Assembly: GCA_964019415.1 (NCBI GenBank)
Contig: OZ025883.1
Span: forward strand, 3,285,586-3,349,585
Direction: 5' to 3'
DNA length: 64,000 nucleotides
From: Ianthella basta
Taxonomy: Eukaryota > Porifera > Demospongiae > Verongiida > Ianthellidae
Positions 1 to 64,000 of this stretch are shown piece by piece. The notes beneath the pieces were generated by a model. That model had not been told where the DNA came from. It did no database searches and saw only the letters and a list, made by a program, of their open reading frames with translations. The translations under genes and the position numbers were made by a program. Position 1 is the first letter of the stretch. Every line of letters begins with the position of its first letter.

Positions 1-3000
1 GCGAGAAAGTGGGCTGTCGTCGAGAATGTGTTCAAAGCAATCGTCCTGCTGCTGGTGTGGGGTCTGTTGAGCATCCCTGTCGTTGTCTACTACACTTCGA
101 AGGAGAAGAGCACGTCCCCTGCTTGGCTGGATAATATTTCAGAGCTGCTTCAGTCACTGGAAGGCAACTGCGGCGGCGAATTTAATGGAACTTCAAACGG
201 AACTGTTGTTGGAAACGTTACACTAGACTGTTTCAGTTACCAAAGCGCTTCGCAGGTAGGCGATTTGCGTGAATGTGGATTGGCGAATGCATGTGTCGGC
301 CAGATTACCCTTGTTCCTGTTTGGTTCTTCTTTTGCAATAGCGCGATAGTCCTTGGAGCAAGTGCCTGCCGCTCAGCACTGGACTGTGTGCATCTCGCCA
401 GCCGGGGGAAACTTGGAGCTCAGTGCAACCTTACTATCCATTGCTGAAAGAAATCATCACAGCTTGGGACCCTGAATTGCCTTTCAATTGCTCATCAGCC
501 TCCTCAGAACTCAACACCATATTGCTAGATATTCAGAGTGTCTTACGTAACTTTGCACCAAACTGTGAAGAGGAAGCAATTCCATTTCTCTGTAGCTACC
601 TTATGCCAACTTGCAACAATAATGGTGAAGTCATGCATGCTACAGTAGAGGAATGTGAACACATTCGAGATGGTGTCTGTAAAACAGTGTGGGCATTTGC
701 ATCAACCATGAGGTATGGCGCACTGTTGCCAAACTGCTCCAAACTCCTGAATATTACTGCAGGAAGTCGTTCACATGCTGGGTCTCAAGCAGAACAACTC
801 ACATGTCACCAGTTGTTTGTGCAAACTGACTGTGTCTGCTTGCCCAGCTGTGGAAAGTTCAAGACAAGGAATGAAATTGAACAGGCATTGGAGGACACCG
901 CAGTATTTCTGGCTATTATTACCTGCTTTATTTCAACAGTAATTTACATGGCTTTCCTTGTCAAAAGGTGGAAAGCAATGTGAGTCATATGAGGCACTGG
1001 ACATGCAGAGAGTCTATAGCTTGGTGTGTATGTGCGGCCATGTTGTGGTGTGCGTAGTTCATAATGCTCACTTCACCACTGGCCTGGCCATCTCGGTAGG
1101 GGGACATTGATGTGAGTACACAATTTGTTGTGGTGTAGAATTTGTAATGGAAGCTGCTGTTGTTCCACCACATATGCCACCAAAATGAGTACAAATCTGT
1201 ACATTGTGGATTGTATACGTATTATTATATTTGTACTGTATACATTCTTATAATAACATTATGTTCTTGAACAGCTGGCCAAAGTTTGAACAGATGCTAA
1301 CATAGCAGTGTTATGTCATTGCAGATGTCCTAGTATGCATGGTATTTCCCTTACATCCATTCTGTTTACACTAGCAATGATAACATATCCAGCTCGGCCA
1401 CCAAGCTTTGCGTGACATGATTGCTAAGTAAAAGTTTATCCCCCTGTGTGCAGGCATCTGTCTGGTTCTCTGCCATTTTCGCCTCCCCTATCTTTCCTAC
1501 CATATGTAGTTCAGAACATTGTCTTTCATTTACATAACTATGGTACATAGACCATCTCCATTAGCATTTCAATAGTGCACTGATTTGTGGGTGACCCTGT
1601 ATGGGAGTTTCAAAGAATGCTCTGTATAGAGCATGCCCACATCAGTACTTAAGGAGGGAATGGATCAATGGCTGTTGGCAGTGACCAGTAGTTCAGCTGC
1701 CAAAGGGTCAACTAAAGGTCTGGAGGTCATTGACCCTGGTCCAGTTCACTGCCATTTTTCCACTCCCCCTCTCTTTCCTACCATGTGTAGTTCACAACGT
1801 TGTCTTTCATAAGCGGCAGGATATGAAAGAAATGCCATACAGTGCAGGGATTAGATAACCATCGTGAAAACTGGGTACAAAAAAAGTTAAATGACAGAAA
1901 TAGCTGAACAAAAGACATCCAAATTCTATCACAGAAAGGCATCTTCTCCTATTCAGTGAGCTCTAAAATGCTAGAGTAAGACAGTGGCCTTCTTGATGAC
2001 TGCAGGAGCTGATAAACAGCTACCCAACCAGCCACTGGATACTATCTTTATTGAACAGTCAGACAGCACACATGTACAGACATGCATGCGTCTGGTGCAT
2101 AGGAATGCAGCTCATATGATTAGCCAGGAAATGCAGGCCAGCATGGTGTCTCAGCATGGTTCCACTAGCACACCTGTTGGTCAGAACAGGGTGCCACTGT
2201 ATATAATATAATCATGATGTTAGCTTGGAGTACTGTGAACACACATACATAACATCTTGGGTTTCTTATGCTTACATTGTCTTACAGGCTGAAGTATCCA
2301 ACAGTATTGGTGCTGTATGCATCAATATGCATTACCATCTTCGGTGAGTAATTAACAACTGAACTGCCATTCTGCATATACCTTGTGTTATACATGCATA
2401 CTGCATATAATTGTGCATACTCTGTGATAGTAATGACTGATACGACAAGTGTCATCTGGTTGTCTGCTGTCTACCTGCCTGACTGTATGTTCATATAATT
2501 AATGAATGCTAAATAGCTATGTCACATGTTGTAGTTGTATTCTGTTTGTCCCTTTCTGGCCACCATACCGTGGACACTAGTGTAGATCTGTTAGTGGATG
2601 CCAATTCTGGTGTAAATCGGTTACCTTGAAAACAGTGTATGAGTCTCATATACAGTGCCAGGAGGTAGGTATGGGTTGGAGAGGGAGAAGGGAATATTAT
2701 ATATGGCAAGCAAAACCAATCTCAATGTAACCCATATGCTATGTCCTGAACTTTCCTACCCATACCCTCCCCCTAGCTATACCTCTACAATATTTTAGAT
2801 ACATAGGGGCAAGTCCACTTTGCATAGGAAAATCAATAATCATCTCAATGCGAACCCCCCTGTGCTCCCTATCATTCTAAGGAAGCTTGTACCAATTATA
2901 GCTGGTACAAGCTTCCTTTGAATTCCCTCCACCAGAATATGGTGACAGCCAAGTGGCAAGAGTCCAGGTGGAGTACACTTTCATAATCCTAATTCTGTCA

Positions 3001-4685
3001 CAGAAATTGAAGAGTTCGCCAACATGCAGGTATTCTCCTTAATTCTCATTAATTCTGTGAAGCAATCAGGTTAGTACATTCAGTGAGAGGCTGCTGGCAG
3101 GAACATGCTGTGCAGTACCAGTGAAAGGATGGAGCGATTGAGGGGATGTGTCCAAACAGATAAAGGAGCTGGAATAGACCATGCTTTGCCTTACTTTGCT
3201 CACTAATACTTGCCACTTTGTCAGTATAGGTCAGTTACGTCCTTCAATATACATGCAGGTAGTCGCACATGAAGGATGTGCAGCTACCAATCATATAATG
3301 CTGCTCTCAAGTAGTATGCATTTGTCATCCTTTGTGAACACAAGTTGCACACCACCAGTATATTCATAAAGCATGACTGTGATAGATGACTACAATGCAG
3401 TAAATAATGCATTGGTTCCAGGAAGCATTTTTATTTGTAAGCAATTAAATGATAAATATAGGCTATCCAGTATGTTACTGATTATTAGAAGGTGTATACA
3501 TTTTGTATTATTGTACATATTTCTTTTTGCAGCTGTTGTAGTTTTTATTGGAAGGATTGTTCCTGAGAACGCACTGTTTTGCAGCCATCCAGATCTATTG
3601 CACACCATGACCAACCCGCCAACCCCTTTTTGTGTAATTTCTGGTAAGAGAAAGACATTCTTTGCAACTATACATTTTCAGTTAATAAAATTGCACTCTT
3701 TCCACTTTCTACATGCAGGAATTACATTCTTTGTTTCCATCATTTTGGCATTCTCTTTTTGGACTGTCCATATAATGCATATTTGGATTACAGTGGAGCT
3801 GCCGCATCTCACATTCACTAAGAAGCTGAAGAGTCATTCAAAAGTGGTGCACATTTTGGTGGTACTTTTGTGCTTCTTAATTTCAGTCATAGGACCCATA
3901 GGAGCTCTGGCCAAGTATTCATATATTGTTACGAGGGTTCCAGCGCTGACATGCTCACCAAATAACATTGACTATATCTTCTACTCACTAATAGTACCCT
4001 GTATCATCCTGCTAGGGTTAGCAACCTCTTTCTTGGTCCTCCTCTTCTGGACAGTATACAAGGTATGCAGGCATGGACATGTATGTATGTCCACCATGTA
4101 CAAGCTATAGCCACAAGTGTAGGACAACTATATCATTGCATGTGAATGTGCATTAAGAGGTTACCGTATTCCTTAATTGCAAGCCTTGCAATTATATTAC
4201 TTTTCACTATTATTCAAGAAATCTAATTTGAATATTACCCGCAGAAACAAAAAATTCTACGCGGTGGCAAATGCTTGAACACCCCAGAGTTGAAGATCCT
4301 GTGTCTTTCTGTTTTCTACATTGTATGTGGAGTTGTGGTACTGGCACAGTATGGCGAAACTACAGGTTCCCATGGCAGCCACATACAAAGGGTGATCGAC
4401 TTTGCAGTATGCCACCTTGCAGGCGAGTCAGCTGCAACTGTGGACTGTCCCTCACATGACAGTGTATCAGATACTAAAGGTACTGTTCTGAATTGCTTGG
4501 CGTACCTTTTGCTTGGGTGCCTGCCAATGTCTAGTCTCATCTTTGCATTCAAGTCATCTGACTTTAATCAAGTAGCTGTGTGCTGCAAGCGAGTAGTGAG
4601 AGTGGGACAACCAGAAGCTACGAAGACAAACCTGTCTGCACCCAGCAGTACGAGGAAAACTGAGACACTGAAACGTCAGCAATAA
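1..4685 (+). CDS. Frizzled-class 7TM receptor (3' part, partial)
   Basis: Exons: 1-255, 402-979, 2288-2343, 3533-3643, 3719-4062 and 4245-4685; phases agree and the total is 595 codons with TAA at 4683. The frame is open from base 1, so the start lies outside the window. A hydrophobic stretch (residues about 12-32) comes first. A cysteine-rich domain follows (about 50-205) with Frizzled-type blocks FLCSYLMPTC and ECEHIRDGVC. Seven membrane segments follow: TM1 near the end of exon 2, TM2 across exons 3-4, TM3-5 in exon 5, TM6-7 in the last exon. Frizzled receptors bind Wnt-like ligands at the cell surface. The cytoplasmic tail is short and I see no KTxxxW Dishevelled-binding motif, so this may be a divergent Frizzled/Smoothened-like receptor rather than a canonical Wnt receptor. 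ATTAAA just after the stop may be the poly(A) signal. Confidence 0.82.
980..2287 (+). other. Intron 2 of the Frizzled-like gene
   Basis: The donor GTGAGT at 980 and acceptor TTACAG at 2287 flank 1.3 kb with no credible coding. The sequence around 1440-1560 and 1720-1830 shares phrases (a TCCCCCTSTS...CTTTCCTACCAT core followed by a TTGTCTTTCAT phrase), so the two stretches look like copies of one dispersed repeat. Confidence 0.4.
2879..2918. repeat. Perfect 16-bp inverted repeat with 8-bp loop
   Basis: AAGGAAGCTTGTACCA at 2879-2894 is exactly complementary to 2903-2918, with an 8-base spacer. It lies in the intron 2344-3532 of the Frizzled-like gene. It could be a small foldback repeat; at 40 nt it is too short for a typical animal pre-miRNA hairpin. 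Confidence 0.7.
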
Positions 4686-6228
4686 TAGAATGAGAAGACA
4701 GATTAAATACCAAAGAACATGAAGGAATCTCTTTTGGAAGTTGTGTGGAAATGTTCAAGTTTAGGCTATTTTAGTGGTGCACAACTCACTAGCTGTATAA
4801 CCTGGCTTCATTACCTTCTTATTTGTACTTTGCATACCTTTAGTTGTTTTGGGGTGTTTTTGGTAGAATGTTTTACCATTCTGCGTAGGAACTGCCACCA
4901 GCATATGGCATTGAGCACTCATCTATAATATATGTAAAACACACTGCATGTGTCTATACTGATCACACTAACCACAAATATACTGAAGAAATCATAATCT
5001 TAAAAGCGACTGTACTGTAATGTACACTTCCAGCATATATATTTGCTATAGCCGTTAGTAGACACTGCTCTTTCAACTACTCATGCAGTAGCAGTGATGG
5101 TGGTCCGAATGCCTGATGCCCATCAGCAGCTGACATTGTTGTCTCTAATTGACACCTGCCATGTTCTGTATTTAGTAGCTAATTTGCACTGCAGCTGATG
5201 CAATCCTATAGGCTACCCCTGTATTGCTGCTATCTTCTGTACTTACCTGCTTTGCTGCAACACCCGTCTGATTATGCCTTGCAAGTGCCCCTACAGTTGC
5301 TGGCGCTCCCTCTCTCTCATCTTGTGGGTGCCCTCCCCCAGTCAACCCATCAATCTTGTCAACTCAATTAACCTTCAGTAAGTATTATTTGACACTCCCT
5401 GATGTCAGTACCAGCCACCCCCACTTCCTGTACATATAGTACTAGGCATATGCCTGCTTACTGATTTCACCTCTTAAGAGGTTAGCTTTGGCATTGTACA
5501 GGACTGATAGGATTACATGTTGCAGTTACATTTCTTAATTTTTATGGTCTTAAGCGTCGTAAGTTCTTAAATTAATTATTGTGGAGGCGTAGAGTAAATT
5601 GCTTGTCACTTAGTTTTACTTTTGTACCCAATAATCATCATGGTTAATTACTGTTTCCCAGGCCTACTTAATTACTTAAATCCTGATTATGATATCAATT
5701 GAGTGTCCCCACTTAATGGGGACCACATAATGGTCAATAACCCATTTTGGCCCAAGAAGAGTGACCTTGAGCCAGTGTGTGTGTGTCAGCTATATAATGT
5801 GCATGTGTATAGTTAGGAAGGAGCAGGTAGCAACATGCAGCAGGAACATGCATAGTTAGCTATAGCCTTTGTTCCCCTACTAATATTTAAGCACAGCACT
5901 TCATTTTATCAGGAACTGGCCACGAAGAACCTCACATCACAGTGCTGTTAATAGCTTGAGCTAAAGTTAGCCTTGAACCTACTTCAATTTGCTCACAAGT
6001 GTACGAGTCCAAGTCTAGTTTGTATGACTGTGTGTTTGAGTTGGTATGAGTGCCCACGTGACTCTCTGTGTGTTGATATAGCTAGACAGCTGGGGATATA
6101 TACGAGAGAGGAACAGGAATGCCAAGGGATTCAGTATATATAAATCTTGTGATAATGGATTTGTTTTGTCGCTGCATGCACAGCGAAAACTTATTGTAAA
6201 CGTAGAATTCCACATTGCGTTATGTGCG
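4686..6228. other. Intergenic region, no gene seen
   Basis: This lies between the Frizzled-like stop and the ZCWPW1-like promoter. It is AT-rich, with stops in every frame and no recognisable domain, RNA gene or clear transposon ends. Confidence 0.5.
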
Positions 6229-6410
6229 TACTAGTCTGGCTAGCTAGGCCGTCCCAATAAGCGCCGGATGTGCAGAAGCGCCTTCTAAACGCACTGGGCG
6301 TAATTGGGACAGTCTAGCAGCCCGGTCGACTAATCACTTCACCGAGATTCCAGTCACGTGCACATGCGCTAGTAGCGCTGACTTTGGCGGGATTGTCAGG
6401 GCGAAAGAGA
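6229..6410 (+). promoter_or_regulatory. Upstream region of the ZCWPW1-like gene with inverted repeat and E-box
   Basis: Imperfect inverted arms carry GTCCCAATAAGCGCC on the left (about 6250) and GGCGTAATTGGGAC on the right (about 6298). Closer to the start there is a CACGTG E-box in AGTCACGTGC (about 6352). The CpG content is higher than in flanking DNA. No TATA box is apparent at a suitable distance from the ATG at 6411. Promoter function is inferred from position. Confidence 0.4.
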
Positions 6411-9400
6411 ATGGACGACGGTCAAGTTCCGGACGGCACTGCCTTTGACCTGCTTCACAGCGAAGGAGCAGCTCTCTATCTGTCCAATCATGGCCATGCG
6501 TCGCTCAAGAGTGCGCCTGAGGAATTGAATGATTCGCTGGACGGCGACAGCAACAGCGGACTGGGTGACGACTCCCTGGACCTCGCGAACGAGAAAGCTT
6601 TTGAAGTGAGTCACTGTGTCCTAAAAACTGCACCTGCAAAAACACTTGCAGAGTGGGTCAATTAATCCAGTCAGTTGCAATGACTGACGTAGCTACTTAC
6701 AGCATTAATTAAGGTGACCATAGCGTATGTAGTAAGGTAAGGTAAGGGGGTTCCGAACAGGGCGCTGCGTTTCGCCTGCACGCAGTAGAACAGCTTCCGT
6801 TTCAGTATGCAGTTAGCACAAGAGTCAATGTATAAACTGACACAACGAGAAGCTGTTCCTTCAAAACCCCTACTTTACCTTACATTTTTGCTTTCATTCT
6901 GACTTCCTTTCCTCCCACTAATGAACGGTACGTCTGCTCCCATCTTATATTTGCTGTAGTTTGTGGGGCCAGTGACCCACACTGAGGATGGACAAATAGC
7001 ACAGCAGGACTCTCAACCACCTGTCACTGCAATACAGCCAAGCATTCTAACGGCACAGTCATCCACGGTACAGCCAACACCTTTGCCCGACACTGAAGAG
7101 TCAATCTCTATCAATCACACACAGGAGAGCAAGGCAAAGGAGCCAAAGGTAGCCCCAAGTTTTGGCAAGAGAAAGCCTGCTTTTAAGCCACCAACAATGC
7201 ATGGAAGCACAACAGCCACTACTCCTAGTAAAGTGAAACTAGGCAAACTGAACCAAATGGATACATCTCCAGACAATGAAGCCAAATTAGCAACTAACGA
7301 GCACACTTCGCTGAAAACTCAGTCACTGGATAAAGTGGAAGAGGGAAAAAGAAAGAAAGGCAACGTTGATAACAAGACAAACTCAGACGTGCAGAAAGTG
7401 ATCAAGCAAACAACTACAAAGCTTGAAAAGAAGGCAACAGAGCAAGTAGTTGATGAGGCGAAGAGAACTGAAAGAGAAAGGAAAAAGGAAGAAGCTGCAA
7501 AGAAGAAACTTCTGTCGCAGCAAAGGAAGCTGGAGAAGCAGCAAAAGCTGCAGGAGAAGGAGGCAGAGCGTGAACAAAAGAAACAAGAGCAAGAGAGAAA
7601 GGAGCGTGAAAGGGAGGAAAAGAAACAGGAAAGGGAGAGAAAGGAACAAGAAAAAGCACAGAAGAAATGTGAGAGGGAGTTGAAGAAGCAAGAGAAGGAG
7701 CTAAAGAAACAAGAACTGGAGAAGAAAAGGTTGGAAAAGGAGCAGCAGAAGCAGACAAAGAAGAAGCCTATGGACAAAGGACCATTGCCAGCAGCACTGC
7801 TGAGCTCTGTAAGCATGGGTAGCAGCAGCAGTCAACCCGAAGTTGAATTTGCTGCCACAAAGGGCAGCAGCACAGGCAATGGAGACACCAAGGAAATTAA
7901 TGGAAGAGCCAAGCTTGAGGAAGTGGAAGATGAGAGCAAGGCCCACGTGGACTTGTTGGCAGCAAGCAGCAGCAAAGAGGATGACCTAGATACTACAGGC
8001 AAGTAATACGTAACGTGTACATGTTGATGATGTAATGTTGGTGTATCATCTGTTCTTCAACATATGCAGTTGAAGGTGATTGTTCTGATGATCATGGTGA
8101 TGGTGATGTGCATGGGTCCACTGCTGCCAGTGAAGCCACTGAGATGAACATGGACACAGGCAACCTTTGTGCAGGACCATTTGATGAAGGAATTCCAGAT
8201 CAAAAGGCCATTCCAAAGGTGACAAAGGTGTTATCCTCCAATTCTCCCCAGAAGAAGTTTACTCCGCCACATGCATCCAATGCCATGGCTTCACAGAAGC
8301 GCTCAGCAGATTGCAACAGAAGCAACAGCAAACCCAGCAAAAAAGCAAAGACAATGGGCACAGGAGGAGAAAGTGGGCTAAAACCAAAGGCAGCAGAGGG
8401 AAAGGAGAAGACAATACAGAAGCTGAAGGCAGAGGGCAAGGCAGAGAGGCAAATGACGAAGCAAAAGCTGAGAGCTGCTGGTGTACAGCCACAGAAGCCT
8501 CTTCCCATATGGGTTCAATGTGGATGCTGCAAGAAATGGAGGGTCATTCATGATTGTACAGATCCATCCACTCTGCCAGACGAGTGGACATGTGACATGA
8601 ACTCAGGTACATGTACTTTTGACTGCATGTAAAAGGGATAGGCAACACGTGATGTGACTCTACTATCCATGGTACTATGTACAAATACCACTGCTTGTCA
8701 CATGTGATATGTATATACGTTTGTTGTCTCTGACACACGGATATTTAAATATGAATTTCAAACCCTCTGTTGTTTCAGATGTTTCTGTACAGTCCTGCTC
8801 AGTGCCAGAGATAGACTGGCCAGACCTGACCAACAGCCAGGAGTATGTGTATTCCCAGTTTGCCCAAGGTTCAGTTGTGTGGGCCAAGCAGCAAGGCTAT
8901 CCAAGGTGTGCACTCGGATATGAGTTCTGTTGCACAACACGCAATGTATAGTATCTACACCACGCATTACAAAAAGGTAACATTAACTGATAATCTCAAG
9001 CCTTTAACAATTCTAGGGTATTAATCATTTACAATTATCTATTAATGATTATCTGTTAACTGCACTGCAGATTCAGGTACTAATTAACGTTACCTTTTAT
9101 GATGTGTACGGTATGTAATGCTAGTCACCCTACAGATGGGGGGTGCACTTCATATTTGCTATTCCTACATAGAGATGATGTAAAAATTATAGGAAACAAA
9201 GCCAAAGGTGACTGCATCGTCCTGTAGAATGCTAAGCCTAGAATGCCGAGGGTATGTGACTAGTCATAATGATAGATGAAGTCATCTGTATACAGAGCAG
9301 CATACAGGCCTGCATACCACCCACGGACTTCTCTCCAGTGTATTCCAACCGTTAGTTGAACCAGCTTACTCAGCTGAAATAGTGACACTATTACATCGAT

Positions 9401-12400
9401 GGAAGCTAGCTATTGTGAGATGTCTGCATCAGACCTATTGCTGGCACCAGTGAATCATATACAGTAGTAACACTGTGTTAGGGCTGACTGGATATGTTGA
9501 TGCATTCAAAGACCTTAAATTCCATGGTTTCTGTTTTATGCTTTTAACAGTTGGCCAGGAATGATTGACAATGACCCAGACCTTGGAGTGTGCATGTCAT
9601 GGGAGGAAGAGGACCCTCCAGAGGATGTCCCTCCAGTGAGTCAACAACAGCTAACTGGCCGCAGTGATATACATAACTAAAAATTCAAATCCTCAAATTC
9701 TTCATAATTATGCGTAATGTGTTTGCATGAATGTTTCAATTCTGCAGTCTGAGTACCATGTTGTGTACTTTGGGAAGCCTGTCTCCAGGGCTTGGGTGGA
9801 AGCTGCAGACATCGAAGCATTCATAGACAACTGTCCACAGAATGAGGTATGAGATGCCCTTAATCTGTCTTCATCACAGTTAATTAAAACTCTGTTCATG
9901 AACATGCAATACAGTGAAAAGGGGTGAGGCATCTGGCTTGGGGCTGGAAGGACAGTTGTCTGCACAGAGATTTGTGCTGTAGACCAAAATAATACTGCTG
10001 CACCGTAGCCATTCACTTAGTCATGACCGAATGTGTCTCCATGGGTTGACGTTGCTCACCTTGCTGTTCTTGGGAAGATTACCTTTGATTTTGGTTCTTC
10101 CTTTGCAGCCAACGGCCATTATTAATTATTGTTCCCTTTGACTTTTGGCTATTGGCTGCTTTGCGCTGTCATCTAACGATCAAAGTTAAACTCACCATCA
10201 TTATAGTAGCTACATACCTTCCTTTGCTACCAGCACAGATTCTTCAAAATAGGCAAGGGACCAATTCGCTGGCATGCAACTCGCCGTAGCAGGAAGCCCA
10301 CCAAAGCAGGTGCCCTGCTAGTGCTATTGTAATTTCTTGATGATTTGTATGTCAACCACATTTCCTTTATTAGGCACATATTTCTATCTTACCAGAGCTA
10401 TATATAAGTGCATATGCTTAATAACAACCCCATCAGTATAGTATGTGTTGTGCTGTGCTGTGTTGTGACTGAGGATTGATAATGTTCAAATTTGTGAATT
10501 TCAGTAGCCAAGAAATCAAGGGAGATTTGGTCACTAAAATTGCCAGACATTTGGCCCATTCTGGGACTTTCATCAGTCATTCATCATATAAATCAATGAT
10601 TACGTAATAGTTAAATGCTGACCAAGAGGTGTCTCTGAGATTTAGAGCATGAGGGCGCAAAGCGCCCGAGTGCCGAGTGGTCTAAATCTTCAGAGACACC
10701 GATTGGTCAGCATTTAAATGTTATAGATCCCAATGATTGGTCAAGGAGCAGCAGCGAATCAGTTTACCTACTCGTACTTGCGTCATACTGGAAGTAGTTT
10801 GCTATTTCTGACAATGGCTGAGAAAATGTCGTTGATTCGGGTCTCAACTTGGGCTGGTCATCTTGCAGCAGACGTTTCTTACAGGTCGGCAGTGGATGCA
10901 GTGTGTCAGCTAAGCGTAAGCTTATTCACTGTCAGCCACATCAGCCACAGCATTTCCTGGAGCGGTGTACACAAAGCCTGTTCCCAGCTCGTAACCAGTT
11001 CGTTTCTTGGCTCTGGTTCGTAGCCAGATTGTTGCTTTACCCTGTTTCTTGACAAAACTAGTAACCTGAGCAACCTGTAAGTTGTAAGTTGTGGCGTATT
11101 TTAATAAACAGCTGCAGTTCTCTGCTATAAAATTCCTATAAAATTCCCAGCGTGAACGACGTGCCTTAGTTTGAGCCCAGCTAGACGAAATAGAAATCGT
11201 GGCGCAAAGGTACAGCTGGGGTGCCTATGAGATTTAGAGATCGTGAAAAGAGGCCCGTTACCATGGTAACAGGATCTATAATGGCGTGGTTACTTATAGA
11301 CACTAGCAATGGGGGAGGGCAATGTCAGGAAGAACTGTGGTTGAGAATGCAGGTGGCTGCATGAGTGGGTGTTTATACTCTAAGAATGTACAAAGTTGGG
11401 CTAAACAGGTGGGATTGGTAGTGAACATTGAATGAACAGTGGTGGTGTAAAAGGGATAACAGTGAGAGGTAAGATAATGCAACTTACATGGAAAGTCAAT
11501 ACTATGATCTAGTGTGGGAGGTGTGGTTTGCATAGGTGGCTGAGAATGGGTTGTAAGCTGGTGCTAAGTTGCCATCTTCCCTGTAATCCCTGTTCAACCC
11601 CAAATTTGCACGTGGAGTGTACAGTAAACACACCCACGCAGACACTGAGATTTCCACCTACATCATTTACCTGCCTACAGTTCTTCCCGCTATGCCCCCT
11701 GTTATTAAACCCCTTTCACATGGACCAGTTAAACCCAGATAAATGTGGTTTTCCACATTCACACAGCAATCAAATACCAGATCTGAATTTGGGTTAACAA
11801 CCTGCTGGCAAGGTGGTTTTAAATCCGCTTTATATGGTGAATCTGGGAGTTGATTGCGTTAACACACGTTAAACAGCATTTAGCGAAATGTTGCACGACT
11901 GAACCCGGAAATTGTACTTAAAGTCGTGATCGCTCCAACTAGGAACGATATCTTGAAAAAATGCCGCGGTCCTGCGCTTAACCCACAATGACCTGTTCAC
12001 TCTTGAACCTTGAAAGAGGCGTCGTGCACTCGCTAAACTTGCGCAGACCAGCATTTGCCGCTGCAGCCCCATTACCGCATGGAGTATGTTCTGTACTGCC
12101 GTTGCCCGTCGTTCGCTAGCTCGCCACCTCCTCCCTCTCCATGCGCGCAGCCAAAACAAAGCCAGGGTTAAAAGCAGCTATTCAAACACCATGTTGCCGG
12201 AAATTAACCGTTCACCAGCAGCGAAAATCGTCCATGCATATGTGAACACAAACCGGATCTAATCCGGATACGAATCCGGTTCTTTAATCCAGAATAATGG
12301 TCTGTGTAAAAGGGGTATTAGTGTATGTATGTAAGTCATCATGCAATGTACTCCGTGATCTACTACTGATGGGCTGAACATTTGGTAATTTTGAGACAAT

Positions 12401-15400
12401 TGACTCAATCCCCAATCATGAGTACACCTAGCCACACAGAGATTTCTAAGCTATGTTATGTTGTATGTTATGTTTAGAGCTGAGCCTATTGTGATGGTGC
12501 CACTTATGCTCAATCTCAGGTCATCGATAATACTTCATAGTTATTCATGAGTTTTGAGGGGCTGCTGCAGGCAGCCCCTATATTGTTTTCAAATTGAGAT
12601 TTTGTCGTATGGCTTCATGTTACAGATATATTATATATAACTAGCAGAGAGGCCCAGCTGTCCCCCGATGCCCTCAGCAATCATGTTACTGCTATAGCTC
12701 AAATGAGGATTATCGGTTTAAATTCGACTGTGGAACAACAGCCAATCAAATCTGGCAAAACCAGAAGTTAAAGAACACCCATTGAAGAATGCCCATGAAA
12801 AATGTCTGTTGAAGAATGCCCATTGAAAAGTGCTTGTTAAAATATGCCCATGAAAAATTGCCGATGAAAACTGCCCATTGATAAATGTCCATTGAAGAAT
12901 GCCCATTAAAAAATTTCCATTGAAAAATGTCTGTTGAAAATTGCCCTGATGTCAAGGGGATTTATGCTGTGTACACCATGAGCCTCGTAGTGTCGTTTAA
13001 ATGCCAGCCCACTCATTTCAGAGGCATATTCCCCATGCTGTTGCTATCTGGGTCTGCACAGAGACACGGGAGAGTTGGTGTTCCTCCTCCATAGTGTCTC
13101 TTACCAGGGCGGCAAAACGAGAGAGTGCCATACTGGCCAACAACAAAGTAACTAATACTTCTCTACTCTAACCTGGATGTAGCAACAAGAACAGCAAGAG
13201 AGTATTCACTTCTCCTTCTCTGTAAGCAAGCAGCGTCGGTTTCCTTGCAGAGTAACACAAGAATTTGCTAATTGTTCGAACTGCAGGTGCCTCTGAATCT
13301 CATTGGATGGATGTCACGTGATCAGCATTAAAACATTTAGACCACGTTGGCAGGTGTTGCACTGTTTAAATTTAGCGCTCTTGAATGATAAATACAGGTC
13401 ACGGTTGCGTAATGCACTTACCTTCGGCTTGTGTATTATGTAACATTGGCCTTTATTGCATCATCATCGAGCGCTGAGATTAAACAGCTTAATGCTCTGC
13501 CAACCATGGTCTAAATATTACCTAATGATCGCCTAATTGGTGCATCCCTAGTTGTGGTATATGTGTTGAGTTATGTTGTGTTGTGTTTAATTGAGGAATT
13601 TACATGCATATGTAATGGGACGTTGAAGCAATCCCCATTGTAATCATATAAATAGAAGACAAAGCAGCTATTAAAGGAGCTCTTCAAGCAGGAGCAGTAA
13701 TAGTCTGCTGGGTTCACTTATGTGTCACTGTGCAAAGTGCACTGCATAGGCTACGCATTCCATTCACTGACCATTGCAGGGCTGTGGTGCCTACACCAAA
13801 GCGCTAGATGCTGCCAAGCGTGAAGCGCAAGCAGCTCTACAGGAGGACACAGAGGTATTGTCACCGCATAGCATGCGTATACTGTTCTGGATGGGTACTC
13901 TGTGAGGAATGTACACTTCCTTACAATGTTCATACAGCAACTTATCAAACACTAGACAGTTTTCATGAAGTAACACAGCACACCTTTGCTAGCATGCCCT
14001 GCAGTGCATGACACACTTAGTCTGCCCAACTTTTAACAGGTAAGACTGAGCAAATATAGCTTTGCGAAAAGGTATGGCAAAGGGAAGAGAAGGGCAAAAC
14101 AAAGGTGTGCTGCAGACCAAGGTGAGTCCCACTAGCAGCTACAGTATTTGGTATTGGGGTCATGGCTTAGTACACCAGACAATGGATACATCACAGATAG
14201 GACTATTCAGTCTCACCACAAGTGATATAGCTTTCACTTCCTTTCTTGAAAACACACAGGAGGAATTGCCCAATGTACATAGCAACATCAGTGAAAGTAA
14301 AATATTTCATAGTACGTCACATGAGCTGCCTTACCCATTTCGCCAATTGCTGCAAAAACGATAGGGTTTAAAAGAACCATGTTCACTTTCACAGATACCC
14401 TGTTCATAGCTTCTCCATTCTCTCTTTCATGACATTGGTAAGGGGCAGTGATGTTCTGGGAACAGTTCTGGGATGAGAACGGGTTAAAAACCCTCACGTC
14501 AAAAAATGCATCCTGAAACCTTTCCCAGAACCCTCTACCCTGATGTCAACTCTGGCTCCGTCCTGGCAGTTGGCCGTTTGTCCATGCAGTACTTGAGGTT
14601 TGCGGTCAGGTCTCTCAGTTCCTTGTGTCACAGTGTAGGCATACCACCTGTGGGACAGGCGAGGGCCTGCTCAACTGTGAGATTCTTGCCACAAACACAT
14701 GTCTTCGGTAGGCTGATAGATGCCACACATATCGTAGAGTAACAGAATCCTGAAATCCTCCCTTGTGCAAAAAGAAACCAAACTCATCAATTGGCAGCAC
14801 GCCACATTCTCAGATGTGCAGCTATGTGCAAGGAATCCCGCACAGAGAATCCCCAATTACTGCATGGGATTCCCCTCTCCAGAACACCTGACCTGCCACA
14901 CCCTTGTATTCTTCTCAGATGATGACGAGGTACTGCCTTCAAAGAAGACAAGACGCCTACTTGTTAAGGTAATTGATAGAATCTGGAGGTCAATTCCCAT
15001 CCTACAGGGTCCTACAGGGTTGTGTACTAACAACATTACATTGTATAAAGAGTGCCTGCATGTCTGGTGGGCTATGCAAGTCGAATCACTTGTACACTCT
15101 AGGGCATTCTCTTCAGGGAAAACACTGATGTGAACATTCATGGTTGAAACATCCCACTATACATCAGTCACTCTTTGCTGTATGATATATAGGCATACAG
15201 TTCAAACTCTTGCCTGCACAACACAGCAATGAGCATCTACAAATGTATTGTGTTTAACAATTAACAGGATTCATGCACCTATATATTGTTTCACCTATAC
15301 ATTGTTTCACTACAGAACCTACCACAAGACAAGTGCAGCCGAGAGGATGCCAGTGCTGACACAAGTGAGTCGTGTATAGTGCAAGCTATATTATGGGAGT

Positions 15401-16301
15401 AGCAGATGGCAGGCCACTAATTTTAATAGCCATTTCTGTAGCACTCATTCAGTAACAATCTATGCCATGAGCACTGATGCATAGCCTAAGATGGATACCA
15501 TTCCACTACGTAATGTATCATTCAACAGTGCTTGGCAATGCTGTGTGTGTATCATGTGATTGGGGTTTAGCTGTTGTGCAGGCTACATGAGGGCCACCGT
15601 AAACCACCAGCCTACCAGCCTAATGCTGCCCAAACTCTACTGCGTCATACATTACAAATAGATACCAGGAATCAATAGTGCTGCTGTCACTGTTGGGATC
15701 AAATGGCTCAAAATTCAAACTATTGACAAATATCAGTAAGAACACAGCCACTTCCATTTCAATACAATTTTACGTGGTATGACAATGTGTAGAAGATGTT
15801 AACATGAGAAGTGGGCAATTCTTCATAACATGGTGAGGACTCCATTTTTTCAGGATAGCAGTCATAATTATGTTTGCAGATCATTTGTCTAGTATCAGCT
15901 CTTTGTACATGAGCATCTTCAACAACAGTCTACCTGCTGTGACTGTTTGATATCTCAAGAGCTGTCTTGCAATTCATCAGGACACTGTGCATTAGTTCTC
16001 AAGCTCCACCATCAATGCATACATACACCAGGCAATAGTCGGAGCACACACACACAGCATAGCATCCCAATAAATTTTGCAGCTCTAAGTTAATTTGTGC
16101 GTAACATCCCAATGCTGCTCATGTATGTATATTCCACCAGGGATATGCCAGGCATGCATGTGTGTGGTCATGATTCACTTTGGGTTCACTCCAATTGCTG
16201 TAGAAGAGGGTGCTACAGGAGACGAGGAGGCTGGAGGTGAGCCAGCCTTGGCCAGCCCAACACTTGAGCAAACCAATAGAGATTCCTCCCCAGGGAAGTA
16301 A
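6411..16301 (+). CDS. ZCWPW1-like: CW zinc finger / PWWP histone reader, ZCWPW1-like
   Basis: Exons: 6411-6605, 6960-7998, 8070-8606, 8779-8905, 9551-9635, 9748-9846, 10234-10305, 13780-13854, 14040-14121, 14919-14968, 15316-15364 and 16204-16301; about 835 aa. A Lys/Glu-rich coiled-coil-like segment (about 229-334) precedes a CW zinc finger (about 557-600; WVQC, KKWR, EWTC, then Cys-Ser-Val-Pro-Glu in the next exon) and a PWWP domain (about 620-690; VVWAKQQGYPSWPGMI, PVSRAW). This order and the phrases IDNDPDLG and PVSRAW match vertebrate ZCWPW1, which reads H3K4me3 and H3K36me3 and promotes meiotic break repair; that role here is inferred. The intron after 7998 uses a GC donor. The 10234 exon joins 13780 in frame only if another GC donor (AAA|GCAGGT) is used; the GT donor at 10310 breaks the frame, so an exon may be missing there. 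Confidence 0.85.
6732..6883. mobile_element. Small foldback element (MITE-like) in ZCWPW1-like intron 1
   Basis: Arms GTAAGGTAAGGTAAGGGG (6732) and CCCCTACTTTACCTTAC (6867) are inverted around about 120 bp. A second inverted pair, GAACAGCTTC and GAAGCTGTTC, lies inside. No coding capacity. Class and target duplication are uncertain. Confidence 0.5.
8964..9121. mobile_element. Foldback element (MITE-like) in ZCWPW1-like intron
   Basis: GCATTACAAAAAGGTAACATTAA at the left (20-base core from 8964) is mirrored imperfectly by TTAACGTTACCTTTTATGAT and GTAATGC at the right. It lies wholly within the intron 8906-9550 and has no coding potential. Confidence 0.45.
10590..10735. mobile_element. Long hairpin repeat with GC-rich tip
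   Basis: The left arm (about 10613-10646; TGCTGACCAAGAGGTGTCTC) pairs with the right arm (about 10681-10716; GAGACACCGATTGGTCAGCA). The tip contains GGGCGCAAAGCGCCC, itself a hairpin. The phrase GGTGYCTMTGAGATTTAGAG recurs near 11219, which suggests a family of foldback elements or the ends of a larger one. Located in the large ZCWPW1-like intron. Confidence 0.55.
11708..12317 (-). mobile_element. Non-autonomous PIF/Harbinger-like transposon
   Basis: Inverted ends AACCCCTTTCACATGGACC (left) and a matching GGTCTGTGTAAAAGGGGTA (right) are flanked by TTA on both sides (11705-11707 and 12318-12320), the target duplication typical of PIF/Harbinger. On the minus strand an open frame at 11869-12159 (97 codons including the stop) resembles the N-terminal part of Harbinger nucleases (SLWVKRR, FFQDIVP, DFKYNFRV). 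The catalytic region is absent, so this looks like an internally deleted copy. Family assignment rests on motif resemblance and the TTA flanks. Confidence 0.55.
12770..12955. repeat. Degenerate 15-bp tandem repeat
   Basis: About a dozen diverged copies of a unit like GCCCATTGAAGAATG run through this stretch. Because the unit is a multiple of three, two minus-strand frames stay open (FFNGHFS-type repeats), but there is no other sign that it is translated. It lies in the 10306-13779 intron of the ZCWPW1-like gene. Confidence 0.7.
14330..14745 (-). pseudogene. Decayed LINE-like fragment (C-terminal region downstream of RT)
   Basis: On the minus strand, frames broken by stops and shifts carry the phrases GGMPTL, LRDLTANL, GFWERFQDAFFDVRVFNPF and PIVFAAIGEMGKAA. 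This block commonly follows the reverse transcriptase in invertebrate non-LTR elements. The same DVRVFNP phrase recurs on the minus strand near 27280, so both are copies of one family. It sits in the 14122-14918 intron. Confidence 0.55.
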
Positions 16302-17141
16302 GGGTGTCCAAGGAGTGCGGTGAACATCATAATTACTATACATACGTATATTATATATAACTTGTATTTCCAATATACCCAGACTGTTTTGTGCAGTAGT
16401 GTAAAATGTGCTGTATTAGAGCTGTCAGGACAGACACACGAGGCTGCATGAAGTAAATCTATGGAATGTCATGGTATCAACAGTGTTTAACGAGGCACTG
16501 ACTGGCTTGCTCAGGTTGTAGACAGCTTGTGCCCTATGGACATCCCCACCATTTCCACCAGGAGGTCCTCCTGCTTGTGCCAGGGCAATGTATACTTGCA
16601 CTGCAAACAACAAAGATTGCATGAAAGACAGTGTAACTGTTCAGCACAGAACAAATGGCTATACAAACCTTACAACTGGTTAAATGTGAACAGTAATCTT
16701 GTTCATGATAATACATATTGCTACGGTTCATCAGGTCTTCCCAGTAAACACTGCTGAATAGCCACTGTTTCAGTCTTCATTCAACTCAGAACAATTTCAT
16801 GAAGCTATGTTTTCTTTCCATTCCATCCACTCAACCCATGAATGCACACACTTGCTATAACCCATTTACCCAAAACTTCCCATGAATCCCTTAAACACCA
16901 ATTAAATTTCCTTCCACACACTACAATTCACTAGCTCCTACCACACACATGTACTCTGTCTCCTAGAGAGCATGCAGTGAGGGGAGATGCATATAATTAT
17001 CATACTATTAGTGATCTAGGACAACACGCACGTGTACAATGTACCGTATGTAGCAGCACACAATGCACGTACAGTGAGGTGTACACGGTAATTTCCCTAC
17101 TATGTCTGACCTGTATAGAATCTATGATTGCTAGATTGCAC
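16302..17141. other. Tail-to-tail intergenic region
   Basis: This separates the convergent ends of the ZCWPW1-like and TrmH-like genes. It has no credible exons, RNA genes or mobile ends, and only short ORFs with no recognisable family. Confidence 0.5.
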
Positions 17142-17708
17142 TTAACTAACAGGCATCCGTCGGCGAAGTTCGTACATGGTGATCGCTGCAGCTACCGACA
17201 CGTTAAGGCTTTCAGCGAACCCACACATGGGTAGGGTAAAGGACACTTCCGCATCTTCCAACACTTCGTCTGACGGACCGGAATGCTCGTTGCCAAACAC
17301 TATCGCCATTTTGCGCTCCAATGGTAGCTCTGTTACACTGCGTGCAGCTGACGGCGAAGCGACAGCAATACAGTAACCGCGAGAGGCCAAGTCTCTCAAG
17401 CAGGCTTTAGTGGTGTCCCACTCTCGAATGCTCAGCCACTTCCGGGCACCAGCGTCCGACCTGCTATTTCTCACATTTTCCTTGCGTCTGTTGGTTTCTC
17501 TTTTGGCTGCACTCTCTTCGTTGTTACAAATTAAGTGCACGTCTTGAAATCCAAAGGCGTCTGCAGAGCGAAGAACAGCATTCTCGTTGCCTCTATCCAG
17601 CACATTCTCCAATACCACTACCACGTGTCTCGTTCGATTTCCTACAACCTTCCCTAGCGTCTCCCATCGACTGGCTGACACTAATCCCTTCAGCAAATCC
17701 CGCGACAT
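17142..17708 (-). CDS. SpoU/TrmH-family RNA 2'-O-ribose methyltransferase, intronless
   Basis: This is a 188-aa single-exon frame with its ATG at 17708; an upstream in-frame TTG is not needed. It shows the three SpoU motifs: motif 1, LENVLDRGNENAVLRSADAFGF (about residues 33-54, 22 residues overlapping the conserved Asn/Arg); motif 2, IVFGNEHSGPSDE; motif 3, LPMCGFAESLNVSVAAAI. These form the trefoil-knot pocket that binds S-adenosylmethionine and methylates ribose 2'-OH in tRNA or rRNA. It is close in size to bacterial TrmH (tRNA Gm18) and far shorter than animal TARBP1. It is the only complete intronless gene in a very intron-rich window and is comparatively CpG-rich, so a bacterial or organellar origin is possible. 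It faces the ROCO-like gene across 69 bp. The target RNA is unknown. Confidence 0.88.
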   Translation of the reverse strand: MSRDLLKGLVSASRWETLGKVVGNRTRHVVVVLENVLDRGNENAVLRSADAFGFQDVHLICNNEESAAKRETNRRKENVRNSRSDAGARKWLSIREWDTTKACLRDLASRGYCIAVASPSAARSVTELPLERKMAIVFGNEHSGPSDEVLEDAEVSFTLPMCGFAESLNVSVAAAITMYELRRRMPVS

Positions 17709-17777
17709 TTTCTCTGTGTTGCGCAACTTTATAAGTCACGTGAAAAGTCACGCTATTCCTAGTTCGTTGAGAGCAAC
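17709..17777. promoter_or_regulatory. 69-bp bidirectional promoter (TrmH-like / ROCO-like)
   Basis: Only 69 bp separate the two divergent start codons. A palindromic TCACGTGA (17736-17743), which fits a USF/MITF-type E-box, lies in the middle. The plus-strand start is embedded in AACATGGCGAG, a YY1-like context. No TATA box. Function is inferred from position and motifs. Confidence 0.6.
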
Positions 17778-20700
17778 ATGGCGAGTGCTCTGACTACGTT
17801 GTTTGCTGCCGTCAGGGAAGGAAACAGACCCGAGGTATCTAAAATCCTGAGCAACCCCGAAAACACACGGCTAGTCAACAATCCTGGAGACTACAATGAA
17901 ACACTTCTGCACTTTGCCGCGGAAGGCGGTGACAAGGAGATATGCAACCTTCTCCTCGTGGCTGGTGCTCGATGTGACACCGTCAACGCACAAAAGCACA
18001 CGCCGCTGCACAGAGGGGCTTTCAAAGGCAACCACGAGGCCCTCGGTGCCATGCTAAGTGAGCAAACCCATAGGCAGACCTTGTTCGTATGTTAACTGCA
18101 CTTCTGTGCATAACGTGCCATGTGGGTGGGTGTAGGCATCTGCATTCGTGATGCGTGATTAGTTAACTATGTTCAACATGCAATGTAACCTGTATAAGAA
18201 GGACATGGTTGATCATGTGTGTTCTGTACCGTCCTAGAACAAGTGGTACTAACTGATGACAGACCATGCAGGGAATTGCCCATGAAGTGTAGACAGAACG
18301 TAGTTTGTGAACTGACCATATCCATCATGTGTATTACATGATGGATGATAGTCTGGCAGTGGATGTACATATGTGTGTGTATCAGTAACCAATGCAAGTT
18401 TCACGTGTAATTTGGGGCTTGCTTAGGCTAACCCCAATAACTGAGCCGTTGTCTTTGTTCGAATGCTTGGATGAAACTATTCCATTCATTTTCACTATGT
18501 CTCAAACACAGCTCTGCTGAGCATTCCCTTAAGCAGTCCCCATGGGTGGCAGACCCTAATACCCCTAGTAGATGAATTTTACCAACTTCAATTGATATGA
18601 CTAAGTAATGTTTAGATCCCATTTGGTAGAGCATTAAGCTGTTTAGTCTTAGCACTCAAGGATGATGCAATGAAAGGCAAGATTGTGTAAAGATGCACAT
18701 GCTGAAAGCGCCTGTATTGGGACAGCACGACACCTACCAATCTACCTAACCGTAACCCTAACCCTAAGTTTTCTCTGCATCATTACACTGAAGTGAACGT
18801 GCATGTAATGACAGTAGGGTGTGGCATCAATAATCGGAAGTCATCAATAATCGGTAACCAGATCTCGACCGTTACAGCTTCTTTCGCCGCGATTCTTGGT
18901 GCACATGTAGAGGAGAAGTATTTAAGAGGATGCAGAACGTTTGGCGTGGATCCGCTTTTCCGAACACAAGATATTGCTTCAAATATGCTATTCCCGAAAT
19001 AACATAAATTCGGTTGGAAGTCATCTAAATTCGGTCGGCGACTTGTGCATCGCGAAGCTAGAAGATTTGTGCACTCTTACCATCTAAGCAGGTGAGTACA
19101 CTCAAGTCCTGGCCGCAGCAGAAGATTAGAGCGAATTGGTTTACCGGCGACGACGCACCACTGCCTTGAACAGGAAGCGCTGGGGTCATCAAAAATCGGC
19201 AACTTCCTAAACTATCCCATTGCAGGTTTTTTGAATTTGCGACTTGTCCGTGACTGCAGTTTATATCAATTGTCTTTCCCTTTCCTCTCTGAGTGCCTGG
19301 GAGCGAACTGTGTACCGAAACGTTTCAAACGAGCCTCAAGGTATGCCTTCAGCATGCAAGCCAGCCAGCCATTTGCATATTTGTGGTTAAGTCACACTCC
19401 ATAACAAAGCTTCACAAAGTATACACTATAAGGCTTCCAAAGTAAACATTCATTAAACAGCTGGCCATGACCAAACACAATAATGTCTACTGAGTGTGAA
19501 TGTGACTGTTCCCTTGTAGACATGGCTGGCTGTGCTCCACTTCGTGTTGCTGGTCAGTCTTCCTTGCAATCAAGGATTGCAAGATCCCATGACAAAGTAG
19601 CTGTACCCTTCACTACTACACGCCCTCAGACCTACCGAGGATACAGTATCCTTAGTATGGACAAGGCATGCGAAGCTGTGCTGACAGGCAAGCTAACTGT
19701 AGGAGCAGCTGCTGAAGAATACGGAGTCCCCAAATCTACCTTGTATGACAAGGTAACTGGGAAGGTCCCTGTCAAGGCCTAGAGTGGCAGGAGAGCATAT
19801 CTTATGGATGAAGATGAAGCCAAACTTGTAGAGTTTTTGGTCGATTGTGCTTCGGTAGGGTATGCCAAATCCCGACGAGATGTGCTCACAATTGCCCAGC
19901 AGATGGTCAATGCCCGCAATCCTGATTGTGATGTTGAACTGACAAAAGGATGGTGGGACAGATTCCGCCAACGGCATCCAGAGATCTCACTCAGACATGC
20001 TGAGCCCCTCTCTTATGCTCGAGTGATCGCCAATAATCCGCAAGTCATTGAAGCTTACTTCAATTTGCTTGAAAAGACCATCACAGAATATGGCTTGGCC
20101 CATTGTCCAGGGCAAATCTTTAATTGTGACGAAACAGGGATGCCCCTAACTCAAAAGCCACCTAGAGTGGTTACAAGTGTAGGCCAGAAGCATCCATACA
20201 CCATAACATCAGGTGACAAATCGCAGATCACTGTGATGGCCTGTGCCAGCGCGAGTGGGTACAGCATACCACCTATGGTCATTTTCGACCGGAAACACCT
20301 TCAGGTCGAAATGACCATGGGAGAAGTTCCGGGAACCTTCTATGGTTTATCTGACAGCGGATGGATGAATGCTGACTTGTTTCATGAGTGGTTCAGTAAC
20401 CACTTCCTGGTGCATGCACCATCCAGTCGGCCACTTCTCCTTCTCTTAGATGGCCACTCATCTCATTACAACCTAAATACCATATCTATGGCTGCAGAAG
20501 AGGATATCATCCTCTTCTGCTTACCTCCACACACCACTCATGTTCTCCAGCCCTTGGACAATGGCATATTCTCCTCATTAAAGGAGCACTGGATGCAAGG
20601 GTGCCATCAGTTTTATACCAGGAACCCTGGAAAGATTGTGACAAGGAGAAGCTTCATGAGCGTATTCCAACCAGCTTGGATACAGGGGATGGCCATGTCT

Positions 20701-23700
20701 AACGTCATTGGATGCTTCCGCGCCGCAGGAGTTTATCCGACTGACCGCAGAGTTGTGCTGTCACAACTTGGGCTGAAGGCTGCTGGAAGTCCTCCATCAC
20801 CCACACCCACACCATTCGTACCTTTCCACACACCATGGAGGGATGGATCTGCACACTACCCACCAGCTGATTCACCTCCAAGTACTCCATTCTCACAGGG
20901 TGAGATGGAGTACTTTCAGGCACGCCTGAAAGAATCTACAGATGCCAGATTTGCGCTGTGGCTACGAACATTCTACCCAGAAGCAACAATCCACGGTACA
21001 GCACAAGGTGTATTGGAAACCATCCTCCGTCGACCAATACCTCCAGCACAGCGCAAGCCTCCTCAGGTGCAGTGCAGTGCTCGTGTCCTCACTAGTCTGC
21101 ACTGCATGCAGGAGCTACAAAAGAAAGAGGAAAAGAAGAGAATGAAGGAGGAGGAAAAGGAGCGCAAAAGAATTGAACGTGAAGAACGCAAGAAAGCAAA
21201 GGAAGCAGCAAAGATGATAGGTACAGAAATAACAAAAAAAACATTCTTTTATTAGAAATCTGCAAACCTACCTGATTGTGTGCACAGTATGTATGCACTG
21301 GTATGCTTGTTCTCTGTAGGAAGACAGCCAAATAAGCAAGCCGCAGATCCAACACCAACTACACAACAATTCAGCACTGAGGAGGTACGCTTGTACACAA
21401 GGAGGAAGGAGGAAGGCTACGACCTACCCGATCCACGATACAGGCAGTGGTTGGCAAGTGGCACTGACACAGCAGGATCAACTTCCGTGGCTGCCTCTAG
21501 CAGCCAACCAGCAGCAAACGACGACTCGCCTTCATCTCCAGAACAGTCCGACTGTCAAACTGGGCAGTGTGGGCATCCGAAGGCAAGGAAATGGGTTCAG
21601 TGCGACCACTGTCCGCGGTGGTATCACCGTTTGTGCGCAGGGATAGCCTACAAATGCGCCAAGGAGAAGACGTACAAGTGTCCTGCTTGCACCCTGCAGT
21701 CTTGACCATATCTCCACAATGTACTGTAGTGACCACACATGCCAGCTTTTCTGACTGTCGCCATTTTGTAGTCTCATTCTGTTCCGATTTTTGATGACCC
21801 CAGCGCTTCCTGTTCAAGGCAGTGGTGCGTCGTCGCCGATAAACCAATTCGCCCTGATCTTCTGCTGCGGCCAGGACTTGAGTGTACTCACCTGCGTAGA
21901 TGGTAAGAGTGCACAAATCTTCTAGCTTCGCGATGCACAAGTCGCCGACCGAATTTAGATGACTTCCAACCGAATTTATGTTATTTCGGAAATAGCGTAT
22001 TTGAAGCAATATCTTGTGTTCGGAAAAGCGGATCCACGCCAAACGTTCTGCATCCTCTTAAATACTTCTCCTCTACATGTGCACCAAGAATCGCGGCGAA
22101 AGAAGCTGTAACGGTCGAGATCTGGTTACCGATTATTGATGACTTCCGATTATTGATGCCACGCCCTACTACTGACATACTAGAGAGGTTTAGCACAGCG
22201 TAAAACATAACGAAGTAAGCTTGTTATGTTTGGCGCAAAAAAGTCGAACACAGTAATTAACGTTTTTGATGTAACAAGGCTGGTTATTGCGTTTATTTTA
22301 TACATACATTGTTTGGCTGCGGAAAACTCGTCTTAGATCATTTGCGCTGCTCTCACCATGGATACAACAGCTGCTTCCACCCCTTCTCGTTCTCCGATCC
22401 CAGCAAGTTTGAGTCCATCCCCCATATTACCTTCAGAACACCAGCTGAAGCCGTCATGGGTTCACTTTCAGGCGGCAGATGCTGTAATACTGTTGCGGGA
22501 AGTTGTCGTAGTCGAGCACCCCTTCACACGAGGATCGGCCTGTTGGGAAACCATAGCTGGGACACTGCAAAAGGAATTTCCCGCGAAATTCAAAATCCAA
22601 GTGTTTCCCATGTCTCCCGTGTCTTTCCGCTTGTGCAGCAAGCTCCATCTTTGAAATTTGAATCGTCTGAATTGAGTACAGCCATCCACAATCCATCCTC
22701 TGTGCTGTTACTCGCCATTTTTGCCCACTCCCATTGCACTCTAAGGAAGAGCTTACGATTAACTCAGTGCCACGTTACACTATGTTCAAACGTTGTTGCA
22801 CTTAATTGAAGAACGTACGCATTTGCTCCATGTCACATGCGCTATTATGCTACGTTTGAATGTTGTGCTAAACCTCTCTACTAGTTAGAGTGCCTTGCTT
22901 ACACACCAATCAGTGAGGCTGTAAATGCTCGTAACCGAGTACTGTGAGTGAGTTAGTCAGTTTGCACGCCAGTCAGCGTATTTGAAATGAGCTTGCCACA
23001 GTTGTGATTCAGGCTGGGTTTGATTTGGACCTAAATAGCCCATGTACCCTATATAGTAGCTGGTCATAGTGAAGCAGCTACAGCAACAGGTTATAGCCTT
23101 GACTTTCTGCCGTCATAATATTCTTTTGCTTTTCTTCTTGTAAGACAGTATGTAAGTATTTACATCTGATCATGCAGCACTCATGTTTATGCTAATACAA
23201 ACAAACTTCACACTATTGTATAATTTATGGCCAGGGCACTGTGCTTGCAAAGTCTCTATCCCGTCAGAATGCTGCTTATGGCCCATTTCTGTAGTTGTAG
23301 CCTGCGTAGGAGAGACTTGGATATCTTATTATTATAAGTGTTAATGTTCAGGACTCTTCAGTTTTGGATGGATATCCACCAAATGCACTTAGAGGCAGGG
23401 CCGTAGCACCAAGATAAAAACCAGTCAGGCCATAGATGACATGACGCAAACTAGGGGGGGGGGGCATGCCCCCGAGGAAATTCTTGAAATTTAAATGTTC
23501 TGTGAGTACTTTTGGAGCAATTCTAGGCCCAGCAACACTTCAATGAGTATGATAAAATGTAATATAGACCAACAGGCACTTACAGCAGGAAAGGCGATCA
23601 AGTGCCATGAAACAGGTAATACCATGCATTGAAATACGTAAGTAGATTGCGCATTAAAAATCGAAATCTAGTGTTTCTTTGGCTGTCTCTCCAATGCTAG

Positions 23701-26700
23701 GCAGCACAAATCTCTCCTACCCACCATCAATGCAAATGGTGTGTAAAAATGTTTCCTCCAAAAACAGGAGGAGGGCCGGTCCATGCAAGGAGGGGGGCTG
23801 GTCGATGCAAAACCCAGGACATTAACATGCGCTGACTTTGAATACGTTTTCACCATCCCTACATCTGCCAACATTTTGCCGCTCTTGCGGTCTTGCTACC
23901 ATCCCCTGTTTCTCCGCCTGCATATTATAGTGCAAGTGTACATGTGAGTGTGCAATAAAAGGGTTGCCACAGGAGACTATCCTATTGCATGCATATGCCC
24001 ATTCAAGCTACGTACATATTCCCATGTACAAATATATACCACCATGCTGCATGCATACATCCGTGTACAGCGGATTTATGCAACCTTGCAACAGTTCCCA
24101 TACCTGGGTAGTCTTTACCTAGGATACGAACAGGGTAATATATAATAGGTGAGTACAGTACCAGTCCGTATCCTAGGTAACAACTGCCCATGGTGTGGGA
24201 ACTGTTGCAAGGTTGCATAAATCCACTGTACATGACTGAAGCGCTACTGTGCTGTCTGATTTTGTACGGCGATCGATTAACACACCATTTTACACATCAG
24301 AAAACGTCAGAAAAACGTCATGCGACATCCGTAAAATGGCTGCCGCCGTTAAGGTTGGTTAGAGAACTAAGTATCTGGCTATTCCTTGTTCAAACTAAGT
24401 CCTGCAACACTGTAACAAGACAACTCTGCTTTTAGAACGTTGTTTAACCTTAGGCCACTACCCCCCTCCCAATTTGAAAGTGTGTTTAGAATGCATATCT
24501 TCAACATTTAGAATTTTTGTTCCAGCAGCAAAAACCGGTCCGGCCATGGCCGGACCGGCCAGACTGGGTGCTACGGCCCTGAGAGGTATACCAAGAGTAA
24601 CTTGTTTGTGCCAAAGTTGATAGCAAGTCATTCCGTCCTGGTTCTTGTGTCTTTACAGTCGTCGCAGTGTATAAAGGATAGGGTAAAGATTGTGTTTTGG
24701 TTGATAGTGAGCTCCTCCTTCAGTTTTCTACCAATCTTCACCAAACATGGAAGAATACGTCGCTGCAATCCGGGGATCGAGTGACCCAAAGTGGTTTGCG
24801 CCTTCATTGGTGGGCTCCTCTAGATGAATCGCCATGAGAAATTTCTGTGCAGACTGAGTTTACGGAGCGAGTCTACAGAATGCTCCCAATTTAAATTAAT
24901 AGACAATTTTGCTATGTAAATGCTCAAATTTTGAACTTGCAGGATGGGAACCCAGCCAAAGGGCAGGAATTCAGATAGTAAAGACAACTAGCTTAATATT
25001 GCACTAAAGGCATGAGTAACTAGGTAGACTCATCTCAAATACAATTCTTGGAAACACTAGCCAAACACTGGAAACATCTGACTACGTTTTCCAGTCACTC
25101 TAGAACAAGTTTTCCAGTGTTCAGCTAGCTTAACATTTGTATTGGTGTGAAGGGTGTTCCGGTAATAGAGTTTCACTTTATGTCTCACTCAGAGTGTTGC
25201 ATTATGTGATTAGCGGCTGTCTGACATGTAGAATGCATTGAGAAAGACACTTGTATGGCTAGTCTTGTAGCATGGTGGCAACACTTGCGTACATTCAGTG
25301 CTGTGTATCTTTCATCAGTCATTGTGTTTTGTTTACTGTATGCAATATCTGTCTGCATTGAACAGGGCACGGTGGTAATGCAGTAATTAACCGTGTAGAC
25401 CCCAATGGTTGGACAGCACTCCACTACGCAGCTAAGTTTGGCAGCCTGGAGTCAGTAAAGGTGCTCGTTCAGGCAGGGGCCAGTCTAACACAAATGAATA
25501 ACCAAGGACAGACAGCACTTAAGATAGCCAGACTTGCCAAGAAGACAAATGTTGTGAACTACCTGCAAAAGCGAGAGCAGAAGCAAGGTACGTAAATTTA
25601 CTGATAAGTGATACTGACATTGTACTTCAGTGACAATCTACAGTAACTGTACTTCAGACTGCTTGTATATTCTTCATTATACTTTCTGTGTTCCAGTATA
25701 GAAGTATTTCGTTTGTGCAATGTTTCTGTGTTGTTTGGCATTGTGTACAGAGCCCTCTATCTTAGCACAATTTTGAACACGAACAATCTGTAGCATACTA
25801 TGCACTGTCAAGAACCAGGTAAAGTAATTGAATGTGCAATGACATAGGGTAATGACCAAAGAAGTATATCTGATGGTTTAGTTTAGGTGATTTTGGATAG
25901 ACTCTGTAATTGTGTTGTGAATCATGTCCCTAATCAAGCTGGACTCTTTAACTGTAATAGCGAAGTTGGCATATTGTTGTAAAATGCATAACCCATTGTC
26001 AATTGTGAGCCCTGAGTGCGATGAACTCACTGCTCATACAGTCGTTTCTGAAACTGTAGCTTCACACCATTGGTGTGGCGCACCATGGCTTGTTTGCTTG
26101 GCACCTTAGCCTGGAGGTTCCAAGGTGTACTTGGAGAACACTTTGAAACCCCCAAGCTGTGCAAGGCTTTGTTCTATCGATGGGAGGATGTGTCACTCCT
26201 GCTGTACAGTCTCATTGAGCTTGGTGAGATCCACACAACTGCAGACCTTTCCATCAGGCTTTGGGACTACCACCATTGCAGCACACCAGTCTGTTTGTTC
26301 CTCTACACAGCAAACAATGCCTAACTGCTTGGTACACTCCAATTTGATCTTGACTTTGGGCAGTGGAGGAAGCGCCGCCCTTCTTGGAGTAGTGCAAATG
26401 GCGTGACTTCCTCACACAGCTTCACGTGGTACTCTCCCTCCATGGTGCCTAGTGCATGAAATAGGTGGCATACTTAGCCAACACATTCTGTACTTTCTGC
26501 ATTCAGTGATAGGCTTTACTATCTTGATACAATGGTTCTGAAATGCCTGTTCGACAGTGGCATGCACCAACTTTATTCATCTGTCAATCCCAGAGAACCA
26601 AGGATGTTGTCTGCTTCATTGCCCATGGCACAGATCTTGGTGTTTACCTGCTTTTCTTTACTGTTATCGTGAAGTCCAGATGCTTGTCTGAACTGCTCAA

Positions 26701-29700
26701 AGTGCTAAATATGTCATGGCCATTCTTCAGGCTGACTGAAGTTGAATTCCTCCGTAAGTGGTATCTAGTACATTGCTGCTATGGTAGCAGGTGCTTCGTT
26801 CTCTTCTTGCATCAATCTCTGTTTGATACATCGTTTGTCTGTCGTGCTCTTTGGCAACTGACACAGGTTATCTATCTCTGATCCTGATGCTTTTTTCTCT
26901 CTGCAAACTTCTCAGTCGCTCCTGCACAAGTAGCTGCAGGATCCCACTTCTAACACCATGTAATGTCACAGATTGACTCGATTCAAACATGACAGTGTAT
27001 AGACTTCAATGAACTCAGCACAAGGCAAGTACACACACACGTGGCATGCTCACGTTCTCTATCACCTGATAGGTCATACCATACAGGTTCTTACAATAGC
27101 GCCCTGCATTGTAACACACTAGCCTAATACTACAGCAGAGAGTGCAAGGGGGTGAAGGACCCATGCTCAACCTCAATGATCCTTTCTTGTAGGTTGGTCT
27201 CATCTCATTCTCATTCCACCAGTACACAGCATCAGGAGGATTTACAGTAGCTTTGTGCATCTGGATTAAACACCCTTACATCAAGAAATGCACACTGTTG
27301 TTTGTCACCCCAGAAGTTCAGGTCTGTGATTGCAGCTGTACTAATGAGAACTCGTAGCAGGTGGCCTCTTCTAGAACCAGCTGATCTTTCTTCAGGGGCA
27401 TGGTTCGGGTAATTCCTGACAGTCGCTGTGGTGTCTGAGATGTGTAATGTATGTAGGATAGGGCGTGGGATGCTTAGGATACTTAAGATTTCCGCAATTC
27501 GCAAGAAGGCAATCTTGTCTCTCCCACTCAACCTGACCAGTTATAATATAATCTGGTTTGGTGACTACTGCTGGCAATCCCCCGCTGACAGTCCTGTTGG
27601 ACAGAATGGTTATAGCTGGAGACTCAACTTGCGGTTGTGGTATCAAAAGCATCATTGGTGTCTCAACTCCTTGACATGATGGCTGCGGTGATGCAGGTAC
27701 ATCTGCGAAGTTATCTCACTTTGCAGGTTGGTCTTTTGCTTTTGTGCAGGCACACTGGTAACATTTTGATTCCATAGGCCATATTATGGCAGACCTCCTC
27801 ATCCTTCAGCTGTGTGAAAGCGTCAGACAGTTTGAACATGTGAAAGCAATGGGATACTTTGTTTGGTACTGCAAATGATTGTGGGTATGAAGCCCGTCGG
27901 TGGGATTTCAGTTGAGCCTGTATTAAAGCTGAAGAATTCTGGCAGAGTGATTGAGTAGGCTGGTGCCTGTGTATCATCATCTTGGAAAGATAAGCTACCA
28001 TCTACACCCTACTCCAATGGGAAGGCAGAGGTGGGTTCAATAGAGGATATGCAATGGTGTCGCACTACCGGAAGGTCAAAGGTCGACGGTGAACAGGTGC
28101 ACTGTTGTCCATATGTAAACATAGAGAAATGGTTTTCGTGTTGACTTGTTTTGTCTGTGCCGCTGTGTCGCGCCATCAAAGCAGGTTTGGAGCTGCTGAA
28201 ACAGTAAGAGTCCTTGTCCGGAAGATGTTCAAGGCAAAAGGTAGTTGCAAAGACGTGAATACACCATGCTGCTAAAACTTGGATACATACAGTATACTCA
28301 CGCTTCACATCATCGGCAAGCAGCCCACGAGTATCTGCAAGGCTTCTGGCAGCAATCTGTGTAGGCTTTCATGTCTGATACCTTAACCTGTAATGCCAAC
28401 TGACAAAGGATTTTAGAGGCGGTATTGAGTAAATCACAACACGTACCTATTCAAGGGGCCACAGCAACAAGAGCTCTCTCTGCAGAAAGGGAATAGGCGG
28501 CAGTGCCTTCTAGAAGTGTCCAAACTACTTGATGATGATACGTGCAAATTCAATTGCCGCAAAATTGGTTTCCTGCCATAACAGGTATTAGGCTCATTTG
28601 TTGCAATCAGATACAAATAACTTGCACAGAAGAGGATGTTCATGCTTGGTATACCTACGTACAGCTAGCAAGAGCATGCATGCGATTACCCAAAGAAGCT
28701 GTTTTGAAGTCGTATACATGCCCCGAAACACAAGAGTGCCTCCGTACAGTAGACACTCATAAACTTAAGGTCCTCACAAGTCAATCAACACCGAAAAATT
28801 TATTCCTAGGTTACCTGGGACATCTTAAGCCACTGTTCAGTACACACTAGAGGGGTAGCGGCGTACTACAACTCAGTTTTGAAGTGCACCAGTACCTAAC
28901 TTCAGTGAGTGCTTGGCTTTAACCTCCAGAAAGTCAGCACCATTCTTCCCCAGTTCCGTATTTTGTTCATTGACTAGGAGAACCGTCTATTAGACAACAA
29001 TTTTAGCCACCCCACGGTCTAGAGAAACAGAGAAATCTTCATAAACGTTGTTGAAATACTGTAGGTGTCCATTTTTGTACGTTTTTGTATTGCAGTCACG
29101 CGCACCATTCACCGTCCGGAAAAGTGGTAAAAGTGGGCTTGCATATCCTCTATTAGCTCCATAACCAAAGGCTCGTCTTTGTTTGAAGTGGCTTGCTGTT
29201 GGACTTCAACTCTGCTATTTTCGTCCACAAGTTCAGCACATCCTCTGGCCTGGTGTCCCTCCTCTTTACACAAATAGCAAATGACATGGCCGCACTCTCT
29301 GGGCTGCTCAGGCTTGGCCCTTGTCCTCCATTTAATTATGAACATGTGGCTTCACAGGGGGCTGAGAGGACATTGATCTAGCCTGCAGGGCTACAGCTTG
29401 TGACTCCGGCTAGTCCATCTTTTGCACCACTTGCTGCAGCAAGGTTATGGCCGCATGGTTAATGTCCACTCTGGTTCATATGCCTTCACACAGGCTTCTT
29501 GTTGCATCTGCGTACAAATACACCACCTCAGCACAACATAATTCACTTACTCTTTCACGTTCCATGCATTCGCTAGTAATTCACCAAATAGGCTTTATAT
29601 TTGTGCCATGTGTCATCAGTATAAGTATGGAAGTGGGGAAAAAGAGCTAGCATTATGTAACAGCACTCTCCCTCCACCCACTTTGCCTACTCAGGTAATG

Positions 29701-32423
29701 CCCCCTACAAGGATATCAATGAACATGGTGAGATTATCATTGAAGCCTACCAGCATGTAATGAAGAATGCACTCTGGCCTGACACACTTACAAGAATTGT
29801 GTTCTTGGGAGACAAAGGCACCGGTAAGCTGGCTTGCATGTGTGTTCATGTAACAGTGTGGAGTGTATATACATACTTGTTGTCTGAGCCCCTATGGCAT
29901 GTACCAAATTGTCTTGCTAGCAGAAGTAAGCATTGATATTTAAAAGTAAGCTAAGTGCAAGGATTCATTCCATATTCCTTTGTACTTGTAGGTAAAACAT
30001 CACTATCCAAAGTCATGTTTGGTGAAAGGTTTAATGCAGCAGAGAGGCCCACACAGGTTGCTGACATTGGCTCAAGAGTGGCTGAAATCAATTACAAACA
30101 AACAAGTAGCTGGAAATTCTCACGTACCATTGAAAGCGATGCTGCAAACCGTCAGAAGTCTTTTGAAGACCATGTCTCCAGTCATATCTTTTTATACATG
30201 CACAAAAAGCGCCAGCAGAGGAAGCAGGGCTATGGACCTGACTCAGAGACAAAGGGTGAGGGAGGTAACCTGACTGACTCCCCTCCCAACACCGGTTCCC
30301 ACGGTGGAACACCCACCTCACCACTTTCAGACTACGTCAAAATTGATCTAGCCCCTAGCCCAGCATCTCCCCTCACATTTGAGGGTGGCAGTCCCAGAGT
30401 GCAACCTGAATACTTCATTTCTGACATGTCAACAGGAACTTTCAGTGACCTGTTGACACATGTCATTCCCCAAAGCCAGCTTGAAAACATCCTCTGCTGG
30501 TGGCCAAAGCGGAAGAAGCTTGCGGAGCTGCCAATGTTGAATCATGCACTTAGTGATGGCCCACTTGGACACACCCTGTCTGTGCAGAAGAGAAGCTGCC
30601 TCATGTGTGTGTCGGAGTTCTGTGGTGAGCCCATTTTGATCAACCTCTTTCCACTGCTCTTTGCACCAGTGTGTGCCTATTTGATCACCTATGATGTGTC
30701 AGCAGAAGAAGCTGCTGCTGCTTGGTGTTCAGCTGGCCTGCGGACCGTTGATGCTACTGCTCTGACAAAGGAGGAGGTGCTGGTGGAGTGGTTGTGCTCT
30801 TGCATGGCCAGTGCAGGAACACATGACCAGCTACAGTTGCCCATTATTCTCCCATCTGTTCACCCTCGCCTGCCAGTCATGCTGGTTTTACTGACCAAAA
30901 CAGACAAGGAGTACAGTCATGATATGGAGGTTCAACTGGATAAGGTTCTGAGGGAGAATATTCCAAGTGTTAGACTACACCGGAAGAGTGAGCCTCAGAC
31001 TCCTGGCCACGTTCTTTACTCAACCAGCAGCCGCAAAGGGGAACAGGAGCGTAAGTATTTACTTCGCGATGTAGAGACAATAGCATGTCGCAGTGTATAC
31101 AGCTTTGCTCAGCACATCCCACACTCTTGGAGCAAGATGTACAACTACCTAATCAACACGCATCAGAGCAGAAAGAAGGCATTCATCTTTGTGGAGCACC
31201 TCCACAAATTGATGTGTCAATTGCCCATTGCAGTCGATAGAACCACTCTGGAAGTGGCCCTCAGGTACTTCCATGGTTTGGGCTGTATTTGCTTTTTTCA
31301 TCGCCACCCTCAGCTGCGCTGTATAGTATTCCTACAGCCCCAGATACTGCTGGATGCAATGGCCTCGATTCTGCTGCAGCCCGATATGTGGGAATTTGAG
31401 TCAAGTCGGCAACTTTACCTCACTTCTTTACAGCAGGGGATCGTAGAACGCCGACTGCTGTATGACATCTATGACACTACTAGCCACTCGCTGGACTTCA
31501 AGCTAGTCCTCTATGTCCTGGACGCCATGAATATCCTGTGCAAACACCCACTACTGGATACAAGGAACCCACAGTTGGTGGTCCCATGCCTTGTGAAGGC
31601 CACAGGAAAGGGTTTCTTCCCTCGCCCTGCAACAGACTCCAGCCATGGCATGGAAGCTGAGTGGCTTGTCTTTGAAGCGCATGAAATGCAATTTCCATGG
31701 GCAGCATACAACCAGTTGGTGACATGCTGCTGCCGCTCTGCTCTGCACTACAAACCCCAACTGTGGCAAAGAATGGCTCACATTCAGCTGACCAATACTT
31801 GCCACCTGGTCATGGCTCATGAAGGCAAAAGGATCACCTTTCGAGTTGAGAGCAATTCCAATAGTCCCTGTGATGTGTGCATCCTCCACACTGTGGACAA
31901 TGAGTCACAGGCTTCCACTCCATCTTCAAATGCCACTTCATCCAGTGTCACTTTGTGTGGCACACCACAGATAACCGCACACTCTGGCGGAGAGCAGGAC
32001 CTCTCTGACATATGCACTCCCCAGAGCTCTTTCCTGGTTGCAAATAGCAAGGGCATCAGATTTATTGAATGGGCTAAAACAATCAAAACAGACACGCCAA
32101 AGGCAGACCTACCTGGGATTCTAGATGACCTGCTTAAGGCTCGTGAACCCAACGTACAAAGTGTGAGACCCTTGGTGTTCCCAGTGAATGTAGATGACCT
32201 GTCTGTGCTGTGCCCCCCCACTTTGGACTTCCTGCAGAGCCAGCTGGACTGCATTAGGCAGTGCTGGTTCCCTGGCTTGCAGTACTACTTGAGGCCCAAG
32301 CACTGGAGGCCACTTCAAGGTGATGAGCAGGGACCAATCTTGGACAGACAGTGGATGTTGGAAAACCAGAGGCTGCCACACACACCCCAGTGCCTCAGGC
32401 TTTGGTGGAAGGCAGAACAGTGA
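17778..32423 (+). CDS. Ankyrin-Roc-COR protein (ROCO-type GTPase, no kinase)
   Basis: Exons: 17778-18057, 25366-25587, 29695-29823 and 29992-32423, all phase 1 junctions; 1020 aa. Ankyrin repeats fill residues about 20-170 (ETLLHFAAEGG, HTPLHRGAF, GWTALHYAAKFG). A Roc GTPase follows: the P-loop GDKGTGKTS straddles an intron (K212), and the NKxD-type base motif appears as TKTD (512-515). The COR/winged-helix part follows at about 590-720 (GLGCICFFH, IVFLQPQILLDAM). No kinase, LRR or WD domain is present. About 200 residues between P-loop and G3 include a Ser/Pro/Gly-rich insert, and the expected DxxG is replaced by EFCG (419-422). ROCO proteins usually dimerise through COR and act as switches; with Glu in G3, nucleotide hydrolysis may be weak. 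Introns 1 and 2 hold 7.3 kb and 4.1 kb of mostly transposon DNA. AATAAA at about 32658 may be the poly(A) signal. Confidence 0.85.
18747..18771 (-). repeat. Short interstitial telomere-like repeat
   Basis: About two and a half units of CCCTAA (TTAGGG on the other strand), one degenerate, lie 45 bp outside the left end of the pogo-like transposon. Too short to be a relic telomere with confidence. Confidence 0.45.
18817..19199 (+). repeat. Left terminal inverted repeat of the pogo-like element
   Basis: Begins GGGTGTGGCATC directly after TA and ends CATCAAAAATCGG. It is the near-exact reverse complement of 21784-22166. Confidence 0.92.
19483..21705 (+). pseudogene. DDE_1 transposase with PHD finger, interrupted by one in-frame stop
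   Basis: The first segment (19483-19782) holds a psq/CENP-B-like helix-turn-helix (VGAAAEEYGVPKSTLYDKV). A TAG at 19780-19782 then interrupts the frame, which continues without shift through 21220. The second segment has a CENP-B-type HTH (GWWDRFRQRHPEIS) and the DDE_1 core with acidic residues in FNCDETG, LLLDGHSSH and QPLDNG (a DDD triad). An intron at 21221-21319 (phase 1, GTACAG...CTGTAG) joins a second exon ending at 21705 that encodes a PHD-like finger (WVQCDHCPRWYHRLC ... YKCPAC). DDE_1 transposases cut and rejoin element ends at TA. Either the stop inactivates this copy, or translation starts downstream at 19804 without the first HTH. Confidence 0.85.
21784..22166 (-). repeat. Right terminal inverted repeat of the pogo-like element
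   Basis: Inverted partner of 18817-19199, 383 bp, ending GCCACGCCC before TA. Confidence 0.92.
22183..22878 (+). mobile_element. Short DNA transposon carrying a Myb/SANT-like fragment
   Basis: GAGAGGTTTAGCACA at the left and TGTGCTAAACCTCTC at the right form 15-bp inverted ends flanked by TA (ACT is an alternative flank), giving a 696-bp element that abuts the pogo-like element. Inside, ATG at 22358 opens a 98-aa frame whose middle (AVILLREVVVVEHPFTRGSACWE, given here only in part as FTRGSACWETIA) resembles a Myb/SANT-like DNA-binding domain of the kind encoded by Harbinger and related elements. It breaks off after that region, so the element is probably a deletion derivative. Confidence 0.5.
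23396..24581. mobile_element. Non-autonomous hAT-like element
   Basis: The ends CAGGGCCGTAGCACC and GGTGCTACGGCCCTG are perfect inverted partners, flanked by AGAGG at 23391-23395 and 24582-24586. A CAGGG start suits hAT elements; five-base duplications are known for the hAT5 group. The 1186 bp encode nothing recognisable and contain the nested 161-bp MITE at 24068 and a GGTCCGGCCATGGCCGGACC palindrome near the right end. Confidence 0.7.
24068..24228 (+). mobile_element. 161-bp palindromic MITE, copy 1
   Basis: The ends CAGCGGATTTATGCAACC and GGTTGCATAAATCCACTG are flanked by TA. The arms pair along nearly the whole length (GCAACAGTTCCCATACC, CCTAGGTAA). The same 161-bp element occurs at 44833-44993 with its interior in the opposite orientation. 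CAG ends and TA flanks suggest mobilisation by a pogo/Tc1-mariner transposase, though not the one at 18817, whose ends differ. Confidence 0.85.
26100..26480 (-). pseudogene. Ty3/gypsy reverse transcriptase fragment
   Basis: Read on the minus strand, a frame with at least one stop shows the start of a Ty3/gypsy RT: VVVPKPDGKVCSCVDLTKLN, then a stop, then HILPSIEQSLAQLGG. It is truncated after this block, with no RNase H or integrase seen. It lies in intron 2 of the ROCO-like gene, antisense to the gene. Confidence 0.75.
26943..27040 (-). other. Probable primer-binding site and LTR edge of a Ty3/gypsy element
   Basis: On the minus strand, GTGACATTACA is followed by TGGTGTTAGAAGTGGGAT, the usual arrangement of an LTR ending in CA followed by a primer-binding site. 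It lies about 460 bp upstream of the RT fragment on the same strand. The far end of the LTR was not found, so its length is unknown. Confidence 0.4.
27040..27400 (-). pseudogene. Second LINE-like C-terminal fragment
   Basis: The minus-strand phrases NFWGDKQQCAFLDVRVFNP and, in a shifted frame, EVEHGSFTP match the block at 14330-14745. Stops and shifts show decay. It is interleaved with the gypsy debris in the same intron. Confidence 0.5.
29109..29345 (-). pseudogene. Retroelement gag fragment with CCHC zinc knuckle
   Basis: The minus-strand frame contains CYLCKEEGHQARGC (29238-29279), an exact CX2CX4HX4C knuckle typical of retrotransposon nucleocapsid, followed by acidic residues. It shares strand with the RT fragment at 26100 and could be the 5' part of the same or a related element. 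Not intact. Confidence 0.65.
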
Positions 32424-33206
32424 CATTTTATTTTGTGCTCTGTGCTTCAGCACTGCGATGAGATTCCCATTGTATGTAGTAACAGTGTCACATAATGTCT
32501 TATTCATGATTGTACGTACGTATGTGCATGCAGTAATCATATCACATGTGTGTGAACTGATCTGTGGCCATATCCATGACATTATTCATCATCATACGTA
32601 AGTATTTTAATTATTTTGTGATTGATTGATTGATTGAATTATACAACTGCTATATATAATAAAAAAATTATGCTTTTAATACGTATGTGTACTGACATTT
32701 CATTACAGCAGTACATGGTGTGCATGCTCTTTACCTTGATTTGCTTTCATTAAAATGTATCATGCTGCAATTGGCATGGTATGGTAACAGTATGACTGTA
32801 CGTATATTTGGGTATATATACATCATACTGGGCTGTGTACTACAGTCATGTTGTGGTGTATCCCCTTAGTTATATACATAGGAATGGATGGCCATGGTAG
32901 GTCTAGCACTGCTTGTTATATCAATCAATTCCTTGATGATGCAGAATTACATACAATAGGGTTATACCATCAACAATTCACAGCAGAAGCCTATACTTGG
33001 TATATGTAGTTTCATCCATATTGCAGAGTGTAAAGTGACAGTTATTGCTTGTGGTTCATAGGGGCCCAGGCTTGAATAATGAAAAATTTTAGAGGAAAGT
33101 TGGGTGTATAACAAAGTTATGCCAGAAATTCTCTAGTAGCATGGAGCTACCAGTACTATGCTAGCAATTCCAACAAAACAGTCTGGGAGGGTGCATGGCC
33201 TGTGGT
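32424..33206. other. Tail-to-tail intergenic region
   Basis: This is the 3' flank of both the ROCO-like gene and WDR70. It contains a short GATT/TTGA run at about 32619-32638 resembling the LINE 3' tail seen at 54846, and AT-rich DNA with an AATAAA. No genes seen. Confidence 0.5.
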
Positions 33207-36200
33207 TCACTTCCCTTCCTCTTCATCTTCCTTCTCTGCTTCTGCAAACACTGGCTCTGGTTGTGTTCTACACCAAAGGAGGGGAACAGCAGCATGGAAG
33301 TGTGCATACAGACCATTGCAAATGTACAGACTTACTTCTTATAAGCTGGTGCAATGAAATAAGGATCTTCCTCTGCAATCTGATGAAACAAATGTACTGT
33401 GAAGTTACAAATGTTGTAATCTGCTGCACCATACAAAGACGGAAGTGGCATTCACGGTCTTACAGAAGGAATAGGAGTTTTGGGTACCTTTGCATATTTA
33501 AGGACAGCTTCCCTGGGGTCATCCAAGTTCTCTGGTTTTTCCATGGCTGTGATCTTTCTGACGTATGCTCCCAGTGAGCTCCCCACACCAAGGCGGCCCC
33601 CAATGCCTGCATACATGCAGAACCTTAAAGGTCACTACAAGCTGCTGTCCTCTTCATCCACCAGTGTAGTGCAGAATACCACCAAGCATCAGCAGTGATA
33701 CGCATGACAACTATAAGTGAGTGATGATGGCACAGAGCACTGCGTCTTCACTGCACTGCATAACTCACCATGCTTCCCAACAGGTGCATCTGGTTTGCGC
33801 GAGAGTAAAGGATCGGCTCTCTCTTTCTCCCTTGTTCGTTTCAGACTTCTAGGTTTGTCTTCCTGGAACATAGGTAGTGCATGGGCTGCAAAGGGTAGGT
33901 AGGAGGATAGAAAAGGAAGACATGCACATAACAATCTATCTTGAGAGTGTGACCGCTTCTTGCTGAAAGCCTCTTCTTAAGCATGAGAAATGTCTTCCTT
34001 ACGTGTTATTATTTGGACACTATCAGGCATTCCCACTGACACACTTCTCTTCTTCTTGGCCTTGGTCACACACATCTTTACTCCTCTAAGTCAAGGATTA
34101 GACAACACACAAGTAACCCCTCATATCACCTGCAGTGAGCTACACAGACAGTACAACTGCTAGTGCTGCAGACATCTTGAGAGTCAGCTACAGCCGTACA
34201 AAAATTACTGGCAATGCAGGCAGTGTGTAGCCCATTACCTTACACTGTGTCTCTCACTGTACAGCACCTTCACGATACCATCAGCACATCCTAGGAAGAT
34301 CTGGTTCAGCTTGGGATGCCAAACGTAGCTGATCACACTCTATAAGACGACCAACCATGAAGATAGGCACACATGGGAGGGAGAATAAAGTAACAGTGGG
34401 TGTGAATAGTAAGTGCACAAGGGCCAGTTGTGAAATTATAATCATGACAGAAGTTAGTATTGTGAAAGTCATGACAAATGATTAAGCAGGTATTAGGGTA
34501 ATTTTACCAATAGAGCAATTTGAACAAGAGGACAGTAAGTGTGGATGAGTGAGGATCACCCACATTGTCTAAGGTGCAGGGGGAGAGAGTCAGAAGAGAC
34601 CAGATCCGTACAGCAGGACAGCCATATCAGACTTACTGCATCTGATACATCCACTTCTTCAACCTTTGCCATTGTTCTATCAAAGAAAACTACTTTGCTG
34701 CTACCCTGCAGGATAAACACTGCACAAATAACAGCACCTTTGACTTCTGCGTTTAAGTTGGGCTACCCTTACCTGTCCTTTCCGGATGGATGTGCCAGTG
34801 GACACAAGCTGGTCATCTGGGCTGAATACACACGATGTCACTGAATAGACACTCTCCAGCCCAGCAGCTACATTGATAGGCCGCTTCATTGCACGAATGT
34901 CCCACAGCTTTAGCGTGTCATCTCCTGTGGAACAGACAGAGACATATTGCAAAGGCGACAAGAGACAGAGTGAAAGATTAGAAATGCACACTGGCATACA
35001 CCAAGGTATACGCGTACATACACACTTCACAAGAGAGTAAAATAACCTACAAAATGCTTACTACATTACTAGACAAAACCACAGATTCTCACCTCCTCTG
35101 GAGGCTATCAGCTGGTTGTTGTATGAGAAGCACAGACAGGATGTCTCACTGCCAGCTGCATGGGCAGACATCTGGCTGATGCTTGGACGCAGCTGCGAGT
35201 GGGGAGGGACTGGACGTCAAGAAACATGTCACAGTACATGATGGACACAGCCAATGGCACACATAATCTGCAGTATTACAAACAATGCAGCACTTCGGAC
35301 CCTCATAAGCAAAATGACTTGTCCATTGCAAGGTATCAGTGTCTGTGAGGCAGCACATTTAAATAAATAGTGTCAATGCTTGGTTGTTATTGACTGATAT
35401 TGGCTGTCACATTCTGAAGAAGAAGGATGCATGGCATTGAAAGCATGTATGACTTGAGTCATGTGATAGAGTGCTGAATACAGCCAATGGGTCTGTTATT
35501 GATGCAAATGAGTGTAAGAGCACAAGTGTGCAGGAGTGTGGGTGGGAGGGTGAAGATTAGTGCAAACACTGCAGTAACTTACAAAGGGTCCTGCACTGTT
35601 CCAGAGCTGAATGCTGCCGTCCTCCCCAGCTCCACCAATCAACTTACCATCATGGCTGAAGCAACACGTCTTGACAGATGTCTTGCGAGCTAAGCAAAAT
35701 GCAACACAGATGACAGCAAAACAGCCAACAAATAAAACAAGGCAATGACCAAGTGCAGAGCAACAGCAACCATTACACGATTCATACATACACAGGCATC
35801 ACCCTACTGTACACCACCCTACTGTACACCACCCTACTGTACACTACCCTACTGTACACCACCCTACTGTACATCACCCTACTGTACATCACCCTACTGT
35901 ACACCACCCTACTGTACACCACCCTACTGTACACCACCCTACTGTACACCACCCTACTGTACACCACCCTACTGTACACCACCCTACTGTACACCACCCT
36001 ACTGTACACCACCCTACTGTACACCACCCTACTGTACACCACCCTACTGTACACCACCCTACTGTACACCACCCTACTGTACACCACCCTACCGTCCACC
36101 ATCAAACATGGACATTGCAAGAATGGATGATCACCACAACAATAAAAATCTGACTTCTCGCTGCCCTGCTTTCACTGGGTGCATGTGAATGCACCATGGT

Positions 36201-39200
36201 AGATGGAAGATGCATCATGGTAGTGTGATGTAAACAGAACCATGCCTTTGTTCAGTATAACTATAATGGCATGATACTAAATGATGCATGCAACCAGTAC
36301 GTGTCACACCAAAGACAGTAACCAGTGAACGCTTACTGCTGAATTGTACCAAGACCCACAGGCATCCAAAATATCTGGCCCCTTATCACTAACATTGTTA
36401 GTAATGACCCCATTCATCACTACTAATTGTCACCTAATCACCAAGTGCCTCCTTCACTCCTTGGCAGTTACCTAATTCTTCACAACATGCATACCACCTG
36501 TATATGAGGAGCACCACTGAATTAGGTGTTGTCACTATTCGATTGTGAGTTTGAGGTTACATTCTGTTCCTTGTGTTTCTCGAGCCAGTGATCACACCCA
36601 TAGATAAACGAGGACTCAGTCCCATACCAGTACTAACAAACTACCACATGGTACTTCAGTAAACCACTTTGAGTACTCACAGGCAGTCTGCATGGTTGGA
36701 CAATACCTTGCTTGTCTTTGGCTTTAATAACTTGCAAGTGCTTTTTAGCATCACTGACATCCCACAGTCTGAGGGAACTGACATAAATGACACCAAAAGA
36801 AATCCAGTCAGCACACACGCAGTAGGTATACAGCCTTGGTGATGCTTGGGATATCACATCATTTGCAAGCAAAACAGTCAGTGGACCATCACTTTAATCA
36901 AATCACGGAGGGTGGCCTTCTTGATTAACTATAACAGGGCCTAGCCTATACATGAAGCAACTTGTACAAGTCTTTCTCATGTCAAATGGCTCTCAAGTGA
37001 TTGAAGAAAGCACTCTTGTAGTTCAACTTGCTTCCATTCTAAAATCTTCTCATCCCCTCAACCCACTCACCAGTCATTGGAGCAAGTGAGAAATATGCCC
37101 TTGTCCCATGGGCTCCAGCAAGCAGCATTGATCATTGCAATATGGCCAGTAGTGTGGGCCATGTCACGGATGTATGGGTAGCCCCAGGGGCACTCTAGGA
37201 TCTTGTGGCCATCACGATCCAATACCTTGGCCTGTGGGGGGCAGGGATGATGAGTTGGAGGCAGGTGAGGTAAGGGTGCAACAAAGGAGGAGAAAGAGGG
37301 GCAAATTGCAAGGGTGTGTTTAGAGGACAGGGCTTTTCATTTCCCCATGATACAATCTTATCAGGGCCGAATAGCTAACTAGCTAGCTAGTTATGTGGTT
37401 GTTAATCTTTGCAAGGTCACTGTACATACATAGCTCATTTTCTATAACAAGCCTGACATTTAAGTGCATTGCTTTCATGCTTTGCTGAACAGTTCAAAGG
37501 TGTCTAATTGATTCACATCCTGATCAAGCATATACCCCACCATTAACCATGATCTTTGTCTGTGTCTAGTCCACACAATACCTTAGGCTTGCTACCACGA
37601 ACTGTACCTGACTAGCATGCTTAACACCACAAGAAATTACTAGACAGACAATGTTGGGTGAGTATAGGATGTAGACACATGGGAGGATAACAGCATCTCT
37701 CTTTGCACTAATGAGTGTGTTCTCACACACAGAGTTACTCGATCGGCTGTTGACAGACTGCAAGTCTTCACAGCACCGCCTGCAAACCATTACCATTTGG
37801 CATACTAAGCCCTAAGTGAGTAAAGTGTCTTGCTGTAATGCCACTTCATTCCTCTCAGTAGCTTAAGGGGGGTTCTTACTGGAGCACAGTGTTCTGTATC
37901 CTTCAAAACTACTACTAAGCCATATGCTGTGAGCTTGAGCCAACACACTGTAGTCTCAGAGAGCCTTGCATACAACACTATGGCATTGTATGCTGCCAGC
38001 TATCTGATGGCTAAACAGTGTTAGTGACTGCATAATTAATTTGATCTATACCCACTGTGATACCCTGCATCGTGGTGTAGCAGTGAAACTTGACAATAGT
38101 TGGCAATTCCCAATGACAGTCCACCTATGGCAGAGTGTGTGTCCATGTGTTGTATTACCTGGACTACAGCCATTCCTTGGTTCACCTTGTGCGTAAGTAT
38201 AGATACATACGTACACCCACAATACTGTGTAGGCATATGGTGGTAAACCTTGTTATATAACAACTGGACATTTGTGTTATGCTGCATTCCACTTCCTACT
38301 AATGTGCAAACAGTATGCACACCTGTGTTATTGGGTACCTACCCCACTCACACACCCACACTGAAAACAAATTAGCTATTGCAACAATGCGCATCTGCCT
38401 TACTTGGTAACGGACAAGAGTGGTATTCTTCAACAATACATGGCAACAAAAAATAGTATTCTTCAATAATACATAGTTCCTCCAACAGCTATAACATTAA
38501 GGCTTAACTCACCTCAAAAGGGAGCAAGCAATTGACTGTGAAGCCTGGGCAGGGTAATGTCATGTCTTGCAAACAATGTTGTAAGGGTCCCCATTAGGTG
38601 TTTGCAAGCTTGGGCTTCATCACTTAGAGGAATTACGCCAAGGCAGCAACATATGTACAAAAAGATATGGTCACATGCTACGTACTCCATCCCATTTGGA
38701 CAGATGCTCTGGAGAATGATTTACATACAGTATGTAGTGCTGCAACTAAAGGATAGCTAGGTATGTAATCAGCACCAATATCAGGTTCTCTTCCCATCCA
38801 CATCGCATACCAAACGGTGGCAGCAATGAGCTGTTCTAACAGTTTCTAATCGTGCATTGATGACCTGCTGGCATGGTGCAGCATGTACTGCTCCCAATAC
38901 CCTCTCACAGTAGACCAATCGCACACACAACATACCACAGTCACTTCAAGGAGGATTCCATTTGAGGGAACAATGCCTAAATGCAACTGTACAGTGTGCA
39001 CTGGTATGAGGGGGACTGTACATAGTACTACTGTACAGTGTGCACTGGTATGAGGGGGACTGTACACAGTACTACTGTGCAGTGTGCATTGGTATGAGGG
39101 GGACTGTACACAGTACTACTGTACAGTGTGCACTGGTATGAGGGGGACTGTACACAGTACTACTGTACAGTATGCACTGGTATGAGGGGGACTGTACACA

Positions 39201-42200
39201 GTACTACTGTACAGTGTGCACTGGTATGAGGGGGACTGTACACAGTACTACTGTACAGTATGCACTGGTATGAGGGGGACTGTACACAGTACTACTGTAC
39301 AGTGTGCACTGGTATGAGGGGGACTGTACACAGTACTACTGTACAGTGTGCATTGGTATGAGGGGGACTGTACACAGTACTACTGTGCAGTGTGCATTGG
39401 TATGAGGGGGACTGTACACAGTACTACTGTACAGTGTGCACTGGTATGAGGGGGGCTGTACACAGTACTACTGTACAGTGTGCACTGGTATGAGGGGGAC
39501 TGTACACAGTACTACTGTGCAGTGTGCACTGGTATGAGGGGGACTGTACACAGTACTACTGTACAGTGTGCACTGGTATGAGGGGGGCTGTACACAGTAC
39601 TACTGTACAGTGTGCACTGGTATGAGGGGGACTGTACACAGTACTACTGTACAGTATGCACTGGTATGAGGGGGACTGTACACAGTACTACTGTACAGTG
39701 TGCACTGGTATGAGGGGGACTGTACACAGTACTACTGTGCAGTGTGCATTGGTATGAGGGGGACTGTACACAGTACTACTGTACAGTGTGCACTGGTATG
39801 AGGGGGACTGTACACAGTACTACTGTACAGTGTGCATTGGTATGAGGGGGACTGTACACAGTACTACTGTACAGTGTGTACTGGTATGAGGGGGACTGTA
39901 CACAGTACTACTGTACAGTGTGCATTGGTATGAGGGGGACTGTACACAGTACTACTGTACAGTATGCACTGGTATGAGGGGGACTGTACACAGTACTACT
40001 GTACAGTGTGCACTGGTATGAGGGGGACTGTACACAGTACTACTGTACAGTGTGCACTGGTATGAGGGGGACTGTACACAGTACTACTGTACAGTGTGCA
40101 CTGGTATGAGGGGGACTGTACACAGTACTACTGTACAGTGTGCACTGGTATGAGGGGGACTGTACACAGTACTACTGTACAGTATGCACTGGTATGAGGG
40201 GGACTGTGCACAGTGTGCTATGGATCACCTGAGCATTGCCTGCTGCCAATAGGATGGCGTCCCCAGTAGGGCTGAAGCGAAGGGACTTTATCTGATGGCT
40301 ACAGCAAAGAGAATTACTCATGTTACTATGCACACGCATGGATGCAATTCATATCGCCAATAATACGCACCTTTCACAAGGACTAATAGTTCTAAAGGGC
40401 TTCATCGACTCATCCATGGAGTTAAAATCATAGAAACAAACCTGGAACGAGAAAATCACATATGACATTCAGCAATGAGAGGAGAATCTAGATGAGCAAT
40501 GAGCAATGAGAGGAGAATCTGACCACCTAGTGCAAGGCCCACCTGATAGTCATAACCACCTGTGATCAACCTAGAACCAGAGGGGTCTATGGACATGGAA
40601 GAGACCTTTAGCAAGGAGGAGGGTAATGCTGCAATGAAGGACAGGACTGAAGACAAGTGCACACATAAGGAAATGTCCTCACACTAACCGGTTTGCTTCC
40701 ATGGTGAATGATAGCCTCATGGGAAATGGGCAGCCTTCTGGCTTTGTCCTGGTGTGGTAAAGAGAGCACGAAAATGACACACCAGATATGGCATATTACA
40801 GACTGCACGTCACTAGTACCAGTTGTAACACATTCCAGCAATTCTTCATGATGCTGTCGAGTCATTGTGTAAACCATACCCCATCCTACAGTTACTCCCT
40901 AGCACGTACTTACGTAGGCTACCATGATACCCTCTCACTCAGCCCAAGAATATGCAGTAAGTTCTCACCTCACTATCCTCCCCTCCTCCTATCTGTTCCT
41001 CATCTGAATCCAACTCATCTGCCACCTGGCGTCCTAGTACTGTAGTAGAGCTTGACCCCGGGATGGCAGAGGACAGATCAAACCCAGGGGGAATAGGAGG
41101 GCCAACAAGGCTGCTCTCCTCATCTTCATCATCAGACCCACTGGCAACTTTACTCCTCACATGCTGAGGCAAAGGGTGGTCAGATTCTACAGCTGTGGAA
41201 TTAGAAGTGATGTACCAACTGCAGTTACAAGAACTGTGCTCATGTGGTGTCATGAAAACTATACACAGAGTCTGAAATGTCTAGCATATCACATTAGCAG
41301 GCAATGGTATGGCAAGACAGCAGACACAAACTGAATGCCTCTTCACCAAGATAGTGCACCTCTGCTTCTTTCCTGAGCTGTCCTTCTGGCTTCTGCAAAC
41401 ATCTCTTCAACATTAAATTTCTTTGCCTGCTTTCGTCCTCCTGCACAATGGGCAAACAGAGCTGACAAATGTACAACCACTTGAAGGACTTGTTTAGCCA
41501 ACATAAGTCTATGCAGTGAAAGAGTGCAGCAATGTAATGACACGCTCAACCCTGAGCTTTAAGGGTGAGAACAACCACACAGCAGAAACACGAGCATCCA
41601 CTGCTCTCGCAATAGGCAGCTTGTAAGGCATCTTGGAAAGTAGCCCTACAGGGCAAAGGTCTTCCCCAAATAAGATCAATCCAATCCAAAGGCTGGTGAT
41701 CTGTACCACCCAACTATGTACAAGGGGGGGGGGGGGGGTAGCCACATAGCAGGTACTACCATAGTTATAGCTATTAAAAGACTGCACGTTTCCTATAAAG
41801 ACAGTGTATGACAAGGTCAGTATACAATATGTACGTACATATAACAGTAGGTATCTTGATGCCACATTGCACTAACAGTTGTCAAGATACAGCTACCCCA
41901 TGAAGGAACACCAGAGTCTTGGCAACCATGCACCAGGTGCACTCCTGTGCTAGTTGAATTTGCTGCTACACCTGTTCCAACTTGTGCCTGTAACTTTCCT
42001 TTCACCCCGTACTCATCTAACACTTTCCAAAGCTTCTCCCTACTTACACTGTCATATGCCTTCTCTAAGTCCACAAATGCCATGTATGTCTTCTTGTCCT
42101 TCTCATAAAAAATGCGGTAAATGATAATTGTTATATATGCTGTTAATAATTTTCAGATGATTTGTGATTATTGTAAATTACAATCATGTGTATCAGTTGA

Positions 42201-43530
42201 AGTATATTACACACGATCCCCTTCCTTCTCCTTTCCCTGAATGATAGAAAGCCTTGACTCATTGAGTGAGTGGTAAAGCACTTTATACATACATGCCTGA
42301 TTCGAGCTAGTCACATCTTTAGCACTTCTACATACATCCTGTTGAAGCTAATGCCACAGCAACCGTGCCCAAGGAATGCATTTTCAGTGATGTTGAAAGA
42401 TTTGAAATCTCTAAGGTGTTTCATGGCAACAAAGAACTTGGAGCACTTCTATTACAGTTAGGAGATGAATATACTAACTAGAATAGGTTACAAATACTGT
42501 AGTGGAATGGATGATGTGAAACTCTACAGTGACAGTAAGGGTTGCTAATCAAACAACCAGAATTGCAACTATAAGCAATGTATTACCCCAGTACTGTTCC
42601 ATAAGCATGAGTGAATGCTTGTACCACACTACTCTGCAGGAGCGAAAGCAGCACTACTATTGTGGCACACACGCACCTCCAAAGCTTGAAAATCCCATCA
42701 CTGCTGATAAACTGGTTGGTGAGGTACTCACTACAGTTGGAGTGGAAGAAATAACCAGGGCAAGTGATGCAATATTACACACCCAAACAACGCCACAGCT
42801 GGTGGGGATGAGACATTGCAGCGGCTTCAAGAATGTGAAGAACAAAATGGCAGAAACACACAAATGTTGCTCTCATATTAGAGGGTAGGTACAATGGAGT
42901 AGATGGTGGAAAAGTTGCAGGCTGAACACCATCCTAAACTAAATGAAATCAATCTGATCCAATCCAATTCAAAGCCATGCAGAAACTGTTGCCAGAGAGT
43001 AACTAGAACGCTGCATAGTTACCTTAACAGTAGTATAAGGTCAGTATTCAATAGGCTGCTGTACTCGAGGAACCTACATAAACTGTAAGACCATTTCACA
43101 AGGCTTGCAGTAGCTATGTATAGGCATATACGTCGCCGCCGGTGAGAAGTAGAGTAGTCCCAACAAATGGAAACTACAGCATGCATATATGGGGCAGTCA
43201 GCTAACAAGTAGTAGAATGGCAAATACGCATTAATGTAAAAAGTTACCAGTTAAACGTTGGTGTATGTACACACAATTGTAACGATTACACCAATAGTTG
43301 GGCACTGCTAAAGACGGATCAGCCACACCGGAACATGTTTGCGTGCTTACATAGTTGGCAAAATTGGTCATTTAATGATCACTATAATCTATGTGTCCAG
43401 GGTGTACTGTCAGACTTCTATCTATGTGTGTATCTGAAAAAAATCTGTGTGCAGCTGCCACTAAGCTGAAGCGTACATCTAGAGCAAACCGCTCGAAACA
43501 CATACCAGTTTCGTCGTCCTTCGCCGCCAT
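33207..43530 (-). CDS. WDR70: WD-repeat protein 70
   Basis: 19 exons on the minus strand: 43506-43530, 41360-41440, 40969-41192, 40689-40748, 40543-40605, 40371-40441, 40229-40298, 37071-37231, 36681-36777, 35583-35681, 35093-35192, 34773-34924, 34637-34705, 34239-34339, 34003-34085, 33769-33885, 33488-33606, 33336-33379 and 33207-33267; 598 aa (human about 654). The N-terminal signature KKFNVEEMFAEARRTAQERS, the acidic linker with VGPPIPPGF, WD blades (LITGGYDY, LTCSND, IQLWNSA, TLKLWDIRAM, VSTGTSI) and the tail HALPMFQED ... DPREAVLKYAK ... TQPEPVF all match WDR70 in order. WDR70 is a nuclear beta-propeller, reported as a CRL4 substrate receptor acting in H2B ubiquitination at DNA breaks. 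The acceptor of the 35681 exon is the least certain: it uses CAAG|ACA in phase 0. Two tandem arrays lie in its introns. It faces DAGL across a 181-bp promoter. Confidence 0.93.
35800..36099. repeat. 15-bp minisatellite, about 20 copies
   Basis: The unit CACCCTACTGTACAC repeats with perfect 15-bp register over 300 bp and only a few substitutions. It lies in the WDR70 intron 35682-36680. Because 15 is a multiple of three, frames on both strands stay open; these are artefacts. Confidence 0.95.
38986..40216. repeat. 44-bp minisatellite, about 28 copies
   Basis: The phrase GGTATGAGGGGGACTGTACA recurs every 44 bp from 39003 to 40191, exactly 27 steps with no net length change. Variation is limited to single substitutions (GTGCAC/GTGCAT/ATGCAC, GGGGGA/GGGGGG). 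Each unit contains the inverted pair CTGTAC...GTACAG. The array ends within 15 bp of the 3' boundary of the WDR70 exon 40229-40298, in the downstream intron. Confidence 0.95.
41707..41750. repeat. Poly-G run
   Basis: A run of about 14 G on the plus strand near 41727-41740, inside WDR70 intron 1; a likely site of length error in assembly. Confidence 0.6.
41817..42110 (-). pseudogene. LINE reverse transcriptase fragment
   Basis: The minus-strand frame FVDLEKAYDSVSREKLWKVL is a classic non-LTR RT block around the first catalytic Asp (DLEKAYD). Only about 60 residues remain. The same block occurs in the larger LINE fragment at 53450, so the two are related. Located in WDR70 intron 1, sense to the gene. 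Confidence 0.8.
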
Positions 43531-43711
43531 ATTAGTTCATATTACGCAATACTCCGGGTACCGCCCACGCCCCGCCCTAAAATGCGAATGTCTCTACTGT
43601 GGGATGACAACATACCGACATTTTTGTGTTGCTGCGCAGCGTGACCTGCTGGCTTCGAAGCACTACATAGCCAAGGAACCTTGTCTTTCCTGGTAGCACG
43701 GTGGATTAGCC
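43531..43711. promoter_or_regulatory. 181-bp bidirectional promoter (WDR70 / DAGL)
   Basis: The divergent start codons are 181 bp apart. A GC-box cluster CCGCCCACGCCCCGCCC at 43561-43577 fits Sp1/KLF binding. The WDR70 start sits in AATATGGCGGC on the minus strand, which fits the YY1 consensus AANATGGCGGC. No TATA box. CpG-rich compared with flanks. Confidence 0.65.
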
Positions 43712-46700
43712 ATGCCAGCGATCGTCTGTTGTAGACTTCGCTGGAATGCGGGCAGCGACGATTTTGTGGTTCCTTCGTTCCTGGCCGTCATCTTTAGAGT
43801 TCTCTGGTAAGTCTACCCAGTCGCATGTACCTGGGATAATTGATAGTCCAGGTGAGCGGCGGGATTACATACGAGATGCGGATTTATTGTCAATGGGCAG
43901 TGCATAGGGAGATCTCTCCCTGTTTAGCTAGCTTAACATCATTTACGTACTAACCGTGGGCACCGGTCTGCGGCTGCCTGTCTGCTGCCGTCTGATGCTT
44001 AAACGGTGAGGGGAGACGCCCTCCGTACTGCTAAGGGTATACTCTATGGTTATCACATTTCTGTAGTGTTAGTTTGCACAGGGTTGTTTGTTGTGTGTAT
44101 CAAACCTTACCACTTACTGGGCGTTTACTAGGCTGTAATAATATTTACATGCGCTGCTCCCGAACTTGTTGCTAGTCCACACATGATGCAGACCAGAAGA
44201 AGCACTTTAAAGGTGGTCAGGCTACGTCCAGACAATCTTACCTAGATGGCCACATGCGCAGGCCAGCAAGTATCTTTGCTATACAAAAGAATGTCCAGGC
44301 CTAAAAATCTGATCAGGCCATGGCCTGGACAGCATGGGCTGTTCCACCGGGCATGACATGTATGTACTACCTTAAACTTGTCATATGCAGTGAGCTGTAT
44401 CTTATGAAGCTTGTTAACACCACTAGCCTGCACTGTATGTTGGGGTGGCATAAAGTTCATATGATTGGTCAGTAATGTGAGTGTATTCTCACTCATAGTG
44501 TGTCTATGAATGTGAATTCAACAAATTGGCCCCTCTGTTATATTTCTGTGACCTTTATCTCTGTCAATCAGTGCTATATCAAATATAAGATTAATAGAAA
44601 ATATTGACATGACTATGTGCATTGTATGGTGTTTACTTTGTTGCTCTTTTTTCGCCTCACAGGGCAGTTTGGCCCTAGTGCCTGAGGGCATGTGACATAA
44701 TAATAGTAATAATAATAATAATAATAATAATATAAGCACAATACCTGTATACGTACTTTACCCAGCAGTTTTGGCACTTTCCATTATTGGATTAGTCTCG
44801 CTGGGCCAGACCATTTTTTCCAGTTTTGCGTACAGCGGATTTATGCAACCTTGCAACAGTTCCCATACCATGGGCAGTCGTTACCTAGGATACAGACTGG
44901 TACTGTACGCAACTAGTATATATCACCCCGTTTGCATCCTAGGTAACGACTACCCAGGTATGGGAACTGTTGCAAGGTTGCATAAATTCACTGTAACCCA
45001 CCCGCCCGAAGAGAAGGGTTTGGGAGTTAGCCTATGTGGAAGCTGTGGAGGCTCCTAGCTTCAATTATCGATCAACGCCTTGTTATCATGCTAAATCCAA
45101 AGTGTTAGTAGCAATCAGCTTTGTGTCGGCTATGCTTCTCTGGCCAGGCTTGTTGATGTGTGATGGAGATGTTTTGTAGGCATCCTGCACTGAACAAGAA
45201 GCGCTACCAGAGGCTTTTGACACAGTTAGCGATACGCTGCGTGCCACCATCACTGACAAACTTAGCGATCTCCTTGGCAGGCGACTGAGCCTTAAGATGC
45301 CTTCTTACAAAGCAGTATCACTTGTAAAGACTGTCACATACTATTTGCCACTGACAAATAGTGACTGTGACGAGAAACAGCGTGAATTTGTCAACTCTTG
45401 CAACTTCTTTGCACACTGCCATACTACCTTGGGTTAAACTTGGCCCACAACAAAGGGGTGTTATGAAACACCTAGTCCGGTGTTCCCACAGATATTATAC
45501 AACAACAGTTGAGTTAACTCCAAGACCCTTTCTCGGGCACTTGCACAATACCAGAGAGGTTCTGACACCGCGAGACTATTATTGGATCAGCTAGCCACTG
45601 TACTAGTGTCACAGTAATACATTGTTTGTAAAGGAGTACTTAAATGTTACATTGAGTATTATTTATTGAGGGCGGGGAGTTAAGAAACATCCAGGGTTAA
45701 GAGTAGCTGAAGGTACAGTCAGCCTGGACTTGTTTTTACCTTCACTCTTAACTTTGTGAGGAACAGATCTGGGTATAGTAATCAACACTGTGATCATCTT
45801 ACTTAAGAATATGTGCGTTTGGAATCTTGCTTGAATGGTAGGGTCTACAAAGGAAGACCTGCGGGAGAAACACTCAAGGGAAAATCAAGGCAGAAATAGA
45901 AGGCAAAATGTGTAACTAAAGAGTTGTCTGCAACTAGTCCAGTCTTCCAATTAGGCTGTTCAGAATGTCGAACTTTCTGCTGTTACTGAAAGTACCTGTA
46001 TGTACGTACCAGAAAACAAGACTTTACTAAGATGGATGGGTTAATTGAGTGCTAAGTACTCTTTGTGCCCAACCACTAGTTAATTTTCAGCATTACTTGT
46101 TAGTAAGTTGACCCTGTCAGCCCAAAGTGATAAGAAACAACTGTGTACAATTTGGTTGCCACGCTAGAATCCCAGTTGCATGTTGTTGCCCAGGGTGTTT
46201 GGGTTGGTCTATGTTCACACTTCACAGTATGTCCACTTCTCAGAAGACCACTAGGTGCATGTCTTCCCAAACTGCCCTCTTCCTACCACAAATGAGCATT
46301 TGTAGGTATTGGTCTGAACTTCTATGGTATCACACACCTGCCTCTTTTCTATAACTGCACCTGATAGGCCAGGAAGCATCACCTGTATGATACAAATGAT
46401 ACAGGGACTGCCTGTGACAACCCCTTATGGCCTACAGCTTTTTCAATGGCACAGGCATTGAGTAATTAACAGCTAAAGTGTAACTTGTAATTGTATGGAT
46501 GAGTATTGGTGTAGATAGACCATGGCTGACTGTATAATGATTGCAAATAAGTGAATTAATGCTATCATGAACAAGAGGAGTGCTATGAAACATATTTTTC
46601 AGTGCTCTGACATGGTGTATTATTGATTTCCCCTTAGTAGCTGCCCTAACCGGCTATTTTCCTTTGCTTTCTTTGCAGGTTCTTAGCTGGGTTGATCATA

Positions 46701-49700
46701 CTGCTGCTTGTTCTCAGCCAAGATGGAGATTGTGCAACATTCACAAGAGTTGCTTACATCGGTGCTCTTGTGTTCATCCTCCTTCAGATCATCCTCCAGT
46801 TCGTCATCCTTGGCCTAGAAACATGCATTATGTGTATCAGTGCCCAGGGTACTGTGCTCGATGCCGCCAAACGAAGAAGACTGCCAGTTGTCTTGTGGAT
46901 TAGGGCCATATTCTTCTTCTTGGAAATTATTCTCACAATTTATGGCACTCTGTTAATCACATCTGACACAAACACGCGACTATTTCCAAGAGAATCCATC
47001 AGGACTAATACAACTCATAGCGGTGATTCACAATTCGATGAGTGCGATAGGACATTTGAAGAAAGCGTTGTGAAGGGTCTTGTAGCCATCTCTTGGGTCT
47101 TGCAAATCATAATCTCCATTTGGTTTGTTGTATATGTTGACCCATGTGGCTGCTTCACTGGAATAGGCCCCGTACATGTTGAGATTGAAAATGAGGATGA
47201 GATAATGAACAGTGATAATCTCTTGACTGGGCCAGAGCTTAAAAGACGCACTGTAATGCATCGGCATCGAGTGCGTGGGTCAGTTAAACTGACTGGAGGT
47301 GCCAGGCAAACTGGTGCATCCACACGGAGGTTCTACTACTATCAAAGCATCCAGCAACGCCAGTGGCTGAAAAAGTTGAGCAAGCTCTTTTTCTGTTCCA
47401 AGGGAGGCGGAGCTTTCTCCAGGGCTCTGAAGGACATGGCCAGTGGCCTTTCCATTATCTTTCATGATTCTGATTATGTCCTCAGTGATCTTGTAGTGGG
47501 CTTGAAACTGGTGGGGCAACACCAGAGGTCGTCAGAGAAGTATTTCAATATTGAAGTTGAAAATATGCGGAAGGTACATATGAGTCTTAGCACGTGCTAT
47601 GGTATGCATACAGGTCATAGCAACAGCTTGTTGCACTTGTGATCTTTTACTACTGTACACTTTCATCTTATGTTATTCCTGTCAGTGGACCATTGATCAG
47701 CTAGACTCAGCACAAAAGCCAGCAGACTATGTATATGAAGGACCCAAACCTCTCAATTTCAATGATCCTGTAAGTTCACTTGCTTACATTCTAACCATTG
47801 AACTATACGTATGTATACTTTGTGAAGCTGCATTTGCTTACACTGCAGTTTGATGGTGGAACTGTTTTCTCACTGTAGAAAGAAAGACAGGTGTTTGTGG
47901 ATGGCATGCACTTCTTGAAGTATGCTGTGGCAGTGTATGGCTGGCCAATACACCTGTTCCTTAACTTGTCCTGTGGATTCTGCAGCCTCTGTGGAGCACT
48001 CCGGTAGGCCACTGCAGTGATATATGTACATACATACATCCATACACACATGCATACAAACTTTTTAGCTGTGTTGAGTCAGTTGCAATGACTCTGTGTG
48101 GGTGCATGGGTTGGTGTGTAGGTGCACGATCAGGGGGTGTGGGTGTGGGTATGGTGGGTGCTGGTTGCTGAAAATGTACATCATGTGTTTATGTGTTAGT
48201 AAGTACGTACATTGAATTTGTGCATGTTTAATGTGTGTGTCGTATTTAGTGTATGTTTACTGTATGGGTACCCATGCATGCATGTAGGTGCCGCCGTAAT
48301 CATCCTCGTGCTCACACTGAGATAGCCTTTGACAACTGCCTGATGGCTAACACAGCAGCCCTCAAACTGCAAGCTAGTTGTGACGAAGATGATATCCTCT
48401 ACTGCTCTTTTGATAATGATGTAAGTTGAATGTACAAACTTTATTGCTTGTGGTGGGTGTCTTGTTATCTCTGCTCTCCCTTCTCACCATCCCATAGATC
48501 TACCAGACTCCCTTCTCTGTTGTGGCTGACCATGAAAAGAGATCTATCGTGATAACAGTTCGAGGGTCGCTGTCACTGAGGGTAAGTGGCTGTTATGCCA
48601 TAGTGGTGGTGCTAAAATATTGATGCGCATTCCGAGTATTTAGTACATGTATGGTATTCAATGTGTTATCAGGCATCACTGGCAATGATCATGCATGCAG
48701 ACAGCACCATACTGGAACACAGAGGTCACGCGCTTGTGTCATGAGTGGACTTCCTTTTTATGCAGGATGCTTTCACTGATATGTCAATCAGTGTGAGGAA
48801 GATGAATGTAGATGAGGAGCCCTACTGCAGCATGAAGACCTATGTGCACATGGGCATGCATGCCACTGCAGTCACCATCCACAACATGCTATTTGAGAAT
48901 GAAGTACTTCAACTTGCCTTTGATAAATTTCCCGTAAGTTCTGTCAGATTCCATTGGAAATATCACTCCTATCCAGTTCTTACAACTGTGATGCCATGCA
49001 GCATGTGTGTTTCACACTCTTCTGCTCACTTCAAGATTGCTTTAGAGCACAGCAGGAGACTTTTGTTGTTGTGATGTACAGCTAGTTTGTACTTGGTCAG
49101 GTCAATCTGTTTCTAAACACTCCACTTGATGCTACCATTATACATGCCTTTCTGCTTCAACCTCCTTTCCCCAGGACTACCAATTGGTTGTTGTCGGTCA
49201 CTCCTTGGGGGCGGGGGCTGCCAGTGTGCTGAGCGTCTTGCTGCGTGAAGACTTCCCTGAACTTGTCTGCTTCACCTACTCCCCTGTGGGCTGTGTCTTC
49301 AACTTCCCTCTTGTCCAGTACACCAAACAATTCATCACTAGCTTTATCATTGGCAATGATTTGATTCCAAGGTAGGGCATGAACATCAGTCTGTTGTCTG
49401 CCTTCTTAGTTACCTTAATGACTGTTTTGCCGCTTTCAGGTTCACCACTCGCAGTCTTATTCACTTGACTGATGCCATGACCACTCAACTGAAGAACTGC
49501 CAACGACCCAAGGTGTGTTGATATGCTTAGAAGAGACTGTGTAACTTGTATTAGGCAACAGCGTAGCCATGAGGAGTTCCACTTTATAGAGGCAAATAGA
49601 TCGCAAGCAAAGGCACTTCGTAGGGTGTAATTGAACTTGGTGCCTTTGTGTAGTAATTGAGTAGTGATGCAACACTTAGAAGCTCATTGCTGTGTGACGG

Positions 49701-52357
49701 TAACTGAGGATGCAGAGTTGATGAATTAACAGCTTATACTATGTGGGACTGCAGTGTTGACAGACAAGATACATAAATTGTCATGTACAGACACAAGAGT
49801 GTATAAACGTGGAAACTGCAAGTGATACAAGATGATATTATATGTCATAAAATAGCTAGGGTATATATTGTATGTAACTAGCCTCACTGTAAGTGGCAGA
49901 AAGATGTACACAAACAAGCAGGCAAAGGTGCAGTTACATAGGTGAACATAAGAAGACCTTAGCATCGCGCACTTACACAGAAGTTTGCTGTTATTCACTC
50001 ATGAGAGGGAGCTGCTCTGGCTTCCCGTGTGCGGGTATTTCATTCGCTGTGTGAGTACTTTGACTGTCAGCAGTCTAGCTGCTCAAAGCCTTCTCTCTAC
50101 TGTGAAGTAACCTATTGTGCTGGACAGCTTGATTGGGTGTGGTGCTACCTTGCTGTATAAAGAAGAAAATTTCTTCTGCTGCTGGGAAGGTACACTTTAC
50201 TTGCTTGCAGCACTGTGTTTCTTCTGCTGTTTTAGCTACTCTATTTGCTTACTGTTGCCAGTAGGGCTCACCTCATTTCTCACTGCTACTACATGCACTA
50301 ACATTGTGTATAGTGAGTTACTCGTGTTGTAGCTATACGTGCATGTACACCCTGAGATACCATGCATTAGACAGTCACAATTGGTGGCCTGTGGCAACTG
50401 CCCAGTGTAAACCATATGCAGCTATCCAGCCAGTGTCACCCAGTTGGCACTATCCACCAATGTCTTCCATGCATCTGGAACCAGCCAAATAGCGCTGCAT
50501 GCCCTGCGCCACCTAGCTGGCGACACAAGATGGAGCAAGCATGGCCGAAGGCCTTGTAGATTGCAAGGCTTTTAAGGTCAATCATTGCTGACTATGGCAT
50601 GATAATGGTAACTCCCATATCCAATGTATTCTTCCTTGCTGATGGTGAAATGCCACCTTTCCTCTGCTTACATCCACCTAAGTAACTAGTAAATTTTGTC
50701 ACATAGCCAACAATTTCCGGAACTAGAATCATCCTCATTCTCATACCCAGACTGCAGTAGCCATGTGCAGGATCTGAGTTTGAGACTAGAGCATGGTCCA
50801 TACAAGGTAGTAACTGACTATAATGTAACAAACCTGACACAATGCTTTTAAGCATCATCGTCAATCCCCTGCATGCCAGCCACTTGGATTATGTTTAGGC
50901 CTCGTAGTGCACTGTCCATACAGCCTTCTGATTTATACCAGCACCCACTTCCTTGTGTGTGAATGGCTGTTCCTCGTTTGTTTCCTTCATTGTGTACACA
51001 TGACAAAACAGTTTATAAGTATCAAGACATATACTATTTGTACGTAGTATATGATTCTATTACATGTTGAAATGAGCTTCTATGATATCATAATTTGTTT
51101 CTCTTGTGTATCTGTCTTTAGTATCAAGTCCTCCTGCCAAAGTGGTTGCGTTTCCTGTGGACAGGATGGTCAGCAAACCAAACTCCACTAAGGGACCGTT
51201 CTGCTTCACCTGTAGAAGCTGCTCCTGATGAGCCAGACCCTGTCTCAGTGCCACTAGGCATCATCACAATTGCTAAGAAGTATGCCAAAGTCTGGAAGGA
51301 GAAGGCAGAAACAGGACAAGCTCACAACTTCAAGCAATTCCTAAGGAAGCAAGAAACCATCCCCACCTTTCCACCAGGTAGACTCATTCTGATACAAGAA
51401 AAGAAGAGCACCAGACAACAGTGAGTGCTACATACTGCATTATGCCATGCTGTTCTGGCCTGTCAAGTTGCAGCATTGGAGAGATACAATGAGCCATGCT
51501 TCCACACTCACAACAATGAAAAGCATGTACACAAAATCATTTAAAGATAATTAATACACTAATAACAAACCAAACAGTGGAATCTACCAAACATTACCAG
51601 AGATGTCATCTTTGTAAGTATTTGTAAGTTCTGTTCTTACAATCATTGCTAGCTAGCTACTGGTGAACAGATCAGAACTAGGACTTGGCCCAACCTCAGA
51701 TAGATACCACCTCTGGACACACCTGTACGTGGTCTAACCAACTATCACATACAGTATATGCAATTGAAATACCTGCTAACACACATATTTAATAATATTT
51801 CAGTAATTGCTAAGCATTTGTTTCAACAGCTGCAAACAGCTGGAAATAGACCCCCTCACCTCACGGTACATAGCCACTACTGGCTCACTTTGCAGTGAGC
51901 TGTCTGAACTCTCTGTCCCAGCCTTCATTCATGAACAGAAGTTGCCGTACTTTGCTTGTAGTTTTAGCGAGAGGCAAAGTGTTTTCTCTGATTCATATGC
52001 CATCTTTACACTGTACAACCATGAACATAGTGATTTGGTTTTGTATGAAGTAACTTGAATTCTGTGACATGTACTATCGCATGTAGGTTGCCCTGTGGTC
52101 GGGCTGAACATGAGATGGAGGTGGTGTGGTGCCCAAGTGAGGACCTGGGGGTTATCAAAGTGGAGTCGGGAATGCTGGATGATCACATGCCCAATGAGGT
52201 AGTGAAAGCTTTCCAGCGTGTCTACCAGCAACTGGTTGAGCCTACCAATAATAGTGCAGCGGCCAATGCTACAGCTGTGCCTGCCCAACCCACCTACCAA
52301 GAGCTGGTGACAGCAGCAAACTCATCAGAAGATGGCAATGCTACAATGTTGTACTGA
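43712..52357 (+). CDS. DAGL: sn-1-specific diacylglycerol lipase
   Basis: Exons: 43712-43806, 46679-47573, 47686-47769, 47879-48003, 48288-48420, 48498-48581, 48766-48933, 49175-49371, 49440-49512, 51122-51420 and 52087-52357; 807 aa, or 819 if the 36-nt exon 51830-51865 is included. The N-terminus MPAIVCCRLRWNAGSDDFVVP matches vertebrate DAGLs at MPxIVxxxRRWxxGSDDxVxP. Four membrane segments lie within about residues 20-210. The alpha/beta-hydrolase core holds Ser538 in GHSLGAG, Asp590 in GNDLIPR and a candidate His751 in MLDDHMPNE, forming the triad. DAGLs release 2-arachidonoylglycerol from diacylglycerol at the plasma membrane. The C-terminal tail is short, more like DAGL-beta than DAGL-alpha. 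Intron 1 (2.9 kb) carries a MITE and an AAT microsatellite. Confidence 0.93.
44699..44732. repeat. (AAT)n microsatellite, probable retroelement tail
   Basis: About ten AAT units follow GGCATGTGACAT. The preceding 60 bp (CTCACAGGGCAGTTTGGCCC) looks like the 3' end of a retroposon, but no coding remains to confirm it. Confidence 0.55.
44833..44993 (-). mobile_element. 161-bp palindromic MITE, copy 2
   Basis: Same length and ends as the element at 24068-24228 (CAGCGGATTTATGC and CATAAATTCACTG), flanked by TA. The internal non-palindromic blocks (TGGGCAGTCG on the left, CGACTACCCA on the right) are swapped relative to copy 1, so it lies inverted. In DAGL intron 1. Confidence 0.85.
49513..51121 (+). 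other. DAGL intron 9
   Basis: 1.6 kb between GTGTGT and CTTTAG with no exon needed by the DAGL reading phase (0 to 0). No recognisable mobile ends or RNA gene. Confidence 0.5.
51830..51865 (+). other. Candidate 36-nt cassette exon of DAGL
   Basis: A strong acceptor (TTTGTTTCAACAG) and a donor ACG|GTACAT bound 36 nt that fit between phase-2 junctions 51420 and 52087, adding HCKQLEIDPLTS and an Arg. If the donor is skipped the frame runs to TGA at 52056-52058 (about 76 codons), giving a protein without the catalytic His. It lies in the loop before the catalytic His, a place where vertebrate DAGL sequences also vary. Confidence 0.5.
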
Positions 52358-52609
52358 ACTCTGCATAATTATATCCAGTTTAACTAGACAGTGTGTAGAT
52401 AAAAAGCATTTCATTTTACTTCACTTCTACCATATGTAAAAGCATAACTTGTACTGTAACCAGCTACAGGAGTGCATGTGCTCTCCTGCTGTAACATGTA
52501 AACTTATGTATACTAAATTATATATTATGCTAATTGAGTGAACATTCCTGTGCGGCAGTGCACTGCATTTGCCTTTTACTGATGAATTTAATTGATGCAA
52601 ATACAAATT

Positions 52610-54330
52610 TATTGGTGCATGGAGTAAGGAGGTACAAGATGCAGTTAGGGCGAAGAAGATAGCATACAGAAGATTGCTGAGTCAGCAGTCCAAGGAAGCA
52701 AAGCTAGTCTACCATATGCATGAGGCCAAGAAGGAGACAAAGTGCAGAGTCAGAAAGGCCAGAAATGAGGAGTGGATAAGGCTGGGAAAAGAAATGGAGA
52801 AGGATGCCAATGGAATGCAGAAGAGACTTTGGTGAAAGGTGAAGGCTAAGGAGAGGGTGAAAATCACACACATCAAGGGACTAGAAGGAGAGTTAAGATC
52901 TGGAGTGGAGGCACTGAGCAGATGGAGGGAACATTTTGATAATCTCCTCAATGGTAATGCAGGAAGTGGAGAAGAGATTACTGTAGAATAGAGGGAAAGG
53001 AGGTGCAGGGTGAAGAGGAAGAGATCGGTGTGGAGGAAATGAGGAGGGCAGTGAAGAAGATGAAAAATGGGAAAGCAGTTGGTGTATGCGGTATTCAGGT
53101 AGAGATGGTAAAGGCTGGAGGTTACACAATGGTTCAGTGGTTGAAAGAGATTTTGAATGTGGTTTGGAGAAGTAGAAAGACCCCTCAAGAGTGGAGAGAG
53201 TCTATAATCATACCTATTTACAAGAAGGGGGGTAGGACAGAGTGTGGTAATTACAGAGGAATAAGCTTATTAAGTGTGGTGGGGAAGAGTTATGCTAGGA
53301 TTGTCAGTGATACATTGAAGGCATTAATGAATGCGTCAGTGATGGATGAACAGGGGGGATCTAGAGCTGGTAGAGGGTGTATCGATCCAGTTTTTGCCAT
53401 GAGGCAGGTGTTTGAGTAGGTCGTTGAGAAGGACAAAGTAGTATATGCAGCTTTCATAGATTTGGAGAAAGCCTATGATATTGTAGGCAGAGAGAAGTCG
53501 TGGGTGGCTCTGAAAGATTTTGGTGTGAGTGGAAAGTTGTTAGTAGCAGTTCAGAGTCTGTATGAAGATGGTTGGGCGAGAGTGAGAGTAGGACGAAGGG
53601 AATCATCACGGTTTCAGGTTAAGAGTGGAGTAATGCAGGGCTGTCCCCCATCCCCATGGCTTTTTAACATCTTTATTGACAGAATAGCGACAGAAGCAAG
53701 GAAGAAGTTCTACGGCAGTGTACGACTATCTACTGGGCAGTTGGAGATATTATTGTTTGCAGATGACCTGGTGATACTGGCGGAGACTGAGGAAGCACTA
53801 CAACACAATTTGCAGGAGCTGAATGAGAGATTGGATGAATGGGGAATGAAGGCAAACTGGCAGAAGATGAGAGTTATGAAAGAAAGCACGAAGTGTGTAA
53901 TGTCAAAGTTAAGGGTGAGAGAGTGGAACAAGTAAAGGAAATGAAGTACCTCAGGACAGTGATCAGTAGTGATGGGAGTATGGACAGTGAAGTGGATGGA
54001 TGCAAGGGATAAAATTGAGGGTGGTGAATGCTATGGTGATTCCCACATTGACTTATGGGTGTGAAGCATGGGTGTTGCAAGCAAGACATAAGGGAAGAAT
54101 ACAGGCTACACAAATGAGTGTTAAGATGAATAGAAGAGGTGTCAAGGTTAGATAGAATAAGGAATGTGGATCTTAGGGGCAGATTGAGGCAAGGAGGGAG
54201 TTTTGGATCTGGCAGCAGAAATGAAAGCAAAGATGAGAGGAGATGAGCAGTGGTAGAGTGACGAAGATAGTGTATGATGATGAGGTTTCAGGAAAGCGCC
54301 CTCAAGTAACCCAGAATGAGGTGGAGTAAT
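52610..54330 (+). pseudogene. 5'-truncated LINE with reverse transcriptase
   Basis: Reading in order: the linker between endonuclease and RT (VRAKKIAYRRLLSQQSKEA, FDNLLNG), fingers and palm from 53003 (VGVCGIQVEM, SIIIPIYKKGG, NYRGISLLSVVGK), a TAG at 53417-53419, then DLEKAYD, GVMQGCPPSPWLFN and the catalytic FADDLVIL (about 53756-53779) to a stop at 53935, then the shifted C-terminal part (TYGCEAWVL). The motif set is that of non-LTR retrotransposons. Several stops and shifts show it is dead. No endonuclease domain is seen, so it is 5' truncated as LINE insertions often are. Confidence 0.85.
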
Positions 54331-54369
54331 AATTTTGCTTAACTTTATAATAATTGAGTTACGACATTA

Positions 54370-54960
54370 TTAGCAGTGTTCAAAACAGTGGCGTCTCAAC
54401 ACTGACATATGGGTGTGAGTCGTGGGTTCTAAAGGAGAGGGAAAGTCCAGGCTGCAGACAGCAGAGATGAGGGTGCTGAGGAAGATTGTAGGTGTGTCTA
54501 GGTTGGACCATGTCAGGAATGAGACAGTGGGGGGAGGCTAAGAATAGAATCGGTATTGAAGAAAGTGGAAAAGGTGAGAGAATGCTGGAAGGAGAAGGTG
54601 GAGAGCAGGAAGGGAAGTGTGGTGGAAAAGGTGCTGACAGGGGAAGGAATTGGAAAGAGATCAAGGGGACATCCCAGGAAGAGATGGAGAGATCCCTTCT
54701 GAGACTTTAGGATGTAAACTATGTGGACTCTGTGGTTGTGCAATGTCTAGTCATATTAAATTTTACAAGTACACATTACTCTTTACCTTGAACCTCTTAG
54801 GTCTACTTGTAATAGATGACCCCCACTACTGAGGATTTTGATGTCCACTGAACATTGATTGATTGATTGACGACATCTAAAAACTCCTGTTGTAAGTATT
54901 TAGGGCGACCTCCCTCATGGGAGATGAACCCTCATGTGCATTGATATTGATTGATTGATG
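54370..54960 (+). pseudogene. Second LINE 3' fragment with (TTGA)n tail
   Basis: Begins with the C-terminal phrase TLTYGCESWVL already present at about 54035, then an Arg/Glu-rich end, an untranslated part and tails ATTGATTGATTGATTGA at 54846 and again near 54941. It is another 3' copy of the same or a close LINE family, inserted next to the first in the same direction. Confidence 0.7.
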
Positions 54961-55516
54961 GAATAACAAATTTATGTCTAGGTACACAGTACTAGTTTGG
55001 GACTTTGAACTTTGCTGAATGTATAATAATAAAATATGATATACTGTAAAGTCTCCCTGAAAACAATTGGGGACTAATATTAAATAAAATTAAAATAAAA
55101 TTATAATTAAAATATTTCTGAAAACAATGGAATGTACAGTATATACAAATGTATTAGAATGGTGTATAATGTCTCCAAAATGCAATCACCCAAGCATGAA
55201 CAGCAAATGGTAGAAATCACATGTTCTGATTGAATCAAGGATGGTCAAGGAAATAAACTTCTCCATTGCCATTGAGATGGATGCTACTCAAGTATCTATA
55301 CCTTTGTTTACAGGAATTCAAATTCAATCTGCCTCTACAGTGCGATAGCCACATACTGTACATTATTATAAATAACAAATACTCAATTGTAAGCAATAGC
55401 AATCATGCATATCTGCCAGCCATCCTGATACCCACGTTTCATACATACATTTCACACACACTACATAATAGCAATGTGCACATCATGATTTGTATATAGA
55501 GCCAATTAACACAGTC

Positions 55517-58500
55517 TCATAGGTTCAACTTTAGTGGACACCAACTGACATCTCCTTTCTCCCGTAATGTTTGTACAGGGACTTGTGATAGGTGATTGAG
55601 CTGAAAGCAAAGGATATGTGGATAAGTATCAGTTATGCACTGAATCATTCAATCATCTTTGAGTCATGTTGTGCCATCTTGTGTACAACTCCATGGTATT
55701 ATGCACTCACCTGCACCCGCACATACTTAACCAGTGCTTCCAAGACCAAAGGGTCAGTGGCTAATTTGTCTGCTACTAGGTTCCTGTATTGGGAAAGGCA
55801 ATAGCAAAAAACACAGGAAGAATGCACTCACAGAAGAGCTAGTGCAAGAATACAACAAACGAGGAATACAGGATTGAGGTAAATACAAAACAGAATTGCT
55901 AAAGAGTGAGTCTGTCCCGTGTAAGCTAAAGGATTTGGGTACACGTTCAATTGCCATGAGATACCAAAGCACTAAAGAAATAAATAAGCTATTTCCAAGA
56001 TTCCTAAAGTTTAAACAACAACCTTCGAGATTGTTTTGATGGCCATGACAGGATACCTCCCATGAGGTGCTTCTCACTTTCTTCTCACCCACTTGGTCAC
56101 CACAGTGTCTACAGCAGCAGACACAGTTCAGCGTTGTACCACAAGAAGGTGGGGTGATTTGTGAGGCAGTACCTTCTACAGACCTAGAGGCAGACAAGCA
56201 TGTCTAGATCACATTCTTGTATGAAGAAAGTGGTGCTCATCTTCCTTGACTGTGAGGCCAAGCAAGTACGCAACGTCAAGTCTGACCATGCAGCCCTCAT
56301 TGTGAAGTGTCGCTGGCACCTGGCCACGAAGACCAAATTTCCATGCTGTACTCATAGGGACTGAGACAGGCTTCACACAAACTCTGGACTCTCTGGAGCT
56401 CTGGACGGCACCTACACCTGCTACTAAGGTATGCCCTAGGGATCAAATGGCAAGATCACCTACGTTCAAGTGTATCGAAACATTCAGCCAATATCAGAGA
56501 GACTTGAAGCCTAGGGGCTATAGTTTGCTGGTCACTGTACCCGCATGAGCAGCTATGACCCACACCCAGCATGCCAACTACTCATGTCGGAGCCCAAAGC
56601 AAAGGGCAGGAGTGGCATGGGGCTACCCAGACACCATCTTGAGATTGTGGCATGCAGAGAGAAGACTGGCAAAATTTGTGGAAATCAGTGCATGATAAGA
56701 GCTGCTGGAGATACCTGTCCCAGATTTAACTGAACCAATGTATGTATGTATGTATGTATGTATGTATGTAGACAACAACCTTTCACCAGTGTAAATATTG
56801 CTATATAATATCACTATTTTGATGTACTTACATTCAATGAAGTTTATAGCTCTAAACCAAAGTAAACGTGTTTGTGGACCAGGTTGAAGTTACTGTACAT
56901 CAACATATGTACATACACAGAAATCATCTACACCCAAGGCACACTTTCAGGCATATCCATCCATACACCACAAGTACTCCATAACAAGCCTAACTATGTA
57001 GCTGCACAACCGGAACCACAAGACATGTACACAGTGATTGCATGCACCTCCATGCACACACACCTCCACAGAGCTGATGCCAGCACACAATCGTCCTTGG
57101 TTGTGCCCTCAGCATAGGCAAAGCTAAGGCCATAGAACTGCTCGACCAGCTCTCTTTTGCCCCTGGCCCGCACAGTGCTACTGGTGGAACCAAGTTCCTT
57201 AACCTTCTCATCCACATCAAACCAGAAAATGTCTGTAAGAAGCTTCTTTGCAACAGCTGCATCTTTCTGGTCCAGGCGGTCCAGTTGGACTATACACATC
57301 CTATGGGAAAGAAAGCAGAAAAGGCATGATACCTGAAATGCATTTTGTAAACATTCTAATAATAACATACCAACTGGGATTATACATACCAATAAATGAT
57401 AGTAAAGAGACTCATTGTCATGTACGTACGTATGTACAGTATTGGATCAATGGTCTCAGCCACACAGGCTTCCATCAGCTGATAAACTGATCGACAGTAT
57501 CAGCTGATGAGGGTCTACACGACTGAAACATCCTGAATTATTGACTTCTCCTACGTGAATCCAGCTCAAAATCTATACCACTGAGCTGATACTAATGCAT
57601 GCCTAGTCTTCATTGTCATATGGACAGATGCAACCAAGAAAACATATCTATAAAGCTTTCCTCAAGAGCCCAGCATTGTACAAGTGTTTAATGCACATAC
57701 AATTCATGTTAATTCACAGGGTTTTACTCCTGATAAAGTACATATTTGGGGGTAACATTACACAGCTAACCTCACATCTCAGCCAATTCCCAGCCAGTAC
57801 GTTTTAGCGAAACAGATCAAGTTTTGACCAATACAATATTACTATATACCTACCACACATGAAGCTGTGTCACTAGAAACCATGACTGAAATGTGTCCGG
57901 CAGGTTGCAAGCTGCATAGAAGCTGTTGTAGTCAATCCTACTAATACTTCCATCATATAACTTCCTCATGCTTCGGTAGAGAACCTGCAATATAAAGGAA
58001 CACAACTTGCACATGGTTATGTCACCAGCCAGCTACACCAATGCTGATACATCAAGGTTGGGGGCCCAAAAGACCCGATGATTCCCTCCGCCTAACATCC
58101 TACAAAGACAGAGAGACAGAGATACAAAGACAGAGAGCCACAGACAGCTGTTTCACCCTGATTGGGATTCATCAGTGTGGTGTACTGATGGTGAATAGGA
58201 CGTCTGCCACTTCCATATGCATCCATCATAAGTAGAACACTGGCTTCAACAGAAGTGGCATAAATTAGGGAGAGCCTCAGCCAGGAAGATGACTGGAATC
58301 AGGGTTGTTCAAGTGAGACTTTTGCAGTGGTGCCAATGCACAAGCTCAGTTGATAACATTAGGATCACTGGGTTTACACCACCAGCCAGCACCATCCTAT
58401 ACACCACCCACACATCATATTCACCATCAGTACTCCACACTGATGAGTCTCAATCAGGGTGAAACACCTGTCTGTGGCTCTACATCTTTGTAGGATGTTG

Positions 58501-60691
58501 GGGGGGGGGATCACTGGTTGGCATTCAATAGGGCCTTTTGGGCCCCTAGCCTCATTACTAGACCATTGGTGTAGCCATCTGGTGAGGTAACCAGTGATCC
58601 TAATGTCATCAATTACACAGTCAACCATTCCTTCATAACATCCTCTTTGTGATAAACACAAGGTAGACAAACAGGCAGCCAAGAACACTGAAGTGGAGGA
58701 TTCTACAGAAGCGCTGAAGCACTGTAATAGCTCGATTCTTATTTGGACAATCGAGCACACCATGAACACTTGACAATTCAATTCAATTCAATTCAATACA
58801 ACATTTTGCCCAACACAGGCTTCATCAGGCATACAACTGAGAATAAAAGAATAGGTGGCAACTTTTATACAAGCACAGTGAGCAATGATTGGCCAGTTTC
58901 TGGCCAATCAGATGGATGAAAAGTGTAATCCTGTCCAGGCCTAATTAGGGAGTTCCATACTGGACTCAGGGGGAACCCTCAAGCTATCAAGCTATTACCT
59001 ACTCAGCATGCCTGACAATTTCCACGAAACTGAAGCACTGTCTTTCACTGAAAGACTAGTTAAAGCTTGAAAACTCCAAACAATTCATAACCCTACTATT
59101 TCATCATGTGGTGGCATATGGTACACACTGGAAGCGCATAAATGAGAGTAGGGAAGAAAATAATGAATTGCCAAGGAATAATAAGGAATCCCTATGAGGG
59201 TGTGAAAATCAAGGCATATCTGTAGTACTAATGAAGCTCTCAATAATGAGTGCCATATTGGGTCATCGCGTGAGAGCAAGCCTAGATGTGCAAGCTCCGA
59301 GAATGCAAGGCCATGGTCAAATTTATGGACCTCCTTAGCAGGAGCGGCCAATGTCACAACCATTTAGTTCGGGTGAAATAGTGTCAGGTGACCCTATGCA
59401 TGCACAGTACCTGCAGGGAGTGCATGCACAGTGTCTGTGGAGCGCATGCACTATACCCAACAGACGCACAGGATACAGTAGGCATCTTGAGTGAGAGCAG
59501 TGTGCATGAGTAGAATGCTGTTCAGTCTATTCCAGTCTTCCTGTGGGCTGCATTATCAAGTATGGCAGACCAACCTGCCAGCAGTCAGGGTACGCTGGCC
59601 CTGTTTATGTCTGCATACCCTGTGGTTACATGTGTCCACTCTCTTTGAGAGTGTGATTGAGTTCATTGGGTCTCAGGCATGACCTGTAAATTGCTAACTA
59701 ATCATTACACGATAGCTGGATCCAGCCTGTTAGTGACTATGCATAGTGGCTCGGGCTCCTCAGCCATGGGCCTAGGCAGGGTGGTGCATGCATTCCTCTC
59801 TATGAGTGGGAGAGATAGTGATTAATGATACACCACTAGTCATACTGCAGTGTATAATATAGTTTGCAAACTATACATTTGGATTATCACAGGAAACTGG
59901 TCTGCACTAAATGGTAACTTGGAATAAAGCTTGCTCAACAATTGTCAGATTGTCCCAGGCCATAATCAGACGGCAGGGATGACAGTCATAAATAGAACCT
60001 AATCACTCACTGAGGACAGCAGGTCCTAAGGTACCCAGTTGGCACAGCAATACATAACGAGCTAATACTAATGTGAAGCAAAGTGTGACACGAAACATGG
60101 TTGACACAGCTATTGCAGGTGGGATGGATGATTACATGGTGTCACAATGAAGTCGCAGGTTTGCTCACCAGTGATACACACATGCAATTATGAATTATTG
60201 TACAAAATAATAATTAACCAAGGAGAAAGAGTTAAATTACCTGCTTTCTAGTATAAAATCCTCCAAGCCAACCAACAAATCGAAGAAATCTGTCCCCCAG
60301 AGGTTCCTCCTTCTTTGAAATATGAAAAGATGTGTGGATCGTCCTTGTACACCACACAGAAGTTACAAATGTATGAGTTTTACATTGCACGCAGGCTGGT
60401 GTTACTTTTGGAAACACTGCACTCTGAGGGAAAGAAAACACGGGACAGAGAGCACAAGGTACACCTCCTGTGTGTCACGCTACACTAGTGATCTGGACCA
60501 CAATCAACGCAGCATAGCTACCCAGAGTGGCAAGCAGGCACACCAGTTAGTAACTTTGACTGAGTGCCGTCTCTACTTTCTGATGACATTGTGGTGTACG
60601 CTGTATGCGCCATTAGGTTTCATACAACTAGGGAACTCACGCGACATAGGGCAAAGTTAAGGCCATAGAACAGGAAAAAGGGACGCGCCAT
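55517..60691 (-). CDS. UQCC1: Ubiquinol-cytochrome c reductase complex assembly factor 1 (CBP3-like)
   Basis: Six exons on the minus strand: 60641-60691, 60241-60423, 57854-57984, 57064-57300, 55711-55783 and 55517-55600; phases 0,0,2,2,0; 252 aa. The ubiquinol-cytochrome c chaperone domain is plain: DRFLRFVGWLGG, then DYNSFYAACNLPDTFQSWFL with VTQLHVWM, then a block ending FYGLSFAYAEGT and VLASALWR. The tail GDVSWCPL matches the vertebrate GEVSWRPL. The N-terminus MARPFFLFYGLNFALCR is basic and hydrophobic, consistent with mitochondrial targeting. UQCC1/Cbp3 assists synthesis and assembly of cytochrome b in complex III. Introns hold LINE debris and a foldback element. Confidence 0.92.
56200..56770 (+). 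pseudogene. Decayed LINE fragment ending in (ATGT)n
   Basis: Broken plus-strand frames give phrases such as SDHAALIVKCRWHL (like the end of a LINE endonuclease) and RYALGIKWQDHLR (like LINE C-termini), followed by a (ATGT)n run at about 56738-56769. Intronic in UQCC1. Weak but consistent with a non-LTR remnant. Confidence 0.45.
58024..58599. mobile_element. Large imperfect foldback element
   Basis: The left arm (about 58024-58195; CAGCTGTTTCACCCTGATTG, CATCAGTGTGG) is the imperfect inverse of the right arm (about 58418-58599; CCACACTGATGAG, CAATCAGGGTGAAAC). The right end includes a 91-bp palindromic unit at 58509-58599 and the left end its partial inverted copy. No coding. In the UQCC1 intron 57985-60240. 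Confidence 0.65.
58774..58797. repeat. (AATTC)n microsatellite
   Basis: About five AATTC units in the UQCC1 intron. Confidence 0.7.
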
Positions 60692-60734
60692 ATTGAGATG
60701 CGTCGTTTACGAGGGAGTTCCCCTCATCCCCATC
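60692..60734. promoter_or_regulatory. 43-bp interval upstream of UQCC1 and a possible divergent gene
   Basis: The UQCC1 start is in AATATGGCGCG, close to the YY1 start-overlapping motif. The opposite strand opens an ATG at 60735. Promoter activity is inferred from position. Confidence 0.45.
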
Positions 60735-60935
60735 ATGGTCAAGTCTGCTGCATGCAAGTGTTCAAATCGGACCGTTGACGACAACACCCTCCAGCTTTCT
60801 ACTCCTGCAATAAAGGTTAATGGACATTTAAACACACAGTGGACATTACTCGCTAAAATGCATGGTGTTGCTGCACTTTACACGTCTTATTCCCTGCAAG
60901 TCTTTGCAACGCGAAGAGTCCAGGCCGTCCGTGAA
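60735..60935 (+). CDS. Possible first exon of an unrecognised gene
   Basis: ATG at 60735 opens 67 codons ending at a good donor (GAA|GTGAGT at 60936). It would be divergent from UQCC1, matching the head-to-head pattern of the other genes here. I recognise no domain and could not identify a following exon, so it may be a chance ORF. A 144-codon minus-strand ORF (60853-61287) overlaps its end and is also unrecognised; at most one is likely real. Confidence 0.3.
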
Positions 60936-61287
60936 GTGAGTTTAATACTGATGTAATATGGCAATACACTATGTGCGGACACCTTGACTCTAATGGCAAT
61001 ATTGAAGGTTCACCTTTGAAGGAGTACCTCTTGGACATTTCATTCCAAGGATTTTTGTTCCGATTGTTGACATTGCCTAGAATGGTGATCAGAAAGAGGG
61101 CTAACTCATTCATGGCCTTGCCAGGGTGATCAACCAGTAACAGTTGCACGATGCAATTGCAAATCATTGCTTCATAGAAGGATGATGTTCTTAATTTGTC
61201 AGCCATCACTGAAATGCCCATGGCCCTGAACCCATTTGTCAGTGAATGGCCAGCAATCATGCACCCTTCAGGAATGACCTTGCTCAC

Positions 61288-62266
61288 TCACAAAATAATG
61301 AGGCACCCTTCTCGTTTTTATCAAGCATTCACCGCTGATTAGTACAAAAATCTCACACTCACTTCCATTATCTTAAGCAGTAAATCAACTAAGTTGCATG
61401 GTGATCCCACACATGTAATGTTTGTGCATTTAGGAGCTACTGATATTTGCCATCCTTTCACACTGTGCCAAGTGCCTAAAGGTTTCAATGGCTATACTCT
61501 CCAGACAATGCTGGCTTTTGCTAATCAAAGTAATTATAATATTTAATGAAAGAAAGAAGACTGTTTCCTCTACCAGCTGATAATTACTTGCAGAAATAAT
61601 GACTAATTTACTGACTCATGATCATTATTATAGCTGTTGTGGTACATGCTGTACAGAGTAGAGTTTGATGCACTAGTTGTTTTGATGCATTGATCCTTCA
61701 TCCCAACAACTGCACATGGTGACTATTATACTGTGTCAATTGTAATATCTGGCCACTTAGAAAAGGTACTAACAACAGCACAACATGTATACATGTGACA
61801 CATGCCATCAACAGCAAGTTTCTGTACATGTGCTTCAATTTGGGTGAAATGGCTTAGTGTTGATTCCACTCAAACACAGGACCCTCCTACTGATCAAACC
61901 AATGATAATGTTCCAGGTCCCATGTGTGCAGGTTGCTCTGTCTGCTATGTACCTGAGAAGGGCCAGACAAGCTGATATGCGTTGTAAGCTAATATAATGA
62001 AGCACTGGAACTACAAGCTGTAGGTAATTGTATAAACAGTAACTAGCTGCACGAGTGTAGACAACTCACACTAGCTAAGCACATTATTATAATTGTGAGA
62101 TAATACATCAAGTCTAGGCCATTGTTTGTACAAAAGTGATCCCTGCTACAATGCAATTCATGCACAAAATCAAAATTACATTATGCAATAAACTGTCTAC
62201 ATAAGGATACACTGCAGGTTATATTTCCACAAGTTTTACTATTATGCATAGAAATTAAACTACAGG
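61288..62266. other. Gene-free stretch
   Basis: AT-rich DNA with frequent stops; no exons with family resemblance, no mobile ends and no RNA gene seen. Confidence 0.45.
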
Positions 62267-62991
62267 TCACTGTGATATATCTACATATTCCTCCTCTTTC
62301 AGTACTCCTCGAGTGAGCACAATGTTGCGGCTGTCTGCAAAATCTTCCGGAGTGTACTCATTGGCAGGAGGATCCTCACCGAGCAGCCCAAATCTCTGGT
62401 AGGCAAGTGCCACAAGCTCACTGCAAAATATTGTTTCCAGGCTCTTTTCACCTCCTTCATTCTTGAACAGGGGAATGTAGTCTTCACCAATGTCCACTGC
62501 AGCTTTGATCAGCTCCGTGGGGTGCTCTTCATACAGTCTGCCTTTGTACTTACAACGCAATTCAATTGCAACTTCATCTATTTCCTTGCGATGCTCATCA
62601 GAGATATCCAACTGTCGCACTGCCACAGGTGAGCACCATCCAGTACGGAGCTTATCTTCCAAAGGGACCAAGCCAACACCACGAACCACTGCACCAGTAT
62701 CAATGTCAACCATGTCTAAGATCAAAGAGAGAGAGGCAAAGTAATTTAGTACATCAGTACATCACACAAGAAAACTGATGATTGGAACCTCAACCACAAC
62801 AAGGGTAATCATATACAATATGGAAAGATGCATGCTACAGAACACACACCTGTTGAGCATGACAAACTGCTGTCCTAAATAATTATAAGAGAGTGCTTCA
62901 CATAATATTATATGATCATACGTCCTAGTGTTGCTTGAAGTAGCATACAACGCAGGGAATTTTGTTTAAAGTCCTTTTTGTTGTCAGCCAT
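62267..62991 (-). CDS. C92-like permuted papain-fold hydrolase (YiiX/YaeF type), possibly incomplete
   Basis: The last exon (62267-62715) reads MVDIDTGAVVRGVGLVPLED ... FCSELVALAYQRFGLLG ... NEYTPEDF, the pattern of the YiiX/YaeF permuted papain-like family, in which the Cys of FCSELV is the nucleophile. A preceding exon 62922-62991 (donor GGAC|GTATGA) joins in phase 1 and supplies MLLQATLG, matching the 'LEAT' strand before the aspartate-rich loop. An ATG at 62991 with an in-frame TAA four codons upstream could be the start (172 aa), but then the N-terminal catalytic His motif would be missing; upstream exons were sought up to the window end and not found. These enzymes are amidases or lipid hydrolases of unsettled substrate. 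Confidence 0.6.
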
Positions 62992-64000
62992 GTAGCAATT
63001 TTAATGAGCAACATTATCAGAAGAAGATAAATGCTGAATCAGACACAAACGTAAATGATACCTAGCCATGTTGAGAGGTTGGTTCATTTATCACTGGTTG
63101 CCATCAATAGGGCTCCGGCCCCCTAGCCTCCTGAGACACTTCGGTGTAGAAGGCTGGTAGGCGTAATATCCAGTGATTAGCCCCCATACCTAGCCATATT
63201 TTCACATGCAAAAAGCAACATTGTGCCAATTGCAAAGCACAAACACATACGTATCTCTTTTTGGAAGGTAAGCATTGTTAGAGATTGTCACAGTTGCAAG
63301 GTTTATAGTCTGGGCCGCAGTGACATTCAAATCCTGTACTGCCATTTCTTGCTCTTCTCTGCATACTCCACAGCCATCAACCAGAAGATGCAGGTACTAT
63401 GAATTCATTGTACATCACTACTCCAGCAGGGATTTCAACTGGTTATCACAGGTCACCCTGCGATCAAGTTGATCTTCAAACCTACACCTTAGCTGCTGAA
63501 GAGGCCCATTGTGTGGGTATGAGTGTCACTTCAGACCCACACTCTATGTAATAGTCAAATGCCAACCAACAAGGGTCTTTGGATTATAGATCACATAGCT
63601 GAAAGGCATGAAGCAACCAAATGTCAAGTGACATAAAATCTGTTCAAACTCCAATTGGTCAGTATTTGAACTTTATCGATCCTAATTGATTGGATAGCAA
63701 ATTGATTTATGTAGCTGCTCGTCCTGGTACCATCTGTGCCCTTAGTAGCACGTTCACATACTAGGTTGAGTGCTACAGTAGCACTAGTTAATAATTATAC
63801 TCAATAATATGTAGCTTTTCTATAATGATGTCACATGACATCAGGGGGCTCCATAGGACTTACATACGTACTCACACACTCTGTGCACAGAGGATATTCA
63901 AAGCATAACGTAGCAGATGGCATAAGTACATTACAAACATAGTCTAGTACATCAACGTACTTGCTGAATTGCCAGTTGATTCCCATACACAAGGATGGTC
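62992..64000. other. Right-hand end, no confirmed gene
   Basis: May contain 5' exons of the C92-like gene, but none could be supported. Includes a 91-bp palindromic repeat at 63089-63179. Confidence 0.4.
63089..63179. mobile_element. 91-bp palindromic repeat, second copy
   Basis: TATCACTGGTTGCCATCAAT ... ATATCCAGTGATTA has the same length and order of blocks (ATAGGG, GGCCCCCTAGCCTC, GGTGTAG, CTGGT) as 58509-58599. The ends are complementary (ATCACTGG / CCAGTGAT). Likely a small dispersed foldback element. Confidence 0.65.

Follow-up and report, generated by a model that had tools for sequence, protein, structure and literature searches.

A pogo-superfamily transposon in the sponge Ianthella basta with a predicted PHD-type finger at the C terminus of its transposase

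We wanted to establish whether a DDE_1 transposase gene and a PHD-finger exon found together in the genome of Ianthella basta belong to a single mobile element and, if so, what such a finger might do for a cut-and-paste enzyme. The locus lies in a stretch of 64,000 nucleotides (contig OZ025883.1, positions 3,285,586 to 3,349,585, forward strand), which we refer to as the window and whose numbering is used throughout. A DNA transposon containing a DDE_1 gene with a PHD-finger last exon occupies window positions 18817-22166, and its ends are as follows.

18815..18816, no strand: left TA target site copy (TA on both ends in all eight aligned copies)
18817..19199, plus strand: left terminal inverted repeat (TIR), 383 bp, matching the right arm at 376 of 383 positions
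21784..22166, minus strand: right TIR, 383 bp, from the arm-to-arm comparison
22167..22168, no strand: right TA target site copy, from the aligned copies

The two arms of the window copy differ at only 7 of 383 positions, and the element and nearly identical repeats described in an earlier sequence-only reading are thus borne out. That reading had suggested a search for further copies with TA flanks. From 87 match rows we aligned eight copies (L001-L007 and L009), four full-length and four internally deleted, each at a separate place in the genome; L008 (86%), the split C9 copy and older relatives stand outside this alignment. All eight have TA at both ends, and their flanking DNA differs. Because full-length and internally deleted copies occur at different places, the window element is no chance palindrome.

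The gene between the arms is predicted to be organized as follows.

19341..19519, plus strand: proposed 5' UTR intron (GT...AG), inferred from sequence
19522..21220, plus strand: transposase exon with likely start codon at 19522, TAG-broken in the window copy and open in L002
19657..19758, plus strand: HTH_psq DNA-binding domain (Pfam E-values of 8.2e-10 for the window ORF and 1.5e-8 for the L002 protein)
19780..19782, plus strand: private nonsense codon TAG of the window copy (T at 19780 in one of eight aligned copies, A in seven)
19816..19995, plus strand: HTH_Tnp_Tc5-like domain (Pfam 17.7 bits, E 0.0036, below the cut-off of 22.2)
20128..20559, plus strand: catalytic triad, DD35D, in the DDE_1 match (D203 at 20128-20130, D310 at 20449-20451, D346 at 20557-20559)
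21221..21319, plus strand: phase 1 GT-AG intron, with an in-frame stop at 21253-21255 if unspliced
21320..21705, plus strand: last exon, with a second copy of an RYRQWL-type short motif, then the PHD finger and the stop codon

DDE_1 was matched by Pfam with E=2e-25 in window ORF 19804-21255 and with 4.2e-25 in the L002 protein. The window copy is unable to make the full protein because of its private TAG, in place of which six other aligned copies have AAG and one (L005) has AAA. L002, which is 99.5% identical to the window copy, has an open frame of 707 codons from the first ATG, or 694 from the likely start, and encodes a 694-amino-acid psq-Tc5-DD35D-PHD protein. A start of the ORF at 19804 was rejected, since the ATG there is also private to the window copy (ACG in all seven other aligned copies). 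The reading frame most likely starts upstream, at ATG 19522, and at the corresponding position the L017, L060, and L062 proteins read MAG or MAS. The earlier description of a DDE_1 gene with a PHD exon holds, although it had missed the upstream start and the HTH_psq domain. We infer splicing of 21221-21319 from L017 and L042, which have an intron with its donor at the corresponding position, and from intronless relatives. Pfam gave no domain match in the ORF in the L007 flank or in the ORF at 22358.

These features allow the element to be placed. Its TA target copies (TA, TAA, or TAAA in the superfamily), the DDE_1 domain with a DDxD/E-type triad, here DD35D, and an N-terminal helix-turn-helix (psq, CENP-B, Tc5, Brk, or ABP1), here HTH_psq over and HTH_Tnp_Tc5 under the cut-off, assign it to the pogo superfamily as a psq-type, DD35D member. 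The "pogo/Tigger" label given earlier thus survives in its first half only. The accessible text of Gao et al. 2020 (PMC7386202) defines Tigger by CENP-B_N plus HTH_Tnp_Tc5, or HTH_Tnp_Tc5 alone; in the L002 protein, Pfam found HTH_psq and no CENP-B_N match at E<=0.1, and the Tigger-like label was rejected. Passer, which the same text defines by BrkDBD plus HTH_Tnp_Tc5, or HTH_Tnp_Tc5 alone, with DD35D, agrees in its triad, yet HTH_psq was found and BrkDBD was unmatched at E<=0.1. The domains are those of Fot/Fot-like elements (HTH_psq and/or HTH_Tnp_Tc5 with DD35D), with Tc5 weak; the 383-bp TIRs exceed the 40-60 bp (~100 bp in FotC) of that group, a length that the source gives for "most" members and that is not strictly defining. 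Overall, we hold the predicted anatomy and membership with high confidence.

We then consider whether the finger belongs to the transposase.

21553..21690, plus strand: PHD finger, C-x4-C-x10-C-x2-C-x4-H-x2-C-x14-C-x2-C, with W658 and W667 (L002 protein numbering)

PHD (PF00628) was matched in ORF 21280-21705 with E=3.5e-5 and a score of 24.2 bits, just over the 24-bit cut-off, and in the whole spliced L002 protein with 21.3 bits, under that cut-off. The C4-H-C3 zinc ligands, which the earlier reading had proposed to check, are all present in the window copy and in L002, and the eight ligand columns are invariant in an alignment of 11 fingers, some of whose rows are close to each other (window/L005/L008; L057/L059) and which excludes L011, L004, L006, L007, and L009. 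Four finger exons (L004, L006, L007, and L009) show a decayed zinc cysteine, and that of L005 has a 14-base deletion. As the finger lies on a separate exon and in a different frame in the window, it could be imagined to be a host exon or part of a neighboring gene with no relation to the transposase. Three observations speak against this. First, the exon is kept inside the TIRs in all eight aligned copies; copies lacking it, which had been named as evidence against the finger, were not found among them. Second, divergent relatives carry the finger at 32-60% identity, and in seven it shares a single open frame with DDE_1, by Pfam in L059, L061, and L028 (PHD 15.2, 24.5, and 16.4 bits; cut-off 24) and by reading in L069, L071, L072, and L074. 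Third, at least 35 of 61 finger matches, six of them the window family's own copies, are preceded by DDE_1 on the same strand, no more than 7 kb upstream, compared with 0 of 61 on the opposite strand among the DDE_1 matches scored; 150 of 306 candidate DDE_1 rows were scored, and the pairings are lower bounds. These 61 are the rows of the 87 in the finger search that reach the finger; the other 26, which lie over the front of the exon and reach no further than where the finger begins, were set aside, and L016 and L024, whose matches to the query of 707 residues stop at residues 319 and 348, are uncounted. We therefore rejected the host-exon explanation, which we regard as extremely improbable. 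Further, codon changes in the finger between families fall mainly at third positions (15, 7, and 25 by codon position for L002-L014); codon-position counts alone were used because finite dS was missing for most between-family finger pairs. The tree of finger relatives, with the L067 piece left out, has weak deep nodes (UFBoot 41-76). We conclude that, as judged by these comparisons, the C-terminal PHD-type finger is a conserved part of the transposase, as had been claimed.

Comparison of the TIRs with those of distant relatives also revealed repeated motifs inside the arms.

18823..18838, plus strand: subterminal motif copy 1 (GGCATCAATAATCGGA), putative transposase binding site, conserved in distant relatives
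18840..18855, plus strand: subterminal motif copy 2
19001..19014, plus strand: subterminal motif copy 3
19020..19035, plus strand: subterminal motif copy 4
19185..19199, plus strand: subterminal motif copy 5, located at the TIR's inner end

All five are conserved above the remaining TIR. In a shift test with a pattern that catches just three of the five copies, 20 of 383 shifts reached or exceeded the observed value; with all five written out, a test run after this first result, the only one to do so (1 of 383) was the unshifted one. The motifs are likely binding sites of the transposase.

The element had also been called young, with its near-identical arms as evidence. Arm identity gives no date for a cut-and-paste element, and dating by it was rejected; since the arms are no clock, the 99.46% identity between the window copy and L002 in the copy alignment is the better evidence of youth, and on that ground the claim stands. 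Further, one internal deletion (window 20521-21328 absent) is common to four copies at four TA-flanked places, three of which are 99.64-99.70% identical. This indicates that the deleted copies were recently mobilized by an enzyme made elsewhere. We conclude that the transposon family has been active in recent times.

What the finger does is approached here through its resemblance to histone readers. Among solved structures it matched, in order, KDM5B (E=5.2e-8), ALFIN-LIKE 1, and KDM5A (4.2e-6), the KDM5B finger being the third one. The sponge finger shares with those of KDM5A and KDM5B the C-x4-C opening and the WVQC and W-x-H tryptophans, which align with those of KDM5A and are invariant in the 11 aligned fingers, whereas the third fingers of KDM5A and KDM5B sit in host histone demethylases and have their third and fourth zinc cysteines one residue further apart. 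Among 18 distinct fingers collected by a pattern of the eight ligands that requires no tryptophan, all have the first tryptophan and 17 have both; the lone exception, L011, has the second displaced and comes from a copy that an insert has already split. L069, with a longer first loop and hence outside this list, has both by eye. In KDM5A, two aromatic residues form the cage, and H3K4me3 is bound at 0.9 uM (PMC7335091, in the text available). We consider binding of methylated H3K4 by the sponge finger somewhat probable, and a role for it in guiding insertion, the target choice suggested in the earlier reading, less likely than not.

Two other explanations need to be weighed. Zinc fingers in other transposases frequently serve DNA binding or assembly, and the finger may be just a structural, dimerizing, or nucleic acid-binding module of the enzyme that reads no histone. 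The fold match, which is moderate (2ma5, KDM5B, at Foldseek rank 44), is compatible with this, and the third-finger entries of KDM5A and KDM5B are absent among the best 50 VIA rows; however, the tryptophan pair placed as in KDM5A is kept outside the split copy, and the second and third solved matches are H3K4me3 binders, and we find a purely structural role rather unlikely. Alternatively, the finger may read H3K4 methylation to activate or restrain catalysis, as is known for the PHD finger of RAG2, with target choice not its role. RAG2-like transposon proteins bear a PHD finger, and that of sea urchin binds H3K4me2 (PMC7204232, in the text available); we regard this possibility, too, as doubtful.

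In the explanation that we prefer, the N-terminal helix-turn-helix domains would bind the repeated motifs within the long TIRs, the DDE core would cut, and insertion would occur at TA. Splicing of the last exon would add the C-terminal PHD finger, which most likely binds the H3 tail methylated at lysine 4, like KDM5A PHD3 and RAG2 fingers, and which would link the enzyme to open chromatin near promoters, as a means either of target choice or of switching activity. To this reading as a whole, a recently active psq-type pogo family with an H3K4-methyl-reading PHD finger tied to open chromatin, we give a probability of roughly 60%. More speculatively, an entire psq-type pogo branch may have an old, conserved H3K4-methyl reader in its transposase, with integration steered to or licensed by active chromatin; whether the last intron is spliced out or retained would then switch between reading and non-reading forms.

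Chromodomain retroelements offer a parallel for chromatin-guided transposition. If the finger reads H3K4 methylation, the element would encode a cut-and-paste transposase carrying a chromatin reader of its own within one protein, a compact, testable case comparable to these retroelements and to RAG2. Both features have precedents: RAG2-like, Rehavkus, and Ginger transposons carry PHD fingers, and very long TIRs occur in some insect pogo elements; our literature search found no pogo element with a PHD finger, and "PHD" has 0 occurrences in the main text of Gao et al. 2020 (PMC7386202). RAG1L-RAG2L transposons share a transposon-encoded PHD finger, with Cx4-7C spacing in invertebrates (PMC7204232, accessible text), but have a Transib-type catalytic core, with the finger residing on a separate protein of the Kelch type. 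Rehavkus shares a PHD-finger transposase, with TIRs of 26-400 bp (PMC6446971, accessible text), but has a Mutator-like core and 9-bp target copies. Ginger1-9_HM shares a C-terminal PHD finger on its transposase (PMC2836005, accessible text) but has a Gypsy-integrase-type core and a Ulp1 domain. Fot/Fot-like pogo elements resemble it in domain content (HTH_psq plus HTH_Tnp_Tc5, DDE_1, DD35D) and, in some members, in TA target copies; the TIR length, which had been called unusual, is so beside their mostly 40-60 bp but not beside the likewise very long 392-856 bp of unclassified insect pogo elements with type 4 TIRs, which are confined to insects in the accessible text of PMC7386202. According to the same text, pogo transposases gave rise to domesticated chromatin proteins, CENPB and POGZ among them, and a histone-reading finger of the kind described here could bear on the origin of these proteins.

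The transposon and its surroundings comprise the following, in window coordinates.

17142-17778: ankyrin-repeat gene and SpoU methylase gene, head to head, with starts about 70 bp apart
18753-18767: telomere-like repeats (TAACCC) in a short run, close to the left end of the element
18817-22166: pogo-superfamily transposon, with a TA dinucleotide on each side
29955-32423: long ORF for a Roco-type protein, containing a COR-A domain

Read from the sequence, the transposon starts GGGTGTGGCATC and ends in the near-complement of that start, and its inverted arms, 383 bp each, differ by 7 mismatches. When the element was searched against its own genome (209 Mb), 87 match rows were returned, among which were four full-length copies (the window copy, L002, L003, and L004) and four internally deleted copies (L005, L006, L007, and L009) with one common 808-base deletion. 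In an alignment of these eight copies, TA was present on both sides of all eight, with different surrounding DNA for each; the window copy and L002 were 99.46% identical, and three deleted copies showed pairwise identities of 99.64-99.70%. The common deletion at separate TA-flanked sites indicates that the defective copies were mobilized by enzyme made elsewhere, which, given near-identical copies, points to recent movement. Judged by its copies, the family of the window element is recently mobile, and the sequence-only reading of a young element with near-identical 383-bp repeats was thus borne out. An older copy of the family (L010 1963-2999 and L011 8292-9374; G000:C9:7157462-7174673) is interrupted by an insert of ~15.1 kb. 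Where it is broken, the two parts overlap by 3 bases (element positions 2147-2149), which could be a 3-bp target copy made by a second large mobile element.

The stretch between the SpoU methylase and ankyrin genes is likely a two-way promoter. The window copy lies ~1.04 kb downstream of the ankyrin gene's ATG (17778), a position that, as a single case, would suit promoter-near insertion; L002 adjoins an ORF with an AAA_11 domain.

In the Pfam analysis of the window ORFs, the main ORF matched DDE_1 and the last one PHD, as the sequence-only reading had proposed, and the ORF ahead of the proposed gene matched HTH_psq. The separate main ORF of that reading did not hold, because it arises from a TAG (19780-19782) and an ATG (19804) that are both private to the window copy in the eight-copy alignment. 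In L002, the frame is open from psq to PHD with a single splice; L003 has frameshifts and an altered splice donor, and L004 has one frameshift and lacks one of the finger cysteines. The relatives L017, L060, and L062 have MAG or MAS where 19522 aligns, directly after a plausible acceptor, which makes a 5' intron before a start at 19522, and a transposase of 694 amino acids, likely. The catalytic triad is Asp-203, Asp-310, and Asp-346 (L002 numbering), with DD35D spacing. Two copies of a motif flank the intron in the transposase (20900-21460), FSQGEMEYF...RFALWL before it and FSTEEVRLY...RYRQWL after it, and suggest that the last exon arose with a duplication.

The last exon had 87 matches in the genome, of which 61 extend into the finger and were scored for DDE_1 pairing. 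Among the DDE_1 matches listed, at least 35 of the 61 have a same-strand partner no more than 7 kb upstream (the window family's own copies account for six), 26 have no such partner, and none has a partner on the opposite strand. The finger and the catalytic part share one open frame in L059, L061, and L028 (by Pfam) and in L069, L071, L072, and L074 (read by eye). In L014, L017, L042/L062, L060, and L073/L075, as in the window family, it is encoded by a later stretch that is probably a second exon; the donor GT of the window family stands at the same place as those of L017 and L042, after a lysine/glutamate-rich stretch. No finger was found in the frame of L068, a relative that the tree places on its psq side, or in the downstream stretch examined, and none was seen by eye in the longest frame of each of four CENP-B/Tigger-like loci (L064-L067). 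In the tree of relatives, the deep nodes, which bear on whether the finger is ancestral, are weak. Downstream of L068 lies an ORF (L070 1-576, minus strand) adjoining this psq-type pogo gene without a visible PHD finger; by its motif, it resembles a Ulp1-type cysteine protease. We conclude that, as far as sequence can tell, the finger belongs to the transposase, as had been claimed for the PHD exon.

The nearest solved relatives of the finger by sequence are KDM5B (5.2e-8), ALFIN-LIKE 1, solved in complex with H3K4me3 according to the title of its structure entry, and KDM5A (4.2e-6). The C-x4-C opening is common to KDM5 fingers and the transposase finger, and that of L061 is alternatively readable as C-x2-C. 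In the alignment of 11 fingers, not all of which are independent rows, neither the eight ligand columns nor the two tryptophans vary. Using a pattern of the eight ligands that requires no tryptophan, we found the first tryptophan in all 18 distinct fingers among the loci examined and both in 17, the exception being L011, from the copy interrupted by the insert. In KDM5A, the aligned counterparts of these residues are the tryptophans of WVQC and W-F-H, which we take to be the ones forming its cage. The top PDB matches of an AlphaFold model of the finger (pLDDT 82.3) were PHD fingers, several solved with H3K4me3, at modest scores. The third finger of KDM5A, whose cage consists of two aromatic residues, binds H3K4me3 at 0.9 μM (PMC7335091, excerpt). 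Finger differences between families fall mostly at third codon positions (15, 7, and 25 changes at positions 1, 2, and 3 for L002 versus L014); between L002 and L005, a deletion copy, the counts are 4, 3, and 1, and a zinc cysteine is missing from each of the other three deletion copies. Such a pattern would be expected under selection for a functional finger.

Each arm carries five copies of a motif (CATC, A/T-rich, TCGG), arranged as an outer pair, a middle pair, and a single copy at the inner end. Across 14 arm alignments from 12 older relatives (identity ≤85%), motif positions were 86% conserved versus 67% elsewhere in the arm. Of 383 circular shifts of the five-copy set, only the unshifted placement attained the observed value; with an earlier, incomplete set, 20 of 383 did. 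The psq/Tc5 domains probably bind at these motifs. In the mechanism we propose, these domains would bind the arms, the DDE core would then cut the element and insert it at TA, and the finger would keep the enzyme on nucleosomes methylated at H3K4.

According to the main text of Gao et al. 2020, in which PHD is mentioned nowhere, HTH_psq with HTH_Tnp_Tc5 marks Fot/Fot-like elements, DD35D marks Fot/Fot-like and Passer elements, and CENP-B_N marks Tigger and pogoR; unclassified insect elements there have TIRs of 392-856 bp. In the titles and abstract openings of the open-licence papers listed (25 of 129 for transposases with a PHD finger in general), a scope outside which Repbase and subscription papers fall, a PHD finger combined with a pogo/Tigger transposase was not reported; the PHD domains in the excerpt of PMC10799480 belong to a host fusion protein unlinked to pogo. 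Transposon-borne PHD fingers are already known from other cut-and-paste elements, being on record, in source excerpts, for Ginger1-9, Rehavkus, and RAG2-like proteins; H3K4me2 binding is recorded for one of the RAG2-like proteins.
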